Source: Ignatzschineria sp. RMDPL8A (GTDB lineage Bacteria > Pseudomonadota > Gammaproteobacteria > Cardiobacteriales > Wohlfahrtiimonadaceae). From it: DNA of 64,000 bases. The stretch covers positions 1,736,001 to 1,800,000 of the forward strand of contig NZ_JAPPWA010000002.1 of the NCBI RefSeq assembly GCF_029815055.1, written 5' to 3'. A model generated the notes under the pieces. The model did no database searches, had not been told where the DNA came from, and saw nothing but the letters and a program-made list of their open reading frames with translations. How positions within the stretch are numbered: the first letter of the stretch is position 1; each line of letters begins with the position of its first letter. The translations under genes were made by a program, and so were the position numbers. This document shows, one piece after another, positions 1-64,000 of this stretch.

Positions 1-1
1 T

Positions 2-1300
2 AAAAATACGCTTGAAGAGAGCGTTGCGATGATCGATAAAGGGATTAAGCATCTCGATAAGATCGATAAAACCGCCCTATCCCCCGCCTCGCAAGAGAGT
101 TTAGAGAAAATTCGTGCCTCTTGGGAGATCAAAAAAGCAAACTTCCAAAATCAGCTCGATCTTGTGATGCTTGAATATCAAGAGATTGAGAAAGAAGGCA
201 CCTTTATTGAACGCATGATTGATGGCACGATCAATTTTCTGACCAATCGCGGGCTCATTTTACTCTTAAGTTTCGGGGCGTTTTTTGGGCTGCTCTACCT
301 CTTTTCTTGGATTCTCAATCGCCTCACGGTCTATCATGAGAAGAAATATAAACATCGCAAAACCTCCTTTGCATGGCGCTTAACGCTCCTGCTCTATCAG
401 ATTGCAACCTTTGCTATCTCCTTTACAGCGCTCCTCGTGATTCTGCATTCATCGGGCGATATGGTGCTGTTTGGCTTTGCGATCTTAATCTTATTGGCCT
501 TCCTAATTAGCTTCCGTAACTCCATTCCGGCGTACTTTAAAAAGATCCGTACCTTTCTTAATATGGGGCTTGCCCGCGAAGGCGAACGCCTCATCTATCA
601 AGGGATTCCATGGAGAATTGAAAACATTAATCTTTACTCCGTTTATCTAGTCAATCCCGCGCTTGATAACGGCAAACTTCGCCTCAATGTGGATCTATTA
701 GATGGCATGCTCTCACGGCCTGTAAAAATGGATGAGATCTGGTTTCCGTGCCGCCCGGGCGATACCGTGATCATCGATGGAACCTATGCGAAAGTGGTGC
801 GTCAAACGCCTGAATCGGTCTATCTTGATTCCTTTGGCAGTACGATCAATTACCCGACGGCAAACTTTATTGCGGCAAAACCGAAAAACCTCACCTACGG
901 CTATAGCATCACCATCAATTTCACCCTAAGCCACGACCATTTTGATCTTGATATTGAAGAGACAATCGAAAAAATTCGGGAGAGTGTGGAAGCCCATACC
1001 ATCAATGTTGATGAGGGCATGAAAAAGGCGATCAATGCGATTACCGTCGATTTCCGCGAGATCGATAGTGCGTCCGGCCTTGTCTATACCGTGATTGCCT
1101 CGATGGGGGTTAATGCACTCAATTACTACTATTCACTGCCACGATTAATGCAGCGGGCGTGTGTGAAAGCGGCGCAGAAACATCATTGGACCATTCCCTA
1201 TAGTGAGGTGGTTATCTCCGAGCGAGATCAAACGCCAAAACCTCTTGAGCTTGCAAAAGCGGCGCAACATGCGGGAAAAATGGGACCGAAAGAAGATTAA
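2..1300 (+). CDS. MscS-like mechanosensitive channel family protein, 5' truncated
   Basis: The reading frame is open to the left edge of the window (codons from base 2), so the first ATG at 29 is probably internal and the gene is partial. The visible part begins with a charged helical stretch (about 60 residues), then three hydrophobic segments near residues 72-95, 118-142 and 145-170 counted from that ATG. A beta-rich soluble part follows, with a motif reading RPGDTVIIDG that resembles the pore-proximal beta domain of MscS proteins. These proteins sit in the inner membrane and release solutes on hypo-osmotic shock. The MscS assignment rests on this layout rather than on a strong signature, so a generic membrane protein cannot be excluded. 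A clear terminator follows the stop. Confidence 0.55.
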   Translation, partial: KNTLEESVAMIDKGIKHLDKIDKTALSPASQESLEKIRASWEIKKANFQNQLDLVMLEYQEIEKEGTFIERMIDGTINFLTNRGLILLLSFGAFFGLLYLFSWILNRLTVYHEKKYKHRKTSFAWRLTLLLYQIATFAISFTALLVILHSSGDMVLFGFAILILLAFLISFRNSIPAYFKKIRTFLNMGLAREGERLIYQGIPWRIENINLYSVYLVNPALDNGKLRLNVDLLDGMLSRPVKMDEIWFPCRPGDTVIIDGTYAKVVRQTPESVYLDSFGSTINYPTANFIAAKPKNLTYGYSITINFTLSHDHFDLDIEETIEKIRESVEAHTINVDEGMKKAINAITVDFREIDSASGLVYTVIASMGVNALNYYYSLPRLMQRACVKAAQKHHWTIPYSEVVISERDQTPKPLELAKAAQHAGKMGPKED

Positions 1301-1328
1301 TCTCGCTTAATCTCGACCCAAACAAACG

Positions 1329-1354
1329 GCAGATCCTAAGTGATCTGCTTTTTT
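1329..1354 (+). terminator. Rho-independent terminator after the MscS-like gene
   Basis: A 7-bp perfect stem (GCAGATC / GATCTGC) with a 6-base loop is followed at once by six T residues. It lies 28 bases after the stop of the channel gene. Confidence 0.85.
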
Positions 1355-1432
1355 ATGCCCTAAAAACTTCTGAAAACGTCCGAAAATCGTCTCAATCGTG
1401 AGATCGATTCGCCCTGATCGAAAAAATCGGTC

Positions 1433-1438
1433 TATAAT
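1433..1438 (+). promoter_or_regulatory. Probable -10 element for the pentapeptide-repeat gene
   Basis: A perfect TATAAT lies between the upstream terminator and the next gene. The -35 region is poor (TTCGCC at 1408-1413, spacing 19). A transcript from here would begin near 1445, downstream of the GTG at 1398, which argues for a later translation start. Confidence 0.5.
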
Positions 1439-1502
1439 AGAGAGTCAGATTGTGATTGATTCACCTCTTTATCTTGTTGAGTTTAATCAAGATGCCTTCC
1501 GA

Positions 1503-3716
1503 ATGGGACGCTATTTGCCTATGATTCTATCCGCACGCCTTCGCCACACCCTCTCTCTTTTAGGATTAAGCCTGCTTGCCCTACTCTTGCACGGGCTTAT
1601 TTTATTAGGGCTTGGAAAAATCTTTCTAAGTGAGATCGCCTACCGCGATATTTTCACCCTAAAACCGCCCTATTTAGGCGATTTAACGTTGTGGCTATTA
1701 CTGCTTTTTTTGGCCTTTTATGTCAGCACCATTTTACTGACGGCTATTCGATTTAGCACCAAGGCGCTCTGGGTGATTGCGAGCTTTATCACCGCCCCGC
1801 TACTCATTAGCGCCACATCCACCATCTGGCAAAATCTCAACGCGCCCGAACATCTCACCGTGATGGGCCTTGTGATCAACTATCTCTTTATCTTTTTTAT
1901 TGTGACAACGCTCCACCTACTTATTTTTGCGTGGATCACAAGTGGGCAACATTCCACCTTAAAAGGCCGCCCGCGCCAAGAATCCTCCGATGCGGCCCAC
2001 CATTTTTTCTGGTTTATTGTGGCGCTCGTGATTTTAGCGGTGAGCTATTCACTCTCCTTTATTGTGTCGCTCTTTATTTTTGATCTCGTGGCGATCTTTA
2101 CCAAAGAGATTCCGCTCGATCTCCTTCACGCGAACGATACCAAAGGGTTTTTACTCAATATCTATATCGGTACGTTTGCGAGCTTTGCAGTCTTTGTCGC
2201 GCTCTATGTGGCCTATATTCGCAATCAAAATCTTAAAAATTCCGAGCGTCAATTTGAACATACGCAAAAGCAATTTGATTACACTCAGCAACAAGACCGT
2301 GAAAGTGAGGTGGAAAAACGTTTCCATGAAGGAATTAAACTATTGGGCGATAGCAATGAATCGGTGCGGATCGGCGCGATCTATATCCTTTGGGAGATTG
2401 TGAAAGATGCGGTTAAAGCGCTTCCCTATCTTGAGCAAAAACATGGCTACGTCTATTATGAAAAACCGCAAGAATCGGCAATTATTCCCTATATTCGCGA
2501 CACAAAAGAATCCCTTGACCCCGCAAGTCAAAGTAAATTAAAACGCCATTATCTGCAAAAGCATCACCCAAGTTCAGCGCAGATTAATGCGTATTTAAAA
2601 GCCTATTCGCTCCATGAACAGATTCTCAATATTTTGTGCGGCCATATTCGTAGCCTTACCAATACGCAGGATTATCTCCTCGATTATTACCCTTCCATCG
2701 CGCGGAAAATCTATCAAAAACCCTTTATGGAACATTACGGCGAGGATTCGGTCTATGTGAGTCAGCATCATGAAGAGCCGAGCAATGAGATCAATATTCT
2801 CTTTCATCTCCTTACCCATCGGGATCTGCCTCAGATGCGGACGATCACCAATGCGCTCAACTTTAGGCTCGATTTTTCTCATGCGATTTTAAAGGGAATT
2901 CATGGCGACCGCTCGGATCTCTCTTCCGCGAATCTCCGAGACACCAATTTTGCCAATGCCCAGCTCAATTATGTCGATTTCCGCTTTGCCCATTGTGAAC
3001 GGGCGAATTTTAAGCGAGCAACGCTTAATCGCTCAGATTTCACCATGGCACACTGCCAAAAAGCCTCATTCCACCGGTCACAGATCAGTAGCGCAACTTT
3101 TCACTTTACCAACTGCATTGAAGCGATCTTTACCGAGCTTGCCTATAAAGCCTATTTTTATGGAGCGAGCATGCAAAATACGCTCTTTTCATTGCAGGAT
3201 TTTCTTGACGATCACATTCGTTTACGGGGCATTAATGGGCTTCCGGGCATCAAAAATATTACCAGTTTAGAGAGAAAGCCTGTGATTCAACTCATCGATG
3301 GAGAAGATCGCTATCCGCTTCATCCCAATCAGCTCGATCAGTTGCTTCATTCCGATAAAGGGCGCGATATCTATAAATATTATATGGATCATCTCGATGG
3401 GGAAATTTGGCGGATCTCGATTAAAGAGGCCTATTTTGCCTATCAATCATTGCGCCGCTCGGGGGAGACCCGTTACCTTGGCGAAAGTTACACCGGTTAT
3501 CGCAGTTTAGAGCTCACAACCACGCGCGAATATCTGCAGGTATTTCAGCGTCACTATCTCGATCATGGTAACGATTTTGAGGCGCTATTTGATGCCCTTT
3601 CAACCGATGAAAAGCAACTTGCCACCGAGATGTTTACCGACTTTGATAAGATCGCAAAAGCCCGAAAACAGGCGGAAGAAGCGTTAAATGATGCATCTGA
3701 AAAACATGAGGATTGA
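1503..3716 (+). CDS. Multi-pass membrane protein with C-terminal pentapeptide repeats
   Basis: The protein has two parts. The N-terminal half carries about six hydrophobic segments (first about 230 residues) and ends in a Gln-rich probable coiled coil. The next element, reading EKRFHEGIKLLG then SVRIGAIYILWEI, is a helix pair often seen just before pentapeptide repeats in membrane proteins. Further on come pentapeptide-like units of the A(N/D)(L/F)xx type (LSSANLRDTNF, ANFKRATLNRSDF), which should fold as a right-handed quadrilateral beta-helix, and then a helical C-terminus. No enzymatic motif is visible and the function is unknown. The frame is open from a GTG at 1398, but the TATAAT at 1433 favours ATG 1503 or ATG 1521 (GGGACG ten bases upstream). 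The next gene follows after 9 bases. Confidence 0.75.
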   Translation: MGRYLPMILSARLRHTLSLLGLSLLALLLHGLILLGLGKIFLSEIAYRDIFTLKPPYLGDLTLWLLLLFLAFYVSTILLTAIRFSTKALWVIASFITAPLLISATSTIWQNLNAPEHLTVMGLVINYLFIFFIVTTLHLLIFAWITSGQHSTLKGRPRQESSDAAHHFFWFIVALVILAVSYSLSFIVSLFIFDLVAIFTKEIPLDLLHANDTKGFLLNIYIGTFASFAVFVALYVAYIRNQNLKNSERQFEHTQKQFDYTQQQDRESEVEKRFHEGIKLLGDSNESVRIGAIYILWEIVKDAVKALPYLEQKHGYVYYEKPQESAIIPYIRDTKESLDPASQSKLKRHYLQKHHPSSAQINAYLKAYSLHEQILNILCGHIRSLTNTQDYLLDYYPSIARKIYQKPFMEHYGEDSVYVSQHHEEPSNEINILFHLLTHRDLPQMRTITNALNFRLDFSHAILKGIHGDRSDLSSANLRDTNFANAQLNYVDFRFAHCERANFKRATLNRSDFTMAHCQKASFHRSQISSATFHFTNCIEAIFTELAYKAYFYGASMQNTLFSLQDFLDDHIRLRGINGLPGIKNITSLERKPVIQLIDGEDRYPLHPNQLDQLLHSDKGRDIYKYYMDHLDGEIWRISIKEAYFAYQSLRRSGETRYLGESYTGYRSLELTTTREYLQVFQRHYLDHGNDFEALFDALSTDEKQLATEMFTDFDKIAKARKQAEEALNDASEKHED

Positions 3717-3725
3717 GATTAACCG

Positions 3726-4085
3726 ATGAGCCTCTTTTTTAATCAATTAGCTGAACGTGCCATCGCGAAAGCGCAACAACAAGGTGAGCTCGATAATCTG
3801 CCAAATCAAGGGAAATCACTCGATCTTGATGATGATTATGCTCGTACACCTGAGACACTCCGTATGGGGTATAAAATTCTCAAAAATAGTGGCTTTTTAC
3901 CGCCCGAGCTTGAGGCGCGCCAAGAGGCGGTCACCCTTGCGAAACTGATCGCATCCACCGATGATCGCGATGAGATGACGCTCAATGCGCTCGACCGTAA
4001 ACTGAAACGGCTACTGCAAAAAATGGAAATTACCGGTTTTGATACCCGCTTTATCGAAAAGTATCTGCGTCACAAATCTCCCTAA
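3726..4085 (+). CDS. DUF1992 (DnaJC28-type) domain protein
   Basis: This 119-residue protein starts with the typical pattern of the family: a short helix (FFNQLAERAIAKAQQQGE), then LDNLPNQGKSL and a tail rich in charged helices. The DUF1992 family is related to the conserved domain of DNAJC28 and includes small soluble proteins such as E. coli YhdN. No biochemical role is firmly established. It sits 9 bases after the pentapeptide-repeat gene and is probably translated from the same mRNA. Its length fits the family, so the gene looks intact. Confidence 0.8.
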   Translation: MSLFFNQLAERAIAKAQQQGELDNLPNQGKSLDLDDDYARTPETLRMGYKILKNSGFLPPELEARQEAVTLAKLIASTDDRDEMTLNALDRKLKRLLQKMEITGFDTRFIEKYLRHKSP

Positions 4086-4139
4086 AACATAGCCCATAGA
4101 TGAGAAGAGCATACGAATAGATCACAAATTTTACGCAAG

Positions 4140-4171
4140 AAAAAAGCCTAAGAACTTACATTCTTAGGCTT
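4140..4171 (-). terminator. Terminator of tRNA-Asn
   Basis: On the minus strand an 11-bp perfect stem (AAGCCTAAGAA / TTCTTAGGCTT) with a 6-base loop runs into a T tract. It begins 10 bases beyond the CCA end of the tRNA gene and also faces the end of the DUF1992 gene. Confidence 0.85.
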
Positions 4172-4180
4172 TCTCGTGTC

Positions 4181-4257
4181 TGGCTCCTCGACCTGGGCTC
4201 GAACCAGGGACCCCTTGATTAACAGTCAAGTGCTACTACCAACTGAGCTATCGAGGA
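4181..4257 (-). tRNA. tRNA-Asn (GTT)
   Basis: The minus strand folds as a full cloverleaf. The acceptor stem TCCTCGA pairs with TCGAGGA, followed by discriminator G and an encoded CCA. The anticodon stem CTTGA/TCAAG encloses CTGTTAA, giving anticodon GTT for asparagine. The T arm is CCTGG-TTCGAGC-CCAGG. The D arm contains the GG of AGTTGGTAG. The gene stands alone with its own promoter and terminator. Confidence 0.97.
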
Positions 4258-4270
4258 CTAGAGATTAGGT

Positions 4271-4298
4271 ATTATAGAGATTTTTCCGTTTCCGTCAA
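4271..4298 (-). promoter_or_regulatory. Sigma-70 promoter of tRNA-Asn
   Basis: On the minus strand TTGACG (4298-4293) is followed by a 16-base spacer and a perfect TATAAT (4276-4271). The tRNA 5' end lies 13 bases beyond the -10 element, as expected for a stable-RNA promoter. Confidence 0.85.
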
Positions 4299-4445
4299 AT
4301 AAAGTTTTGCGTTTGGGCAATAATTCCTCAAAGAAAGTCTTTTTGCTGGGTTAAATCAAACTTTCGAGCATAATAACCCCTTAATATATCTCATAATGTA
4401 TGATCGAAAAGTCCATTAAATCCAAAATAAGAACCCGTAAACAAT

Positions 4446-4988
4446 ATGATACGAACCTTTATAATTAGCCTCACCTCGCTCATTGCGATCACCGTCTTTC
4501 TCCTTTATCTCTTTGTGATCGATACTCGCGATCCGGAAAAGGTATTTATACGCAATTTTACCGTACAGGTGAATGCCGATAATATGCACTGCCGCCTCAA
4601 ATTTGACGATCAATATACTCTGCTTAGCACGGAAAATTATTCTCAATATCCACGCATGCTCTCCATGGGGCACGCCATCCAGCCGAATGATCTTTATGTT
4701 TTCTCCCACGGCGATCATACCATTTCAATGGATGCGTGGCTGCTTGCGGATCTTACTGAGATCGACGATACGGCGCACTGCAAAATGACGCTGTCGGGAA
4801 CGGTTTCAAATCTCAACGAGACGCTATTTAAAGGGGAAGCGATCCTTATCGCAATGGTCGATAAAAATCATCAGGTCATCATTCGAAGCTCGAGCGATCA
4901 CTATGATAAAACGATTCATGAAGATGACCATAAGCGCCCGACAAAGATCTCCGTCAAACAAGCTTTCCCCACCATTACCTATTTCTAA
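4446..4988 (+). CDS. Hypothetical membrane-anchored protein
   Basis: I do not recognise this 180-residue protein. It has one N-terminal hydrophobic segment (residues about 4-25), which would anchor it in the inner membrane with the rest in the periplasm. The soluble part has two Cys residues, each in an HC pair (MHCRL and AHCKM), that could form a disulfide, and an acidic and His-rich stretch near the end. The start is ATG 4446. It lies 25 bases before another orphan membrane protein, and the two may form a small operon. Confidence 0.6.
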   Translation: MIRTFIISLTSLIAITVFLLYLFVIDTRDPEKVFIRNFTVQVNADNMHCRLKFDDQYTLLSTENYSQYPRMLSMGHAIQPNDLYVFSHGDHTISMDAWLLADLTEIDDTAHCKMTLSGTVSNLNETLFKGEAILIAMVDKNHQVIIRSSSDHYDKTIHEDDHKRPTKISVKQAFPTITYF

Positions 4989-5012
4989 TTATTGATTGCA
5001 AACGAGACACTC

Positions 5013-5828
5013 ATGACCGATTTAACCGCCTCCCCCGCCGTAGCTGAGAACAGCCCACACGATAAAACTCAATCCCCCAAAGCGCGCATTTTAGTGATCA
5101 TCACACTCTTATCAGCGCTTGCCTATTATATTGGGCTGCACGCCTTTGAAGTTTCAGCACCTCGAATTTTGCCCATTGCTCCGGGCGGACTTCACACCAT
5201 CACAAGCTGTGGGTTGGCGCTCGCCGCGATTGTGGCGCTCTTTAATTTCAGCACACCCAATCATTCCGGTAAAATCACGCGCCCCCTGTTTCTCATCGGC
5301 ATTGGGATCTTAGGTATTTTAACCATTCTGCTTGCGATCTATCTCGATCGGACGCTCTCAAGGCTCGTTTATAGCAATGATCCAGACACAGAGAAAACCG
5401 TTATCTATACGCTAATGCTGGTCTCCTATACTTGGATCGCGCTTTTCTCGTCGGTTTTCTTAAATGCCCTTCGCCTTCCCGCTTTAAGAGCCTATAGTGC
5501 CGCTCTACTCATTGCCCCATTTTTAGGTGTGACGATTTTCCTTCTCCTCAATACAGCAACAATGCTCTCATTTAATCTTCTATCGGTCCGTATTTATGGC
5601 AGTTGGCCGCTCTGGGCAAATTGTCTCTACTTAGGCCTCGCCTTCTTTTTAAGTGCCCATATTATCTATTTTATCTTCCTAAAATTTCCCGGAAAAGGCG
5701 TGTTTATTCTCGTTTCCATTATCAGCCTTATCGGCGCTACCCTCCTCTTTACGCACCTTTATGAAAAACGAATGGTGATGCATTACCTCCTTGGGCTCTA
5801 CTATAATTATCCCGCCATTATCAAATAA
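5013..5828 (+). CDS. Hypothetical multi-pass membrane protein
   Basis: The protein has about seven hydrophobic segments after a 35-residue polar N-terminus rich in Asp, Pro and Ser. No transporter or enzyme motif is recognisable and I assign no function. I prefer ATG 5013 (preceded by GAGAC at good spacing) over an in-frame TTG at 4992. It follows the membrane-anchored protein ending at 4988 on the same strand, so the two may act together. A very charged turn (SNDPDTEKT) lies between predicted helices 3 and 4. Confidence 0.6.
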   Translation: MTDLTASPAVAENSPHDKTQSPKARILVIITLLSALAYYIGLHAFEVSAPRILPIAPGGLHTITSCGLALAAIVALFNFSTPNHSGKITRPLFLIGIGILGILTILLAIYLDRTLSRLVYSNDPDTEKTVIYTLMLVSYTWIALFSSVFLNALRLPALRAYSAALLIAPFLGVTIFLLLNTATMLSFNLLSVRIYGSWPLWANCLYLGLAFFLSAHIIYFIFLKFPGKGVFILVSIISLIGATLLFTHLYEKRMVMHYLLGLYYNYPAIIK

Positions 5829-5979
5829 CCGATCTCCGGCAGAGGGTTGATATTTCATCTAGATAGGCAATCGGCATTTCCCATGATATGCTTAGATTCT
5901 GTACGCAAAAACGTGCAAGCATAATAATAAACGCGCGCCTCGACGCGCCTTAAATGACTCATTAATAACCGCTACTACC

Positions 5980-7170
5980 ATGAAATATCAACGTCCTGCT
6001 GTCTATATATTACTGATGCTCGGCTCGGCCCATCTGTTGAATGACCTGATTCAATCGATGTTGACCGCGACCTATCCGCTGCTTGAAAATAAATTTGCAC
6101 TCACCTTTGCCCAAATCGGAACGATTAGCCTTGTCTATCAGCTCACCGCGTCCATTTTGCAACCGGGGATTGGCCATTTTACCGATAAGCGGCCGATGCC
6201 CTATCTTTTACCCTTTGGGATGATGTCAACAGTGTTTGGCATCTCGATGCTCTCGATGACGGAGAGTTATTCGGTGATTTTAATCTCAGCGGCCTTTATG
6301 GGCATTGGCTCTTCTATCTTTCACCCAGAAGCCTCACGCCTTGCGCGCTATGCCTCAGGCGGACGCTATGGCCTTGCTCAGTCGATTTTCCAAGTGGGCG
6401 GTAATTTAGGGTCCGCGTTTGGCCCGCTTCTTGCAAGTTTAATCATTGTGCGCCACGCTAAGCAGGAAAATATCCTCTATTTTACCATTTTCGGCGCGAT
6501 CGCCATTTTGCTTCTCTTTAAAATAAGCCACTGGAGCGCTTCCCTTAATCGAGAAAATGGCGCGGCTCGCAAAACCTTTACTCCGCCACCGCTCCCCTTT
6601 GGACGCAAAAAAACTTTTCTGGCCCTCGGAATTTTGGGCATGCTGATTTTTTCTAAATATTTTTATATGGCAAGCATGAGTAACTACTACAGCTTTTATC
6701 TAATTGAAAAGTTTGAGCTATCACGCTCACACGCGGTCAATCTCCTCTTCGTCTTTTTAGCCGCTGTGGCGGTGGGAACCGTAGTGGGCGGCCCTGTGGG
6801 CGATAAAATTGGCCGGCGCTATGTGATCTGGTTCTCAATCCTCGGCGTCGCCCCGTTTACGCTTATTCTTCCTCATGTAGGCTATTACGGCACCATTTTT
6901 CTCACCATTATTATCGGGCTTGTGATCGCGTCTGCCTTTTCAGCAATTGTTGTCTACGCGCAAGAACTCGTCCCCGGACGCACCGGAATGATCGCGGGAC
7001 TCTTCTTTGGCTTTATGTTCGGAATGAGCGGTATTGCCGCCGCCCTTTTAGGACTCATGGCGGACAAAACAAGCCTCCAATCGGTCTTCATTTTCTGCTC
7101 ATTTTTACCCCTTTTAGGCATGCTCACCCTCTTTTTGCCTAAAATTGAGTCAATCGATTCAGGCCATTAA
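5980..7170 (+). CDS. fsr: MFS exporter, fosmidomycin-resistance (Fsr) type
   Basis: This is a 396-residue major facilitator protein with about 12 predicted membrane helices. Family marks are an early HLLNDLIQSMLTATYPLL segment, GHFTDKRP in the loop between helices 2 and 3 (the MFS motif A position), and FHPEASRLAR followed by QVGGNLGSAFGP, a signature typical of Fsr proteins. The second half repeats the GDKIGRR loop motif. Family members export fosmidomycin and probably other compounds by proton antiport. The start is ATG 5980. It is transcribed alone, with a strong terminator 73 bases after the stop. Confidence 0.85.
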   Translation: MKYQRPAVYILLMLGSAHLLNDLIQSMLTATYPLLENKFALTFAQIGTISLVYQLTASILQPGIGHFTDKRPMPYLLPFGMMSTVFGISMLSMTESYSVILISAAFMGIGSSIFHPEASRLARYASGGRYGLAQSIFQVGGNLGSAFGPLLASLIIVRHAKQENILYFTIFGAIAILLLFKISHWSASLNRENGAARKTFTPPPLPFGRKKTFLALGILGMLIFSKYFYMASMSNYYSFYLIEKFELSRSHAVNLLFVFLAAVAVGTVVGGPVGDKIGRRYVIWFSILGVAPFTLILPHVGYYGTIFLTIIIGLVIASAFSAIVVYAQELVPGRTGMIAGLFFGFMFGMSGIAAALLGLMADKTSLQSVFIFCSFLPLLGMLTLFLPKIESIDSGH

Positions 7171-7242
7171 TTTTACTTAAGCGCTATTTAAGATTATTTC
7201 GTTTAATTATCCCGCCGAAAAGTGAATAAAAAACTTTTTGAG

Positions 7243-7268
7243 ATCCCCCATTAGAATGGGGGATTTTT
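7243..7268 (+). terminator. Terminator of the MFS exporter gene
   Basis: A G/C-rich stem (ATCCCCCAT / ATGGGGGAT) closes on a very small loop and runs into TTTTT. Confidence 0.9.
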
Positions 7269-7412
7269 CATTTTACCGTATCATAAAATGTATCCTCTTT
7301 TTTCCCTTTCCCATCTCTATTTCATCTCCATTTTTATGCTCGTCTTTGTGCTCATTTTAGGGTAAATCGAGCATAAATGCGCCCTATAAAACGAAAAATA
7401 CACCCCGAAAAT

Positions 7413-7441
7413 TTGACAGGTCCGAAAATACAGGTTAGGGT
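7413..7441 (+). promoter_or_regulatory. Probable osmoregulated promoter of proVW
   Basis: A perfect TTGACA (7413-7418) is separated by 17 bases from TAGGGT (7436-7441). A G-rich -10 of this kind is, as I recall, what the osmotically induced proU promoter of enteric bacteria carries. A second, weaker pair (TTGTAC at 7575, TAAATA at 7598, spacing 17) lies closer to the gene. Confidence 0.6.
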
Positions 7442-7448
7442 GGTATAC

Positions 7449-7742
7449 GTTTTTTCATTGCGTAAAAAACAGACTCAAAATTAATTGAAAATAAAGAGAA
7501 ATTTAGAGCTTTAAGTTTGAGAGATCAACCCGAGACATAGCGCATTTATAGCGTCTTCTTAGTCAGTTTTTGCTTTGTACAGCAAATTGTCTCGATGTAA
7601 ATATGGATTTTTTGAGCCACCCTTCGGCTCGTTGATCGGAAGCTCGTTAGATAAAGTTGATCTGGCATGGCGTTTTTGTGTGTTTACATGTTAGTTGCCA
7701 GCCCATTTATGGATCAACTCAAAAAGGATAATTATACAGATT
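7449..7742 (+). other. Long 5' leader of proV
   Basis: About 290 untranslated bases separate the predicted start of transcription from the proV start codon. I find no open frame of note. One small hairpin, GAGCC / GGCTC near 7614-7630, is visible. A purine-rich AAGGA at 7724-7728 lies 14 bases before the ATG, which is a long spacing. Confidence 0.45.
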
Positions 7743-8978
7743 ATGAGTAAATTAGAAGTCAAAGATTTGTCCCTTATTTATGGCTCAAATCGAAGACAGG
7801 CGATGAAGATGCTTGAAAATGGAGCATCGAAAGACGAAATTCTGCAAAAGACACGCAGTGTTGTTGCAGTAAACCATGCAAATTTCAGCATTAATGATGG
7901 CGAGATCTTTGTAATCATGGGGCTTTCCGGAAGTGGAAAATCCTCCCTATTGCGCTGTTTAAATATGCTTAATATCCCAACCGCGGGCGAAATCCTAGTG
8001 GATGGTGAAGATATCACCAAGCTCGATAAAAAGGGACTTTTAGAGGTTCGTCGCCAAAAAATTGGAATGGTCTTCCAACATTTTGCCCTTCTGCCCCACA
8101 AGACGATTTTAGATAACGTGGCGTTTGGGCTTGAGATTCAAAATTTACCGCTTAAAGAGCGCCATGAAAAAGCCCGTGAAGTGCTTGATATGGTCGGTCT
8201 TAGCGAATATGCAGACTCCTACCCCAGCCAATTAAGTGGCGGGATGCAGCAGCGCGTCGGGATTGCTCGTGCGATCGCGAACGACTCTGAAATCTTACTG
8301 ATGGACGAGGCATTTAGTGCGCTTGACCCCTTAATCCGCTCACAAATGCAAGATGAGCTGATTGAAATTCAACAAAAATTAAAGAAAACCATTGTCTTTA
8401 TCACGCACGACTTAGATGAGGCGTTAAAGCTTGGTGATACCATCGCGATTATGAAAGATGGTGTGATTGTTCAGCAAGATACCTCGGAAAATATCCTATT
8501 AAATCCTGCGAATGATTATGTAAAATCCTTTATCGATGAGGTGGATTCCACTAAGGTGATTACTGCTGCGGGGCTGATGAAACCCTTCAAACAGCGAATT
8601 CGCCTTGATAAAGATGGCCCTGCGAATGCGGTGCGCCAGATGGAACGCTTTAACCATCACTTTTTGCCGATGGTCGATAATATGAACCGCTTCCAAGGTT
8701 ATATTCGCCTTAAAGATGCGCGCCGATTATTAGAGGAAGGAAAACGCGATTTAACGCCAGTCCTTCTTAATATCCCGCACGTGTCAAGTGATACGCCACT
8801 TTCGGAAACCTTACCGCTCTTTGCGCACCACACCTACCCCATCGCCGTGCTTGATGAACGCGATCGCCCTGTGGGTTATCTCCGCTATATCAGCGTGGTT
8901 GAGATGATGGCAGGCAGTGACGATCAAACCGTGATCGACGCGAAGCTATTTGGTAAATCGTTAGAGAAAGGAGCGTAA
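7743..8978 (+). CDS. proV: Glycine betaine/osmoprotectant ABC transporter ATPase
   Basis: This is the ATP-hydrolysing subunit of a ProU/OpuA-type importer for glycine betaine and related osmoprotectants. The N-terminus has the family-specific YGSNRRQAMKMLENGASKDEI stretch before the ABC core. The Walker A is GLSGSGKS (residues 60-67), the signature LSGGMQQR, and the Walker B ILLMDEAFSALDP. A C-terminal CBS-like regulatory region (about residues 270-400) is present, as in ProV/OpuAA, where it senses ionic strength. I chose ATG 7743, which gives the conserved MSKLEVKDL start, over an upstream in-frame TTG. proW follows after 3 bases. Confidence 0.93.
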   Translation: MSKLEVKDLSLIYGSNRRQAMKMLENGASKDEILQKTRSVVAVNHANFSINDGEIFVIMGLSGSGKSSLLRCLNMLNIPTAGEILVDGEDITKLDKKGLLEVRRQKIGMVFQHFALLPHKTILDNVAFGLEIQNLPLKERHEKAREVLDMVGLSEYADSYPSQLSGGMQQRVGIARAIANDSEILLMDEAFSALDPLIRSQMQDELIEIQQKLKKTIVFITHDLDEALKLGDTIAIMKDGVIVQQDTSENILLNPANDYVKSFIDEVDSTKVITAAGLMKPFKQRIRLDKDGPANAVRQMERFNHHFLPMVDNMNRFQGYIRLKDARRLLEEGKRDLTPVLLNIPHVSSDTPLSETLPLFAHHTYPIAVLDERDRPVGYLRYISVVEMMAGSDDQTVIDAKLFGKSLEKGA

Positions 8979-8981
8979 TCC

Positions 8982-9863
8982 ATGACTATTCAATTAGGTA
9001 AATATGTCGAACAATTTGTCGACTGGTTATCGCAAGTGGGTCGCCCATTTTTTGACCAGATCGCCATTATGATCGGCAACTCGATTCATTTTTTCGAATC
9101 ATTTTTAAGTAAAATTCATCCGGTTTTATTCGCGGTGATTATTGCGCTACTCGCATTTTTCGCGATCACGAAGAGTTTTACCAATATTAAAATCACCCGC
9201 AATAATGCCAAAGAACGTTTAGGGCTTCCGCTCTTTATCTTCTTGGGATTAATGCTCGTCAACGGCATGGGCTTTTGGAGCCACCTCATCAGTACGTTGG
9301 TACTGGTATTGGTCTCGACCATCATTATTTTAATGATCGGGATTCCCCTTGGAATCTGGTGTGCTCGCAATAAACGCGTTGAAGCGATTGTGCGCCCTCT
9401 ACTGGACTTTATGCAGACGATGCCGGCATTCGTATACCTTATTCCTGCGATCCTCTTCTTCTCCGTTGGGGACGTACCTGGGGTAATTGCAACAGTGATC
9501 TTCTCGCTTCCGCCTGCGGTTCGTATGACCTCGCTCGGAATTAATGAAGTGCCAAAAGAGATTGTGGAAGCCTCGGTCGCGTTCGGCTGTACCGGTCGCC
9601 AAACCCTCTTTAAAGTGCAAATTCCGCTTGCGATGCCAACGATTTTAGCCGGGGTAAACCAAACCATTATGCTCGCCCTTTCAATGGTGGTGATCTGTTC
9701 GATGGTAGGCGCTGGCGGTCTTGGTGAAAGTGTTTACCAAGGAATTCAGCAAGCCGATATGGCACTCGGATTTGAAGCCGGTCTTTCAATCGTAATCCTT
9801 GCGATTATCTTAGACCGCATTACCCAAGCCATTGGTAAAAACGGTAATCAAATCGCAGAATAA
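8982..9863 (+). CDS. proW: Glycine betaine/osmoprotectant ABC transporter permease
   Basis: This is the membrane subunit that pairs with ProV. The 293-residue protein has about six or seven hydrophobic segments. The binding-protein-dependent permease signature is seen as VEASVAFGCTGRQTLFKVQIPLAMPTILAGVNQT (read in two parts), the loop that docks on the ATPase. The motif LDFMQTMPAFVYLIP is characteristic of ProW/OpuAB. Its ATG is preceded by a good GGAG and sits 3 bases after proV, so the two are translated together. The receptor gene is separated by 224 bases carrying a folded element. Confidence 0.93.
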   Translation: MTIQLGKYVEQFVDWLSQVGRPFFDQIAIMIGNSIHFFESFLSKIHPVLFAVIIALLAFFAITKSFTNIKITRNNAKERLGLPLFIFLGLMLVNGMGFWSHLISTLVLVLVSTIIILMIGIPLGIWCARNKRVEAIVRPLLDFMQTMPAFVYLIPAILFFSVGDVPGVIATVIFSLPPAVRMTSLGINEVPKEIVEASVAFGCTGRQTLFKVQIPLAMPTILAGVNQTIMLALSMVVICSMVGAGGLGESVYQGIQQADMALGFEAGLSIVILAIILDRITQAIGKNGNQIAE

Positions 9864-9926
9864 TTCACAGACACAAACAGACAATGCGTCGCAATTAATC
9901 GAAATTAATCGAAGTTAATTATTAGT

Positions 9927-9981
9927 GAGCCTTTGACGACCGATACCGGTCAACCCTTTAGGAGTGATTCCTCAAAGGCTC
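9927..9981 (+). other. Structured intercistronic element (three-way junction) between proW and the first receptor gene
   Basis: By eye this folds as a three-way junction. P1 is a 9-bp perfect helix, GAGCCTTTG (9927-9935) with CAAAGGCTC (9973-9981). P2 is GACCG-ATAC-CGGTC (9938-9951). P3 is AGGA-GTGAT-TCCT (9960-9972) and stacks directly on P1. No T tract follows, so it is not a normal terminator. It may protect or process the mRNA so that the receptor is made in excess of the permease, or it may be a ligand- or protein-binding RNA. I could not match it to a known riboswitch. Confidence 0.55.
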
Positions 9982-10087
9982 TCGCTTCACACCTGAAGCC
10001 TCGTAAATTGCGCACTTTATCATCAAATTTAGCAGTTTTATTGTGACATTTTAGATATTAATTTAATTCAATAGAAAGGAATATTTA

Positions 10088-10951
10088 ATGAAGAAACTTT
10101 TATCCATGGCGGTACTCGGTCTTGGTCTACTCGTTGCAGGCTGTAGCGATACTACACAAGGGGCAGACGGGAAAGAATCTGTGTCGATCCTCTACCCAAG
10201 CTGGGCGGAAGGCGTTGCGATGACCCACTTTGCTGATGTTGTTTTAACCGCTCACGATGTGGATGTCACCACAACCCTAATCGAACCGGGCCCGCTCTAT
10301 GCATCACTTGCAAAAGGCGATGCCGATCTCTATTTAGACGCATGGTTACCGAACACTCACTTTGATTATTGGGAGCGCTTTGGTAAAGATCTCGATAAAT
10401 TAAGCGTCGTATTTGATGATGCGAGTACCGGTTTAGTGGTGCCTGATTATGTTGAGATCGATTCAATCGATGAACTTAACGACAATGTTGAGATGTTTGG
10501 CGGAAAAATCTACGGCATCGGTTCAGGTGCGGGGATTCACACCAACACCATTAAAGCGATCGATGTTTATGGGTTAGATTACGAGCAAATTACCTCAAGT
10601 GAGAGCTCAATGATGGCCGAACTTCGCCGCGCGATTAACGCTAAAGAGCCGGTCATCGTAACCGGTTGGAAACCTCATTACAAATGGGACCTCTATGATC
10701 TTAAAATGTTAGAAGACCCAAAATCAGTCTATGAAATTGACGAAATTAACATCCTTTCGCGTAAAGGTTTTAAAGAAGATAAACCGGCGCTTGCAGTCTT
10801 CTTCCAAAACTTCGAACTTGATTCAGACAAACTCCATGAGCTGATGGGAATGGTGCGTAAAGCGGACCAAGAATCAAACGATCCGAAAAAAGGCGCAGCA
10901 GAATTTTATGAGAAATATAAAACCACCATCGATGGCTGGTTTAACTCATAA
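10088..10951 (+). CDS. proX: Osmoprotectant-binding lipoprotein, copy 1 (OpuAC/ProX type)
   Basis: This is the substrate receptor for the ProVW importer. The N-terminus is a lipoprotein signal with lipobox LVAGC (Cys19), so the mature protein is membrane-tethered. Three Trp residues lie where OpuAC-type proteins build their aromatic cage for the quaternary ammonium: Trp39 (PSWAEG), Trp86 (DAWLP) and Trp194 (TGWKPH). This is the only one of three tandem copies with all three, so it is the best candidate for the glycine betaine receptor. AAGGA lies 8 bases before the ATG. A terminator separates it from copy 2. Confidence 0.88.
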   Translation: MKKLLSMAVLGLGLLVAGCSDTTQGADGKESVSILYPSWAEGVAMTHFADVVLTAHDVDVTTTLIEPGPLYASLAKGDADLYLDAWLPNTHFDYWERFGKDLDKLSVVFDDASTGLVVPDYVEIDSIDELNDNVEMFGGKIYGIGSGAGIHTNTIKAIDVYGLDYEQITSSESSMMAELRRAINAKEPVIVTGWKPHYKWDLYDLKMLEDPKSVYEIDEINILSRKGFKEDKPALAVFFQNFELDSDKLHELMGMVRKADQESNDPKKGAAEFYEKYKTTIDGWFNS

Positions 10952-11018
10952 TTTCTCCCGCAACACTCATGAATAATGCATGAGGCTTAGGCGGTTAATC
11001 CGCCACAGAGACGTATTT

Positions 11019-11046
11019 AAGGCCATCGTGATGATGGCCTTTTTTT
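11019..11046 (+). terminator. Terminator between receptor copies 1 and 2
   Basis: A 9-bp perfect stem (AAGGCCATC / GATGGCCTT) with loop GTGAT is followed by five or more T residues. A smaller hairpin, GGCGG-TTAAT-CCGCC (10990-11004), precedes it. Copies 2 and 3 therefore depend on read-through or their own promoter. Confidence 0.88.
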
Positions 11047-11077
11047 GAATTTAAATTTTCCAACCATAGGTGATGTT

Positions 11078-11938
11078 ATGAAAAAGTTAATCTCTCTTAT
11101 GATGCTCTCCTTCTTAGTCTTGATGGGATGCAGTGACACCACGCAGGAGACTCACGGCAATGATAAAGCACTCCATCTTGTCTACCCTGATGGCGTTGAG
11201 GCGATTGCGATCTCAACTTTAAGCAAAATCTTGCTTGAAGAGCACGGTTATGGCCCGGTTGAAACGACTTATTTAGAGGTCGGGCTGCTTTGGGCGGCGC
11301 TCTCAAAGGGCGATGTGGATCTCTATATGGACGCGTGGCTCCCCTTCACTCAAGAGAGTTATTGGGATAAATATGGCGCGAAACTGGAGGCAATTGGCGT
11401 TCTTTTTGATCATGGCACCACCGGATTTGTCGTTCCAAGTTATACGCCAATCAATTCCATTCTTGAGCTTAACGATAATGTGGCACTCTTTGATGGGAAA
11501 ATCTACGGACTTGGCGCCGGTTCGGGCACCAACAAAAAGACCAACGAACTGATCGAAATTTATGGGCTCAATTACACTCAGCTCAATACTTCAGAAAGCG
11601 CAATGATGGCAGAACTTCGCCGTGCAATTAATAGTAGAGAACATGTAATTATCACCGGTTGGACGCCCCACTATAAATGGAATAAATACGATCTTAAAAT
11701 GCTCGATGATCCGAAAAAGGTCTTCCCCATTGATCGAATTGAAATTATCGGACGAAACGGCTTTTCAGACGATCACCCCGAGCTTGCTAAGATTTTACCC
11801 AATTTTAAACTCTCCATCGATGAGCTCAATGAGCTGATCGATATTATTCACGAAGAAACGACTAAAGACCCCAATTACAGTGGCGCGATGAAGTTTTATA
11901 AAAAGCATCAAGAGAAACTCGATGCGATCTTTATTTAA
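11078..11938 (+). CDS. Osmoprotectant-binding lipoprotein paralog, copy 2
   Basis: This is a clear paralog of copy 1 along its length (shared DAWLP, DNVALFDGKIYG, SESAMMAELRRAI, ITGWTPHYKW). Lipobox LMGC places the lipidated residue at Cys18. The Trp of the PSWAEG motif is replaced: the equivalent segment reads YPDGVEA, with Gly39 in its place. Two of the three cage Trp residues remain. The ligand may therefore differ from glycine betaine, which is inference. The start is ATG 11078, preceded by AGGTGA at good spacing; the frame also extends to a TTG at 11045, which I consider untranslated. Confidence 0.85.
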   Translation: MKKLISLMMLSFLVLMGCSDTTQETHGNDKALHLVYPDGVEAIAISTLSKILLEEHGYGPVETTYLEVGLLWAALSKGDVDLYMDAWLPFTQESYWDKYGAKLEAIGVLFDHGTTGFVVPSYTPINSILELNDNVALFDGKIYGLGAGSGTNKKTNELIEIYGLNYTQLNTSESAMMAELRRAINSREHVIITGWTPHYKWNKYDLKMLDDPKKVFPIDRIEIIGRNGFSDDHPELAKILPNFKLSIDELNELIDIIHEETTKDPNYSGAMKFYKKHQEKLDAIFI

Positions 11939-12000
11939 CTGACCCATCACGATACACCACTCCACAACAATAATAACCCCCTATCACCAAAGGATATTTT

Positions 12001-12873
12001 ATGGGCATTAACCGATTATTACTCACCATTATTATGGGATTTTCCCTGCTCTTAACGGCATGCAGCGATATGAATCAATCCACCGAAGCCGATAACCCTA
12101 CCATCCGCATGGTCTACCCTGATGGTGCAGAAGCCGTTGCACTCACCTCGCTGACGGAAGTGGTGTTAAACGAACACGGCTACACCAATGTTGAAACCAC
12201 CTACCTTGAGCTAGGCCTCCTCTATGCCTCACTTTCCGACGGTGGCGCCGATATTTTTGTCGATGCGTGGCTCCCCCATACTCAGAAAAAATATTGGGAG
12301 CGCTACGGCGATTCGATCGATATTCTTGGCGTTGTGTTTGATGATGCGAGCACGGGCCTTGTTGTACCTAACTATCTGCCGATTAACTCCATTGATGAGC
12401 TTCCTCAATATGAAGCGGCGATGGCGGGAAAAATATATGGCATTGGCACAGGATCAGGCATTTACGCGGGCACCGAACGCGCCATTGAAGCCTATAATCT
12501 TAACTTTGAGCAAGTGGCCTCATCGGAAAGCGCGATGGTTACCGAATTAAAACGCGCGATCTCATCGGAAGAGCCGATTGTCATTACCGGGTGGAAACCT
12601 CATTATAAATGGGCGCAGCACGAGATTAAAATGTTAGAAGACCCCAAAGGGATCTACCCCATTGACGAGATGGTCGTTGTCGCGCGGAAAGGTTTTAAAG
12701 AAGAGTTTCCGGAAATTAGCACCTTTTTAGCGCAATTTAATTTTAATAGCGCTGAACTTAGCGAGCTGATTAACTTAATTGCCGAAAATCCCCGCCACCC
12801 GAAAGTAGGCGCTTATGAATTTTATAAACGTCACCAAGAAAGACTCGATGCGGCGTTCAGAGCTTCCCCATAA
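12001..12873 (+). CDS. Osmoprotectant-binding lipoprotein paralog, copy 3
   Basis: This is the third tandem receptor, 62 bases after copy 2, with lipobox LLTAC (Cys21). Like copy 2 it lacks the first cage Trp (the segment reads YPDGAEA) but keeps the Trp of DAWLP and of ITGWKPHYKW. It shares more with copy 2 in the N-terminal lobe (YPDGxEA, the TTYLExGLL segment) than with copy 1, so copies 2 and 3 probably arose from a second duplication. AAAGGA precedes the ATG. The array ends in a long-stem terminator. Confidence 0.85.
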   Translation: MGINRLLLTIIMGFSLLLTACSDMNQSTEADNPTIRMVYPDGAEAVALTSLTEVVLNEHGYTNVETTYLELGLLYASLSDGGADIFVDAWLPHTQKKYWERYGDSIDILGVVFDDASTGLVVPNYLPINSIDELPQYEAAMAGKIYGIGTGSGIYAGTERAIEAYNLNFEQVASSESAMVTELKRAISSEEPIVITGWKPHYKWAQHEIKMLEDPKGIYPIDEMVVVARKGFKEEFPEISTFLAQFNFNSAELSELINLIAENPRHPKVGAYEFYKRHQERLDAAFRASP

Positions 12874-12920
12874 CGTTTAGGCTAAGACTCAGAATCAGAA
12901 CCATAAACAATTTAAATCAA

Positions 12921-12987
12921 TACAAAAAGACTACAAAATGCGGGACCTGCAATGAAGCAAATGCCGGTCGCGCCAGTTCTTTTTGTA
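12921..12987 (+). terminator. Long-stem terminator closing the receptor array
   Basis: The outer arms TACAAAAAGA (12921-12930) and TCTTTTTGTA (12978-12987) pair perfectly, and an inner imperfect G/C helix (GCGGGACC / GGTCGCGC) pairs inside. The T tract is part of the 3' arm, as in A-tract/T-tract terminators. Confidence 0.65.
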
Positions 12988-13040
12988 AACTTTGGCTAAA
13001 AATATTAATATGAACAATCAATGAGTTATTTTTTTTAACC

Positions 13041-13069
13041 TTGATTGAGATCTATTAATCTCCTATAGT
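13041..13069 (+). promoter_or_regulatory. sodB promoter
   Basis: TTGATT is separated by 17 bases from TATAGT. Transcription would begin near 13076 and the leader opens with a small hairpin, TCCGC-TTT-GCGGA (13081-13093), before the Shine-Dalgarno. Confidence 0.75.
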
Positions 13070-13154
13070 CTCTATGGCTATCCGCTTTGCGGACCCAAAG
13101 AACTATAGATACTATCTAATTAATTGGCTTATTCAAATTTAAAGGAGACGAACT

Positions 13155-13733
13155 ATGCCCTTTACATTACCTAACTTACCTTATGCAATCGATGCACTTG
13201 AGCCACATATCTCTAAAGAAACTTTAGAATATCATCACGGCAAGCATCACCAAAACTACGTGAACACATTAAACTCGTTAATCGTTGGCACTGAGTTTGA
13301 AACTATGTCTCTTGAAGAGATCATCCTTAAATCAAAAGGCGGTATCTTCAACAACGCAGCACAAGTTTGGAACCACACATTCTACTGGGAATCACTTGCG
13401 CCTCAAAAAGGTGGCGAGCCAACCGGTAAAATCGCTGAAATGATCAACGCTAAATGGGGCGATTTCAAATCATTCCAAACGGCATTCAACGAATGTGCAA
13501 CGACCACTTTCGGTTCAGGTTGGGCATGGCTTGTATTAAACAAAGCGGGCGAACTTGAATTAATGTCTACCTCAAACGCAGGTTGCCCATTAACAGAAGG
13601 CGTAACACCGCTTTTAACCTGTGACGTTTGGGAACACGCATACTACATCGACTTCCGTAACAGCCGCCCTAACTACTTAGCATCATACTGGGTGCTTGTA
13701 AACTGGGACAAAGTAAACGAGCGCGTAGCGTAA
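13155..13733 (+). CDS. sodB: Superoxide dismutase, iron type
   Basis: The enzyme converts superoxide to hydrogen peroxide and oxygen in the cytoplasm. All four metal ligands are visible: His27 (EYHHGKHH), His74 (VWNHTFYW), Asp157 and His161 (CDVWEHAYY). Gln70, in AAQVWNH, is the second-shell residue placed as in iron enzymes. The length, 192 residues, fits SodB. The Shine-Dalgarno AAAGGAGA lies just before the ATG, and codon use looks highly optimised compared with neighbours, consistent with strong expression. It is monocistronic between its own promoter and terminator. Confidence 0.97.
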
Positions 13734-13793
13734 GTTTAACGGTTCCATATTTAGAGATGATTCAATAAAATTCTCTAAGAAGCGATATTGATA

Positions 13794-13841
13794 AAGCCAT
13801 CGGCGACTGCTTTAATTTGAAGCGTTACCGGTGGCTTTTTT
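13794..13841 (+). terminator. sodB terminator
   Basis: A 10-bp stem with one G-T pair (AAGCCATCGG / CCGGTGGCTT) encloses a smaller GCTT/AAGC helix and ends in a T tract. Confidence 0.85.
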
Positions 13842-13882
13842 ATTGCCCTACTCTTTTCCTACTACTTATAAGCGATTATTAA

Positions 13883-14824
13883 TTACCACGCCATCAAATC
13901 GCTGGCGAGATAGACCATGATCGGAATGGTGATGAGCGATAAAAGCACCGACACAATCGTCATCGCCGTACCAAAATTGACATCGGCATCATAGCGCTGG
14001 AAAAGCACCGAAGCGAGCGTTAAGGTTGGCATGGTCGCTTGAATGATAATCACCTTCGCCACGAGAGAATCGATCGGGAGCATCAGTAAAATACCGAGCA
14101 CTCCTAGCGGAAAAACAACAATTTTAAAAATAATCCCAAAACTTAAGCGCCCAACTTTAAGGGTGCGGAGCTTATGCCAAAGATCGGGCACTAAAAGCCC
14201 GATATAGATCATCCCCAAAGGACTTGCGATCGCCGCAAGCGTTTTGGTTAATTGCTTTAAAAAGTCCGGCGCTTCAAACTGCAATAATCCAAGCGTCATC
14301 CCGGTCACTATCGCCATCATTGGGATATTGATCATCGCACGGAGGGATTTTAACGAAAAAGTCTGCCCCGATTGAAGCAGAAAGACCGCCACAGTCCACA
14401 TCACAAAATCTAGCCCCGCATCAAAAACGGCCGCTAACAACGCCCCTTTCGCGCCCAGTAAAATCGCACAGAGCGGAATCCCGATAAAGGCTGTATTCCC
14501 AAGCGTTGCAGTGATCGCAATCTCATTCGCGGCCGCTTTCGGCACACCGCGCAATCTCGCAATCGAGCGAGCAATCACAATCCCGGTAATATTGAGCGCA
14601 ACCGATAAGCCAAAAGTTAAAAACACCAGCGTTAATAGATCCGAATCGAGCTCAAAATTAAAAATACTCGCCAAAATAATCGAGGGTAATCCGATATTAA
14701 CAATCAACGTAATCAGCATGCGCTGCACATCTGGTGTGAATGCATAATTGCGACGCAAAAGCGTCCCGATCAAAACCATCACCCCCATGATTGACACGGA
14801 GGAAAGTGTTGTAAGAAAAATCAT
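13883..14824 (-). CDS. AEC (auxin efflux carrier) family permease
   Basis: This 313-residue protein has about ten predicted membrane helices in two similar halves, the layout of the AEC/bile-acid-type carriers. Family marks include VNIGLPSIILASI early on and the NTAFIGIPLCAILLG segment in the middle, where the conserved Asn and Pro break the helix. Bacterial members export or import small organic acids such as malate or malonate. The substrate cannot be told from the sequence. It converges on sodB and is read alone. A 27-base palindrome lies about 120 bases upstream of its start. Confidence 0.85.
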   Translation of the reverse strand: MIFLTTLSSVSIMGVMVLIGTLLRRNYAFTPDVQRMLITLIVNIGLPSIILASIFNFELDSDLLTLVFLTFGLSVALNITGIVIARSIARLRGVPKAAANEIAITATLGNTAFIGIPLCAILLGAKGALLAAVFDAGLDFVMWTVAVFLLQSGQTFSLKSLRAMINIPMMAIVTGMTLGLLQFEAPDFLKQLTKTLAAIASPLGMIYIGLLVPDLWHKLRTLKVGRLSFGIIFKIVVFPLGVLGILLMLPIDSLVAKVIIIQATMPTLTLASVLFQRYDADVNFGTAMTIVSVLLSLITIPIMVYLASDLMAW

Positions 14825-14941
14825 GTTATCTCTCTGCCAAATACGCTATCTATCTAATCCATATCGATTATGCACTTGATAATCGATACCACTTTCGCTA
14901 AACGCCCAATTTTATCGCGCCTCTTAACGTTCCTTTATATA

Positions 14942-14968
14942 TATTCTGTTACACTTGTAAACAGAATA
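14942..14968. promoter_or_regulatory. Operator-like palindrome between divergent genes
   Basis: Perfect 9-base arms TATTCTGTT and AACAGAATA are separated by 9 bases. The site lies in the 324-base divergent region between the AEC permease and the membrane protein at 15149. No regulator gene adjoins it. Apart from this site and loose -35-like hexamers (TTGACT 14996, TTGACA 15013) I see nothing else in the gap. Confidence 0.5.
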
Positions 14969-15148
14969 CTTGATTCCTCACTGTAAGCTATTTGCTTGAC
15001 TTTGCACAGGGTTTGACAAAAAATATACCGATAAAAATTATTAAACGCATAAGCGAACATAATTCAAAACGGATTTTTTGAATTATTCTACTTAATCAAG
15101 TAATAACCCCGTAGAACAATCTATGGCTATTGCAAAAGGACTTTCATC

Positions 15149-15730
15149 ATGAATATCAATGCCTACCCTTTACGATTCAAGGCAAATCGGTATCATCGAT
15201 TAATTATTATTTTTATCTCTGTAGGTTTATTGTCTTTTATCCCTGTATTTCCGATTGTCGACTATCTGTATCCTGAATCGGAATTGGAATTGGAATCTTA
15301 TTGGTTCATCTTTTTTGCAACAATGATCTGTATCTCCCCATTCTTCTTACTTGCACTTATTTTTTATGGACTCACTTTTGTAAGTGGAAAATCTGTATAT
15401 ATTATCCATAAAGATTGTTTTTGCATAAAAAACTCTCGGAGCAAAGCCCTTAATAGATGTTACCCTTTTGAATCCTTTGTATTTATCGATCGTTCATATC
15501 GTGAAGAATTCTCATTCTTCTTTCAACTCCAACTCCCCATTTTTGATGCCTACCTTGAGGTGAATCGCCTCACTAAACCTGAGATGAAAGAGACCCTCCA
15601 CGTCCAATTAAGCGAGCACAAATATCAGGTGTTTATCAAGGCGCTCACCGCTACTTATGAGAGTTACGTGAAAGAGAATGAAAATCATAGCGAGATTTTA
15701 GAAGCGCTTTTAAAAGTCAAAGCCTCTTAG
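15149..15730 (+). CDS. Hypothetical two-helix membrane protein
   Basis: The 193-residue protein has two long hydrophobic segments (about residues 18-42 and 50-76) followed by a soluble domain of mixed strands and a C-terminal helix. This two-helix-then-beta arrangement resembles small bacterial membrane proteins with a PH-like domain, but I see no decisive motif. AAGGA precedes the ATG at good spacing. The first two thirds are richer in A/T than neighbouring genes. It begins a co-oriented run of small genes up to 18365. Confidence 0.6.
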   Translation: MNINAYPLRFKANRYHRLIIIFISVGLLSFIPVFPIVDYLYPESELELESYWFIFFATMICISPFFLLALIFYGLTFVSGKSVYIIHKDCFCIKNSRSKALNRCYPFESFVFIDRSYREEFSFFFQLQLPIFDAYLEVNRLTKPEMKETLHVQLSEHKYQVFIKALTATYESYVKENENHSEILEALLKVKAS

Positions 15731-15808
15731 CCGTTCACAAGCCCTACAATGTAGCTTATAATGGGCAATTCAATTTAACTAACCTTTACTCTGAAACGAG
15801 CCAATTGT

Positions 15809-16333
15809 ATGCGCAATCAACGAAATCTTATTGTGAGCTTTTTTCTTCTTTTAATCATTGCTGTCGGTGTGATGGCCTATAAAATGGTGCAACCGATTGA
15901 GGAAAAAGTTGTCACTTCTCGTCAAGGCGTGGTAACGATGATGCTCGATAGCTCGTTTAATGATATCTATTCCGCAAAGCGCTCTCCCGAAGGGACGCTC
16001 CTCCTTGAACAGTCGTCCAAACATGGGATGACTGTTCTTGTAAGTAGCGCGATTTTACCGAAAGCCGATCGAACAAAAACCTTAGCCGACCATCAAAAAG
16101 AGATTGAAGAGGAACTCGGAAGTCGCGGAATTTTACGCTCCATTGAACTCCGTGAAGATCATCTTCACTATGTGATGCAAGCTGATGCCGATAAAATTTC
16201 CACCTGCGATCTCTATCTTGATGATGGAAAAATGGTGGTTCTCTCGGTGGTCAGCCGTGAAAACAAGGATCAATCTGAATTAATCAATGCGATTATGAGC
16301 TCAGCGCGGTATAATTTTAGTCTCATTCGTTAA
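15809..16333 (+). CDS. Hypothetical membrane-anchored protein
   Basis: I do not recognise this protein. It is 174 residues long with one N-terminal hydrophobic segment (about residues 8-24) and a soluble, presumably periplasmic domain of alternating strands and helices. A single Cys (STCDLY) is present. The next gene, an NlpE-like protein with the same one-anchor layout, starts 24 bases after the stop, so the pair probably share an mRNA and an envelope role. Confidence 0.55.
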   Translation: MRNQRNLIVSFFLLLIIAVGVMAYKMVQPIEEKVVTSRQGVVTMMLDSSFNDIYSAKRSPEGTLLLEQSSKHGMTVLVSSAILPKADRTKTLADHQKEIEEELGSRGILRSIELREDHLHYVMQADADKISTCDLYLDDGKMVVLSVVSRENKDQSELINAIMSSARYNFSLIR

Positions 16334-16357
16334 TTAATCGGACTTCTGGACTTTCCC

Positions 16358-16831
16358 ATGGCGCGTCTTTTTCTCATTATCTTTCTTGGCACTCTGCTGG
16401 CGATGGCTTTTTGGCCCACCGAGCCTTCATCGCATCGTCCCCATGTAGAGATTATCAAAAGTGACGCGCCGGTTGATACCTCTCATGCGCCAAAATTTGA
16501 TCGTGAGTTTCAACCGCAGGAGACGCTCCTTGATTATCCCGGCACCTATCGTGCCTATCTCCCCTGCGCAAATTGTGAAGCCACCGAAATTACCCTTACG
16601 CTTCGCCCTGATCGCACCTTTAGCCGCACCATTATTCAAGTGGGGCTTCCGGATGGCACTTACGGCGATGAGGGAGACTTTAGCTGGGATGAGACCGGCA
16701 CGCGCATTATCCTAAACGTCGATGCGAACACAAAATATCTCTACCATAACGATAAACTCTATCAACTGGGTCCTGACGGCACTCAATGCATGAATATTCA
16801 AGGGAAAGATTTCGTCTACGAGCGCATTTAA
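16358..16831 (+). CDS. NlpE-like N-terminal domain protein
   Basis: The C-terminal two thirds match the NlpE N-terminal domain: PGTYRAYLPCANCEATEITLTL, with the CxxC motif (CANC), then strands with DGTYGDEGDFSW and IILNVD, and finally LYQLGPDG before the end. NlpE senses envelope and adhesion stress in E. coli and is implicated in copper tolerance. Here the N-terminus is a hydrophobic stretch without a lipobox Cys (the segment ends AFWPTEPSS), so the protein seems anchored by a helix or secreted rather than lipidated. The second NlpE domain is absent, at 157 residues in total. Confidence 0.7.
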   Translation: MARLFLIIFLGTLLAMAFWPTEPSSHRPHVEIIKSDAPVDTSHAPKFDREFQPQETLLDYPGTYRAYLPCANCEATEITLTLRPDRTFSRTIIQVGLPDGTYGDEGDFSWDETGTRIILNVDANTKYLYHNDKLYQLGPDGTQCMNIQGKDFVYERI

Positions 16832-16989
16832 AGTACCGTTCATAACGAACGCTTAAATCGAACAAGCTATCATGCCATTTATCTTACAAGCCATTGATTC
16901 TACTCAGATAAAGCATTTCACAAAGTATTGATTTCGTGGTATTAATTAAAGATCACGTTCTTTAATTTTGTCTTGGGAGTCTTATCGCT

Positions 16990-17901
16990 TTGCCGACACG
17001 TCAACTCAGTATTACGCTTCTCAATCACACCGATCACGATGCCGAATACCTTGGGCAGCGCCACTGTTTGCGTCTCAATTATGATGATACGGTACTACAA
17101 GAGGCCAAAAAAAACGAACGGGTTACTCTTTCGCTTGATCTCCCTGAAAGCTCTTTTACCCAGCGCATGCTCCCACTTTTTGAAGCGCTATATGCCACTC
17201 ACACATCAGCCCTGCCGCTCCCTTCTAAACGCGCTGTAGATCCCGATTATGATGAAACCCTACTAACCGCCTATTATCACCTTCTTGAGCACGATCCAAA
17301 GCGTTTTTTAAAACTGCTGGGCGATGTACTCATTAAAGCGATCTTAATGCCGGAGATGACGCCCAAACAGAAGAGCAATTGGCAAGAGCCCTTTTTGATG
17401 ATCTATGAGCTCACCAATATTCGCCTCTATCGTAAACAGACCTACATTGAAGCAAACGGCCTCTTTATCACCCGTGAAACGGACTCGCTTGACTCTTTTA
17501 TACTAAAAAAGAGTGTACTCGATTATGCGGCGCTACAAGCGAAACTGATTGCCGCCTTCACGGAGCGCAATCCGGAGCTTAATTTACGCAATCTTCCAAT
17601 CTTATCGGTTTCAGATGGCATTGTTGTATTACAAAATGCATTTTGGAGCTATCAAAAGAGCAATAATGGCATTCGTTTTACCCGCCAACAAGATGGGGTA
17701 ACGGTATTGGTGGATCATTATTTTACCTTTCCACACTGCTTTACCCTCAATCGGCTCTTTGATTATTACTACTCGCAGATGCTTAATATTTCACGTAAAG
17801 CTCTCCTACGCGCTCTCAATGAACTTATTTTAGATCAAACAATTCGCTATTTAGGCTACGGAATGTACCAAGCGATGGGAAAAGCTTTGCCCAAACCATA
17901 G
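16990..17901 (+). CDS. Hypothetical protein
   Basis: I do not recognise this 303-residue protein. It is soluble, without signal peptide or membrane segment, and looks mixed alpha/beta, with an aromatic-rich C-terminal part (DHYFTFPHCFTLNRLFDYYYSQM). The start is TTG 16990, supported by GGGAG ten bases upstream; no ATG is available near the beginning of the frame. It stands between the NlpE-like gene (158 bases upstream) and an acidic small protein (77 bases downstream) on the same strand. Confidence 0.6.
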   Translation: MPTRQLSITLLNHTDHDAEYLGQRHCLRLNYDDTVLQEAKKNERVTLSLDLPESSFTQRMLPLFEALYATHTSALPLPSKRAVDPDYDETLLTAYYHLLEHDPKRFLKLLGDVLIKAILMPEMTPKQKSNWQEPFLMIYELTNIRLYRKQTYIEANGLFITRETDSLDSFILKKSVLDYAALQAKLIAAFTERNPELNLRNLPILSVSDGIVVLQNAFWSYQKSNNGIRFTRQQDGVTVLVDHYFTFPHCFTLNRLFDYYYSQMLNISRKALLRALNELILDQTIRYLGYGMYQAMGKALPKP

Positions 17902-17978
17902 ACACTTAGGTTCATCTTGTTATAATCAAATGATATCTATTTATATAAATCATTATCTAAAAAGGTAAATAAATTATT

Positions 17979-18365
17979 ATGTCAGACAAATTAGCCCCCT
18001 TTCGTGATCACGAAGCGATTACTCACACGATGCTGGAATATCTATTTTATGATGAAAGCATTGATGATATCGGCGAGACCCCGAATGATGTTGGGTATAC
18101 GCTCGCAGATATTACCTCTGTAACCGAGGCGCTCGATGCCTATATCGATGCGCTAGGTGAAGCCGATGAGAATGAAGGAAAGATCCGTACAGCCATTGAA
18201 GTTGCAGTGCTTGCGCTCAATGATGTAAACAAAAGCTGTGGATATGCCTTAATTGAAACGATCGAGCGTGAAAATATCGTCGAGTTTATGACGGACGCGG
18301 CCGTTGCCGCGGGCCTTGCCATCGAAGACGGTGAAGATATTACCGAAGATTTCCGCGAGTGGTAA
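17979..18365 (+). CDS. Hypothetical acidic protein
   Basis: This 128-residue protein is strongly acidic (many Asp and Glu, notably ESIDDIGETPNDVG and EDGEDITEDFREW) and looks all-helical, with no membrane segment. I assign no function. AAAAAGG lies about 15 bases before the ATG. A terminator follows 55 bases after the stop, so it closes the co-oriented run that starts at 15149. Confidence 0.6.
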   Translation: MSDKLAPFRDHEAITHTMLEYLFYDESIDDIGETPNDVGYTLADITSVTEALDAYIDALGEADENEGKIRTAIEVAVLALNDVNKSCGYALIETIERENIVEFMTDAAVAAGLAIEDGEDITEDFREW

Positions 18366-18420
18366 ATCAATCACCATAAGCAGTCACAATAAGACCTCAG
18401 CTAGAGGGCGCTTCTAATTC

Positions 18421-18467
18421 AAAGCTCTATTGATCTATTGACTTAAAAACAGATAATAGGGCTTTTT
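18421..18467 (+). terminator. Terminator after the acidic protein gene
   Basis: An 11-bp stem with one G-T pair (AAAGCTCTATT / AATAGGGCTTT) is followed by T residues. Confidence 0.7.
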
Positions 18468-18489
18468 CTTTGCCTAGAATCTAAGCGAT

Positions 18490-18550
18490 AAAAAGCCTAG
18501 GAGCGAACGAGTTTACATCAGTTGTATACTCGCCACTTCTAGGCCTTCTT
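18490..18550 (-). terminator. Terminator of pyc
   Basis: On the minus strand a long, slightly imperfect stem (core CCTAG plus an outer CGAGT pairing) ends in TTTTT. It lies about 50 bases after the pyc stop codon. Confidence 0.7.
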
Positions 18551-18600
18551 TATGGGTCACGATCAATGATTAATAATCGATGACCTAAGTGATAATTACC

Positions 18601-21600
18601 TTACTCGATAATTAAGAGTAGATCTTGTGATTCCACTGCATCACCGGATGCCACAGAGACCTCTTTTACAATCCCGCCAATTTCTGTACGGAGCGTTGTT
18701 TCCATCTTCATCGCTTCAAGAGTAATGACCGCATCGCCCTCTTTGACGATATCACCGACTTCGACGTGGATCTTACCGACAACCCCTGGCATCATCGCCG
18801 CGATTTGGCGTTTATTGCCCGCTTCCGCTTTCGGACGCTTCTTCTCTTGCGATTGAAGCCCCGCTTTCGGAACACTAATCACACGGGTTTCACCGTTGAG
18901 CTCAAAGAATACTGAACAGTTTCCACCGCGATCAGGACTTGAGATCGCCATCAATTTCACTAAGATATCTTTTCCGCGCTCAAGCTCAATACTCACATAT
19001 TGATCTTTCTCTAATCCGTAGAAATAGGGTTTTGTTGGAATCGTCGATACCTCGCCAAACTCTTTTTGGAATTTGATGAAATCTTTAAATACCGCAGGAT
19101 ACATCAAGTAAGAGGCTAAATAGTTATCATCAATCTCGATCTCAAGCTCAGCGCTTAATTCCTCACGGACTTTCTCAAGATCTACCGGTGGCAAATGCGC
19201 GCCCGGACGGCCGTGAATTGGCTCTTCACCTTGCAATACTTTGGCGGTGATATCCTCTGGAAATCCGCCCATTGGAATACCGAGCTCCCCTTTTAAAAGA
19301 CCGACCACCGATTGCGGGAATGCGATCTCTTTATCTGGATTTAAGACATCCTCTTTCGAGATCTCTTGGGTCACCATCATTAGCGCCATATCACCAACCA
19401 CTTTCGAGCTTGGCGTTACTTTTACGATATCCCCAAGCAATTGGTTTACATCCGCATAAGCCGATGCAATATCGCTCCAACGTGCTTCTAAGCCCATACT
19501 GCGCGCTTGTTCACGTAGGTTAGTATACTGCCCACCGGGCATTTCGTGACGATAAACGTCTGACGTTCCCGCCTTCATATCCGATGAGAATGGCGCATAG
19601 AGCGAACGCACCCCTTCAAAATAGGTGGAGATTTTATTAACCGAATCGAGCGAAATCGAAGATTCTTTTTCAGTGCCTTTCAGCGCGTTAATAATTGATC
19701 CCATCGACGGTTGGCTTGTTAGCCCTGAAAGGCTATCAACCGCAGTATCTACCGCATCAACGCCTGCTTCAATCGCCGCTAAAATGCTCGCTGATGCGAT
19801 GCCTGACGTATCATGAGTATGGAAGTGAATTGGTAAACCCACCTCTTCTTTAAGCGCTTTAACCAGTGCCGATGCTGCGCGAGGACGACAAATCCCCGCC
19901 ATATCTTTAATGCCAATAATATGAGCGCCCGCTTTCTCAAGTTTTTTCGCAAGATCCACATAATATTGGAGCTGATATTTCGGACGTGATGCGTCAAACA
20001 GATCGGCGGTATAACAGATAGTCCCTTCACAAAGCTTACCAGCTTCAATTACCGAATCCATAGATACGCGCATATTTTCAACGATATTGAGTGAGTCAAA
20101 TACGCGGAATAGATCGATGCCATTCTCGGCCGCTTGTTTCACAAAATGTTGAATCACGTTATCGGGATAGCTGGTATAGCCCACGCCATTTACCCCACGC
20201 AGGAGCATTTGGAACAGAGTATTGGGCATCATTTGACGCAATTTTTGCAGACGATCCCACGGATCTTCATTTAAAAAGCGCATCGAGACGTCAAACGTTG
20301 CACCACCCCAGCACTCAACGGAAAAGAGCGATGGCATCAATTTCTCATAATAAGGCGCGATCTCCCACAGGTCATTGGAGCGCATACGCGTTGCAAAGAG
20401 CGATTGGTGCGCATCACGCATGGAGGTATCGGTAATGAGCACCTCTTTTTGATCGAGCATCCATTTTGAAAAACCGTCCGCCCCGAGCTCAATTAAACGC
20501 TCGCGCGATCCCTTCACCTCTTCATTCACAATGATCTGTTTTGGTGTCGGTGCCGGTAAAATTGGTTTAATAAAATGTTTTGGAATCTCACGGCCTTCGA
20601 GCTCAGGATTCCCGTTAACCGCCACTTCCCCAAGGAAATTGAGCATTTTGCTCGCGCGGTCACGATTGACCCTAAAGTCAAATAACTCAGGCGTCTCATC
20701 AATAAATTTCGTGGTGTATTCGCCGTGGAGGAATTTCGGGTGATTGATCACATTTTCAACAAAGAGCAGATTCGTTGAAACCCCACGGATTCTAAATTCA
20801 CGCAGCGCACGATCCATACGATGAATCGACTCTTCCACTGTGCTGCCCCATGTGGTCACTTTCACTAAAAGCGAGTCGTAATATGGCGAAATCACCGCGC
20901 CTGAATAAGCCGTACCCCCGTCGAGACGAATCCCGAAGCCCGCAGGCGAACGGTAGGCAATGATCGTTCCATTATCGGGAACAAAGTTATTTTGCGGATC
21001 TTCCGTTGTGACTCGGCATTGAAGCGCAAAGCCTGAGAGTTTAATCTCCTCTTGCTTTGGCACATCCATGGAATCGGTGCCAATTTCTGCCCCTTCTGCC
21101 ACTTGAATTTGCGCTTTTACAATATCAATTCCGGTTACTTGTTCGGTCACCGTATGCTCAACCTGAATGCGCGGATTCACCTCAATAAAGTAAAATTTAT
21201 TGGTCTCTGAATCGAGTAGGAACTCAACGGTTCCCGCATTGGTATAGTTCGCTTTTTTACCGAGCTGAATCGCACTTTGGCAGAGCGCTTCACGGGTTTC
21301 ATCAGAGAGATAAGGCGCTGGCGCACGCTCAACCACTTTTTGGTGACGACGCTGCACCGAGCAGTCCCGCTCAAACAGATGAACAATGTTGCCGTGTAAG
21401 TCGCCAAGGAGCTGAACTTCAACGTGACGGGCGTGAACGATCATCTTCTCAAAATAGACCTCATCGCTCCCAAACGCCGCAAGGGATTCACGACGCGCCT
21501 CTTCAACGCAAGTTTCAAGCTCAGCATCACTAAAGATCGCGCGCATCCCGCGTCCGCCACCACCCCAGCTTGCTTTAAGCATCACAGGATAGCCGATCTC

Positions 21601-22077
21601 GTTTGCAATTTTGCGAATCTCATCCATCTCATAAGGCAGCGAGCTTGAAGCGGGAATCACCGGCACATCGGCTGAAATCGCCAAATTACGCGCCGCAATT
21701 TTATTACCTAAACTCTCTAAAACCTGAATGGATGGCCCGATAAAGACAATGTCATTATCCAAACACGCCTGAGCGAGCTTTGGATTTTCTGCCAAGAAAC
21801 CGTACCCGGGATGGATCGCATCCGCGCCGGTCTCTTTTGCGATACGGATAATATCATCGATGTCGAGATACGCTTCAAGCGGACGTTTGCCTTTTCCTAC
21901 GATATAGCTCTCATCTGCTCTGAAACGATGGGTCGAACGCTTGTCTTGCTCCGCATAGATCGCCACGGTTTTGATCTCCATCTCTGACGCTGCGCGTAAG
22001 ATACGAAGCGCAATCTCTGAACGGTTGGCAACTAACAGCTTCTTAATTTTTCTGACATCGTAAGCATCTGGTGACAT
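18601..22077 (-). CDS. pyc: Pyruvate carboxylase (single chain)
   Basis: The enzyme carboxylates pyruvate to oxaloacetate with ATP, bicarbonate and biotin, refilling the TCA cycle. All three parts are on one 1158-residue chain. The biotin carboxylase domain comes first (KKLLVANRSEIALRI at about 12-26, ATP-grasp glycine loop SWGGGGRGMR). The carboxyltransferase domain follows (TDTSMRDAHQSLFATRMR from about 545). The biotinyl domain is last, with EAMKMET and the biotin-accepting Lys1124. The length equals that of typical single-chain enzymes. It is transcribed alone and needs biotin, which the bio genes 7 kb away can supply. Confidence 0.97.
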   Translation of the reverse strand: MSPDAYDVRKIKKLLVANRSEIALRILRAASEMEIKTVAIYAEQDKRSTHRFRADESYIVGKGKRPLEAYLDIDDIIRIAKETGADAIHPGYGFLAENPKLAQACLDNDIVFIGPSIQVLESLGNKIAARNLAISADVPVIPASSSLPYEMDEIRKIANEIGYPVMLKASWGGGGRGMRAIFSDAELETCVEEARRESLAAFGSDEVYFEKMIVHARHVEVQLLGDLHGNIVHLFERDCSVQRRHQKVVERAPAPYLSDETREALCQSAIQLGKKANYTNAGTVEFLLDSETNKFYFIEVNPRIQVEHTVTEQVTGIDIVKAQIQVAEGAEIGTDSMDVPKQEEIKLSGFALQCRVTTEDPQNNFVPDNGTIIAYRSPAGFGIRLDGGTAYSGAVISPYYDSLLVKVTTWGSTVEESIHRMDRALREFRIRGVSTNLLFVENVINHPKFLHGEYTTKFIDETPELFDFRVNRDRASKMLNFLGEVAVNGNPELEGREIPKHFIKPILPAPTPKQIIVNEEVKGSRERLIELGADGFSKWMLDQKEVLITDTSMRDAHQSLFATRMRSNDLWEIAPYYEKLMPSLFSVECWGGATFDVSMRFLNEDPWDRLQKLRQMMPNTLFQMLLRGVNGVGYTSYPDNVIQHFVKQAAENGIDLFRVFDSLNIVENMRVSMDSVIEAGKLCEGTICYTADLFDASRPKYQLQYYVDLAKKLEKAGAHIIGIKDMAGICRPRAASALVKALKEEVGLPIHFHTHDTSGIASASILAAIEAGVDAVDTAVDSLSGLTSQPSMGSIINALKGTEKESSISLDSVNKISTYFEGVRSLYAPFSSDMKAGTSDVYRHEMPGGQYTNLREQARSMGLEARWSDIASAYADVNQLLGDIVKVTPSSKVVGDMALMMVTQEISKEDVLNPDKEIAFPQSVVGLLKGELGIPMGGFPEDITAKVLQGEEPIHGRPGAHLPPVDLEKVREELSAELEIEIDDNYLASYLMYPAVFKDFIKFQKEFGEVSTIPTKPYFYGLEKDQYVSIELERGKDILVKLMAISSPDRGGNCSVFFELNGETRVISVPKAGLQSQEKKRPKAEAGNKRQIAAMMPGVVGKIHVEVGDIVKEGDAVITLEAMKMETTLRTEIGGIVKEVSVASGDAVESQDLLLIIE

Positions 22078-22134
22078 TTGTAATGTTTCCTCCGGATATG
22101 ATTATTTCTTATAATTTATTTATGTTTTTATTGA

Positions 22135-22148
22135 GTTCAACTATGAAC
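22135..22148. promoter_or_regulatory. Operator-like palindrome at the pyc transcription start
   Basis: GTTCA-ACTA-TGAAC is a perfect 5-bp dyad placed at about +1 to +15 of the predicted pyc transcript, a position where a bound repressor would block initiation. Confidence 0.35.
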
Positions 22149-22156
22149 TTCTTTTA

Positions 22157-22185
22157 TATATAGCAGTCAGTCCCCCAAATGTCAC
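22157..22185 (-). promoter_or_regulatory. pyc promoter
   Basis: On the minus strand GTGACA (22185-22180) is followed by 17 bases and TATATA (22162-22157). The start codon lies about 75 bases further on, preceded by GGAGG. Confidence 0.7.
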
Positions 22186-22305
22186 CACTTAATCACCCTA
22201 TTTGCCTATAAATCAGCTAAAATGGAGGGGCAATCAAAGCAAAACGATGACTTTTGAATAAAGACTACACAATTACTACACGACGATTCTACTACTAATA
22301 CGCCT

Positions 22306-23103
22306 ATGAGCAAAACTAATTTTACCTATCGCTATACTGATGCCGGTCGAGAAACCATTTTCCCATCGCCCGATTATGAGCATGAAAAGACGCTTCCGAA
22401 CCTGCGTTATATTTCGGTGATGGTCTGGAATATCTTCAAACAGCAGCGGCTTGACTGGTTAACTCTTTTGGAAGAACACGCCAAACAGCGCCATTTTGTA
22501 CTCCTGCAAGAAGCCCATTCCACCCAAAATTTAATTGATTTTGCCACACGAAATTTTTTAGTGGCCGACCAAGTGCCCGCCATTGAACTTCCCAATATGA
22601 CCTCTGGCGTCATGACCTTATCAAAAGTCCAACCAGTCTATTGCAAGGCATTTCGTAAAAATGAGCCCTTTTTGCGCCTCCCAAAATCCGCACTAATTAC
22701 CCTTTATCAGATGCATGATGGACGCTATTTAATGGTGATTAATGTGCATGCGGTCAATTTTAGCCTGGGCGTTGGCATCTATCGCGAGCAGATTAAATCC
22801 TTTGCGGAACATGTGATGAATCATAATGGTCCGGTGATTTTTGCCGGCGATTTTAATACTTGGAGCCGTGCGCGCCTGCATCTTCTCTATCAATTTACCC
22901 GTCGCATGGGCTTAAGACCGGTGCGATTTGATAATGATGAGCGTAAAAATGTCTTTAAACATCCGCTCGATTTTATCTTTTATCGTGGGCTCGAGGTACA
23001 TTCTTCTGAGGTGATTCGCACGGACGCATCGGATCATAATCCACTCGTTGTCACCTTTAAAGTTCAAGACTCAGAACAAGCGCTCTCCTCATCCACTGCA
23101 TAA
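22306..23103 (+). CDS. Endonuclease/exonuclease/phosphatase family protein (YafD-like)
   Basis: The catalytic motifs of the EEP fold are in order: VWNIFK near residue 45, LLQEAH (metal-binding Glu), NVHAVNF in the middle, FAGDFNTWSR (Asp and Asn of the active site), and SDHNPLVV near the C-terminus (Asp-His pair). This fold cuts phosphodiester or phosphomonoester bonds in nucleic acids or lipids. YafD-like members are uncharacterised or only partly characterised, so the substrate is not given. There is no signal peptide, so it is cytoplasmic. The 265-residue length fits the group. No strong Shine-Dalgarno is seen. Confidence 0.85.
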   Translation: MSKTNFTYRYTDAGRETIFPSPDYEHEKTLPNLRYISVMVWNIFKQQRLDWLTLLEEHAKQRHFVLLQEAHSTQNLIDFATRNFLVADQVPAIELPNMTSGVMTLSKVQPVYCKAFRKNEPFLRLPKSALITLYQMHDGRYLMVINVHAVNFSLGVGIYREQIKSFAEHVMNHNGPVIFAGDFNTWSRARLHLLYQFTRRMGLRPVRFDNDERKNVFKHPLDFIFYRGLEVHSSEVIRTDASDHNPLVVTFKVQDSEQALSSSTA

Positions 23104-23348
23104 CGAGCATAACGATTTTGTCATACACTTAATGTAAAGATAAGAAAATATATTGGCGTAAATCCCGCTAAAATTGCCTAATTAAGCATCAACCTGGCAC
23201 GTAAGATGTTTATTAATAGTGCGGTTTACGCTAACATGAATAGATAATTAACAATCAATATTAAACAATAATTCACAAAACATTTACGTTTTTATCACTG
23301 ATTAAACTTTGCTGACATCAGCGAACCTATTTGATATCGAGGTCAAAT

Positions 23349-24470
23349 ATGCAACAAGGCAAAAATAGAAAACTCTTCCTAGGTGGCGCCGCCATTGCGC
23401 TCATTATCGCGCTCACCGCAAGCTATCTGCTCCAGCGCGACGACATGAAAGGATTCATCAAAAGTAACGGTCGCATCGAAGTTACCCCCTTAGATATCTC
23501 CACGAAACTCCCTGGCCGGATTGAGACCATTTTGGCCGATGAAGGGGATTATGTGGAAGCGGGACAAGTCGTTGCGGTAATGCAGCTCGACTCCCTTGAG
23601 GCACAACTTGAAGAGGCAAAAGCCTATTTTCAACAAGCGAAACACAATGCCGATTCCGCAAAAGCGATGGTAGCTGCGCGCATGAGCGATAAAGAAGCTG
23701 CTGAAGCGGCGGTGTCTGCAAAAGAGAGCCAACTTTATGCGGCTGAGCGCAAAATGACACGTATTGAAACGCTCGTCAAAAAAGGCGCCACCACCGAACA
23801 AGAATTTGATGACCAAGAGGCCTATACGCGCGTTCTCAAATCGGAAATCGCCACCGCGAAATCAAAAGTTCTCGCAGCGCAAGCTGCTGTTGATGCGGCT
23901 AAAGCACAATCCGTTGCCGCTGAATCACAAGTCTTAGCGGCGCAAGCGACCATCAATCGCGTAAATGCCGATATTAAAGACAGTAAACTTGTCGCGCCGG
24001 TAAAAGGCCGCATTCAATACCGCATCTCTGAGCCCGGTGAAGTCTTAGGCGCTGGCGGTAAGGTGCTCAACCTTCTTGATCTATCGAAAGTTCATATGAC
24101 CTTCTTCCTCCCCACTCAATACACCGGTTTACTCGTTGAAGGGGAAAACGATGGTACCGAAGTGCGCATTATTTTAGACGTAGCTCCAGAATATGTAATC
24201 CCGGCGCGTGTAACCTTTGTCTCGCCCGAAGCGCAATTTACCCCAAAAACCGTTGAAACTGAAGATGAGCGCCAGAAACTGATGTACCGCGTAAAAGCGA
24301 AAGTCGATCCACGCCTTCTTGAGCGTTATCGTAAATATATTAAAACCGGCGTCACCGGCGAAGCCTACATCAAAGCCGATCCCAATGCCGAGTGGCCTGA
24401 ACGCTTTGCCGTCACTCTTCTCGATGAGATTGAAGCAAACAACGCAAGTGCCGATACAGCCAAAAAATAG
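23349..24470 (+). CDS. yhiI: HlyD-type membrane fusion protein (YhiI-like)
   Basis: The 373-residue protein has an N-terminal membrane anchor (about residues 8-26), a lipoyl-like half motif (PLDISTKLPGRIETILADEGDYVEAGQVVA), a long Ala-rich coiled-coil hairpin (about 80-210), the second lipoyl half (SKLVAPVKGRIQYRISEPGEVLGAGG) and a beta-barrel end. Such proteins link an inner-membrane exporter to the outer membrane. The order with rbbA and yhhJ matches the E. coli yhiI-rbbA-yhhJ operon. I chose ATG 23349, preceded by GAGG, over an upstream in-frame TTG. Confidence 0.87.
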   Translation: MQQGKNRKLFLGGAAIALIIALTASYLLQRDDMKGFIKSNGRIEVTPLDISTKLPGRIETILADEGDYVEAGQVVAVMQLDSLEAQLEEAKAYFQQAKHNADSAKAMVAARMSDKEAAEAAVSAKESQLYAAERKMTRIETLVKKGATTEQEFDDQEAYTRVLKSEIATAKSKVLAAQAAVDAAKAQSVAAESQVLAAQATINRVNADIKDSKLVAPVKGRIQYRISEPGEVLGAGGKVLNLLDLSKVHMTFFLPTQYTGLLVEGENDGTEVRIILDVAPEYVIPARVTFVSPEAQFTPKTVETEDERQKLMYRVKAKVDPRLLERYRKYIKTGVTGEAYIKADPNAEWPERFAVTLLDEIEANNASADTAKK

Positions 24471-24535
24471 AGTCCTCGGTACTGGGTACTTAGCATTTAC
24501 CCCTTAGCACTCTACAAATCAGCATGGGAAAAAGG

Positions 24536-24572
24536 GCCCTTAATCCCCCCTATTTAGATAGGCATTAAGGGC
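24536..24572 (+). other. Intra-operon stem-loop between yhiI and rbbA
   Basis: A perfect 9-bp helix, GCCCTTAAT / ATTAAGGGC, encloses a second helix, CCTAT-TTAG-ATAGG. There is no T tract, so it is more likely an mRNA-stabilising or processing element than a terminator. It ends 29 bases before the rbbA start codon. Confidence 0.55.
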
Positions 24573-24601
24573 GTAGGTTTACGAACAAGGAATCGATCGC
24601 G

Positions 24602-27346
24602 ATGGTTAAAGAATCTGTTGTTTCAGTCAAAAATGTGACGTTAAAATATGGGGAGAATATCGCTCTTGATAATCTCTCCATCGATATTCCGAGCGGAATT
24701 GTCGTTGGCATGATTGGCCCCGATGGTGTCGGAAAATCGAGTCTGCTCTCGTTAATTGCCGGTGCCCGCGCGATTCAAACCGGAGAAGTGATCGTACTCG
24801 GCGGCGATATGGGTGAAAAATCTGTTCGCGATATTACCTGCCCACGCATCGCTTATATGCCGCAAGGCCTTGGGAAAAACCTCTATCCCACCCTTTCTGT
24901 AGAAGAAAACTTACAGTTTTTTGGCCGCCTCTTTGGGCACGATGCAAAAGAGCGTCGTGAGCGGATTGATGATCTTACTAAAAGTACTGGACTCTTCCCC
25001 TTCTTAGATCGTCCTGCTGGGAAACTCTCTGGTGGAATGAAGCAGAAACTTGGGCTCTGCTGCGCGCTAATTCACGACCCCGACCTGCTTATTTTGGACG
25101 AACCAACCACCGGTGTTGACCCGCTCGCACGTGCGCAATTTTGGGATCTGATCGATCGCATTCGTGAAGATCGCCCTGAGATGAGCGTCATTGTGGCCAC
25201 CGCCTATATGGATGAAGCGGAACGCTTTAAGTGGCTGATTGCTATGGACGATGGTGAAATTCTCGCAACCGGCGCACCGAAAGAGCTGTTAGAACGTACC
25301 GAATCAGACAATCTTGAAGCGGCGTTTATTAAGCTCCTTCCCGAGGAAAAACGCATCGGCTATGAACCTGTGATCGTGCCGCCCCTTAATCTCGATAAAG
25401 ATACTGCGATCGCCATTAAAGCGGAAGGATTAACCAAAAAGTTTGGCAATTTTACCGCCGTGAATAATGTCAGTTTTGAGATTCAAAAGGGCGAAATTTT
25501 TGGCTTTCTCGGCTCAAATGGCTGCGGTAAATCAACGACGATGAAGATGCTCACAGGTCTACTTCCTGTTTCTGAAGGAAAGGCGTGGCTCTTTGGGAAA
25601 GAGATCGATTCTAACGATATTAATACCCGTCGCCGCGTTGGCTATATGTCCCAAGCGTTCTCACTCTATAGCGAGCTGACCGTCTTTCAAAACTTAGAAC
25701 TCCACGCCCGCCTTTTCCATGTAGCGCCTGAAGAGATGAGTGGCCGCATTGAGGAGATGGTGGAGCGCTTTGAGCTTGGCGATGTGCTCGATATGCTCCC
25801 GAATGACCTTCCACTTGGGATGCGTCAACGCTTATCCCTTGCCGTTGCGATGGTGCATAAACCCGAACTCTTAATTTTGGATGAACCCACCTCCGGCGTT
25901 GACCCGGTGGCGCGGGATAACTTTTGGCGTTTTCTCATTGAGCTCTCGCGAAATGATGGCGTCACCATCTTTATTTCCACCCACTTTATGAATGAGGCGC
26001 TCCGCTGTGATCGCATGTCGATGATGCATGCGGGCGAAGTACTCGACAGTGATACGCCGGAAAAACTGATTGAAAAACAAGGCACCGAGACGCTCGAAGA
26101 AGCGTTTATTAAGTACCTGCTTGATGCCGGTGCGGGCGATGATGAAGCAATGCCGAAAAAAGAGGGCCATCTTTTAGACGCGCCCACTGACACTGAAAAT
26201 CAAACTCCTGAGGCCTTCCAACGTTTTAGTCTTCAGCGCCTTTTAAGTTATACCTGGCGTGAGGCCTTAGAGCTGCGTCGTGATCCGGTTCGTGCAACCT
26301 TAGCGCTCCTTGGATCGCTCATTTTAATGGTGACGATCGGCTATGGGATTACCCTCGATGTGGAAGATCTCCCCTACGCGATTTTAGACCGTGACCAAAC
26401 AACATTGAGCCACAGTTATGCCAATAATATTTCTGGCTCCCGCTACTTTATCGAAAAAGATCCGATCCATAATTATGAGGAGCTCGACCGGCGCATGCGC
26501 AATACCGATATCGCCCTTGCCATCGAGATTCCGCCAAATTTTGCGCGAGATGTGGCCCGCGGGAATAATGTCGAAATCGGCGTTTGGATTGATGGCGCAA
26601 TGCCTCAACGGGCGGAAACTATTCGCGGCTATGTCCAAGGGATGCACCAAGAGTGGCTGATGAGCGAGGCAAAATATCGCTATGGTTATGAGTTTAAACC
26701 GGCCTTTAATGTGGAGATGCGGTATCGCTATAACCCCGATGTGCGAAGCTTAACTGCCATTGTGCCAGCAGTGATTCCAATTATGCTGCTCCTCATTCCC
26801 GCGATGCTCACAGCGCTCTCGGTAGTGCGCGAAAAAGAGCTAGGCTCCATTATTAACCTCTATGTCACCCCCGTCAGTAAACTTGAATTTTTATTAGGGA
26901 AACAGGTGCCCTATATTATTATTTCGATGCTCAACTATTTCTTAATGGTAGGGCTTGCGATCTTCTATTTTGAAGTGCCGATGAAGGGCGGATTTTTCAC
27001 CCTGACGATCATCACCTTCTTCTTCTGTATCTTTTCAACGGGCTTTGGGCTCTTTGCTTCAACGCTAACGAAAAGCCAGATCGGCGCAATGTTCTTTACC
27101 ATTATCGGCACGCTTATTCCCGCAATCCAATTTGCCGGAATGCTCAACCCCGTCTCGGCACTTGATGGATTTGGCCGGGTGATTGGTGAGATCTACCCCG
27201 CCTCCCATATGCTCACTGCAACTCGCGGCGTCTTTAGTAAAGCGCTCTATCTCAACGATCTCTCAAGCGAGCTTATGATCTTGATGATTACCGCGCCGAT
27301 TATCGTCCTTTGCAGCGTAATGCTTCTTAAAAAACAGGATTCCTAA
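24602..27346 (+). CDS. rbbA: Two-ABC-domain ATPase/permease (RbbA-like)
   Basis: The 914-residue protein has two ATPase domains and a membrane domain in one chain, as in E. coli RbbA (also YhiH). Domain 1 has Walker [10 protein letters not shown], signature LSGGMKQK and Walker [14 protein letters not shown]. Domain 2 has GSNGCGKST, a changed signature LPLGMRQR and [13 protein letters not shown]. The C-terminal third is an ABC-2 permease with about six helices. RbbA was described as a ribosome-associated ATPase, but the fusion protein and permease neighbours point to export. The next gene starts one base after the stop. Confidence 0.92.
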
Positions 27347-27347
27347 A

Positions 27348-28478
27348 ATGATTATGCGTAAAATTTCCAATATCTATTTTTTAGGCATCAAAGAGCTTTG
27401 GAGCCTGATTCGTGATCCTGTATTACTGGTCTTGATCGCCTTTACCTTCACCGTTTCGGTCTATACCGCGGCCACAGCTGTACCTGATGGGCTGCAAAAT
27501 GCGAGTATTGCCGTTGTTGATGAAGATCGTTCCACTTTATCAGAACGCATTCAAACCGCCTTCTATCCGCCCCAATTTACACCGCCAAAAGAGATTACTT
27601 TGAGTGAAATGGATCATGGCATGGACAAAGGGGCCTACACCTTTGTCATGAACATTCCACCCTATTTTCAAAAAGATGTGCTTGGTGGCCGTTATCCAAC
27701 ACTGCAACTCAACATTGATGCAACGCGCATGACGCAAGCCTTTACCGGCAATATGATAATTAATCAAATTATCAATGGCGAGGTGAGTGAATATCTCCAA
27801 CGCTATCGCAGTGAGGCGCTCTACCCAGTAAAACTCGTCGAACGCATGCGGTTTAACCCCAATCTTACGGCGTCTTGGTTTGGCGCGCTAACGGAGATTA
27901 TTAACCTTATTACCATGCTTTCGATCCTTTTAACAGGAGCGGCGCTGATTCGCGAACGGGAGCGAGGAACAGTGGAGCATCTTCTGGTGATGCCGCTCAC
28001 GCCCTTTGAGATTATGCTCTCTAAAATTTGGTCGATGGGGCTTGTGGTCTTAATCGCGTCAACCTTATCGCTCACCTTTGTGGTGCAAGGGGTATTAAGT
28101 GTGCCGGTCGAAGGCTCGGTGCTCCTCTTTGTTTGTGGTGCGGCCCTTCATCTTTTTGCCACCACCTCCATGGGGATTTATCTTGCGACGCTTGCGCGCA
28201 ATATGCCGCAATTTGGGATGCTGATGCTACTCGTCTTAATTCCGCTACAGATGTTATCGGGCGGGATGACCGCGCGGGAAAGTATGCCGGAATTGATTCA
28301 AACTGTGATGCTTGCAGCACCCACAACTCACTTTATTGAACTTGGAAAAGCGATTTTATTCCGCGGCGCCGGCTTTGAGATTGTGTGGCCCTCGTTCTTC
28401 TATCTGCTTATTATCGGCTCGTGTTTCTTCTTCTTTGCCCATCAACGCTTCCGTTCGACGATTAGCCAGATGGCATAA
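27348..28478 (+). CDS. yhhJ: ABC-2 type permease (YhhJ-like)
   Basis: The 376-residue protein has an N-terminal membrane helix, a large periplasmic domain (about 50-175) and five or six C-terminal helices, the ABC2_membrane_3 layout. The sequence RERERGTVEHLLVMPLTPFEIMLSKI is the conserved coupling segment. It would pair with the permease part of the RbbA-like protein to form one exporter with YhiI. AGGA precedes the ATG, which lies one base after the previous stop. A strong bidirectional terminator follows. Confidence 0.9.
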   Translation: MIMRKISNIYFLGIKELWSLIRDPVLLVLIAFTFTVSVYTAATAVPDGLQNASIAVVDEDRSTLSERIQTAFYPPQFTPPKEITLSEMDHGMDKGAYTFVMNIPPYFQKDVLGGRYPTLQLNIDATRMTQAFTGNMIINQIINGEVSEYLQRYRSEALYPVKLVERMRFNPNLTASWFGALTEIINLITMLSILLTGAALIRERERGTVEHLLVMPLTPFEIMLSKIWSMGLVVLIASTLSLTFVVQGVLSVPVEGSVLLFVCGAALHLFATTSMGIYLATLARNMPQFGMLMLLVLIPLQMLSGGMTARESMPELIQTVMLAAPTTHFIELGKAILFRGAGFEIVWPSFFYLLIIGSCFFFFAHQRFRSTISQMA

Positions 28479-28520
28479 AGAGAAATCAGATAAAGTCATA
28501 CAATCGAAACGTAAGACAGC

Positions 28521-28579
28521 AAAAAGCCTGAATCACCACGATATCAATTAATAATATCCGAGATGATTCAGGCTTTTTT
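28521..28579. terminator. Bidirectional terminator between convergent genes
   Basis: AAAAAGCCTGAATCA and TGATTCAGGCTTTTT pair perfectly over 15 bp around a 28-base loop. The A tract on one side and T tract on the other serve both yhhJ and the gene at 28599. Confidence 0.88.
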
Positions 28580-28598
28580 ATACCTTAAACAAGAGGGA

Positions 28599-29090
28599 TT
28601 ATGCCCAGTGAATGTGCGTCACTTTTTCCGCAAGATCCACGAGCGACCACTCATCACGATAATCATCGGGATCCCACTCATCATTAAAACTGCCATCTTC
28701 TTCAGAAAGCGGGATGCCTTGGTTAACGAGCACTGTTTCATTCGCTTCCTGCCATTTACGCATGAGCGAGCCATCTTGGTGATATTCAAATAAGAGTTCA
28801 CCGCTTAACAGGTGGCTCTTAATCATAAAAAGATCCCCTTTTGCCGAGAGTTTTGAGAGCGCCGCTTCAAGCTCACCATCAAAAAACTTCTGCTCAAGAA
28901 GGTGTGGATCGATTAAAAAATAGTGCCATTCGCCGTAATGCCCGAGGATCATCGGTTTAAATTCCAAAAATCCAAATGGAACGCAATCCCCTTGCACGAA
29001 ATGAAATTCTTTACCATTAAAGTGCTCGCGCGCCCAATCAAACAGCGCATAACTACAGTCACTCTTTAAAAAAATTGCACCGATATCCAT
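28599..29090 (-). CDS. Hypothetical cytoplasmic protein
   Basis: I do not recognise this 163-residue protein. It is acidic, without signal peptide or membrane segment, and rich in aromatic residues (FDWAREHF, GHYGEWHYFLID, DEWDPDDYRDEWS). The start at 29090 gives MDIGAIFLK and has GAGGG six bases upstream; the frame extends further upstream to 29195, but that part looks non-coding. It stands alone between two terminators, one of them at the end of the biotin operon. Confidence 0.55.
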   Translation of the reverse strand: MDIGAIFLKSDCSYALFDWAREHFNGKEFHFVQGDCVPFGFLEFKPMILGHYGEWHYFLIDPHLLEQKFFDGELEAALSKLSAKGDLFMIKSHLLSGELLFEYHQDGSLMRKWQEANETVLVNQGIPLSEEDGSFNDEWDPDDYRDEWSLVDLAEKVTHIHWA

Positions 29091-29225
29091 ATTATTTGCC
29101 CTCGTAATGTTAACGAACTTTATTGTTATAGTCGCAGTGTGACATAGTTTTATGACGCAAATGTTACAGAGAGCAAGATTTAGGATAACAATCAATTTAA
29201 ATGTTAAGTTTTGTAAGAGAACAAA

Positions 29226-29283
29226 GAAAAAACCTCCAGAATTGCTTGATTAACATTAGATAAAACAAGACTCTGGAGGTTTA
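29226..29283 (-). terminator. Terminator of the bioBFCD operon
   Basis: AAACCTCCAGA and TCTGGAGGTTT pair perfectly over 11 bp, and on the minus strand a T tract follows. It lies about 35 bases after the bioD stop. Confidence 0.88.
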
Positions 29284-29318
29284 CAATATTTAAACAAACT
29301 CAAGTTTTGTATAAAAAA

Positions 29319-30008
29319 CTATACGGAATAATGCTCAATTAAGGGCGCGATATTGAGGTTCGTTTCACGAAACTCAGCGCCATGTTTGACCTCACCTAAG
29401 CATGGAATATCAGTAAGCTCGTGGATCGATTCCATATAATCGTGGATATAACAATCATCGCCATCGTGAATATGATTGCCGACCCAGCCTAAAATCGGTA
29501 ACCCTGCCTGTTTCACTGCTTCAAAGGTCAGTAGTGCATGATTAATGCAACCAAGTTTCAAACCGACTACAACCACCACCGGAAAACGGTTTTTAATGAC
29601 CCAATCGGCAAAGGTTCCTTCCTCATTGAGCGGCGTAAACCAACCTCCCGCGCCTTCCACTAAAAGATAGTGAGATTTCGTTAAAAGGTGCTCCGCCCCT
29701 TGCGTCATCACTTTAAATTCGATCGGGCGATTTTCCGCACGACTTAAGAGATGTGGTGCCGTTGCAATCTCAAAAAAGTAAGGGTTCACTTCATCGTACG
29801 TAAGCGCTACATCCGAGTTTGAGGCCTTTAAATGGGCTACGGCATCGGGGTTTTTAAAGCCCATCTCTGTGGCTTCCGCGCCCGATGCGATCGGTTTATA
29901 GCCTACCGTTTGGTACTGGTGCGCATTGAGCGTTTGTAAAATTAATGAGGAGACGTAGGTTTTCCCCACTTCCGTATCGGTTCCGGTAATAAACCAGGCA
30001 TTATTCAT
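29319..30008 (-). CDS. bioD: Dethiobiotin synthase
   Basis: This enzyme closes the ureido ring of dethiobiotin from 7,8-diaminopelargonate, CO2 and ATP. The P-loop is GTDTEVGKT (Lys16 central) at the N-terminus, and LLVEGAGGWFTPL in the middle is the conserved family motif. The 229-residue length is normal. Its ATG overlaps the end of bioC by 8 bases, so translation is probably coupled. It is the last gene of the bioB-bioF-bioC-bioD operon. Confidence 0.95.
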   Translation of the reverse strand: MNNAWFITGTDTEVGKTYVSSLILQTLNAHQYQTVGYKPIASGAEATEMGFKNPDAVAHLKASNSDVALTYDEVNPYFFEIATAPHLLSRAENRPIEFKVMTQGAEHLLTKSHYLLVEGAGGWFTPLNEEGTFADWVIKNRFPVVVVVGLKLGCINHALLTFEAVKQAGLPILGWVGNHIHDGDDCYIHDYMESIHELTDIPCLGEVKHGAEFRETNLNIAPLIEHYSV

Positions 30009-30768
30009 GTCGAATCACTCCTAATACAAGGTGATAAGTTAATGGAAATTTGCCATCTTTTTTAGGATACGCCTCCGATAAGGTTTTGAGGACACTGCGC
30101 CCCATTAAACCTTGTCGGCGTTCGGGTAAAGTGGTTGCTCCAATGTTTTGTAAGCTGCGTAAAACCGAAATACAATCATCAAAATAGAGCGTTTCCGTAA
30201 AGGGAATTAACTCATAAGAGAGCCCTGAAAGCGCCTCATGTACAGCATCCGTTTTAAGAAAATCGAGGGTGTGCTTTCGATCATCGACCGCGCGCCACGC
30301 CTCATCAAGCTCAAATAGTGAATGATCCACAATGGTGGTAAAAAAAGCATAACCGCGCTTTTTCACCACGCGCGTTAATTCCCGCGCTGCCACATCTAAA
30401 TGATGACACCACTGCACCGCAAGATTGCTCACGGAAAAACAGAACGATTCATCCTCAAAGGGAAGCGCTTCGATATCGCCTTTAATATAATGATCGGCCA
30501 CATTTTTCATCCGCGCCGTCTCAAGCATTTCAGACGATAGATCGAGCGCCGTCACGGTTTGATAGTTCGCTTTAAGTTCATGACTTAAAAACCCCGTACC
30601 GCAACCGGCATCTAAAATATGGTGATTGTGCGGGGAAAACATCATCTTTTCAACGAGCGCATCGATTAAGACTCTCCCCACGCGCTGTTGTAATTCAGAG
30701 GCTGAATCATACCGCGTCGCTGCTCGGCCAAACGCCATGGCAACGCTTGATTTATCCACGATAGACAT
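30001..30768 (-). CDS. bioC: Malonyl-ACP O-methyltransferase
   Basis: BioC methylates malonyl-ACP with S-adenosylmethionine, which lets fatty-acid synthesis build the pimeloyl chain of biotin. The SAM-binding motif HILDAGCGTGFLS is near residue 50 and the following strand TALDLSSEML fits. The family start, VDKSSVAMAFGRAATRYD, is present. I chose ATG 30768 (GGAG upstream), overlapping the end of bioF by 17 bases, rather than the TTG at 30795. BioC requires an esterase to remove the methyl group later; none of the named ones (BioH, BioG) is present here. Confidence 0.93.
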   Translation of the reverse strand: MSIVDKSSVAMAFGRAATRYDSASELQQRVGRVLIDALVEKMMFSPHNHHILDAGCGTGFLSHELKANYQTVTALDLSSEMLETARMKNVADHYIKGDIEALPFEDESFCFSVSNLAVQWCHHLDVAARELTRVVKKRGYAFFTTIVDHSLFELDEAWRAVDDRKHTLDFLKTDAVHEALSGLSYELIPFTETLYFDDCISVLRSLQNIGATTLPERRQGLMGRSVLKTLSEAYPKKDGKFPLTYHLVLGVIRHE

Positions 30769-31918
30769 TCGCAAACGTCTCCAGAAGTTGTGCAATATCG
30801 GACTCGGTGTGAGCCGCCGTTAACGTAATGCGTAAACGCGCGCTATTGGGTGGCACTGTGGGCGGGCGGATCGCGGTAATCCAGATCCCCCGCTCTTGTA
30901 GCTTTGTTGCGAGCTGTAGGCTTTCGTCATTTCCGCCAATAATAATGGGCTGAATGGCGCTATCTGAGATCGGCTCGATCCCCATTTTAATGAGCCCCGT
31001 CTTAAATTGATCGATATTTTGGCGCAGTTGTGCTCGACGATCATCCCCTACTTCGATGAGTTTCACAATCTCATGGAGCGTATAGGCTTGCGCCGGCGGA
31101 ATCGCGGTACTGTAGATAAGCGGACGAGAGACTTGCGTAAAATACTCTGCCACCAAATCCGAGCAAAGGAGCGCAGCACCACTTAACCCAAAGGCTTTAC
31201 CAAAGGTAACAATCAAAAGATCGGGCTTAATGCCATGCTTAGCGCAAGTGCCCCGCCCTTTTTCGCCATTGACCCCAATGCCATGAGCATCATCGACCAT
31301 CAGCCAGCTATTATCATGACGAGCCGTTTCATCAAAAATCTCACGGAGCGGCGCTTCATCACCATCCATACTAAAAAGGCCTTCGGTAATGACAAGCGTG
31401 CCCCCATTAAATCCGTCCGGAAGCGCATTCATCCGCTTTTGTAACGAATCGAGATCATTATGATGAAAGCGCGTTAATCGCCCCGGCACCATCATCGACG
31501 CTTCCATTAAAGAGGCATGACTTAATCGATCGGCAACAATGCGATCCTCTTTTTCAATCAAGGCTTTAATCACCGCTTGATTCGCGGTAAAGCCCGATGG
31601 ATAGACAATTGCCCGATCATAGCCAAGCCAAGATGCCAGCTTATTTTCAAGATTCGCGAGCGCTTCATTGTAGCCGGTAATATGCCCCGAGCCTGCGCTA
31701 CCAACGCCATACAGATCGGCGCCCGTTTTCCACGCTTCAACCACCTCCGGCGCTTGACTTAGGCCGAGGTAATCATTGGAGGAAAAATTGAGATAACGCG
31801 CACCATTAATCTCGATCATTCGACCAAGATCGGTGGCTTTAGTCATTTTGCGCTGACGATAGCTATCGCTAGCCGATCGCTCGGCCAGCGTCTCCTTCAT
31901 ACGTTGTGTAAAGTGCAT
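30752..31918 (-). CDS. bioF: 8-amino-7-oxononanoate synthase
   Basis: This PLP enzyme condenses pimeloyl-ACP with L-alanine. The pyridoxal-binding lysine is Lys241 in VTFGKAFGLSG, and the family motifs FSSNDYLGL, VGSAGSGHITGY and VDDAHGIGVNGEKGRG are all visible. The length, 388 residues, is normal. It starts 6 bases after the bioB stop and runs into bioC. Confidence 0.96.
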   Translation of the reverse strand: MHFTQRMKETLAERSASDSYRQRKMTKATDLGRMIEINGARYLNFSSNDYLGLSQAPEVVEAWKTGADLYGVGSAGSGHITGYNEALANLENKLASWLGYDRAIVYPSGFTANQAVIKALIEKEDRIVADRLSHASLMEASMMVPGRLTRFHHNDLDSLQKRMNALPDGFNGGTLVITEGLFSMDGDEAPLREIFDETARHDNSWLMVDDAHGIGVNGEKGRGTCAKHGIKPDLLIVTFGKAFGLSGAALLCSDLVAEYFTQVSRPLIYSTAIPPAQAYTLHEIVKLIEVGDDRRAQLRQNIDQFKTGLIKMGIEPISDSAIQPIIIGGNDESLQLATKLQERGIWITAIRPPTVPPNSARLRITLTAAHTESDIAQLLETFANVYRG

Positions 31919-31924
31919 TGCGGT

Positions 31925-32893
31925 CTATTGAACTGTCTGCATGCGTGGGTTATCAGTTGCAGTTAAATCTAAACGCTCGAAAAGTGCATTATCATCATCT
32001 TTATCGGCATTTGGACTTGTGAGCAATTTTGCCCCGTAGAAAATTGAGTTTGCCCCCGCCATAAAGCAGAGCGCTTGGAGTTCAGGACTCATCGTTTCAC
32101 GGCCTGCTGAGAGGCGTACCATCGATTCAGGCATCATAATACGCGCAACGGCAATGGTACGAATAAAGTCAAAATCATCCACCGGATCATTCTCTCCAAG
32201 CGGCGTTCCTTTAATCGGGATTAAACGATTGATGGGCACGCTTTCTGGCGCTTTATCCATGTTCGCTAATTGCACTAAAAGCGATGCACGGTCTTTGAGT
32301 TCCTCACCAAGGCCAATAATTCCGCCCGAGCAGATCTTCATGCCGGAATTGCGCACGTGATCCAAGGTATCAAGACGGTTTTGATAGGTGTGAGTGGTGA
32401 CGATATCGCCGTAAAATTCAGGCGAGGTATCTAAGTTGTGGTTGTAATAATCAAGGCCTGTATCGGCTAAATCGTCCGCTTGCTCTTTGGTTAAATGGCC
32501 AAGCGTCATACAGGTTTCCATGCCTAAGTTTTTCACTTCAGCAATCATTTTTTTAATGTACGGCATGTCGCGCGCTTTAGGATTACGCCACGCAGCGCCC
32601 ATACAGAATCGCGATGCGCCCTCCTCTTTCGCCACTTTCGCAGCCTCGATCACCTTCTCGACCTCCATCAGCTTCTCAGCTTCGACATCGGTGTCATAAC
32701 GCACACTTTGAGAACAATATTTACAGTCTTCCGAACAGCGGCCAGTCTTGATTGAAAGCAGACGGCTGACCTGAATTTTTGTAGGATCGAAATGTTCGCG
32801 ATGCACTTGTTGCGCTTCGAAAAGCAGCTCAAATAGAGGTTTCTTAAAAAGTGCTAACGCTTGTTCAACGGTCCATTTTATTGTTTTTGTCAT
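31925..32893 (-). CDS. bioB: Biotin synthase
   Basis: This radical-SAM enzyme inserts sulfur into dethiobiotin. The cluster-binding Cys residues are Cys53, Cys57 and Cys60 in [13 protein letters not shown]. Other family segments are [16 protein letters not shown] and the [13 protein letters not shown] motif. The 322-residue length is typical. It is the first gene of the minus-strand bio operon, divergent from bioA across 113 bases. Confidence 0.97.
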
Positions 32894-32931
32894 TGTTTAT
32901 TCCATTTTATTATTACAACAAATCAGAGCTC

Positions 32932-32961
32932 ATGATAGATGAAAATGTAGTACTATGTAAA
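32932..32961 (-). promoter_or_regulatory. Possible bioB promoter
   Basis: On the minus strand TTTACA (32961-32956) is followed by 18 bases and TATCAT (32937-32932). It lies in the divergent bioB/bioA region where a BirA operator would be expected, but no clear BirA palindrome was found. Confidence 0.4.
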
Positions 32962-33006
32962 CTTTCGTTTGCTTTATTCAATGGAAGAATAGGATAAATA
33001 GAAAGA

Positions 33007-34302
33007 ATGACTAAAATCGATACCTCCTTTGATACACGCCACATTTGGCACCCTTACACCTCCATGAGTGAACCGCTCCCTTGCTATCCTGTTGATTCGG
33101 CAAGCGGTGTGACACTTCATCTGGAAGATGGTCGCACCTTGATTGATGGAATGTCCTCTTGGTGGGCGGCGCTTCATGGCTACAATCACCCCGTATTAAA
33201 CGAGGCGATCAAAAATCAGCTCGATAAAATGAGCCATGTAATGTTTGGTGGCATTACCCATCGCCCAGCGGTGGATCTTTGTAAACGACTGGTCGAGATG
33301 ACGCCCGATCCGCTTGAGTGCGTATTTCTTGCCGACTCGGGTTCGGTCGCGGTTGAAGTCGCGCTTAAAATGGCCTTTCAATATTGGCACGCCAAAGGGG
33401 AAAAACGCCACAAAATCGTGAGCCTTTCCCACGCTTATCACGGCGATACCTTTGGCGCGATGTCGGTCTGTGATCCGAAAAACTCCATGCATAGTATTTA
33501 TGAAGGCTATCTCCCAGAGCATCTATTTGCTCCAACCTTTACCCTTGGATTTGATGATGAGTGGGATGATTCGGCGGTGGATGAGCTCTTCACTTTAGTG
33601 GAAGATAATGCCGATGACATTAGCGCAATTATTGTGGAGCCGATCGTGCAAGGCGCGGGCGGAATGCGCATGTATCACCCCAATTATCTCAAAACAATTC
33701 GGGAACTTTGCGACCACTTTGGCATCTTAATGATCGCCGATGAGATCGCAACGGGCTTTGGCCGCACCGGAAAACTCTTTGCTTGCGAACATGCCGAGAT
33801 TGCCCCCGATATTATGTGCGTTGGTAAAGCGATTACCGGCGGATATATGACTCTATCTGCAACGCTCACCACGCGCCACATCGCCGATACCATCAGTAAT
33901 GGCGAGGCAAAATGCTTTATGCACGGCCCAACCTTTATGGGAAATCCTCTCGCGTGTTCGGTTGCTTTAGCGAGTCTCTCACTGCTTGATAATGGCGCAT
34001 GGGAATCGAACGTTTCCCGCATTGAAGCGCAACTTAAAGAGGAGCTTTTCGTATTAAAAGGCCACGAGGATATTGAAGATGTTCGCGTCCTTGGCGCCAT
34101 TGGCGTGATCGAGCTTAAAACCCCGATTAACCAAGAAAAAATGCAGGCCTACTTTGTTGAAAATGGCGTCTGGATACGCCCCTTTAATAAACTCGTCTAC
34201 ATCATGCCGCCCTATGTGATTAAAGAGGAAGAGCTCCGTCAATTGACCGGTAGTTTAGTTAATCTCTTAAATCGCCCGGACTTTAAGGAGTTTTTAGCAT
34301 AG
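33007..34302 (+). CDS. bioA: Adenosylmethionine-8-amino-7-oxononanoate aminotransferase
   Basis: BioA transaminates 8-amino-7-oxononanoate to 7,8-diaminopelargonate using S-adenosylmethionine as amino donor. It is a class-III PLP aminotransferase: DTRHIWHPYTSM is the BioA-specific start, GMSSWWAALHGYNHP follows, and the PLP lysine is Lys274 in CVGKAITGGY. The 431-residue length is normal. It diverges from bioB, and the next gene starts on the base after its stop codon, so the two are certainly co-translated. Confidence 0.96.
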   Translation: MTKIDTSFDTRHIWHPYTSMSEPLPCYPVDSASGVTLHLEDGRTLIDGMSSWWAALHGYNHPVLNEAIKNQLDKMSHVMFGGITHRPAVDLCKRLVEMTPDPLECVFLADSGSVAVEVALKMAFQYWHAKGEKRHKIVSLSHAYHGDTFGAMSVCDPKNSMHSIYEGYLPEHLFAPTFTLGFDDEWDDSAVDELFTLVEDNADDISAIIVEPIVQGAGGMRMYHPNYLKTIRELCDHFGILMIADEIATGFGRTGKLFACEHAEIAPDIMCVGKAITGGYMTLSATLTTRHIADTISNGEAKCFMHGPTFMGNPLACSVALASLSLLDNGAWESNVSRIEAQLKEELFVLKGHEDIEDVRVLGAIGVIELKTPINQEKMQAYFVENGVWIRPFNKLVYIMPPYVIKEEELRQLTGSLVNLLNRPDFKEFLA

Positions 34303-35157
34303 ATGGCTCAACTACTGATAAATGGCACCATTAAACCCTATCTTGAAATGGGTAGCGCGGATGGCACCCCGCTTCTCTTCTTGCACGGCATTTTAGGCGC
34401 TAAAGAGACGTGGGAGCCAGTGATGGAAACGCTCTGCAACGACGAGGAGTTTAACAACACCCATCATCTTCTCGCCTACTCACTTGCAGGATTTGGCAAA
34501 GAGAATAAAAATACGCCGAAAGAGACGTTTAATACCGCCATTCACGCCGATGAGCTCATCGCCTTTTGCGATGCGCTCTCACTTAGTAAAATTAAGGTAG
34601 TGGCATGGTCCTATGCGTGCCATTCAGTGCTGCTTGCCGCAATCAAGCGTCCCGATCTTTTCAAAACGATCCTCCTTTATGAGTGCATTGTGCCAAGCTA
34701 CGGCCTTGAAAACTCGCGCGATAAAATGAAGGCGTTCACCCGTGACATTACCCGCATGATGGCGCCTTCCATAAAAGCGATTCGTCGCGGCGATCTTCTC
34801 GAGGCGGCCAACCAATTTGCGCTAGCATGCAGTAATAATGAATCTTTTCTTGATTCACAATCCCCGCGCGTGCAGGCGATTAAAGCTGATAATCTCCACA
34901 CATTGCCGCTTCTCTTATCGCAAGAGAATCCCGCGCCGATTACCCCGGACACAATTAAGACCATTTCAGCTAAGATCGGCATTCTCTGGGGTGAAAAATC
35001 CCGCGCGATTTTCAAACTTGCATCAAACGCACTTCAAGGTGCTCTCGATCCTGAGCAGTTAATTAAAGGCTCTGGTGAAATTGCGAACGTTCACCATCTT
35101 CTTCCTGAAGAGAATCCCGAGCAATTTGCCGAGCTGATTAGGCCATTATTGATATAG
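34303..35157 (+). CDS. Alpha/beta hydrolase, candidate pimeloyl-ACP methyl ester esterase
   Basis: The 284-residue protein has the alpha/beta-hydrolase layout: oxyanion segment LLFLHGILGAKETW (residues 24-37), nucleophile elbow AWSYAC with Ser103, and a late His264/His265 (NVHHLLPEE) as the general base. The elbow has Ala where GxSxG proteins have the first Gly, and the usual acid position in the ILWGEKSRA segment has Ser-Arg instead of Asp. It begins directly after the bioA stop. BioC-type biotin synthesis needs an esterase such as BioH, BioG, BioJ or BioK, so the location suggests this one does that job. This role is inferred. Confidence 0.65.
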   Translation: MAQLLINGTIKPYLEMGSADGTPLLFLHGILGAKETWEPVMETLCNDEEFNNTHHLLAYSLAGFGKENKNTPKETFNTAIHADELIAFCDALSLSKIKVVAWSYACHSVLLAAIKRPDLFKTILLYECIVPSYGLENSRDKMKAFTRDITRMMAPSIKAIRRGDLLEAANQFALACSNNESFLDSQSPRVQAIKADNLHTLPLLLSQENPAPITPDTIKTISAKIGILWGEKSRAIFKLASNALQGALDPEQLIKGSGEIANVHHLLPEENPEQFAELIRPLLI

Positions 35158-35189
35158 ATTGATGATTAATATAAGCTCTCACAAAAAAC

Positions 35190-35217
35190 AAACCCCATCG
35201 ATCGTGATGGGGTTTTT
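35190..35217. terminator. Bidirectional terminator after the bioA operon
   Basis: AACCCCATC / GATGGGGTT form a 9-bp perfect stem flanked by an A tract and a T tract, so it can serve the hydrolase gene and the convergent MarR gene. Confidence 0.88.
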
Positions 35218-35229
35218 AGTATCGTTTTC

Positions 35230-35724
35230 TTAACTTCGCGCCTCTTCGGCTAGGAGCAGTTTTTTAAGGAGACGAATCAAAATATCTTGCTCTTCATCGG
35301 TAAGTGTTTCGGAAAAGGAGCGTTCAACCGCAAAGTGCGCTGGCGCTGCCTGCTTAAGCATTGCCTCTCCTGCTTCGGTTAACTCCACAAGCACCACACG
35401 ACGATCATCAGGATCTGGATTACGAGTGATAAATCCGCGCTTTTCAAGACGATTAATTCGGTTGGTCATTCCGCCTGAAGAGACTAGCGTATCCACCAAT
35501 AGCGCGCCCGGTGTGAGTCTGCCCTCTTTTGAGCGTTTTAGCGCGGCGAGCACATCAAACTCCCCAATGGTGATATCAAAATGGGCCAAATTTTGATCAA
35601 CCCGCTTTGAATAAAACGATTCCAAACGCACCAAACGAGCGGTAATTCGCGCGCCTTTTAAATCCGCTTCATCATAGTGCCGATACCAATCAATGAGTAA
35701 TCGATCTACAAAATCATCATACAT
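35230..35724 (-). CDS. MarR-family transcriptional regulator
   Basis: This is a 164-residue winged-helix DNA-binding protein. The recognition part is visible as LTPGALLVDTLVSSGGMTNRINRLEKRGFI and the wing as NPDPDDRRVVLVELTEAGEAML. MarR dimers usually bind palindromes and are released by small aromatic ligands or urate. It diverges from guaD, and an AATCTTT-AAAGATT palindrome sits in the shared region, so it may control guanine deaminase. The start at 35724 has AAGGG eight bases upstream; an in-frame TTG lies at 35748. Confidence 0.9.
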   Translation of the reverse strand: MYDDFVDRLLIDWYRHYDEADLKGARITARLVRLESFYSKRVDQNLAHFDITIGEFDVLAALKRSKEGRLTPGALLVDTLVSSGGMTNRINRLEKRGFITRNPDPDDRRVVLVELTEAGEAMLKQAAPAHFAVERSFSETLTDEEQDILIRLLKKLLLAEEARS

Positions 35725-35779
35725 ATAGAGTTCCCTTATTTGCTCCAATCACTCCCCATATTGTACTTAAATAGAATAG

Positions 35780-35808
35780 TTGCGTGGGGTAAAAATTTAT
35801 CTTAACAT
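35780..35808 (+). promoter_or_regulatory. Possible guaD promoter
   Basis: TTGCGT is followed by 17 bases and TAACAT. The match is moderate, but the palindrome at 35813-35830 begins just at its expected transcription start. Confidence 0.45.
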
Positions 35809-35812
35809 TAAG

Positions 35813-35830
35813 AATCTTTTTGTAAAGATT
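35813..35830. promoter_or_regulatory. Candidate MarR operator
   Basis: AATCTTT and AAAGATT form a perfect 7-base inverted repeat with a 4-base spacer, between the divergent MarR gene and guaD. Its size fits a MarR operator and it overlaps the predicted start of the guaD transcript. Confidence 0.5.
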
Positions 35831-35852
35831 TTAACCAAATTTTGAGGATAAC

Positions 35853-37160
35853 ATGAAAAAAGCGCTTCGTGGACAGATTTTGACGTTCAAAAATGACCCA
35901 TTCCTTCACCCGATGGATCAATGTCTCCATTTCTTGAGCGACGGCATTATCGTCATTGAAAACGGCATGATTACCGCGGTGGATGATGCGGAAAATTTAC
36001 TATTTGAGCTTAAAAAAGAATCCGTCACGATCACCGAATACAGGGATTCGATTATCAGCGCCGGCTTTATCGATAGCCACGTGCATTACGCGCAAACCGA
36101 GATTATTGGTGCCTACGGCGAGCAACTGATCGACTGGCTCAATAACTACACCTTTATTGCCGAGCAAAACTTCAAATCTCGCGAGCATTCCGATGAAGTG
36201 GCTGAAATTTTCATTAATGAACAACTTAAAAATGGGGTCACCTCCGCGACGGTGTTTGCCACCATTTTCCCGCAATCGGTCGATGCTATTTTTGAAGCAG
36301 CCGAAAAACGCAATATGCGCTTTATGGCCGGAAAAGTCTGTATGGACCGCCATGCGCCCGACGGGCTTCTCGATACGGCACAATCGGCCTATGATGATTC
36401 AAAAGCGCTGATCAATCGCTGGCACGGGCATAAACGCCTTGAGTATGTGATTACCCCGCGTTTTGCGCCTACTTCAACTCACGAACAGCTTGAAATGCTC
36501 GGCGCGCTTGCAGCAGAACATCCCGATGCGCTGATTCAATCACACGTTTCTGAAAATATTGATGAAGTGGCGTGGGTGAAATCGCTTTTTCCAAATGCGA
36601 AAAGCTACGCCGATGTCTACGCCGATTACGGATTAATGCGCGAGCGGGCGATCTATGGCCACGGGATCTATTTAACCGATGATGAATTAGCGCTCATTTA
36701 CGAACGCGGCGCCGCTGTCGCCCATTGCCCAACCTCTAACTTTTTCTTAGGCTCTGGCGCGTTTGATCTTAAAAAAGCAAAATTAGCCAAGCGCCCGATC
36801 CACGTTGGACTCGGTACGGATTTAGGGGCCGGCACCTCATTTTCAATCTTCCAAACCATGGGAGAAGCCTATAAAGCGGGACAACTCAATGGCTACGCAC
36901 TCTCGTCACTCCACGCCTTTTATCTTGCCACGCGCGGCACCGCCGAGGCGCTTGGATTAAAAGAGAAAGTGGGTACCATCGCCCCGGGAATGGAGGCGGA
37001 TTTAGTGGTAATCGATCTAAAATCAACGCCGATCATTGAGTATCGTATGAATTCTGCAAACTCACTCGAAGAAGCTCTTTTCGTGCAAATGACGCTCGCT
37101 GACGACCGCGCCGTGAAAGAAACGATCGTTGCCGGGGAATCGGTCTACCAACGGGATTAA
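35853..37160 (+). CDS. guaD: Guanine deaminase
   Basis: This amidohydrolase converts guanine to xanthine and ammonia, a purine salvage step. Metal-binding residues are seen as SAGFIDSHVHYAQTE (His76, His78), the later SHVSEN and GHGIYL histidines, and the GLGTDLGAGTS aspartate. The PRFAPTS and CPTSNFFLGSG motifs identify guanine deaminase among amidohydrolases. At 435 residues the length is normal. GAGGA precedes the ATG. It diverges from a MarR regulator. Confidence 0.94.
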   Translation: MKKALRGQILTFKNDPFLHPMDQCLHFLSDGIIVIENGMITAVDDAENLLFELKKESVTITEYRDSIISAGFIDSHVHYAQTEIIGAYGEQLIDWLNNYTFIAEQNFKSREHSDEVAEIFINEQLKNGVTSATVFATIFPQSVDAIFEAAEKRNMRFMAGKVCMDRHAPDGLLDTAQSAYDDSKALINRWHGHKRLEYVITPRFAPTSTHEQLEMLGALAAEHPDALIQSHVSENIDEVAWVKSLFPNAKSYADVYADYGLMRERAIYGHGIYLTDDELALIYERGAAVAHCPTSNFFLGSGAFDLKKAKLAKRPIHVGLGTDLGAGTSFSIFQTMGEAYKAGQLNGYALSSLHAFYLATRGTAEALGLKEKVGTIAPGMEADLVVIDLKSTPIIEYRMNSANSLEEALFVQMTLADDRAVKETIVAGESVYQRD

Positions 37161-37226
37161 TCCCATGCTAAAATAAGTGAGTCTTTGTTTTTACAATGTA
37201 AAGTAATGTAAGCGACAGGAGTCCTT

Positions 37227-38120
37227 ATGGTAGCAAATGAAACCCCTTTTACCACGCGCGAAAAAGAAGCGATTTTAACTCAATTCCCGAGCTTAGGCCT
37301 ACCCCGCGATCCTGAGAGCCATAAAGGAACCCATGGCTCAATTGGAGTTTTGGGGGGCGGTAGTGGCATGACGGGCGCGCCTATTTTAGCCAGTATGGCC
37401 GCCCTTAAATTAGGAGCTGGCAAGGTTTTTATCGGCTTTAATCAAGACACCTTGCCCATGCCTTATATTGCCTCAATGCCGGAGCTGATGCTCTATACGG
37501 CAAAAGAGCTTATTGTAGAATTTCGCGATAGCATGAATGCATGGATTGTCGGCCCTGGCCTTAGTCAATGCGCTGAAGCGCGCCGAATTTTACAACAGGT
37601 GCTTTTTCATAATAATGTGCCGATTGTCCTTGATGCCGACGCGCTCAATCTCATTAATCGCCGCCAATGGGTGCCGCGTGAAGAGGGAATGACGATTCTA
37701 ACGCCTCATCCAAAAGAAGCAGCGCAGCTTCTGAGCAGTACTACCGAAATTGTACAGGCAAACCGAGAGACGGCCGCGCTTCAACTTGCGAAAACCTACC
37801 GCGCTATCGTTGTGTTAAAAGGCCCAAAAACTCTCATTGCTTATCAAGATAAGATCATTTGGCAAAATCCAAGTGGCAACGCAGGACTTGCAACGGCGGG
37901 AACGGGCGATGTACTAGCAGGAATTATTGGCTCTCTTTTAGTCCAAGGGGTTCCCCCTTTAGAAGCGGTACCTGCGGCGGTTTGGATTCACGGGAAAGCG
38001 GCAGATATTATTGTATCTAAAGGCATCGGACCAATTGGATTAACCGCAAGTGAGATCATACCCTTTGCGCGGCTCATTCGTAATGCACTCACCAATCCGA
38101 GCGAACCGCATGTGGTTTAG
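37227..38120 (+). CDS. nnrD: ADP/ATP-dependent NAD(P)H-hydrate dehydratase
   Basis: The enzyme repairs hydrated NADH or NADPH back to the active cofactor. It is a ribokinase-like fold: HGSIGVLGGGSGMTGAP at the N-terminus, VLDADALNLI, LTPHPKEAAQL and NAGLATAGTGDVLAGIIG, with the last Asp as catalytic base. In many bacteria this domain is fused to an N-terminal NAD(P)HX epimerase. Here it is a 297-residue single-domain protein with no epimerase partner in the window. CAGGAG precedes the ATG. Confidence 0.93.
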   Translation: MVANETPFTTREKEAILTQFPSLGLPRDPESHKGTHGSIGVLGGGSGMTGAPILASMAALKLGAGKVFIGFNQDTLPMPYIASMPELMLYTAKELIVEFRDSMNAWIVGPGLSQCAEARRILQQVLFHNNVPIVLDADALNLINRRQWVPREEGMTILTPHPKEAAQLLSSTTEIVQANRETAALQLAKTYRAIVVLKGPKTLIAYQDKIIWQNPSGNAGLATAGTGDVLAGIIGSLLVQGVPPLEAVPAAVWIHGKAADIIVSKGIGPIGLTASEIIPFARLIRNALTNPSEPHVV

Positions 38121-38149
38121 GAACGATCCATCTCCATTATCGCACCATT

Positions 38150-38338
38150 ATGATCAATCTAGATAATCACAAGGATCAATCCCAATCCGCTCAATCATCC
38201 GAGAAAGCCTGTAGCGGAAAACTCTGCGAGCTTTCTGAGATCCATAAAAAACCCAGCTCACCGTTTGAATGGGCTGGGATTTTACTGCTCTTTCTTCTCT
38301 TTGGGCTGCTTGCCTATCTCTTTATACCTCAAGCATAA
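38150..38338 (+). CDS. Small single-helix membrane protein
   Basis: This 62-residue protein has a polar N-terminus with two Cys (ACSGKLCEL) and a C-terminal membrane helix ([18 protein letters not shown]). It starts 29 bases after nnrD. Its last 17 bases overlap the end of the convergent dtd gene. I assign no function. The clean helix at the end and the start codon close to nnrD are the support for its being real. Confidence 0.45.
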
Positions 38339-38759
38339 AGGTTACCGGCCCATCATTTAAGAGTGATACCTTCATATCTGCGCCAAACTCACCGGTTTCA
38401 ACGTTTTTATGCCCCTCTTTCGCATTTTCAACCAGATAATTAAAGAGGCGCTCCCCTTCTGCTGGCGGCGCTGCGGTTGAAAATCCAGGACGTAATCCTT
38501 TATGAGTTTCAGCGGCGAGAGTAAATTGCGATACGAGCAACAGACCGCCCTCAATATCAATGAGCGAGCGATTCATTTTCCCCTCATCATCAGAGAAAAT
38601 ACGGTAATTGAGAAGACGGTGCAACAGCTTATCCGCTTTCGCCTCATCATCGCCCTTTTCAACGCCAATCAGCGCTAAAATCCCCTCATCAATGGCACCA
38701 ATGGTTTTACCATCGACCACCACATTGGCATATTTAACCCGCTGAATTAATGCTTTCAT
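38322..38759 (-). CDS. dtd: D-aminoacyl-tRNA deacylase
   Basis: Dtd removes D-amino acids, and glycine from tRNA-Ala, from mischarged tRNAs. The two active-site motifs, LVSQFTLAA and the C-terminal NDGPVTF (the GxPxx cross-subunit motif), are both present. The N-terminus MKALIQRV and the 145-residue length are typical. It lies upstream of no other gene on its strand except SMC 40 bases behind it, and it ends in overlap with the small membrane protein. Confidence 0.96.
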
Positions 38760-38798
38760 TATCTTATTTCTCCCTTTTCTCCCTTTTTCTCTATTAAA

Positions 38799-41700
38799 TC
38801 ACGCTGACTCAGAATATTCGAGTGCTTCGGCAAGATTAACCGATACAATGCGCGACACGCCCGGCTCACTCATGGTGACCCCGATTAAGGAATCGGAAAT
38901 ACTCATCGTCGCTTTATTGTGGGTAATAAAGATAAATTGAACCTTTTCACTCATCTCATTTAAAAGATCGCCAAGACGGCCAACATTCGCCTCATCAAGC
39001 GGCGCATCCACCTCATCGAGCATACAGAAAGGCGCAGGATTGAGATTGAAAATCGCAAAGACTAGCGCCATCGCCGTCATCGCTTTTTCCCCACCAGACA
39101 GCAGGTGAATCGTGCCTGGTTTTTTACCCGGCGGATGGGCAATAATATTAACGCCACTTGTGAGCGCATCATCATCGGTAAGCTGAAGATAGGCTTTTCC
39201 CCCACCAAATAGGCGTGGAAAGAGCGTTGAGAAATCTTTACTCACCTGATTAAAGGTCTCCATAAAGCGCTCGCGCGTCTCTTTATCGATCTGTTTAATC
39301 GCATTTTCAAGGGTGGTAAGCGCGCGATTTAAATCCTCATCCTGAGCGTCAAGATAGGTTTTCCGCTCGCGAAGCGTCTTACTCTCTTCAATCGCCACAA
39401 GGTTTACTGCGCCAATTTTATTAAGCGCCTCACGCACTGAGGTGAGCGCCTTTTTAAGTTCCGTTTCGGTAAGCGATTCATGCTCTACATCTAAAAGCGC
39501 GCGCTCCTCATCGGTGAGATTATCATTTAATTCACACCAGCTCGCTTCCACCATCTCGTGCTGCGTTTTAAGCTCTGCCTCTTTAATCATCAAGCCTTGG
39601 AGCGCATTTTTCGCACTCTCAAGCGCCTTTTCTGAAGCCTCTTTTGCCGCTTCATCGGCTTTAATCGCCTCGCGCTTTTCTTCAAGAGCAATTCGGTCTG
39701 CTTCCAATCGCTCTGTGAGCGCCATAAAGGACTCTTCCGCTAAAATTAAGCTCGCTTCCTTTTCCTCAATCTTGTCATCATAATCGCTCCGAATATCGGT
39801 TTCCGATACCCGCTGATGGATCGATTGAAGCTCTGTTTCAGCCCGTTTAATTCCCTCTTCAACGTGAGATTTTTCTCGCTGAATTTGATCGAGCTGATGC
39901 TTTTTCTCCATAAAGCTCGATTTTTCGTGATCAAACTGCGTCCGCTCACTCTCCGCCTTTTCCAGCGTTTTGGCTAAAGTTTCAGCGAAAGACTCATGCG
40001 CCATCACCGCATCTGACAACGACTCATGCTGAATGCTAGTATCGGTTAACAGATCACTAATTGTTTTTTGCGCATCAATTAATTGATTGGAAACGCGGTG
40101 GCTATCGGTTTCAATACGCTTTTGCTCACGATCGACTTGCGCTGTTTCTTGCTTAATTAGGCTAAGCGCTTTCTCTTTTTCAAATCGCTCGCCATTGCGC
40201 GCTTTGATCATCGCTTTAAGTTGCCCAAGCGTTGCCTGTTGCTCCGTCTTTTCATCCTCTAGCTTGCCGATCTTTTCATCGATTAGCGACACCGCAAGAT
40301 CGATCTCGGAAACGCGCTCTTCGGCGGCTTCAATCTCCCCCTCTTGCGCTAAAATACTCTCAATTCCCTTCGCATCGTCAAAGGCAATCTGCCAATCTTT
40401 CCCAAAGAGATCGCCCTCTTTATTGACGAGCCACTCATGGGGTTTTAACGCGTTTTGACGCGCTTTAATGGCGGCAGGATCTCTCGCTTCCGCATCCGTT
40501 AAGAGATAGACATGCGATAGCAGTGCGCCAAGCTCAAGATCACTTTTTAGATAATAACCAAGCTGCGTTTCCTGATAGGTAATCGAGCACTCACCGCCAA
40601 TAAAACTTGGATGATTATGATCCGTTGAGATCTCTAAATAACGAGACAATACATGGTCAAAAGCCTTGTTCCAACCCCCGTCAATGGTGATCTTTTCAAA
40701 CAGCGGTGCTTCAACTTTGGCGTGGCGTTTTGCCCGCTCTGCCATCAGCGCTTTAAGCGCATTCACCTTCCCGTTGAGCTCTGAGCGTTCATTGAGAAGC
40801 GCCTGCTTTTCACGATTGTGCGCCGCAAGGAGCGATAGACTCTCATTTAGCACACCCTCAAGCTCCCCCTCATCGGCGGATAACGCCACCAAATCATTGG
40901 CAATGATCGCGACCTCGTCAGACAGTGCCGCCTCGTTTTTCCGCGCGATTTTTAGATCCGGCAAATTATCCCGCTCATTTTCAAGACGGCGCGCCGCCTC
41001 TTTCAGCTGAGCAATGCGATCCTCTTCAAACTGCATGCGCTGCTTATTTAAGGTGATGGTATGTTCAAGTTTAGAAAGTGCCGCTTTAAGATCGCGCTCT
41101 TGTTTGGTTTCACTGTCGGCTCGATTTAATAAGGTTTGCAGCGCCTCTTCTTTCGCAAAAAGTGCCTCTTCCTGCATGATGAGCGTTGTGTCGAGCTCTG
41201 TTTCATCATGAGTTAAAATCACTAAGCGTTCACGAAGTTTTGCAATCTCCGCTTTAAGGGTATCCGCGCGCTCATTCCACTCATCTAAGCTCTTTGAGTC
41301 CCGCATTTTAAGCTCGCGCAACATGGTAAGCGAATGTTTTAAGGATTCGATCGCCTGCTGTTCTTGATAAAAGGTGCGATTTTTCGCCTCAAGTGCCCGT
41401 TCTTCCGTCTCAAACGCGGCTTTCATTTCCGATAATCGCTCGGTTAATTGAGTTAAGGTCTCAAGAGAGGATTGAAATTCATCATGCTTTTGTTGCCCGG
41501 TTTCGGTGAGGGTTTCCAGCTTTTCGAGCACCGATTCACGTTGCGCCTTAATGCGCCAATAATCGAGCGACCGCTCCTCTTTTTTAAGGGTTTGATAATG
41601 GATCGCTGTTTCCGCCTGCTTTTCAAGCCGTTCAAGCTGTTTGCCGAGCTCAACGCGCACATCGGAAAGACGATCGAGGTTTTCGCGAGTATGTTTAATG

Positions 41701-42248
41701 CGAAGTTCAGTCTCACGGCGGCGCTCTTTATATTTAGAAATGCTCGCTGCTTCCTCAAAAAAGGTGCGGAGCTCTTCCGGGCGCGATTCCACAATACGTG
41801 AAATCATGCCCTGCTCGATAATCGCATAGGAACGCGGACCAAGCCCCGTTCCCATAAAGATATCGGTAATATCACGGCGACGGCAACGGGTGCCATTTAA
41901 GAAATATTGGCTCTTGCCATCGCGATCTAACAATCGGCGTATACTGATCTCCGCATAGGTCGCCCACTCGCCGCCAAGTAGGCCTTCGCGGTTATCAAAA
42001 ATGAGCTCGATGCTGGCAAATCCCGAGGGTTTCCGATGGGTCGATCCGTTAAAAATCACGTCGCTCATCGATTCCCCGCGCAATTGTTTTGCCGAGGATT
42101 CCCCCATCACCCAACGCACCGCGTCGATAATGTTCGATTTTCCGCACCCATTCGGGCCGACAATCCCATTCAAACGCCCGTTGAGTACAAACGTCGTGGG
42201 CTCCACAAAGGATTTAAAGCCTGACAACTTTACTTTACTTAAACGCAA
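38799..42248 (-). CDS. smc: Chromosome segregation ATPase SMC
   Basis: SMC dimers with ScpA/ScpB organise and separate the chromosome. The head has VGPNGCGKSN (Walker A) near residue 35, LLSGGEKAMTAMAL (signature) and FCMLDEVDAPLDEAN (Walker B) at the C-terminus. Two long coiled coils, about residues 165-500 and 650-1000, flank the hinge. Enteric bacteria use MukB instead, so its presence is informative about lineage. I chose TTG 42248, which gives MRLSKVKLSGFKSF with AAGG upstream, rather than the ATG at 42296, which adds 16 unrelated residues. scpA/scpB are not in the window. Confidence 0.95.
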   Translation of the reverse strand: MRLSKVKLSGFKSFVEPTTFVLNGRLNGIVGPNGCGKSNIIDAVRWVMGESSAKQLRGESMSDVIFNGSTHRKPSGFASIELIFDNREGLLGGEWATYAEISIRRLLDRDGKSQYFLNGTRCRRRDITDIFMGTGLGPRSYAIIEQGMISRIVESRPEELRTFFEEAASISKYKERRRETELRIKHTRENLDRLSDVRVELGKQLERLEKQAETAIHYQTLKKEERSLDYWRIKAQRESVLEKLETLTETGQQKHDEFQSSLETLTQLTERLSEMKAAFETEERALEAKNRTFYQEQQAIESLKHSLTMLRELKMRDSKSLDEWNERADTLKAEIAKLRERLVILTHDETELDTTLIMQEEALFAKEEALQTLLNRADSETKQERDLKAALSKLEHTITLNKQRMQFEEDRIAQLKEAARRLENERDNLPDLKIARKNEAALSDEVAIIANDLVALSADEGELEGVLNESLSLLAAHNREKQALLNERSELNGKVNALKALMAERAKRHAKVEAPLFEKITIDGGWNKAFDHVLSRYLEISTDHNHPSFIGGECSITYQETQLGYYLKSDLELGALLSHVYLLTDAEARDPAAIKARQNALKPHEWLVNKEGDLFGKDWQIAFDDAKGIESILAQEGEIEAAEERVSEIDLAVSLIDEKIGKLEDEKTEQQATLGQLKAMIKARNGERFEKEKALSLIKQETAQVDREQKRIETDSHRVSNQLIDAQKTISDLLTDTSIQHESLSDAVMAHESFAETLAKTLEKAESERTQFDHEKSSFMEKKHQLDQIQREKSHVEEGIKRAETELQSIHQRVSETDIRSDYDDKIEEKEASLILAEESFMALTERLEADRIALEEKREAIKADEAAKEASEKALESAKNALQGLMIKEAELKTQHEMVEASWCELNDNLTDEERALLDVEHESLTETELKKALTSVREALNKIGAVNLVAIEESKTLRERKTYLDAQDEDLNRALTTLENAIKQIDKETRERFMETFNQVSKDFSTLFPRLFGGGKAYLQLTDDDALTSGVNIIAHPPGKKPGTIHLLSGGEKAMTAMALVFAIFNLNPAPFCMLDEVDAPLDEANVGRLGDLLNEMSEKVQFIFITHNKATMSISDSLIGVTMSEPGVSRIVSVNLAEALEYSESA

Positions 42249-42362
42249 TGTAAAACCTTCATCTCTTAAGTTAATAAACGAGCTATAAAATAGCATATTT
42301 TCGCAGTTTCCGCCGTCTTAATCGTGGGCAGATTATGATTCTAAGGGGATATTTTGGGCAAT

Positions 42363-42385
42363 AAAAAACCCTCCGTTTGGAGGGT
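42363..42385 (-). terminator. Terminator of polyamine-binding gene copy 1
   Basis: On the minus strand ACCCTCC-AAAC-GGAGGGT runs into a T tract, 65 bases after the stop. Confidence 0.88.
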
Positions 42386-42449
42386 GTCTGCAATGGTTTA
42401 TGCAATCTATTTTAATGCGCTTGTGGCGCATTTGATAATGCGATCCATT

Positions 42450-43628
42450 TTATTTGGAATTGACGATCGAGAGCCAACGCTTCATCAAGTTTTTCTGCTC
42501 TTTTTGCGTCATCGGTTTAATAATGCGTAAGCGATCAATCTCTGATTTTGGCGGATAGAGCGCCGTATCCTCACGGAGCTCCTCTTTGAGATATTTCATC
42601 GCCGCCTGATTGGACGTCGCGTAATCAAGATAATTGGTGATATCGGCATTGTGCTTCCCATCGATCAGAAAATCGATCAATTTATAGGCATTTACCTTAT
42701 TGGGAGAATCCTTTAAAATCGCAAGCTGATCAAAGCCCACAAGACCGCCCTCTTTCGGAATAATGTAGCGAATCTCAACGCCATTATCCGCCTCTTTTGC
42801 TCGTGATTTCGCGAGATAGAGATCGCCCGACCAACCGAGCACTAAACAGGCATCACCATTAGCGATCGCGTTCACATACTCAGAAGAATGGAACTTTTTT
42901 ACATAGGGACGAATCGATTTTAGGAGCGCTTCCGCCTTGTCTAAATCGGCTTTATGAGTGGAATTAGGATCGAGCCCAAGATAGGTGAGCGCCATCGGAA
43001 AGAGCTCTGTTGGCGTATCTAACAGATAGATTCCGCAACTCGAGAGCGCTTTGGCATTCTCAGGATCAAAGAGCAGCGACATCGAGCCATGATCGGCATT
43101 CGGAAGACGCGCTTCCACCGCCTTGACGTTATAGGCAAGCCCCGTCGAGCCCCACATATAGCCCACCGAATAATCGGCAACGCCCGGAAGATCCTCTAAG
43201 CGCTCATTGACAAAAGGGGCAATATTATCGAGATTTTCAAGCTGCGAGCGGTCGATTTTTTCGAGCTTATCCGCTTGAATCAGATAGCTGACCGTAAATG
43301 CCGAAGGCACAATAAGATCGTATTGACCATTTCCCGTAAGCGTTTTTGCAAGGAGCATTTCGTTACTATCAAACGTATCATAAATCACGCGAATCCCCGT
43401 CATTTCGGTAAATTCGGTCAATTTATCAGGGTCGATATAATCGCTCCAATTATAGACGCGCACTTCGCCCAAACTCGCTTTGCCCGCATGATCACTCTGA
43501 GCGAACGCAAAAGGCATCAAGAGCGATCCGGCTAATAATCCCGCCAGCATGCTTTTTTGCACGCGAATGGTAAATGAAAATCCTGCACTTTGCGGCGCAG
43601 CCATATTTAAAAATGTGTATCGCTTCAT
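42450..43628 (-). CDS. potF: PotF-like polyamine ABC transporter substrate-binding protein, copy 1
   Basis: This is a periplasmic receptor for putrescine- or spermidine-type polyamines. An N-terminal signal sequence (MLAGLLAGSLLMPFAFAQ region) precedes LGEVRVYNWSDYI, the family start that carries the ligand-contacting Trp-Ser-Asp-Tyr. The segments YDTFDSNEMLLAK and YDLIVPSAFTVSYL are also typical. No potG, potH or potI lies nearby, so the transporter core must be elsewhere. ATG 43628 is preceded by GGAGG; the frame extends back to 43661 but is unlikely to be used. It is a paralog of the gene at 44079-45212. Confidence 0.92.
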   Translation of the reverse strand: MKRYTFLNMAAPQSAGFSFTIRVQKSMLAGLLAGSLLMPFAFAQSDHAGKASLGEVRVYNWSDYIDPDKLTEFTEMTGIRVIYDTFDSNEMLLAKTLTGNGQYDLIVPSAFTVSYLIQADKLEKIDRSQLENLDNIAPFVNERLEDLPGVADYSVGYMWGSTGLAYNVKAVEARLPNADHGSMSLLFDPENAKALSSCGIYLLDTPTELFPMALTYLGLDPNSTHKADLDKAEALLKSIRPYVKKFHSSEYVNAIANGDACLVLGWSGDLYLAKSRAKEADNGVEIRYIIPKEGGLVGFDQLAILKDSPNKVNAYKLIDFLIDGKHNADITNYLDYATSNQAAMKYLKEELREDTALYPPKSEIDRLRIIKPMTQKEQKNLMKRWLSIVNSK

Positions 43629-43855
43629 ATCGGTATCCTCCACCAAAATAAGCGCCCTCACTCGTACTTTTCGGCAGAGAAAACCTCTTTCATTGACCCG
43701 ATAACTAACACAAACCGCTACGTTTTTGCGTCAATGCGTGAACGAAAAATAACCGAGAGTTCCATCGTTTATGAACATCCACCTCTGTGACATCATTGCA
43801 ATATCAGCGGCTTTGGAGCCTATTTCTTGTTATCGTGAGGTGAATAGAGAGTGTA
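43629..43855 (-). promoter_or_regulatory. Duplicated upstream leader, copy 1
   Basis: This 227-base region shares four conserved blocks with the region upstream of copy 2. They are 43829-43855 (26 of 27 identical), 43788-43806 (19 of 19, containing palindromic ATTGCAAT), 43742-43762 (21 of 21) and 43651-43674 (23 of 24). The sequence between the blocks has diverged. A possible promoter (TTCACC-N16-TAGGCT, read on the minus strand) lies in the distal block, which would put the other three in the 5' untranslated region. No coding signal was seen here. Confidence 0.6.
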
Positions 43856-44000
43856 GAGTCGTCGCCGTTTTTTGTTCTAGTGTAATAAAATGGCAGGACA
43901 CTCTACGTGAGCATGAGTATAGCCTTATTTCCCCCCTGAAGATACTTTTTTTCACCCTTTTTTACGTTTTTTATCTTTTTTAAAACGTGTGCATCAGGCA

Positions 44001-44047
44001 AAATAAAGCCCAAATAACCCTCCATTTACGGAGCTATTCGGGCTTTT
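44001..44047 (-). terminator. Terminator of polyamine-binding gene copy 2
   Basis: AAAGCCC/GGGCTTT forms the base of an interrupted stem that continues through AATA/TATT and CTCC/GGAG. On the minus strand it ends in TTTATTTT. With the copy 1 leader it accounts for the 450-base gap between the two genes. Confidence 0.75.
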
Positions 44048-44078
44048 TAAAATCAACTGTGATTCGCTAGACTCGCCA

Positions 44079-45212
44079 CTATTTATGCATGGTGATATTG
44101 AGCCAGCGTTTCATGATCTTTTTCTGCTCTTTTTGCGTATGCGGTTTAAACATCTGCATGCGATCGATCACCTCTTTCGGCGGATAGAGCCCTTCATCAT
44201 TGCGGCTCGCTTCCGTTAAATAGGGATAGGCGGCTTGATTGGGCGTTGAATAATCGAGAAAATTCGCAATCTCGGCATTATTTTTGCCATCAATTAAGAA
44301 GTCGATCAATTGATACGCTTCCGCTTTATTTTCCGCACTCGATAAAATTGTGAGCTGATCAAATCCCACAATGCTGCCCTCTTTCGGGATCACATAGCGA
44401 ATATCCACGCCTTTTCCGGCATCTTTTGCGCGCGCTTTGGCATTATAAAAATCGCCCGACCAACCGATTGCAAGGCATGCATCGCCATTTGCCATCGCGT
44501 TTAAATACTCCGATGAATGGAATTTTTTAATGTAGGGACGGATATCTTTAAAGAGCTCTTCAACCTTCGCTAAATCCTCATCCTTAGTGGAGTTTGGATC
44601 GAGCCCTAAATACATCAACGCAAGCGGCATCACCTCCGTTGGCGTATCTAACACATAGATTCCGCAACTGGCGAGCGCTTTGGCATTTTGTGGATCAAAC
44701 AGCAGTGATAATGAGTCGGTATCCGCATTGGGAAGGCGCTCAGTCACCTCTTTGACGTTGTAGGCAAAGCCGGTTGAATTCCACATATAGGCGACCGAAT
44801 AATCCGATACGCCGGGAAGCGCTTCGAGTCGTTCGTTCACAAATGGGGCAATATTATCGCGATTTTCAAGCTTGTTAAAATCGATTTTTTCGAGTTTTCC
44901 CGCTTGAATCAGATAGCTTACGGTAAAGGATGAGGGCACCACAATATCGTATTGACTGCCCCCTGCGAGCGTTTTCGCAAGAAGCATTTCGTTACTATCG
45001 AAGGTGTCGTAAATCACTTTGATGCCGGTTTTTTGAGTAAAATCCTCAAGCACTTCCGGCTTCATGTAATCACTCCAATTATAGACGCGCACCACCTTAT
45101 CTTTCGCATAGGCAATGGGAAGCGCGATCGCACCAACGAGGAGCGATGTGATGACCACCTCTTTAAGAGGAAATGGGGATTGTGCTTTGTGTAAAAAGTT
45201 AAGTCGCTTCAT
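44079..45212 (-). CDS. potF: PotF-like polyamine ABC transporter substrate-binding protein, copy 2
   Basis: This is the second PotF-type receptor, 377 residues, very similar to copy 1 over the whole length. It has the same KVVRVYNWSDYM start, YDTFDSNEMLLAKTL, SSCGIY-type segments (here ASCGIYVLDTPTEV) and the NGDACLAIGWSGDF ligand loop. The signal peptide ends near YAKDK. ATG 45212 is preceded by GGAGG with the same spacing as copy 1. Having its own terminator and leader, it is transcribed separately from copy 1. Copy 1 retains a longer N-terminus. Confidence 0.92.
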   Translation of the reverse strand: MKRLNFLHKAQSPFPLKEVVITSLLVGAIALPIAYAKDKVVRVYNWSDYMKPEVLEDFTQKTGIKVIYDTFDSNEMLLAKTLAGGSQYDIVVPSSFTVSYLIQAGKLEKIDFNKLENRDNIAPFVNERLEALPGVSDYSVAYMWNSTGFAYNVKEVTERLPNADTDSLSLLFDPQNAKALASCGIYVLDTPTEVMPLALMYLGLDPNSTKDEDLAKVEELFKDIRPYIKKFHSSEYLNAMANGDACLAIGWSGDFYNAKARAKDAGKGVDIRYVIPKEGSIVGFDQLTILSSAENKAEAYQLIDFLIDGKNNAEIANFLDYSTPNQAAYPYLTEASRNDEGLYPPKEVIDRMQMFKPHTQKEQKKIMKRWLNITMHK

Positions 45213-45481
45213 ATCGGTATTCCTCCACCAAAAAAAGCGCTCTCACTCGTACTTTTCGGAAGGGGAATCCCTTATCATTAGCCCGATAACATCTGACAAA
45301 CTGAAGCTTTATCGCTAAAATTTAAGCGCGAAAATGCGTAAGTTTGGTGCTAATGTGTTCTACGAAAAATAACCGAGAGTTCGATTGTTATATGAACATC
45401 CACTTCTTTGACATCATTGCAATATCAAGCGCCTTAACTGCCGGCATATTCGTTGTTATCGTGAAGTGAATAGAGAGTGTA
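45213..45481 (-). promoter_or_regulatory. Duplicated upstream leader, copy 2
   Basis: The region carries the counterpart blocks at 45455-45481, 45409-45427, 45362-45382 and 45236-45259, in the same order as upstream of copy 1. The distance between the last two blocks is about 100 bases, against about 67 in copy 1. The remaining bases up to the dnaG terminator (45482-45578) show no feature I can name. Confidence 0.6.
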
Positions 45482-45578
45482 ACGAGTCGCACGATCAGCG
45501 TTTTATACGTTACAAGCGCGAGTATACGCCCATATTTTCAAAATGCTCATTTAAAAAATTTATCGCCAAAACGAGCAC

Positions 45579-45628
45579 AAAAAAAGCGAACATTCAATCT
45601 CCGCTTAATGTGGAATAATGCTCGCTTT
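45579..45628 (-). terminator. Terminator of dnaG
   Basis: On the minus strand a 12-bp stem with one G-T pair (AAAGCGAGCATT / AATGTTCGCTTT) is followed by a long T tract. It lies about 68 bases after the dnaG stop. Confidence 0.8.
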
Positions 45629-45695
45629 CTTACTTTTTTCAGTTTTTTCGTTTAAATGAATCGGCGTAACTTTTTATGAGGTCTCACTCTTAAAC

Positions 45696-47435
45696 CTAAT
45701 GCCCACCCCGTAAAATTGCCTCATCTTCAGGGGTAAGTGGTTCGCCGAGTTGAAGCTTTTGCAAGACCCGTTTCATTGGCGATTCTTGTTTCGCTAACTG
45801 CGCTAATAGATCTTGAAGCTCAAGCAATTGCTCCTCGCGCGCCTCAAGCATCATCTCACTTACACTTAAATTTTTAAGCCAATCGATCCAGCTCTCCTCC
45901 TCAAAATGAAAGAGAAGCTGCGCTGCATTTTTAATCGTCGGATAATCTTGCAGCGTACTCATAATATAGTAGAGCCTACGGTGATCCCGATCATCGCTTT
46001 CGAGCAGAAATTGAAAGGTGCCAATCTCATTCATTAGGCTCGGATCATTTAATAAAAGCACCACAATCCGATCGGTAATGCTTAAATTTTGATGAAGATC
46101 GATATATCTGCGCTGCTGCGGCGTTCGCCCTTTGCGCACATGTCTTTCAAGGAGCGACTCAGAAACTTCCGTTGTTTTAGCAAGCTCTTCACGCAACAGA
46201 TCCCGAAGGGGAATATCCCGCATTCGATTGATTTTTTCTGCCGCCGATTCGAGCATTGCTGCCCGTCCTTCAAGAGTTTTAGTATCAAAATTCTCTTTAA
46301 GCGATTCAAAGAGGTATTTCGAGAGCGAATCCGAGGACTCAATCGCCGCTTTAAACGCCTCCGTGCCACGCTCTTTAACAAAGGAATCCGGGTCATCTCC
46401 CTCTGGCAAAAAGAGAAATGAGAGCTCTTTCCCCGCCGGAATCACCCCGAGCGATTCTTCAAGCGCTTTACTCGCCGCCGCACGCCCCGCCCGATCCCCA
46501 TCGAAACAGAAAACCAGATGCGAGGTGTAACGAAGCAGCATCTCAATTTGCCGTGCCGCGATCGCGGTTCCAAGCGTTGCCACCGCATTGCCAATGCCAT
46601 ATTGCGCAAGCATCACCACATCCATATAGCCTTCCACCACGATAATTTCATCATAATGGCGAGTATATTTGCGTAGCTCATAGAGCCCGTAGACTTCCGA
46701 GCCTTTATGAAACACCGGCGTTTCTGGTGAGTTGAGGTATTTAGGCAAATCTTCATCGCTTAACACCCGGCCACCAAACCCGATGGTATCGCCACGACGA
46801 TTGCGAATGGGGAACATGATGCGATTGCGGAAACGATCGTAGCTATTGCGCTGCGATTCGCTTAACAGCCCCGCCTCCATAAGCATCGACTCTTTCACGC
46901 CCTCTTTTTTGAGTGCATCGAGCAGATTACTCCAGCCACTTGGCGCAAATCCAAGCCCGAAGCGTTTTGCAATCTCGCCACTGATATCCCGTTTTTTAAG
47001 ATAGGAAATGGCGTGATCTTTTTCGCTACTGCTGCGTAACTGCGCTTGATAAAATTGGCTGGCCCGCGCCAAAACATCGACTAGCGTCTCTTGCTTTTCA
47101 GCCTTTTGCGGATCGTAATTTGCGCCCCGCTCATAGGGCACATCCATCCCCTCATGGCTTGCAAGCACTTCCACCGCTTCCTTAAATTCAAGCTGCTCAT
47201 ACTCCATCAAGAAGTTGATCACCGTCCCTTTTGCGCCGCACCCAAAACAGTGATACGCCTGACGAGATTCATTGACAAAAAAGGAAGGGGTTTTCTCTTC
47301 ATGAAATGGGCAACACGCGGTGTAATTCTTCCCTTTTTTCTTTAAAGGAACGCGCATATTAATGACCGCAACGATGTCCGCTCGTGCGACCAAATTTTGG
47401 ATAAAATCCCGTGGAATAAATCCTCGTTTTTCCAT
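45696..47435 (-). CDS. dnaG: DNA primase
   Basis: DnaG makes RNA primers at the replication fork. The N-terminal zinc finger is CPFHEEKTPSF with Cys42, His45, Cys63 and Cys66. The TOPRIM core carries VVEGYMDVVML and the acidic FCFDGDRAGRAA. The C-terminal part, which binds DnaB helicase, is helical and more variable. The 579-residue length is normal. The classical neighbours are rpsU upstream and rpoD downstream; here only yqeY is kept, 134 bases upstream with a hairpin between, and rpoD lies 5 kb upstream. Confidence 0.96.
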   Translation of the reverse strand: MEKRGFIPRDFIQNLVARADIVAVINMRVPLKKKGKNYTACCPFHEEKTPSFFVNESRQAYHCFGCGAKGTVINFLMEYEQLEFKEAVEVLASHEGMDVPYERGANYDPQKAEKQETLVDVLARASQFYQAQLRSSSEKDHAISYLKKRDISGEIAKRFGLGFAPSGWSNLLDALKKEGVKESMLMEAGLLSESQRNSYDRFRNRIMFPIRNRRGDTIGFGGRVLSDEDLPKYLNSPETPVFHKGSEVYGLYELRKYTRHYDEIIVVEGYMDVVMLAQYGIGNAVATLGTAIAARQIEMLLRYTSHLVFCFDGDRAGRAAASKALEESLGVIPAGKELSFLFLPEGDDPDSFVKERGTEAFKAAIESSDSLSKYLFESLKENFDTKTLEGRAAMLESAAEKINRMRDIPLRDLLREELAKTTEVSESLLERHVRKGRTPQQRRYIDLHQNLSITDRIVVLLLNDPSLMNEIGTFQFLLESDDRDHRRLYYIMSTLQDYPTIKNAAQLLFHFEEESWIDWLKNLSVSEMMLEAREEQLLELQDLLAQLAKQESPMKRVLQKLQLGEPLTPEDEAILRGGH

Positions 47436-47476
47436 TAACTGCCAATCCTTATTATCTTTAATTAACGATAAGTAGT

Positions 47477-47512
47477 TAATAAAAGGGGCGCTTAGAATGC
47501 CTAAATGCCCCT
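47477..47512 (-). terminator. Hairpin between yqeY and dnaG
   Basis: A 12-bp stem with one mismatch and one G-T pair (AGGGGC inner CTTAG) ends in TTTTATT on the minus strand. It probably lowers dnaG transcription relative to yqeY or separates the units. Confidence 0.6.
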
Positions 47513-47569
47513 GCGTTTTTGTATTACTTCAAAAGTCTTTTAGAAGGTCTTTTAAAATTAAGCGAGTGC

Positions 47570-48013
47570 TTAACCAAGACGGCTGCGCACGATTTTATTC
47601 GCTTCACCCATATCGGCTTTTCCGTGAAGTTTAGGACGAAGTGCAGTCATTACTTTTCCCATATCCTTCATTTCAGACGCGCCGGTTTCCGCCAATACTT
47701 CGTCAATAATGGCAAGCACTTCCTCATCACTTAATTGCTCAGGAAGATAGGGTGCTAAAAAGCCAAGCTCGGCCTCTTCAACGTCCACAAGATCTTGACG
47801 ATCGGCCTTTTTAAATTGATCAATCGACTCACGGCGCTGCGCTACCATACGATTTAAAATCGTGATGAAATCGTCCTCAGAGAGCTCGCCATGTTTATCA
47901 ATTTCCATCGATTGAATTTCAGCTAGAACTGAGCGAATCGCGGTGACCTTGGCACGATTTTTCTCACGCATCGCGGTCTTCATATCGTCTTTTAATTGAT
48001 CTTTTAAGTTCAT
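47570..48013 (-). CDS. yqeY: GatB/YqeY domain protein
   Basis: This 147-residue helical protein is the stand-alone form of the tRNA-binding tail domain of GatB. Family marks are LKDDMKTAMREKNRAKVTAIRSVLAEIQ at the start and the YLPEQLSDEEVLAIIDEVL segment. It is thought to relate to amidotransferase or tRNA function, but its role is unclear. In many bacteria it lies between rpsU and dnaG, and it keeps that position next to dnaG here. AAAGGAAA precedes the ATG. Confidence 0.93.
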   Translation of the reverse strand: MNLKDQLKDDMKTAMREKNRAKVTAIRSVLAEIQSMEIDKHGELSEDDFITILNRMVAQRRESIDQFKKADRQDLVDVEEAELGFLAPYLPEQLSDEEVLAIIDEVLAETGASEMKDMGKVMTALRPKLHGKADMGEANKIVRSRLG

Positions 48014-48035
48014 GTCTGTTTCCTTTTTTATGATG

Positions 48036-48066
48036 AAAAAAGCCCAAACCAGATGGCTTTGGGCTT
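48036..48066 (-). terminator. Terminator of the DUF945-like gene
   Basis: AAGCCCAAA / TTTGGGCTT form a 9-bp perfect stem with a T tract on the minus strand, about 100 bases after the stop at 48163. Confidence 0.85.
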
Positions 48067-48162
48067 ATTGATTTTGATTATGTGCCATGCACTATTCTAC
48101 TCTTTTTTTACAACTTTTTCCTGTAGAAGTTATGCAAGCCGACTTTTCATTCTGAATGCCGA

Positions 48163-49761
48163 TTAAAAAAGACGTGTAACTTCATCAAGATCGAGCGCAA
48201 CGCCATTGATGGTAAATACCGTGCCATCGTAATCGATCACAACGCTAAAGATCTCTTTCGCTGCATCATACAGTTTGTAATCTTGCGGGAGCATCATCGC
48301 CATAAACATATAGCCCATGGTGATGCCCTCATCGATCTCTTTACGCGCGGCTGCTGGGTCTTTATTCTCAAAGTCCTCATCAAAGAGCGTTTGCGCGGTG
48401 AATACTTGATCAACGATATAGGCTTTTGGCACTGAAATCTCAATGTGCATGCTGTTGACGGCTTCCAATAATGCGCCAAAATCCGCCATATCATCAAGCG
48501 CAACGGCGGCGTAGTTCTCATTGAGATCCATCACCCCTTTCATTGACGCGCTGTTGCCATTTTCAAGCGTTGACACCATCGAGAAATCGCTGACAAACTT
48601 TTCGCTCATCATGCGTTTCACCAGTTCAGCCACCTCAAGACGAAGCGTTTCACTCACCTCACCGAAGAGCTCTTCCTCAATCCCCGCGCGGAGGCTTGTG
48701 CCTAAAAATGCATAATAAGCTTGGAGCTCATCGACATTCATCCCCGTTGTGGTTTGTGCCACTTTAAAATTACCAAACGAGCCTTTTTTACCGTTATAGT
48801 TGAGCATAAAATCAGAGACGTGACCGCTATACTCCACCACGCCTTCACCAGATTCTTTTTTGATCGTCATGGTGCTATCAACGACGGGAAGCTGTAGGTG
48901 CGTGCGCTCAATCTCTTCGCTAAACCAAGACTCTTCCTCGGTTAAAACAACCACATTATTGAGTGTACTTTCAAAGGTGTAATCGAGCGTTTCAGCATTA
49001 AAATCTGAACTCAGCGCGAGACTCTCAACACTAAAATCAACAAAATCGGGCGATTCTTGAATGTTAACACCGCTCATTTTCGAGACGCGGAAGCCTAAAT
49101 TCACCCCATTCCAGTTGTGCAGACTGGTTTTTAATTCACTATAGGGTTTGCTATAAGTGACATTGCGCTCAAGGCTTAATTCACCAAAACGAAGCAGCGC
49201 GACCGGAATCGTATCAAATTCACCATCGGTGCGATTTTCATAATTTTTTGCGGTGATCGTGTGGTTTACATCTTTAAAATAGTGCGTTGCTCCAAAGTGA
49301 TTTTTGCTTGGCGTTAACATGCCCGTCACGCTGTGTGGCGGTAACAGATCCACCTCGCCAATGAGCCCGCCATCTTGATGCACTTCTGCAATAAAATCCG
49401 CTTGCGCATCAAAATTAATTAATCCTGCTGCATCGGCAAACGTCACGTGCCCGGCTTCGCGATTTTTAAAAATGATGGTATTTCCTGCATCATCGACCAC
49501 AAACGGAACACTTGAAGAGAGCGCATACTCCGCCCCCTCTTCCGTTTCAAGAAAATGGGTATAGCCGTGTGCCACATCGAAAAAGTTATCGAGCACTGAA
49601 ATCCCGGAGGTTTTCACCGCAAGATAATCCTCTTTAAGGGTGGCTTTATTGGCCTCTGTTAATGACACGGTTGGCCCACTCTCCGAGGCGGAGAAGATAT
49701 TCCCCATCACCACGGTAATCGTAATAAATAGTGCGGAATATCCGAAAATTTTCTTACCCAT
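48163..49761 (-). CDS. DUF945-like exported protein
   Basis: The 532-residue protein has an N-terminal signal or anchor (FGYSALFITITVVMGNIF) and a long beta-rich body of repeated LxLxxF-type strands, the look of DUF945/YdgA family proteins, whose function is not established. The C-terminal section is helical and acidic, with DELQAYYAFLG and a VNSMHIEISVPKAYI segment. No catalytic motif is seen. It lies downstream of another large exported protein with the same architecture. AAAGGGTAG precedes the ATG. Confidence 0.6.
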   Translation of the reverse strand: MGKKIFGYSALFITITVVMGNIFSASESGPTVSLTEANKATLKEDYLAVKTSGISVLDNFFDVAHGYTHFLETEEGAEYALSSSVPFVVDDAGNTIIFKNREAGHVTFADAAGLINFDAQADFIAEVHQDGGLIGEVDLLPPHSVTGMLTPSKNHFGATHYFKDVNHTITAKNYENRTDGEFDTIPVALLRFGELSLERNVTYSKPYSELKTSLHNWNGVNLGFRVSKMSGVNIQESPDFVDFSVESLALSSDFNAETLDYTFESTLNNVVVLTEEESWFSEEIERTHLQLPVVDSTMTIKKESGEGVVEYSGHVSDFMLNYNGKKGSFGNFKVAQTTTGMNVDELQAYYAFLGTSLRAGIEEELFGEVSETLRLEVAELVKRMMSEKFVSDFSMVSTLENGNSASMKGVMDLNENYAAVALDDMADFGALLEAVNSMHIEISVPKAYIVDQVFTAQTLFDEDFENKDPAAARKEIDEGITMGYMFMAMMLPQDYKLYDAAKEIFSVVIDYDGTVFTINGVALDLDEVTRLF

Positions 49762-49924
49762 AATCTACCCTTTTTATGATTTTTTAAATCCCGTTTGAGA
49801 TCAGCTTTTAGAACTTAAAGTCGTGCTGAAAACGATTTTTCAACTGATTCATTTGTTTAAATACGTGCCCTTACTATATACAAAATCGGGCTTTTTTGCT
49901 GTAAAAATTGATCCATTTAATTGA

Positions 49925-51490
49925 TCATTGACGATTAAATGCGCGCATTAATTGCTCTGTCGTAATCGTTTCATTCCCGATGCGCCATCGGTTCTCATCG
50001 TAATGCCACATCAAACTCACCTCATCGGCGCTCCAATTCATATAGCGTGCAAGCTCGGGCTCGGTAAGCATAAAGGTCATCATCGCCGCCTCAATTAAGT
50101 TTTGCGTCACGGCTTCCCACGAGGCAAGCATTTCATCCTCTTCAAAGAGCCGTAATAGCTGATCTTTCTGCGCTTCTAAATAGAGAACCGGCAGGACAAT
50201 TTCGATCGTCGCTTCATCGATATAACGATCCCACCACATCGAAAACGATTCCTCTTTAAGTAGAAGCTCAAACCCCGCAGGATCGGCTAAGCGCTCGGTC
50301 AACTCTTCACTGACGTTCACCATAAAGTCCACGGTGAACATCGCATGATTGATTACCCGATTCTCAAAATGGAAATTGATCTGCGTATCTCCCTGCACAA
50401 GCTCACTGAGCGGCTTTAAAAAGGGCATCGGCAATAACGACTCAAGGGAAAAGCTCGTAAAAATATCGGGGCGTTGCCAAGTTGTTTTGACCCACTCTTT
50501 TAAGGCTTTTGTAGTGGGTTCCAATGCGACGCTGTGCATGTTTTCAACCTGAAGCCCAAGCTCAATCACCCCTAAATTGACATTAAGATGCGGCTTTTTC
50601 GCAAGGGAAAGGTAGAGATCATCCACCGATAGATGGGCACTTAGATAAAAAGGCTCATCGTCACTCTCTTCAGCATCAAGGCCCGATAAAATATGGCTAA
50701 ATTCAATGTTTTTCTGCCGATCTTTAATTAAAAGAGAATCAACCATCAGCGATGAGCGATATTGTTGCGTCTCATAATCGAAAAATGCCTCGCCGAGCAA
50801 TTGATTGACCGTAACCCGCTTTTCATTTTTCTGATCTTGATTGAGCACCCATGTAAGCGTATTCCAACCCGCCGCGCCATGACGTAGGCGAAGCTCGGTA
50901 AACTCAGGGGTAAATTTAAAAAGACGCTCTAAACGAAACCCTTCGAGCGATAGCGAACCAAGCGATTGATCATGATAATGCAGCGCCATCTCACTTTTTT
51001 GTGGCTGAATAACCTCATGCTTCCACTCAAAAAACTCTTTACGCACAATCTCACGATTTTTTAACCCTTCCACAAGGGGAATTGTATCTCGCGTTTGATC
51101 GGTACAGACAAGGGAAAAGGTGAGCGCGCCCTCACTTTCTGTTTCACTTCGCGCATGGCGATACGCCTCCACATTAACGCGATTACTCCGCGAGGCTTCA
51201 AGGCAATGGCACATGCCTAGAAATGGAAAATAGAGTGAAGATTTTAATTGGTAATCGAGATAAAAATGCGGTTTATCGGCGGATTCAGTCAAACTTGGGG
51301 CAATCATCACCTCATCACTTCCCATAAAGGGCGAGAAATTTTTCGCCTCAATGGCGTAGAGCATGCGGTGCATCTCCTCCTCAAACAGCCCGCGATTATC
51401 CGGCCGCGAAATCTCTGCCTCCGCCATGGGAATCAATCCAAGCAGACTAAAAACCAAGAGAGCGCGCAACATCAGGGGGCGCTTAGGCAT
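49925..51490 (-). CDS. Large exported protein of DUF945-like architecture
   Basis: This 521-residue protein has a clear cleavable signal (ALLVFSLLGLIPMAEAEI) and a beta-rich body with the same size and layout as its downstream neighbour, including a helical C-terminus with EAMM- and EPELARY-type stretches. I judge it a distant relative because of architecture; the sequences are not obviously alike. Cys pairs (MCHCLE, LVCTD) occur in the N-terminal part. AAGGAGAAT precedes the ATG. The 163 bases to the next gene show no terminator. Confidence 0.55.
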   Translation of the reverse strand: MPKRPLMLRALLVFSLLGLIPMAEAEISRPDNRGLFEEEMHRMLYAIEAKNFSPFMGSDEVMIAPSLTESADKPHFYLDYQLKSSLYFPFLGMCHCLEASRSNRVNVEAYRHARSETESEGALTFSLVCTDQTRDTIPLVEGLKNREIVRKEFFEWKHEVIQPQKSEMALHYHDQSLGSLSLEGFRLERLFKFTPEFTELRLRHGAAGWNTLTWVLNQDQKNEKRVTVNQLLGEAFFDYETQQYRSSLMVDSLLIKDRQKNIEFSHILSGLDAEESDDEPFYLSAHLSVDDLYLSLAKKPHLNVNLGVIELGLQVENMHSVALEPTTKALKEWVKTTWQRPDIFTSFSLESLLPMPFLKPLSELVQGDTQINFHFENRVINHAMFTVDFMVNVSEELTERLADPAGFELLLKEESFSMWWDRYIDEATIEIVLPVLYLEAQKDQLLRLFEEDEMLASWEAVTQNLIEAAMMTFMLTEPELARYMNWSADEVSLMWHYDENRWRIGNETITTEQLMRAFNRQ

Positions 51491-51547
51491 TGTATTCTCC
51501 TTTTGAGTGGTGTGCAGACATATGATATCTCTTCGCGTTAATGAGGT

Positions 51548-52561
51548 TTATGCGGACTCCATCGCTTTATAAGCATCCATTAGCGTGTTAAAAGAGGCTC
51601 CCTCTAAATGGATATGCTCACTGACGTAACGGCGGAAAATACGGCTCCGCGGAATACCATGGAACAGCCCGAGCATATGGCGCGCGATATGATTGAGCCG
51701 ACCGCCTTTTTCTAGGTGACGATTAATATAATCCTTCATCGCCAGCAAAACCTCAAATCGGCTTAAGATCTCATGATCATCGGCAAAAATCTCACGATCC
51801 ACCGACGCCATCATATAAGGATCATGATAGACCGCACGGCCAAGCATCACCCCATCAACATGATTAAGGTGCACTTTAGACGCATCTAAATCGGGAATCC
51901 CACCATTAATCGCAATTGTGAGCTCAGGATATTTTTCTTTCATCGCATAGACGCGCTCATAATTTAACGGCGGAATATCGCGATTTTCCTTCGGCGACAA
52001 TCCCGAAAGCCACGCTTTACGCGCATGCAAAATAAATGTTGTGCAACCGGCGGCTGAAATTGTTTGAATAAATTGATCGAGAAACTCAAAGGACTCCTCA
52101 TCATCAATGCCGATCCGCGCTTTAATCGTTACCGGCACCGAAACGGCATCCGCCATCGCACTATAACATTCTGCAACGAGCTCAGGCTCAGTCATTAAAC
52201 AAGCCCCGAAACGTCCTTTTTGCACACGATCTGACGGACAGCCACAGTTAAGATTAATTTCACTATAACCATACCCCTCCCCAATTTTCGCCGATTCTTT
52301 GAGATCAGCGGGATCTGAGCCCCCTAATTGGAGCGCTACCGGGCCTTCCTCTTCAAAATAGAGATGGCGATCCCGATCCCCGTGAATAATCGCGCCGGTC
52401 GTGACCATTTCAGAATAGAGGAGCGCGTGTTTACTCATCACCCGATAAAAATAACGGCAATGACGATCGGTCCAATCGAGCATCGGCGCAACGCTAAATT
52501 TCGGATAGGGGTGAGTCACAGAATAAGTAGTATGGGGGCGTGTTTCGGTCATGGCATCCAT
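51548..52561 (-). CDS. dusA: tRNA-dihydrouridine(20/20a) synthase
   Basis: DusA reduces uridines 20 and 20a in the tRNA D loop using FMN and NADPH. The TIM-barrel begins with FSVAPMLDWTDRHCRYFYR, which is DusA-specific. The catalytic Cys lies in INLNCGCPSDRVQKGRFGACLM, and the GVMLGRAVYHDP phosphate-binding segment is present. The 337-residue length is normal. Two ATGs (52561 and 52552) are possible starts. It lies between rpoD and the exported proteins; the rpoD terminator ends 27 bases upstream. Confidence 0.95.
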   Translation of the reverse strand: MDAMTETRPHTTYSVTHPYPKFSVAPMLDWTDRHCRYFYRVMSKHALLYSEMVTTGAIIHGDRDRHLYFEEEGPVALQLGGSDPADLKESAKIGEGYGYSEINLNCGCPSDRVQKGRFGACLMTEPELVAECYSAMADAVSVPVTIKARIGIDDEESFEFLDQFIQTISAAGCTTFILHARKAWLSGLSPKENRDIPPLNYERVYAMKEKYPELTIAINGGIPDLDASKVHLNHVDGVMLGRAVYHDPYMMASVDREIFADDHEILSRFEVLLAMKDYINRHLEKGGRLNHIARHMLGLFHGIPRSRIFRRYVSEHIHLEGASFNTLMDAYKAMESA

Positions 52562-52587
52562 GCAAAAAGCTAATTATTAATGGGCAA

Positions 52588-52616
52588 TAAAAAATATCCC
52601 CTCGTCGGAGGGGATA
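52588..52616 (-). terminator. rpoD terminator
   Basis: ATCCCCTC / GAGGGGAT forms an 8-bp G/C-rich stem with a 4-base loop and T tract on the minus strand. Confidence 0.9.
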
Positions 52617-52715
52617 CTATTATTTCACAAGCTGATTCCGATATTCAAATCGGGGCGAGATTTAATCTCAATCCGCTCGCACTGTTTTTAGTTAACGATT
52701 CGTTAACGGTCCGAA

Positions 52716-54518
52716 TTAATCCGTTTCAAGGAAGCTTCTTAAACTCTCAGAACGGTTTGGATGACGAAGTTTGCGTAATGCTTTCGCTTCAATCTGACGA
52801 ATCCGCTCACGGGTTACGTCAAACTGTTTACCAACCTCTTCAAGAGTATGGTCTGTATTCATATCAATACCAAAACGCATTCTTAAGACTTTCGCTTCAC
52901 GAGCCGTTAAGGTTGAAAGCACATCACGCGTTGCCGCATTTAAGCCCTCATCCGTTGCAGAATCAATTGGCGAAACCGCGTAAACGTCTTCAATAAAGTC
53001 GCCTAAGCTTGAGTCTTCATCATCGCCGACAGGGGTTTCCATTGACACCGGTTCGCGAGCAATTTTAAGTACTTTACGAACGCGATCTTCAGGTTCACCC
53101 ATCTCTTTTGCGATCTCTTCTGGCGTTGGATCACGGCCGAGTTCTTGAAGTAACTGACGTGAAATACGATTCAGTTTATTGATCGTTTCGATCATGTGAA
53201 CCGGAATACGGATCGTACGCGCTTGGTCCGCAATCGAGCGGGTAATCGCTTGACGAATCCACCAGGTTGCGTAGGTTGAGAATTTATAACCACGGCGATA
53301 TTCAAATTTATCCACCGCTTTCATCAGACCAATGTTTCCTTCTTGGATTAGGTCTAAGAATTGTAGGCCACGATTGGTATATTTTTTCGCAATCGAAATC
53401 ACAAGACGTAAGTTGGCTTCGATCATTTCACGTTTTGCACGGCGTGCTTTCGCTTCACCGATCGAGATTTGACGGTTGATCTCTTTAATCTCATAGATGG
53501 TGAGATCAGTCTCTTCTTCGATCTGTTTTAAGCGCTCTTGATAGTCGTAAATACGATCTTTATGCTCTAATAACCCCTCAACATATTTCGCTTTGCGTTT
53601 GAAAAGATCCTCTTCAAACACAGCCTTATCGGCTTCATGACGCGGGAATACTTTTAAGAATTCGCGACGTGGCATCTTTGCAAGATTCACACAGATATGC
53701 ATGATGCGACGCTCTTTCGGGCGAATGCGCTCAATACAATCATGAAGCAGTGCATACATCTCTTCTTGAATTTTTGGGGAAAGCTGAAATTCTAGGAATT
53801 GATCACGAAGTTCACCGCGTAACGCACCGATCTCTTTTAACTTATCTTCATTGCCTTTTAATTTGGCGATTTTGTCAACGGTCTTTTTAAGTTCTTTGAC
53901 TTTTTCTGCAAAAAGTTCTGGATCGGGGCCATCGCCATTATCGACCACTTCCACCTCTTCATCATCTTTTTCCTCATCTTCTAAAAAGAAGCTAGGATCG
54001 ATAAATCCGGTAGCAATATCGGTTAAGCGACCTTCGTTTTTAACGGTCTCTTCATAGGTATTAATTAAGTGATAAGACGCTGGCAAATAGAGGGCTAACG
54101 AGCTTAACGCTTCACGCAGACCGTCTTCGATTCGGATGGCAATCGCTTTCTCTTCTTCACGCGTTAAGAGGTCTACTGTCCCCATTTCACGCATGTACAT
54201 ACGGACCGGGTCCGTGGTGCGTCCAATCTCTTCGTTATCGATGTTTGCGAGCACTTCAGCCGCTTCTTCTACCGCATCGTCGTCGGAATCTACCGACTCA
54301 CTCAGCATTAAGGTATCTTCGTCTGGTGTTTCTTCATGAACGGGAATTCCCATATCGGCGATCATGCCAATAATGTTTTCGACCTGTTCAGGATCAACAA
54401 TCTCTTTAGGGAGATGGTCATTCACCTCAGCATAGGTCAGGTAACCTTGGTCCTTACCATGTGCGATCAATTTCTTGATCTGCTCCTGCTGCTTTTTAAT
54501 ATTTGGCTGATTACTCAT
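52716..54518 (-). CDS. rpoD: RNA polymerase sigma factor RpoD (sigma-70)
   Basis: This is the housekeeping sigma factor, 600 residues, close to the usual length. Region 1.1 ([23 protein letters not shown]), the 1.2 segment [21 protein letters not shown], a spacer with acidic stretches, region 2 ([42 protein letters not shown]), region 3 ([16 protein letters not shown]) and region 4 ([12 protein letters not shown]-type, [29 protein letters not shown]) are all present. It is separated from dnaG, unlike in the classical macromolecular synthesis operon. rpoS is the next gene upstream on the same strand. Confidence 0.98.
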
Positions 54519-54616
54519 AATTATCGAATGGCACCCTCAATCTTAAAGAATCAAATGAAAATATCTCAAACCATCAATTATAGCATAGTTTGTCTGCTTT
54601 TTCTTTTTTCAGCGTG

Positions 54617-54660
54617 AAAAGGCCTTCAAGATAGTACATTTCCGTACTACCCGAAAGCCT
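54617..54660 (-). terminator. Hairpin between rpoS and rpoD
   Basis: On the minus strand GGCTTTC and GAAGGCC form an imperfect outer stem around a strong inner TAGTAC / GTACTA helix, with TTTT following. It fits a weak terminator of rpoS. Confidence 0.55.
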
Positions 54661-54687
54661 CTGTGTAGAATAACGTGATTTTTAAAA

Positions 54688-55656
54688 TTACGCAATGAGC
54701 TCGTCGTAGATATCCTCTTCATCACGCAGAATCACTTTGAGTCGTTTAAGGGCGTTGATCTGGATCTTACGGACTTTGTCCCGGGAGATTCCCAGCGCTT
54801 CGGCGGTTTGATCGAGCGTGTGCTTGTCATAGCCGTGAATACCAAAACGCATCTCAATGACGCTACGCGCAATCTCTTCAAGCTGCGAGAGCCCTTCAGA
54901 GAGAGCACCGTATAAATTCACCTCAGCCATCTGATTGAGCGACTGTTCAACGCTTCGATCCGATTCCAAAAAGTCGTGGAACGAACCGCTATCATCGGTA
55001 ATTTCCGCATCCAAAGAAAGCGTAGATTCATTGACTTTCATCAGGTTAACTACATCTTCTTCCGATTTATTGAGCGCCTCGGCCACCTCTTCAAGGGTTG
55101 CCTCACGATTGAGTTTGGCGCTTAATTCATGCTTGGTTTTAAGTTGAGAGTTGATCTCTTTATTAATATGAATCGGCAGACGAATGGTACGGCCAGTATT
55201 CATAATCGCACGCTCAATGTAGTGACGAATCCACCACACGGCATAGGTCGAAAAGCGATACCCTTTTTCAGGTTCAAATTTTCCGATCGCATGGATTAAC
55301 CCAAAATTCCCCTCTGAAATCAGATCAAGGAAATCAAGACCGCGTCCTTCATAGTTACGCGCCACGTTAATCACCAGGCGAAGATTGCTCTCAATCATTG
55401 TGTCGATCGCAACTTGTTCCCCTTTTTTCGCGCGGATGGTCATCTCTAACTCCTCTTCAGGGGTTAGAAGATCGTATTCGCCAATCTCCGCAAAATAAGT
55501 CGATAAGATATTTTCTCGATTCTCGTAAGGGTTTTTAGTTGTCGATAAAATTTCTTCAAACTCATTCTCCTCAGAGAGGATCTTTTCTTCCGAAACGTCC
55601 CCTTTAAGGCTAATTTTACGAACATTAACACTGTGATTTGAGTATGATTTTTTCAT
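54688..55656 (-). CDS. rpoS: RNA polymerase sigma factor RpoS-like
   Basis: This 322-residue group-2 sigma factor has no region 1.1. Region 2 reads ESNLRLVINVARNYEGRGLDFLDLISEGN and RFSTYAVWWIRHYIERAIMNTGRTIRLPIH, the last part being RpoS-typical. Region 4 is IEMRFGIHGYDKHTLDQTAEALGISRDKVRKIQ. It should direct stationary-phase and stress genes. RpoH is less likely given the ERAIMNTGRTIRLPIHI motif. ATG 55656 has AAGGA seven bases upstream; a TTG at 55695 is in frame. In enteric bacteria rpoS lies beside nlpD, not rpoD. Confidence 0.88.
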   Translation of the reverse strand: MKKSYSNHSVNVRKISLKGDVSEEKILSEENEFEEILSTTKNPYENRENILSTYFAEIGEYDLLTPEEELEMTIRAKKGEQVAIDTMIESNLRLVINVARNYEGRGLDFLDLISEGNFGLIHAIGKFEPEKGYRFSTYAVWWIRHYIERAIMNTGRTIRLPIHINKEINSQLKTKHELSAKLNREATLEEVAEALNKSEEDVVNLMKVNESTLSLDAEITDDSGSFHDFLESDRSVEQSLNQMAEVNLYGALSEGLSQLEEIARSVIEMRFGIHGYDKHTLDQTAEALGISRDKVRKIQINALKRLKVILRDEEDIYDELIA

Positions 55657-55697
55657 CGCTTTATCCTTATAAATCAATAAAGTGTAACCACTCAATC

Positions 55698-55713
55698 TAA
55701 TCTGATCGGATTA
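55698..55713. promoter_or_regulatory. Near-perfect palindrome just upstream of rpoS
   Basis: TAATCTGATCGGATTA is a 16-base palindrome with one mismatched pair, 42 bases upstream of the rpoS start codon. Confidence 0.4.
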
Positions 55714-55757
55714 CTCCGCTTCGCTATAAAAACTAAATAATTGATTTATCAGATTAA

Positions 55758-55793
55758 GTGTTGAGTCATACTATAAACGTAAATGACTCACAC
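55758..55793. promoter_or_regulatory. Interrupted inverted repeat upstream of rpoS
   Basis: GTGTTGAGTCAT and ATGACTCACAC are inverted repeats differing by one inserted base, separated by 13 bases. The minus strand between them holds TTTATAG, so the site may frame an rpoS promoter. Confidence 0.4.
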
Positions 55794-55873
55794 ATTAAAT
55801 TAAAATTAATTAATAGTTCATTTTAAAACATTTATAAGACTAAAGTAATGTAAATTACAATAAAGTCAAGCGA

Positions 55874-57043
55874 CTAGAGGTTAAAAATCTCTTTTAAACT
55901 ATTGATTGCACGGACTAATCGGACCTTTGGCGCCGCGAAATTTAATCGAACGCAACTACCGCTTGCACCAAATGGTCGACCATCGCTCAAGGCGACGTTA
56001 TGTTCGAGTAAAATCTCATAAGCGTTATCTTTCAATTTTGTATCGGAAAAATCAAGCCACATTAAAAACGTCGATTCTGGGATCGTGTAACGCACCCCCG
56101 GCATATTTTTCAGTTCTTCTACTATGTAATCGCGATTCGCTTTGAGATATTTGCGCACCTCAACGAGCCACTCATCACCATAATCAAAGGCCAATTCCAT
56201 CCCTTTCATGCCGTAAATATTGGGATTTGGCACCATGCCCTGCATCGCTTTTAGGTATTCATTGCGAAGCGCTTCATTTTCAATAATGGCAAATCCGCCC
56301 GAAAGACCAGCAACGTTAAAGGTTTTACTTGGTGCAAAAAGGGTAATGGTATGCTCGCGCGAGGCATCGCTTGTCAGCGCATAAGGATAGTGACGCTGCC
56401 CCTCTAACGTGAGCTCGGCGTGAATCTCATCGGAAACCACCACAAGATCATTTTTAACGGCCACACGCTCGATCGCATGACACTCTTCACCGGTAAAGAT
56501 ATGGCCCACCGGATTGTGCGGCTGGCACAGCATTAAAAGCTCGGTATTGTCATCGGGCATAATCACCAGTCCATCGATATCAAGGCTATATTCCATCACC
56601 CGATCGTCATTTACCTCGCACGCAAGCGGGAGACGCTTACACTCGATATCGTGATTTTCCGCCATCTGTAAAAAAGGAGGATAGACCGGCGTCATGGCAA
56701 TGTAATTTGCAGAAGCATTCCGGCGACGGATCATATTTCCGGCGATATTAAAACCCACCACAAGGCCTGGCAATAACACGATCGATTCCGGTTTAATTTG
56801 CCAGTTGTAGAGCTGTTTCATGCGGTAGGTAATCGCATCGATCACCCGATCCGGACGCGCCTTACCGTAGCCGTAGATCCCATTTTGAGAAATCCGCGTC
56901 AATCCCTCAATCACCGCCGGTGGCGCAGTAAAATCCATATCCGCAATCCAAAGAGGCGTCACCTCTTCCGCGTAACGGGTCCACTTTTCTGAGTTGTTAT
57001 TACGGCGATTGTGCAGTTCATCAAAATTAAATGGGGTCGTCAT
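55874..57043 (-). CDS. MalY/PatB-type PLP aminotransferase (C-S lyase)
   Basis: The 389-residue class I/II PLP enzyme has the MalY/PatB pattern: FNFDELHNRRNNNSEKW at the start, then LWIADMDF, the HNPVGHIF segment, VVSDEIHAEL, and the PLP lysine in FAPSKTFNVAGLSG. Such enzymes cleave cystathionine or other C-S bonds (beta-lyase), and MalY also represses maltose genes. I would not choose between metabolic and regulatory roles. Start 57043 (MTTPFNF) has GGAGAGAG upstream, and the frame extends 16 residues further. Confidence 0.87.
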   Translation of the reverse strand: MTTPFNFDELHNRRNNNSEKWTRYAEEVTPLWIADMDFTAPPAVIEGLTRISQNGIYGYGKARPDRVIDAITYRMKQLYNWQIKPESIVLLPGLVVGFNIAGNMIRRRNASANYIAMTPVYPPFLQMAENHDIECKRLPLACEVNDDRVMEYSLDIDGLVIMPDDNTELLMLCQPHNPVGHIFTGEECHAIERVAVKNDLVVVSDEIHAELTLEGQRHYPYALTSDASREHTITLFAPSKTFNVAGLSGGFAIIENEALRNEYLKAMQGMVPNPNIYGMKGMELAFDYGDEWLVEVRKYLKANRDYIVEELKNMPGVRYTIPESTFLMWLDFSDTKLKDNAYEILLEHNVALSDGRPFGASGSCVRLNFAAPKVRLVRAINSLKEIFNL

Positions 57044-57255
57044 TGTCTCTCTCCTTACATGAATATGTGCGTGCGTTAAAACACGCATCAAGATTCGTTA
57101 TGTTCGTCGATATTAATGGGTTCACGCGCTTCGATCAATTAAAATTAATCCATATGAATGGGAACCGATCGGGGGCGATTCTTATTTAAGTTGAGTGTAT
57201 CAGCTCAGTGCCACGGGGGTAATATTTTTGTCAAAAAACGTGATAAAAATTGAAT

Positions 57256-57294
57256 AAAAAAGCCCTTCAATCGCGGCAAAACAATTGAAGAGCT
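57256..57294 (-). terminator. pepD terminator
   Basis: On the minus strand AGC-CTTCAAT pairs with ATTGAAG-GCT with one mismatch per side, and a T tract follows. It lies 22 bases after the pepD stop. Confidence 0.75.
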
Positions 57295-57315
57295 CTGATT
57301 TACCCCGGTTACGCC

Positions 57316-58761
57316 TTATTTAAGATTCGCAAGCAAGGCTTTTAGCAGCGCATAAAATTTATCAACGCTCTCAATATTGACCTTTTCATCCGGGCTATGC
57401 GCACCGACGATATCCGGGCCAAAGCTCACCATCTGTAGATGAGGATATTGCTCCCCGATCAGACCGGTTTCAAGCCCCGCGTGAATCACTTGAATTTGCA
57501 GCTCGTCATTAAAATTCTCGCGATAAGTCTCTTGTAATACCTGTAGCGGTTTTGAATCTAAATTGGGTTCCCAAGCCGGATATTCCCCATCAAACTCGAT
57601 CACAACATCGGCTAGATAAGCAAGGCTTTTCGCACGGCGTTTAATCACATCTAAACCGTTAGTATTAAGCGAACGCGCAAGAAGGCCAACGTGCAGGCCA
57701 TTTTCTTTATCAAGCTCAATCACCCCGATATTACAGCTCGTTTCCACCACTGGCAAAAGCGCCGATTGACGAATCGGGCCGTGGGGGAGAAGCGTTAAAA
57801 AGTCGAGAAGCGTCATCGTCATCTCTGTGTCGAGCGTATCGCTCATCGCGGTTTCATGCGCTTCAATTGTTACGCCCTCATCCACTTTGACAAAACGCTC
57901 TTTAAGACTCGCTTTCCACGCCTCAACTGCGGCTAAAAAAGCTTCTTTATGATTGGCGGTAACTGCGATCACAGCTGTTGCGTCGCGGGTAATGGCATTA
58001 CGTAGCTCGCCGCCCTTAAAGGAGACTAAACGAAGCGCGTATTCGTGTGAAAACTCCGTTAAAAATTCCGCTAGAAGCTGATTCGCGCTCCCGAGTCCTT
58101 TATGGATCTCAACGCCTGAGTGTCCGCCTTGTAGTCCAGAAATCGTCACTTCATAGAAAAGCCCTTGCACATCGCTGCGGTAATAATCAGCAAGCTCGCG
58201 ATTCATCAGGATATCCACCCCGCCCGCACAGCCAACGCAACATTTGCCAAACTTCATGCTATCGAGGTTTAGGAGATAATCCGCATCCAATCCTTTCAGT
58301 TCAAGATTGCGCACTCCGCCCATGCCCGCTTCTTCGTCAACGGTGATTAGAATCTGCATCGGCCCGTGAACCGCGCTCTCATCTTCTAAAATCGCCATTC
58401 CCGCAGAAACGCCAATCCCGTTATCCGCGCCGAGAGTGGTATCGTTTGCACGAATCCAGCCATCCTCTTCAATGAGTTCGATGGGGTCGGTATCAAAATT
58501 ATGCGCACTCGTTGGGCGTTTTTGACAGACCATATCCATATGCCCTTGGATTACAATTTTCGGGGCATTTTCATAGCCTTTTGTGGCAGGTTTTGTAATA
58601 AGCACATTGCCGATCGCGTCTTCTTCAAACCCAAGTCCGTGGGTCTTTGCATACTCTCGATAATAGGCGCGAATTGCCGCCTCCTTTTTCGATGCGCGTG
58701 GAATATCGTTCATTTTCTTAAAATGATGCCACAACAGATGCGTAGCGGGCTGACCAAACAT
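57316..58761 (-). CDS. pepD: Aminoacyl-histidine dipeptidase (PepD, M20C)
   Basis: PepD (carnosinase-like) hydrolyses Xaa-His and other dipeptides in the cytoplasm with two zinc ions. Metal-binding motifs are VIQGHMDMVCQK (His, Asp), LGADNGIGVSAG (bridging Asp), TVDEEAGMGG (Glu pair) and HAGLETGLIGEQYP near the end. The dimerisation domain carries the conserved GLQGGHSGVEIHKG. Length 481 residues is typical. AAGGAG precedes the ATG. It is monocistronic. Confidence 0.94.
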   Translation of the reverse strand: MFGQPATHLLWHHFKKMNDIPRASKKEAAIRAYYREYAKTHGLGFEEDAIGNVLITKPATKGYENAPKIVIQGHMDMVCQKRPTSAHNFDTDPIELIEEDGWIRANDTTLGADNGIGVSAGMAILEDESAVHGPMQILITVDEEAGMGGVRNLELKGLDADYLLNLDSMKFGKCCVGCAGGVDILMNRELADYYRSDVQGLFYEVTISGLQGGHSGVEIHKGLGSANQLLAEFLTEFSHEYALRLVSFKGGELRNAITRDATAVIAVTANHKEAFLAAVEAWKASLKERFVKVDEGVTIEAHETAMSDTLDTEMTMTLLDFLTLLPHGPIRQSALLPVVETSCNIGVIELDKENGLHVGLLARSLNTNGLDVIKRRAKSLAYLADVVIEFDGEYPAWEPNLDSKPLQVLQETYRENFNDELQIQVIHAGLETGLIGEQYPHLQMVSFGPDIVGAHSPDEKVNIESVDKFYALLKALLANLK

Positions 58762-58979
58762 ATTGGCTCCTTTTTCAATGTTGGCTAAAACAGATTTGAT
58801 TCACATTTTTAACGCAAATCATAATTCCCTTTTACAATACACCAAGCGCTCTTAAATTTTTAGCGTTTTTTTGGGAAATTCCTCATAGCGCGATCGAAAA
58901 GACTTTACCCTTCTTTGCAATTTGGTAGACTAAAGGCGCATCATTTAATCTATTCATAGATTTTTTATAGGAGTCATTT

Positions 58980-59744
58980 ATGTTAAAACTATTTAAACAC
59001 GCAACGCTCTTTGTCGCTGCAACCCTCTTAGCATTTGCTCAAGCAGAAGATATTACGATTTTTGCCGCAGCATCGCTTCAAAACGCCGTTGACGAAGTGA
59101 ATGAAGTATTTATCAAGCAACATCCTGATGTCACTATTTTGCCTGCCTACGACTCATCATCTAACCTTGCTCGCCAAATCAATGAAGGCGCGCCAGCACA
59201 AATCTTCATCTCAGCGAACCAAAACTGGATGGATTACCTCCAAGACAACAAAAAAATCGACCTTGAGAGCCGTGCAAACATCGTGAAAAACGAACTTGCT
59301 CTCATCACCAATGCCGATAATCCTGCATTCGAAGTGACCTATGAATCAAAAGAGTTCTGGAAAGAGCTGCTTAAAGATACCCGCTTAGCGGTAGGTGACC
59401 CAGATCACGTACCGGTGGGTATGTACGCAAAAGCGAGCTTTGAAAAATTAGGCGTTTGGGACGTCGTTGCACCGAAAATAGCGGCAGCACAAAACGTTCG
59501 CGCAGCCCTTTTACTTGTTGAGCGCAATGAAGCGAACGTCGGAATCGTTTATTCATCAGACGCAAGCATCAGCGAAAAAGTACAAACGGTTTCAACCTTC
59601 CCTGCAAACCTTCACGATCCTATCGAATATCCCATTGCGATGATTGGCGAGCAAAACAGCGACATGGTAAAAACCTACTACGCATTCCTCTTAAGTGATG
59701 ATGCAAAAGCAATCTTCAAAAAATACGGTTTCGCGACTCCCTAG
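58980..59744 (+). CDS. modA: Molybdate ABC transporter substrate-binding protein, copy 1
   Basis: ModA captures molybdate or tungstate in the periplasm. The signal peptide ends at AFAQAED, and the mature start ITIFAAASLQNAVDEV carries the Ser/Ala oxyanion site. SSNLARQINEGAPAQIFISANQNWMDYL and GDPDHVPVGMYAKASFEKLG are further ligand-contact regions. Codon use is highly optimised and AGGAG precedes the ATG, suggesting strong expression. A paralog follows 159 bases downstream, then modB and modC. No ModE operator was recognised upstream. Confidence 0.92.
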   Translation: MLKLFKHATLFVAATLLAFAQAEDITIFAAASLQNAVDEVNEVFIKQHPDVTILPAYDSSSNLARQINEGAPAQIFISANQNWMDYLQDNKKIDLESRANIVKNELALITNADNPAFEVTYESKEFWKELLKDTRLAVGDPDHVPVGMYAKASFEKLGVWDVVAPKIAAAQNVRAALLLVERNEANVGIVYSSDASISEKVQTVSTFPANLHDPIEYPIAMIGEQNSDMVKTYYAFLLSDDAKAIFKKYGFATP

Positions 59745-59903
59745 TTCGCCCCGCATTATAAATTGATTGTCACATACGCCGATCATAAATCATGCCCGGC
59801 GTTATGCACCAAGGGGCGCTCGAACAATTCTAGCGCCCTTTTCTTTTGCCGAATTTACCGATCGAAAGAACCGATCGACCCAACTGATAGAGGATATTCC
59901 CCG

Positions 59904-60674
59904 ATGCTGACCACTCTTAAACGCACACTCCTTTTTTGCGCCGCCCTTGTTATCCTTTTCCAAAGCGCACAATCGGAAGAGATCATTCTCTTCTCGGCCG
60001 CGACCTTACAAAATGCGATCGATGAGATTAATGTCTCCTTTGAAAATGCCCATCCGGGAACAAAAATTGTGGCCTCCTATAATTCCGCCTCAAACCTTTC
60101 TCGCCAAATTGTCGAAGGGGCACCCGCGCACCTTTTTATCTCCGCAAATGAACGCTGGATGAATTATTTAGCTGAAAATGATGAGATCGATCCTGAGAGC
60201 CGCGCCTATATCGTTAAAAATGAGCTCGCGGTGATTACCCATAAAGATAATCCTGATATTGAGATCGATTTTAATTCCAAATCATTCTGGGAAGATGCGC
60301 TTAAAAATACGCGCCTTGCCATTGGTGACCCCGATCACGTTCCGGGCGGCATGTATGTTAAAGAGAGTTTTACCAATTTAGGCATTTGGGATGTGGTGGA
60401 ACGTAAAGTCGCGGCATCGCCCACCATTCGCGCGGCACTCGTGCTTGTTGAGCGTAAAGAATCAGATCTTGGCATTGTCTATCTCTCCGATGTAGTGATT
60501 AGCGATAAAGTAAAAATTCTCGCGAAAATGCCCGAAGGCGTGCACGCGCCGATCGATTTCCCCATTGCACTTGTGGGTAAAAATCCCTCCGAGATGGCGA
60601 AAACCTATTATCATTACCTCCTCAGTGATGAATCGAAAGCGGTCTTCAAAAAGCACGGCTTTTCGACGCCTTAA
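59904..60674 (+). CDS. modA: Molybdate ABC transporter substrate-binding protein, copy 2
   Basis: This second ModA (256 residues) is similar to copy 1 from end to end (SNLSRQIVEGAPAHLFISANERWMNYL, GDPDHVPGGMYVKESFTNLG) but has less optimised codons and a distinct signal peptide (LLFCAALVILFQSAQSEE). One contact-loop difference is VPVGMY in copy 1 versus VPGGMY here. ATG 59904 has AGAGGA eight bases upstream; the frame extends to 59763 in non-coding-looking sequence. It lies 57 bases before modB. Confidence 0.92.
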   Translation: MLTTLKRTLLFCAALVILFQSAQSEEIILFSAATLQNAIDEINVSFENAHPGTKIVASYNSASNLSRQIVEGAPAHLFISANERWMNYLAENDEIDPESRAYIVKNELAVITHKDNPDIEIDFNSKSFWEDALKNTRLAIGDPDHVPGGMYVKESFTNLGIWDVVERKVAASPTIRAALVLVERKESDLGIVYLSDVVISDKVKILAKMPEGVHAPIDFPIALVGKNPSEMAKTYYHYLLSDESKAVFKKHGFSTP

Positions 60675-60731
60675 TGGGCACTCATCCGATTTTGATACAC
60701 GTTTTTGACACGTTAAACAAAGAGAGACGTT

Positions 60732-61430
60732 ATGTTTAGTTTAAGTCCGTATGAATGGGAAGTGATCCGGCTCAGCCTAAAAATTGGCGTTGTGGCCATC
60801 ATCTTTAGCCTACCGCTTGGCATTGTGACCGCGTGGATTTTAGCGCGCTATAATTTTTATGGTAAATCGCTCGTTGATGGCATTATTAACCTGCCGCTCG
60901 TGCTTCCGCCGGTGGTAATTGGGTATCTTTTATTAGTGACAATGGGGAAAAATGGCTACGTCGGGAAATGGCTCGATCAGCTTTTTGGGTTTTCCTTTAG
61001 TTTTAATTGGAAGGGAGCGGCGCTTGCCTCGGCGGTGGTCTCATTTCCGCTTCTGGTGCGTTCGATTCGCTTAAGTTTTGAATCGATCAATCAAAATCTC
61101 GAGTTTGCCGCGCGCTCACTTGGGGCGAGTTTCTTAAAGAGCTTTTTTACCATCACGTTGCCCCTTGCGATCCCGGGAATTATCTCAGGGGTGGTGCTTG
61201 CCTTTGCCCGCTCACTTGGCGAATTTGGCGCGACCATCACCTTTGTCTCTAATATTCCCGGCGAAACCCGTACCCTTCCGCTTGCGATGTATACGCTGAT
61301 TCAAATCCCGAACCGTGAAGCCGATACCATGCGCCTTTGCGTGATTGCGATTATTATTTCACTCGGCGCACTACTCATTTCTGAGTGGCTCAATCGCTCC
61401 CACCGCCGCCGTTTAGGAGAAACACGATGA
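60732..61430 (+). CDS. modB: Molybdate ABC transporter permease
   Basis: The 232-residue protein has about five membrane helices and the binding-protein-dependent permease signature in ARSLGASFLKSFFTITLPLAIPGIISG, the coupling loop for ModC. INLPLVLPPVVIGYLLL near residue 55 is typical of ModB. It overlaps modC by four bases (ATGA), so translation is coupled. AGAGAG precedes the ATG. Confidence 0.94.
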   Translation: MFSLSPYEWEVIRLSLKIGVVAIIFSLPLGIVTAWILARYNFYGKSLVDGIINLPLVLPPVVIGYLLLVTMGKNGYVGKWLDQLFGFSFSFNWKGAALASAVVSFPLLVRSIRLSFESINQNLEFAARSLGASFLKSFFTITLPLAIPGIISGVVLAFARSLGEFGATITFVSNIPGETRTLPLAMYTLIQIPNREADTMRLCVIAIIISLGALLISEWLNRSHRRRLGETR

Positions 61431-62089
61431 TCGAACTCTCAATCTCACATCCGTTAAAACATTTCGCCTTTAGTGCCGATCTTCAGTTTGAGGCCAAAGG
61501 GGCGATCTCCATCTTCGGGAAATCAGGCTGCGGTAAAACGACGCTACTCAACTTTATTGCCGGCAAACAAAAGCCGAAAAAGGGACGCATTATTGTGCGC
61601 GAGCATACACTTCTCGATACCGAAAAACGCATCAATCTGCCACCGCACAAACGCAATATTGGCTATGTATTCCAAGAGGCGACGCTCTTCCCCCACTATT
61701 CGGTGATGGGAAATCTCAAATATGGCATGAAGCAAAAAGAGATGGGGAAAATTGAAGCAATTGCCGATCTCCTTGATATTTCGCATCTGTTAAATGAGCG
61801 CGTTGCACACCTATCAGGCGGGGAAAAACAGCGGATCGCGATTGGCCGTGCCCTGCTCCGTGAACCGCAAATTTTGCTGATGGATGAGCCGCTTGCGGCC
61901 CTTGACGCGGTACGTAAAGAGGAGATTTTGCAATATCTTGAGCGCATTATCGATTCCACCGGGATTCCGATTCTCTATGTAACCCATAACGCCAAAGAGG
62001 CCCACCGTTTATCGACGCAATTTATCCATGTCGTTGACGGAATTGCGACGCTAAAACCGATCAAAGAGTTGCCAATTCCGACGGTTTAA
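61427..62089 (+). CDS. modC: Molybdate ABC transporter ATPase, short form
   Basis: The ABC domain is complete: Walker A GKSGCGKTT, Q-loop YVFQEATLFPHY, signature LSGGEKQR and Walker B ILLMDEPLAALD, with switch His in YVTHNAKEAH. It is only 220 residues, whereas typical ModC proteins have about 350 with a C-terminal molybdate-binding (TOBE/mobile) domain. That domain is missing, so substrate control by molybdate binding on the ATPase would be absent. The stop at 62087-62089 is in good sequence and I see no frameshifted TOBE downstream. It starts in the ATGA overlap with modB. Confidence 0.9.
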   Translation: MIELSISHPLKHFAFSADLQFEAKGAISIFGKSGCGKTTLLNFIAGKQKPKKGRIIVREHTLLDTEKRINLPPHKRNIGYVFQEATLFPHYSVMGNLKYGMKQKEMGKIEAIADLLDISHLLNERVAHLSGGEKQRIAIGRALLREPQILLMDEPLAALDAVRKEEILQYLERIIDSTGIPILYVTHNAKEAHRLSTQFIHVVDGIATLKPIKELPIPTV

Positions 62090-62228
62090 TGCAATAAATA
62101 CAAAATCTTCACTATCCTATCAATTCACTGTTTTACTACTCGTTTTATTACATCGGCAGTGTGACAGTGGATTGATGGGATTTTTAACGAAGGACTTCGT
62201 CACACCACCACACAATCTAAGGAAAGCT

Positions 62229-62555
62229 ATGAACCGCCTATCGATGCTATGCAGCATGATCTTTTTCCCGCTCGCACTATCGGCCCATCCCATCGTCGAT
62301 AAACTCCACGACAATATGTTGTCGGTCTGCTTAGAAGATCAGTCGGAAGAGCTCTGCCGCTGCGTTGCCGGATCATTTCGTGATATGCTCGACAAAGCCG
62401 CGCTCCCCGATGAAGATTACAACACTATTTATAATCTGCAAAATGGCCAAGATGTGAGCGATGAGCGACTTGCGTGGTTCGATTCCATTCTCGATTTTGA
62501 CACCCACGAAGATAACGTCCGCACCTGCTTACAGGAATTTGAAGCGATCTATTAA
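62229..62555 (+). CDS. Hypothetical Cys-containing exported protein
   Basis: This 108-residue protein has a signal peptide (MNRLSMLCSMIFFPLALSAHP) and a short acidic helical body. After the signal there are four Cys (VCLEDQ, ELCRCVAG, RTCLQEF), suggesting two disulfides. No family is recognised. AAGGAAAG precedes ATG 62229. Its last four bases overlap the end of the convergent anmK. Confidence 0.6.
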   Translation: MNRLSMLCSMIFFPLALSAHPIVDKLHDNMLSVCLEDQSEELCRCVAGSFRDMLDKAALPDEDYNTIYNLQNGQDVSDERLAWFDSILDFDTHEDNVRTCLQEFEAIY

Positions 62556-63766
62556 CGCCCTTCATTCCGGGGCCAGGGATTTGGAATAATTTGCCCCAAG
62601 ATCACCCGCTCGCGCGCTCCGGTACTGCCGGGCATATTGCTCGCGAGGCCATGAAGTGTTTCATTGCCTAAAATGGCAAAAGCGATCGCCTCTTTCGCAT
62701 CGCTTGAAATCCCTAAATCCTCTTGCGTTAATACCGAATATTCCGGAAGCTCCGCCCGAATCATCGCCATCAGCAACGGATTATATGCCCCGCCCCCGCC
62801 CACAATAATTTCATCCACTTTGCACGTTGGAAAGATAAAACGGCGATAACTCTCTGCAATGGTATAAGCGGTAAATCGGGTTAAAGTATGGATAAGATCA
62901 TATTCATATTGCGTTTGATCCGATTGGCTCAAGCGGCGATAACGCTCACAAAGCTTTGCAACGCGGTTTTCTCCATAATGCTCGCGCCCTGTTGATTTAG
63001 GTGGAATCATCTCAAGGTAAGGATCGGCTTTTAACTCAGCAAACAGTGCCTCGATCAAACGCCCCTTTCTGCCATGCTCCCCATTATGATCGTACGGCTG
63101 ATTAAATAACTGCATCATCGCCGCATTAATCATCATATTCCCAGGGCCAGTATCAAAAGCAGTGACCTCACTCATCGCGCAGTCTTTGGGAAGAATCGTC
63201 ACATTGCCAATCCCGCCAATATTTTGCAGTAGACGGCTTTTTGTCTCAGAGCGATAGAGCAGATATTCCGTATAGGGCACTAGTGGCGCGCCTTCACCGC
63301 CCGCCACTAAATCCATCATGCGAAAATTAAATACCACCGCCGTTTTAAAGTGGTACGCCAGTGGCGATGGATCGCCAATTTGCAGCGTTGAAGGCACAAA
63401 GGGTTTCGTTGCATTTGGCTGATGATAGATCGTCTGCCCATGGCTTGCGATAAAATCGATTGGCTCGGTGGGCGAGATAATTTTCTTTTGAGAGGCTTCC
63501 ATGAGTAACGCCTCCACCGCCGTTTGGTAGAGATACCCGAGCTCGGTATTGAGTGAACAAATCTCATCAATTTTTGCCGTATCGGGATGGCTAACGCGCA
63601 CAATCGCCTCACGCACCTCATTAGGCATCGGATAGGCATAAAAGTGGAGTAGCTCGCATTGAGTGGTAACGCCCGCGCCTTCAATTGAGACGAGCGCCGC
63701 ATCAATCCCATCGAGCGATGTGCCGGACATAAGCCCAATTGCAAGTTTACGTGCTTTGTTACTCAT
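62552..63766 (-). CDS. anmK: Anhydro-N-acetylmuramic acid kinase
   Basis: AnmK cleaves and phosphorylates 1,6-anhydroMurNAc from peptidoglycan turnover, giving MurNAc-6-P. The N-terminal phosphate loop reads AIGLMSGTSLDGIDAAL, then NIGGIGNVT, DTGPGNMMIN and EIIVGGGGAYNP, all standard for the family. The start at 63766 (MSNKARK) overlaps the last eight bases of murQ (ATGAGTAA). The frame extends 38 residues further upstream inside murQ, which I exclude. Its product feeds MurQ, encoded just upstream. Confidence 0.94.
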   Translation of the reverse strand: MSNKARKLAIGLMSGTSLDGIDAALVSIEGAGVTTQCELLHFYAYPMPNEVREAIVRVSHPDTAKIDEICSLNTELGYLYQTAVEALLMEASQKKIISPTEPIDFIASHGQTIYHQPNATKPFVPSTLQIGDPSPLAYHFKTAVVFNFRMMDLVAGGEGAPLVPYTEYLLYRSETKSRLLQNIGGIGNVTILPKDCAMSEVTAFDTGPGNMMINAAMMQLFNQPYDHNGEHGRKGRLIEALFAELKADPYLEMIPPKSTGREHYGENRVAKLCERYRRLSQSDQTQYEYDLIHTLTRFTAYTIAESYRRFIFPTCKVDEIIVGGGGAYNPLLMAMIRAELPEYSVLTQEDLGISSDAKEAIAFAILGNETLHGLASNMPGSTGARERVILGQIIPNPWPRNEGR

Positions 63767-64000
63767 CAGTATGTTGTTCCTCGCGCTCGTTCCCGTTTTG
63801 AGTCTTCCCATAGGCCGATAATACCGCATGAATCCGCCCCTCATGAGCCTTAAGCGCCGCCTGTGCGCCTTCTCTATCAACGCCCAAAAACTCCATCACA
63901 ATGGCCGTTTTCACATGTTCACCACTCTCCTCTAACAGCACCGTTGCGCGGAAGTAATCACACCCCGTTGCCGCCATAATCATCTGCCGAGAACGCTCAA
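63759..64000 (-). CDS. murQ: N-acetylmuramic acid 6-phosphate etherase, C-terminal part
   Basis: The frame is open to the right edge, so only the last 79 residues are seen. They read ERSRQMIMAATGC, followed by EESGEHVKTAIVMEFLGVDREGA, the helical tail of MurQ. MurQ removes the lactyl ether from MurNAc-6-P, the product of AnmK, giving GlcNAc-6-P. The two genes overlap by eight bases and form a recycling pair. Confidence 0.85.
   Translation of the reverse strand, partial: ERSRQMIMAATGCDYFRATVLLEESGEHVKTAIVMEFLGVDREGAQAALKAHEGRIHAVLSAYGKTQNGNEREEQHTDE

Follow-up and report, generated by a model that had tools for sequence, protein, structure and literature searches.

The window, by which we mean the whole 64,000-nucleotide stretch of DNA analysed, contains a bio locus whose genes run in two opposing directions. 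On the forward strand, bioA (33007-34302, named from its sequence and by the preliminary description) lies directly upstream of, and in the same orientation as, an alpha/beta hydrolase gene (34303-35157, 284 amino acids), the proposed pimeloyl-ACP methyl ester esterase with which we are concerned here. In the opposite direction, from 32893 to 29319, are bioB (31925-32893, recognised from its sequence, including the radical-SAM motif CSEDCKYC), bioF (30752-31918; TIGR00858, 411.8 bits, slightly below the cut-off of 426), bioC (30001-30795; TIGR02072, 203.3 bits, over the cut-off of 185) and bioD (29319-30008; TIGR00347, 173.7 bits, over the cut-off of 83), all on the reverse strand. Downstream of bioD is a 198-amino-acid open reading frame (28599-29195, reverse strand) that has no Pfam or NCBIfam match. 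The ATG of the hydrolase begins on the base directly after the bioA TAG (GCA TAG ATG GCT), exactly as the preliminary description had it, and its statement that BioC is encoded nearby is likewise borne out by the bioC score of 203 bits against 185. A possible ribosome-binding site for the hydrolase, AAGGAG (34285-34290, forward strand), is located inside the 3' end of bioA. A terminator-like hairpin (35190-35215, reverse strand) lies between the hydrolase and a convergent marR-type gene, though a similar number of such matches is expected by chance.

Judged by curated profile cut-offs, the encoded protein is a member of the alpha/beta hydrolase superfamily, scoring 42.8 bits against Abhydrolase_1 (Pfam cut-off 25.8) and 40.3 bits against Abhydrolase_6 (cut-off 26.3). 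Against the NCBIfam profiles it falls far below the cut-off of every family; the BioH model TIGR01738 is absent among its matches at E<=1, and there is no match to the BioG model PF04301. A reading as a haloalkane dehalogenase was rejected: such enzymes dominate the sequence matches in the structure database, but these matches cover the N-terminal half only and the nucleophile here is Ser; in haloalkane dehalogenases the nucleophile is Asp. With 11 Lys/Arg against 10 Asp/Glu in the lid, net positive lid charge was also dropped as a sign of ACP binding.

The preliminary description had proposed that the genome be searched for bioH and bioG, and this we have done, in 2.18 Mb of sequence on three contigs (99% complete). 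Neither gene is present above threshold: no protein exceeds the BioH cut-off of 207 (the best hit of the search reached 50.5 bits, and the other alpha/beta hydrolases score at most 62 with that model), and BioG gives no match above threshold. Six other proteins are over the Abhydrolase_6 cut-off, and several of the other alpha/beta hydrolases show a weak match to the BioH model (48 to 62 bits), over its full or partial length. The best full-length match among them adjoins a gene for an extradiol-dioxygenase-like protein, a neighbour that suggests a role in aromatic degradation.

We compared 18 genomes of the GTDB family to which the window belongs (Wohlfahrtiimonadaceae) with 14 others of the same order. 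The hydrolase family is found in 17 of the 18, spread over three genera (g1, g3 and g4), and in 0 of the 14. Three relatives are identified as Ignatzschineria, to which genus g3 would correspond, and g4 is probably Wohlfahrtiimonas. Across the order, bioC occurs in exactly those 17 genomes plus two more, G023 and G024, in both of which the hydrolase is absent and bioG is situated between bioF and bioC; all 13 bioC-negative genomes are without the hydrolase. No genome of the order carries a BioH over the cut-off, so that the hydrolase occurs in BioC genomes without other esterase types, as regards BioH and BioG. At the genus level, bioC together with either the hydrolase or a strong bioG is seen in 4 of 4 genera versus 0 of 9 (p about 0.001), but three of the four genera are from one family and are not independent, so the number of independent co-occurrence events is small. 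The sole family genome without the hydrolase, G001, is 80% complete and is also without detectable bioC and BirA. A wider search of the class, covering 369 genomes, recovered no further member of the hydrolase family and one distant homologue only. The hydrolase is a real, constrained gene: all but one of the 18 family genomes keep it, and its dN/dS against a second genome of the window's species is 0.12. Two side observations concern the biotin genes of the order more generally. The BioC proteins of Ignatzschineria are long (319-332 amino acids) and divergent (L003:1624-2622, L004:1903-2880 and L005:2001-2960), all g3 matches being below the TIGR02072 cut-off, and a borderline BioG match (G030:C12:45888-46262, 29.2 bits against a cut-off of 27) occurs in G030, where bioC was not detected.

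Linkage of the hydrolase to bio genes takes two forms. In g1 and g3 it is just downstream of bioA; a second genome from the window's species retains bioA and the hydrolase side by side, but the DNA that lies downstream of them differs. The g4 hydrolase gene is arranged divergently to bioF-bioC. All six g4 spacers between bioF and the hydrolase contain an inverted repeat, TGTAAAC(C/T)-N15/16-(G/A)GTT(T/A/C)AC, close to the bio operator of E. coli (TGTAAACC-N16-GGTTTACA), which the same scan recovered as a control; these BirA-like operators are equalled by 0 to 2 of 500 mononucleotide shuffles. No significant operator was detected in the window's own bioB-bioA spacer or in the bioF-bioA spacers of Ignatzschineria, and the operator argument therefore holds for g4, not for the window itself. 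The helix-turn-helix domain profile HTH_11 matches both of the g4 BirA proteins scanned (n=2) and was not detected in BirA from g1 (n=1) or g3 (n=2); the g1 protein, the BirA of the window's genome, is at L099:1501-2499 (reverse strand; contig C1 near 129534-130412). That the scanned g1 and g3 proteins have no detectable HTH_11 fits the finding of no significant operator in the window or in Ignatzschineria, and repression by BirA and biotin may have been lost in these two genera. In g4, a conserved open reading frame of about 197 amino acids (MAYDIGxCNEMIK...) follows the hydrolase in the same orientation (L013:2375-2965, L014:786-1376, L015:820-1413 and L017:771-1367).

The active site was analysed in an alignment of 16 family sequences, to which the distant homologues L089, L092-L095 and L096 were added. 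The nucleophile elbow reads V-A-W-S-Y-A-C-H, in accordance with the earlier report of an AWSYAC elbow in place of GxSxG, and its serine, Ser103 (codon 34609-34611), is invariant in the 16 family sequences and the six distant homologues alike. His265 (codon 35095-35097), the proposed base, is also invariant. The preliminary description had further remarked that Asp is lacking at the usual acid position. This much stands, in that the beta7 position (G-E-K-S-R) is occupied by an invariant Ser233 (codon 34999-35001), but the acid itself is not absent: residue 127 (codon 34681-34683), following beta6, is a carboxylate in 16 of 16 sequences, Glu in g1 and g3 and Asp in g4. Five of the distant homologues (L089 and L092-L095) keep the Ser, the beta6 acid and the His and have Thr at the position of Ser233, while the canonical homologue L096 is reversed, with Ser at 127 and Asp at 233. 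By this alignment the acid is present and relocated to beta6, not lost, and we propose a catalytic triad that is, in sequence order, Ser103, Glu/Asp127 and His265. An AlphaFold model built from five sequences is poor (pLDDT 47) and too weak for triad geometry; its rough strands, at that same pLDDT, span residues 97-102, just before Ser103, and 120-126, just before Glu127.

Where might such a protein have come from? The nearest homologues that we found outside the family are plasmid-borne alpha/beta hydrolases of Microvirga and Peteryoungia (L092 and L093), with 35% and 31% identity over nearly the full length. Both have the same Ser, beta6 Glu and His, and no bio genes were detected within 6 kb of either. 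In profile comparisons the hydrolase family matches the distant homologue L089 over its full length (99.6%), against 91 N-terminal columns only for BioH and, with hhalign, 17 columns at a probability of 15.6% for BioG. On account of this difference the family looks to have been recruited from a beta6-acid branch of hydrolases rather than derived from BioH or BioG. It does form a distinct group, as had been suggested earlier. We infer that a general alpha/beta hydrolase branch in which the beta6 acid already existed was probably recruited to the bio locus in Wohlfahrtiimonadaceae.

We consider it very probable that the window hydrolase is a lineage-restricted pimeloyl-ACP methyl ester esterase, comparable to BioJ, BioV and BtsA and outside BioH and BioG. 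In the predicted pathway, malonyl-ACP methylated by BioC would be extended to pimeloyl-ACP methyl ester in two rounds of fatty acid synthesis, and the hydrolase would strip off the methyl group to give pimeloyl-ACP usable by BioF. The catalytic residues would be Ser103, His265 and, where beta6 ends, the carboxylate of residue 127 (Glu or Asp). The preliminary description had assigned an esterase function from location; as a prediction, the assignment gains support from the lack of BioH and BioG, from the tracking of bioC by the hydrolase across the order, from the presence of bioG where the hydrolase is absent, and from the existence of two separate bio-linked arrangements.

An alternative that we regard as unlikely is that the bio-linked hydrolase has another job, and that pimeloyl-ACP methyl ester is demethylated by a general alpha/beta hydrolase encoded away from the bio genes. 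In E. coli, bioH lies apart from the bio operon, and another alpha/beta hydrolase of the window's genome could therefore in principle serve, and the six other Abhydrolase_6 proteins and the weak BioH-model matches of 48 to 62 bits would provide candidates. Promiscuous esterases can complement delta-bioH, EstN1 being an example (PMC6138646). However, no other hydrolase comes near the BioH cut-off, and such a division of labour would leave unexplained the match between hydrolase and bioC, the replacement by bioG, and the divergence of the g4 gene from bioF across a BirA-like operator.

Linkage and operator point to biotin, but not to which step, and it might be argued that the hydrolase serves a different one, for instance by freeing biotin from biocytin or from biotin esters. 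This we hold to be quite improbable, in that a single vacant step of the pathway needs an ester hydrolase, the only bioC genomes of the order without the hydrolase fill that step with bioG, and none of the 13 bioC-negative genomes has the hydrolase, which tends to favour the pimelate branch. The missing beta7 Asp and GxSxG could also be taken to mean that the acid has been lost, the active site is degenerate and the protein is no serine esterase; we give this almost no credence, given the invariance of Ser103 and His265, an acid that is always found at 127, purifying selection, and the fact that ZenA works with an acid at beta6 (PMC10913051).

If the hydrolase does act as predicted, a pathway gap is closed in Ignatzschineria and its relatives, and annotators could replace 'alpha/beta hydrolase' with a family name. 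Bacteria have repeatedly come up with new enzymes for demethylation, and for no other step of the BioC route; an independent solution that places the acid on a different strand would, if true, be further evidence that many hydrolases can fill this step. We found no paper on biotin synthesis in these genera, in literature that was mostly without subscription journals.

A triad acid following beta6 has been proven in the zearalenone lactonase ZenA (S128/D153/H303; PMC10913051), where it comes 25 residues after the Ser. The likeness to our hydrolase is one of triad spacing; ZenA is a lactonase and has a GxSxG elbow. Among the enzymes known for the demethylation step, E. coli BioH resembles the hydrolase in fold, in the Trp just before the nucleophile (GWS in BioH, AWS here) and in the proposed reaction, but TIGR01738 is not matched, and the acid of BioH is on beta7 (an Asp about 28 residues before the His), at the position taken here by Ser233. 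BioG (PF04301) has the AWS motif in common with it and would have the same role in the bioC genomes G023 and G024, yet is different in length and operon position. The closest parallels are BioJ of Francisella, BioV of Helicobacter and BtsA of Moraxella, each a lineage-restricted alpha/beta hydrolase with a Ser-acid-His triad from BioC genomes without BioH; these are experimentally backed esterases, whereas the window hydrolase is a genomic prediction. The published triads are S82/D207/H235 for BioH and S151/D248/H278 for BioJ (PMC9302846), S31/D141/H167 for BioV (PMC4751477), and S117/D254/H287 for BtsA, the last taken from the D254A and H287A mutants, as the abstract prints His254-Asp287 (PMC7026016). 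The Asp thus precedes the His by 26 to 33 residues in BioH, BioJ and the mycobacterial BioH1 and BioH2 (PMC9302846), in BioV (PMC4751477) and in BtsA (PMC7026016), a range from which we excluded the printed triad of BioH3 (S103, D248 and H265; 17 apart). In the hydrolase, by contrast, 24 residues separate the Ser from the proposed acid that follows it, which can be Glu as well as Asp, so that it is set apart from BioJ, BioV and BtsA by published triad spacing. Since the Asp-to-His distance is 26-33 residues in these mapped esterases, a beta6 acid as proposed would give the step a catalytic arrangement of another kind.
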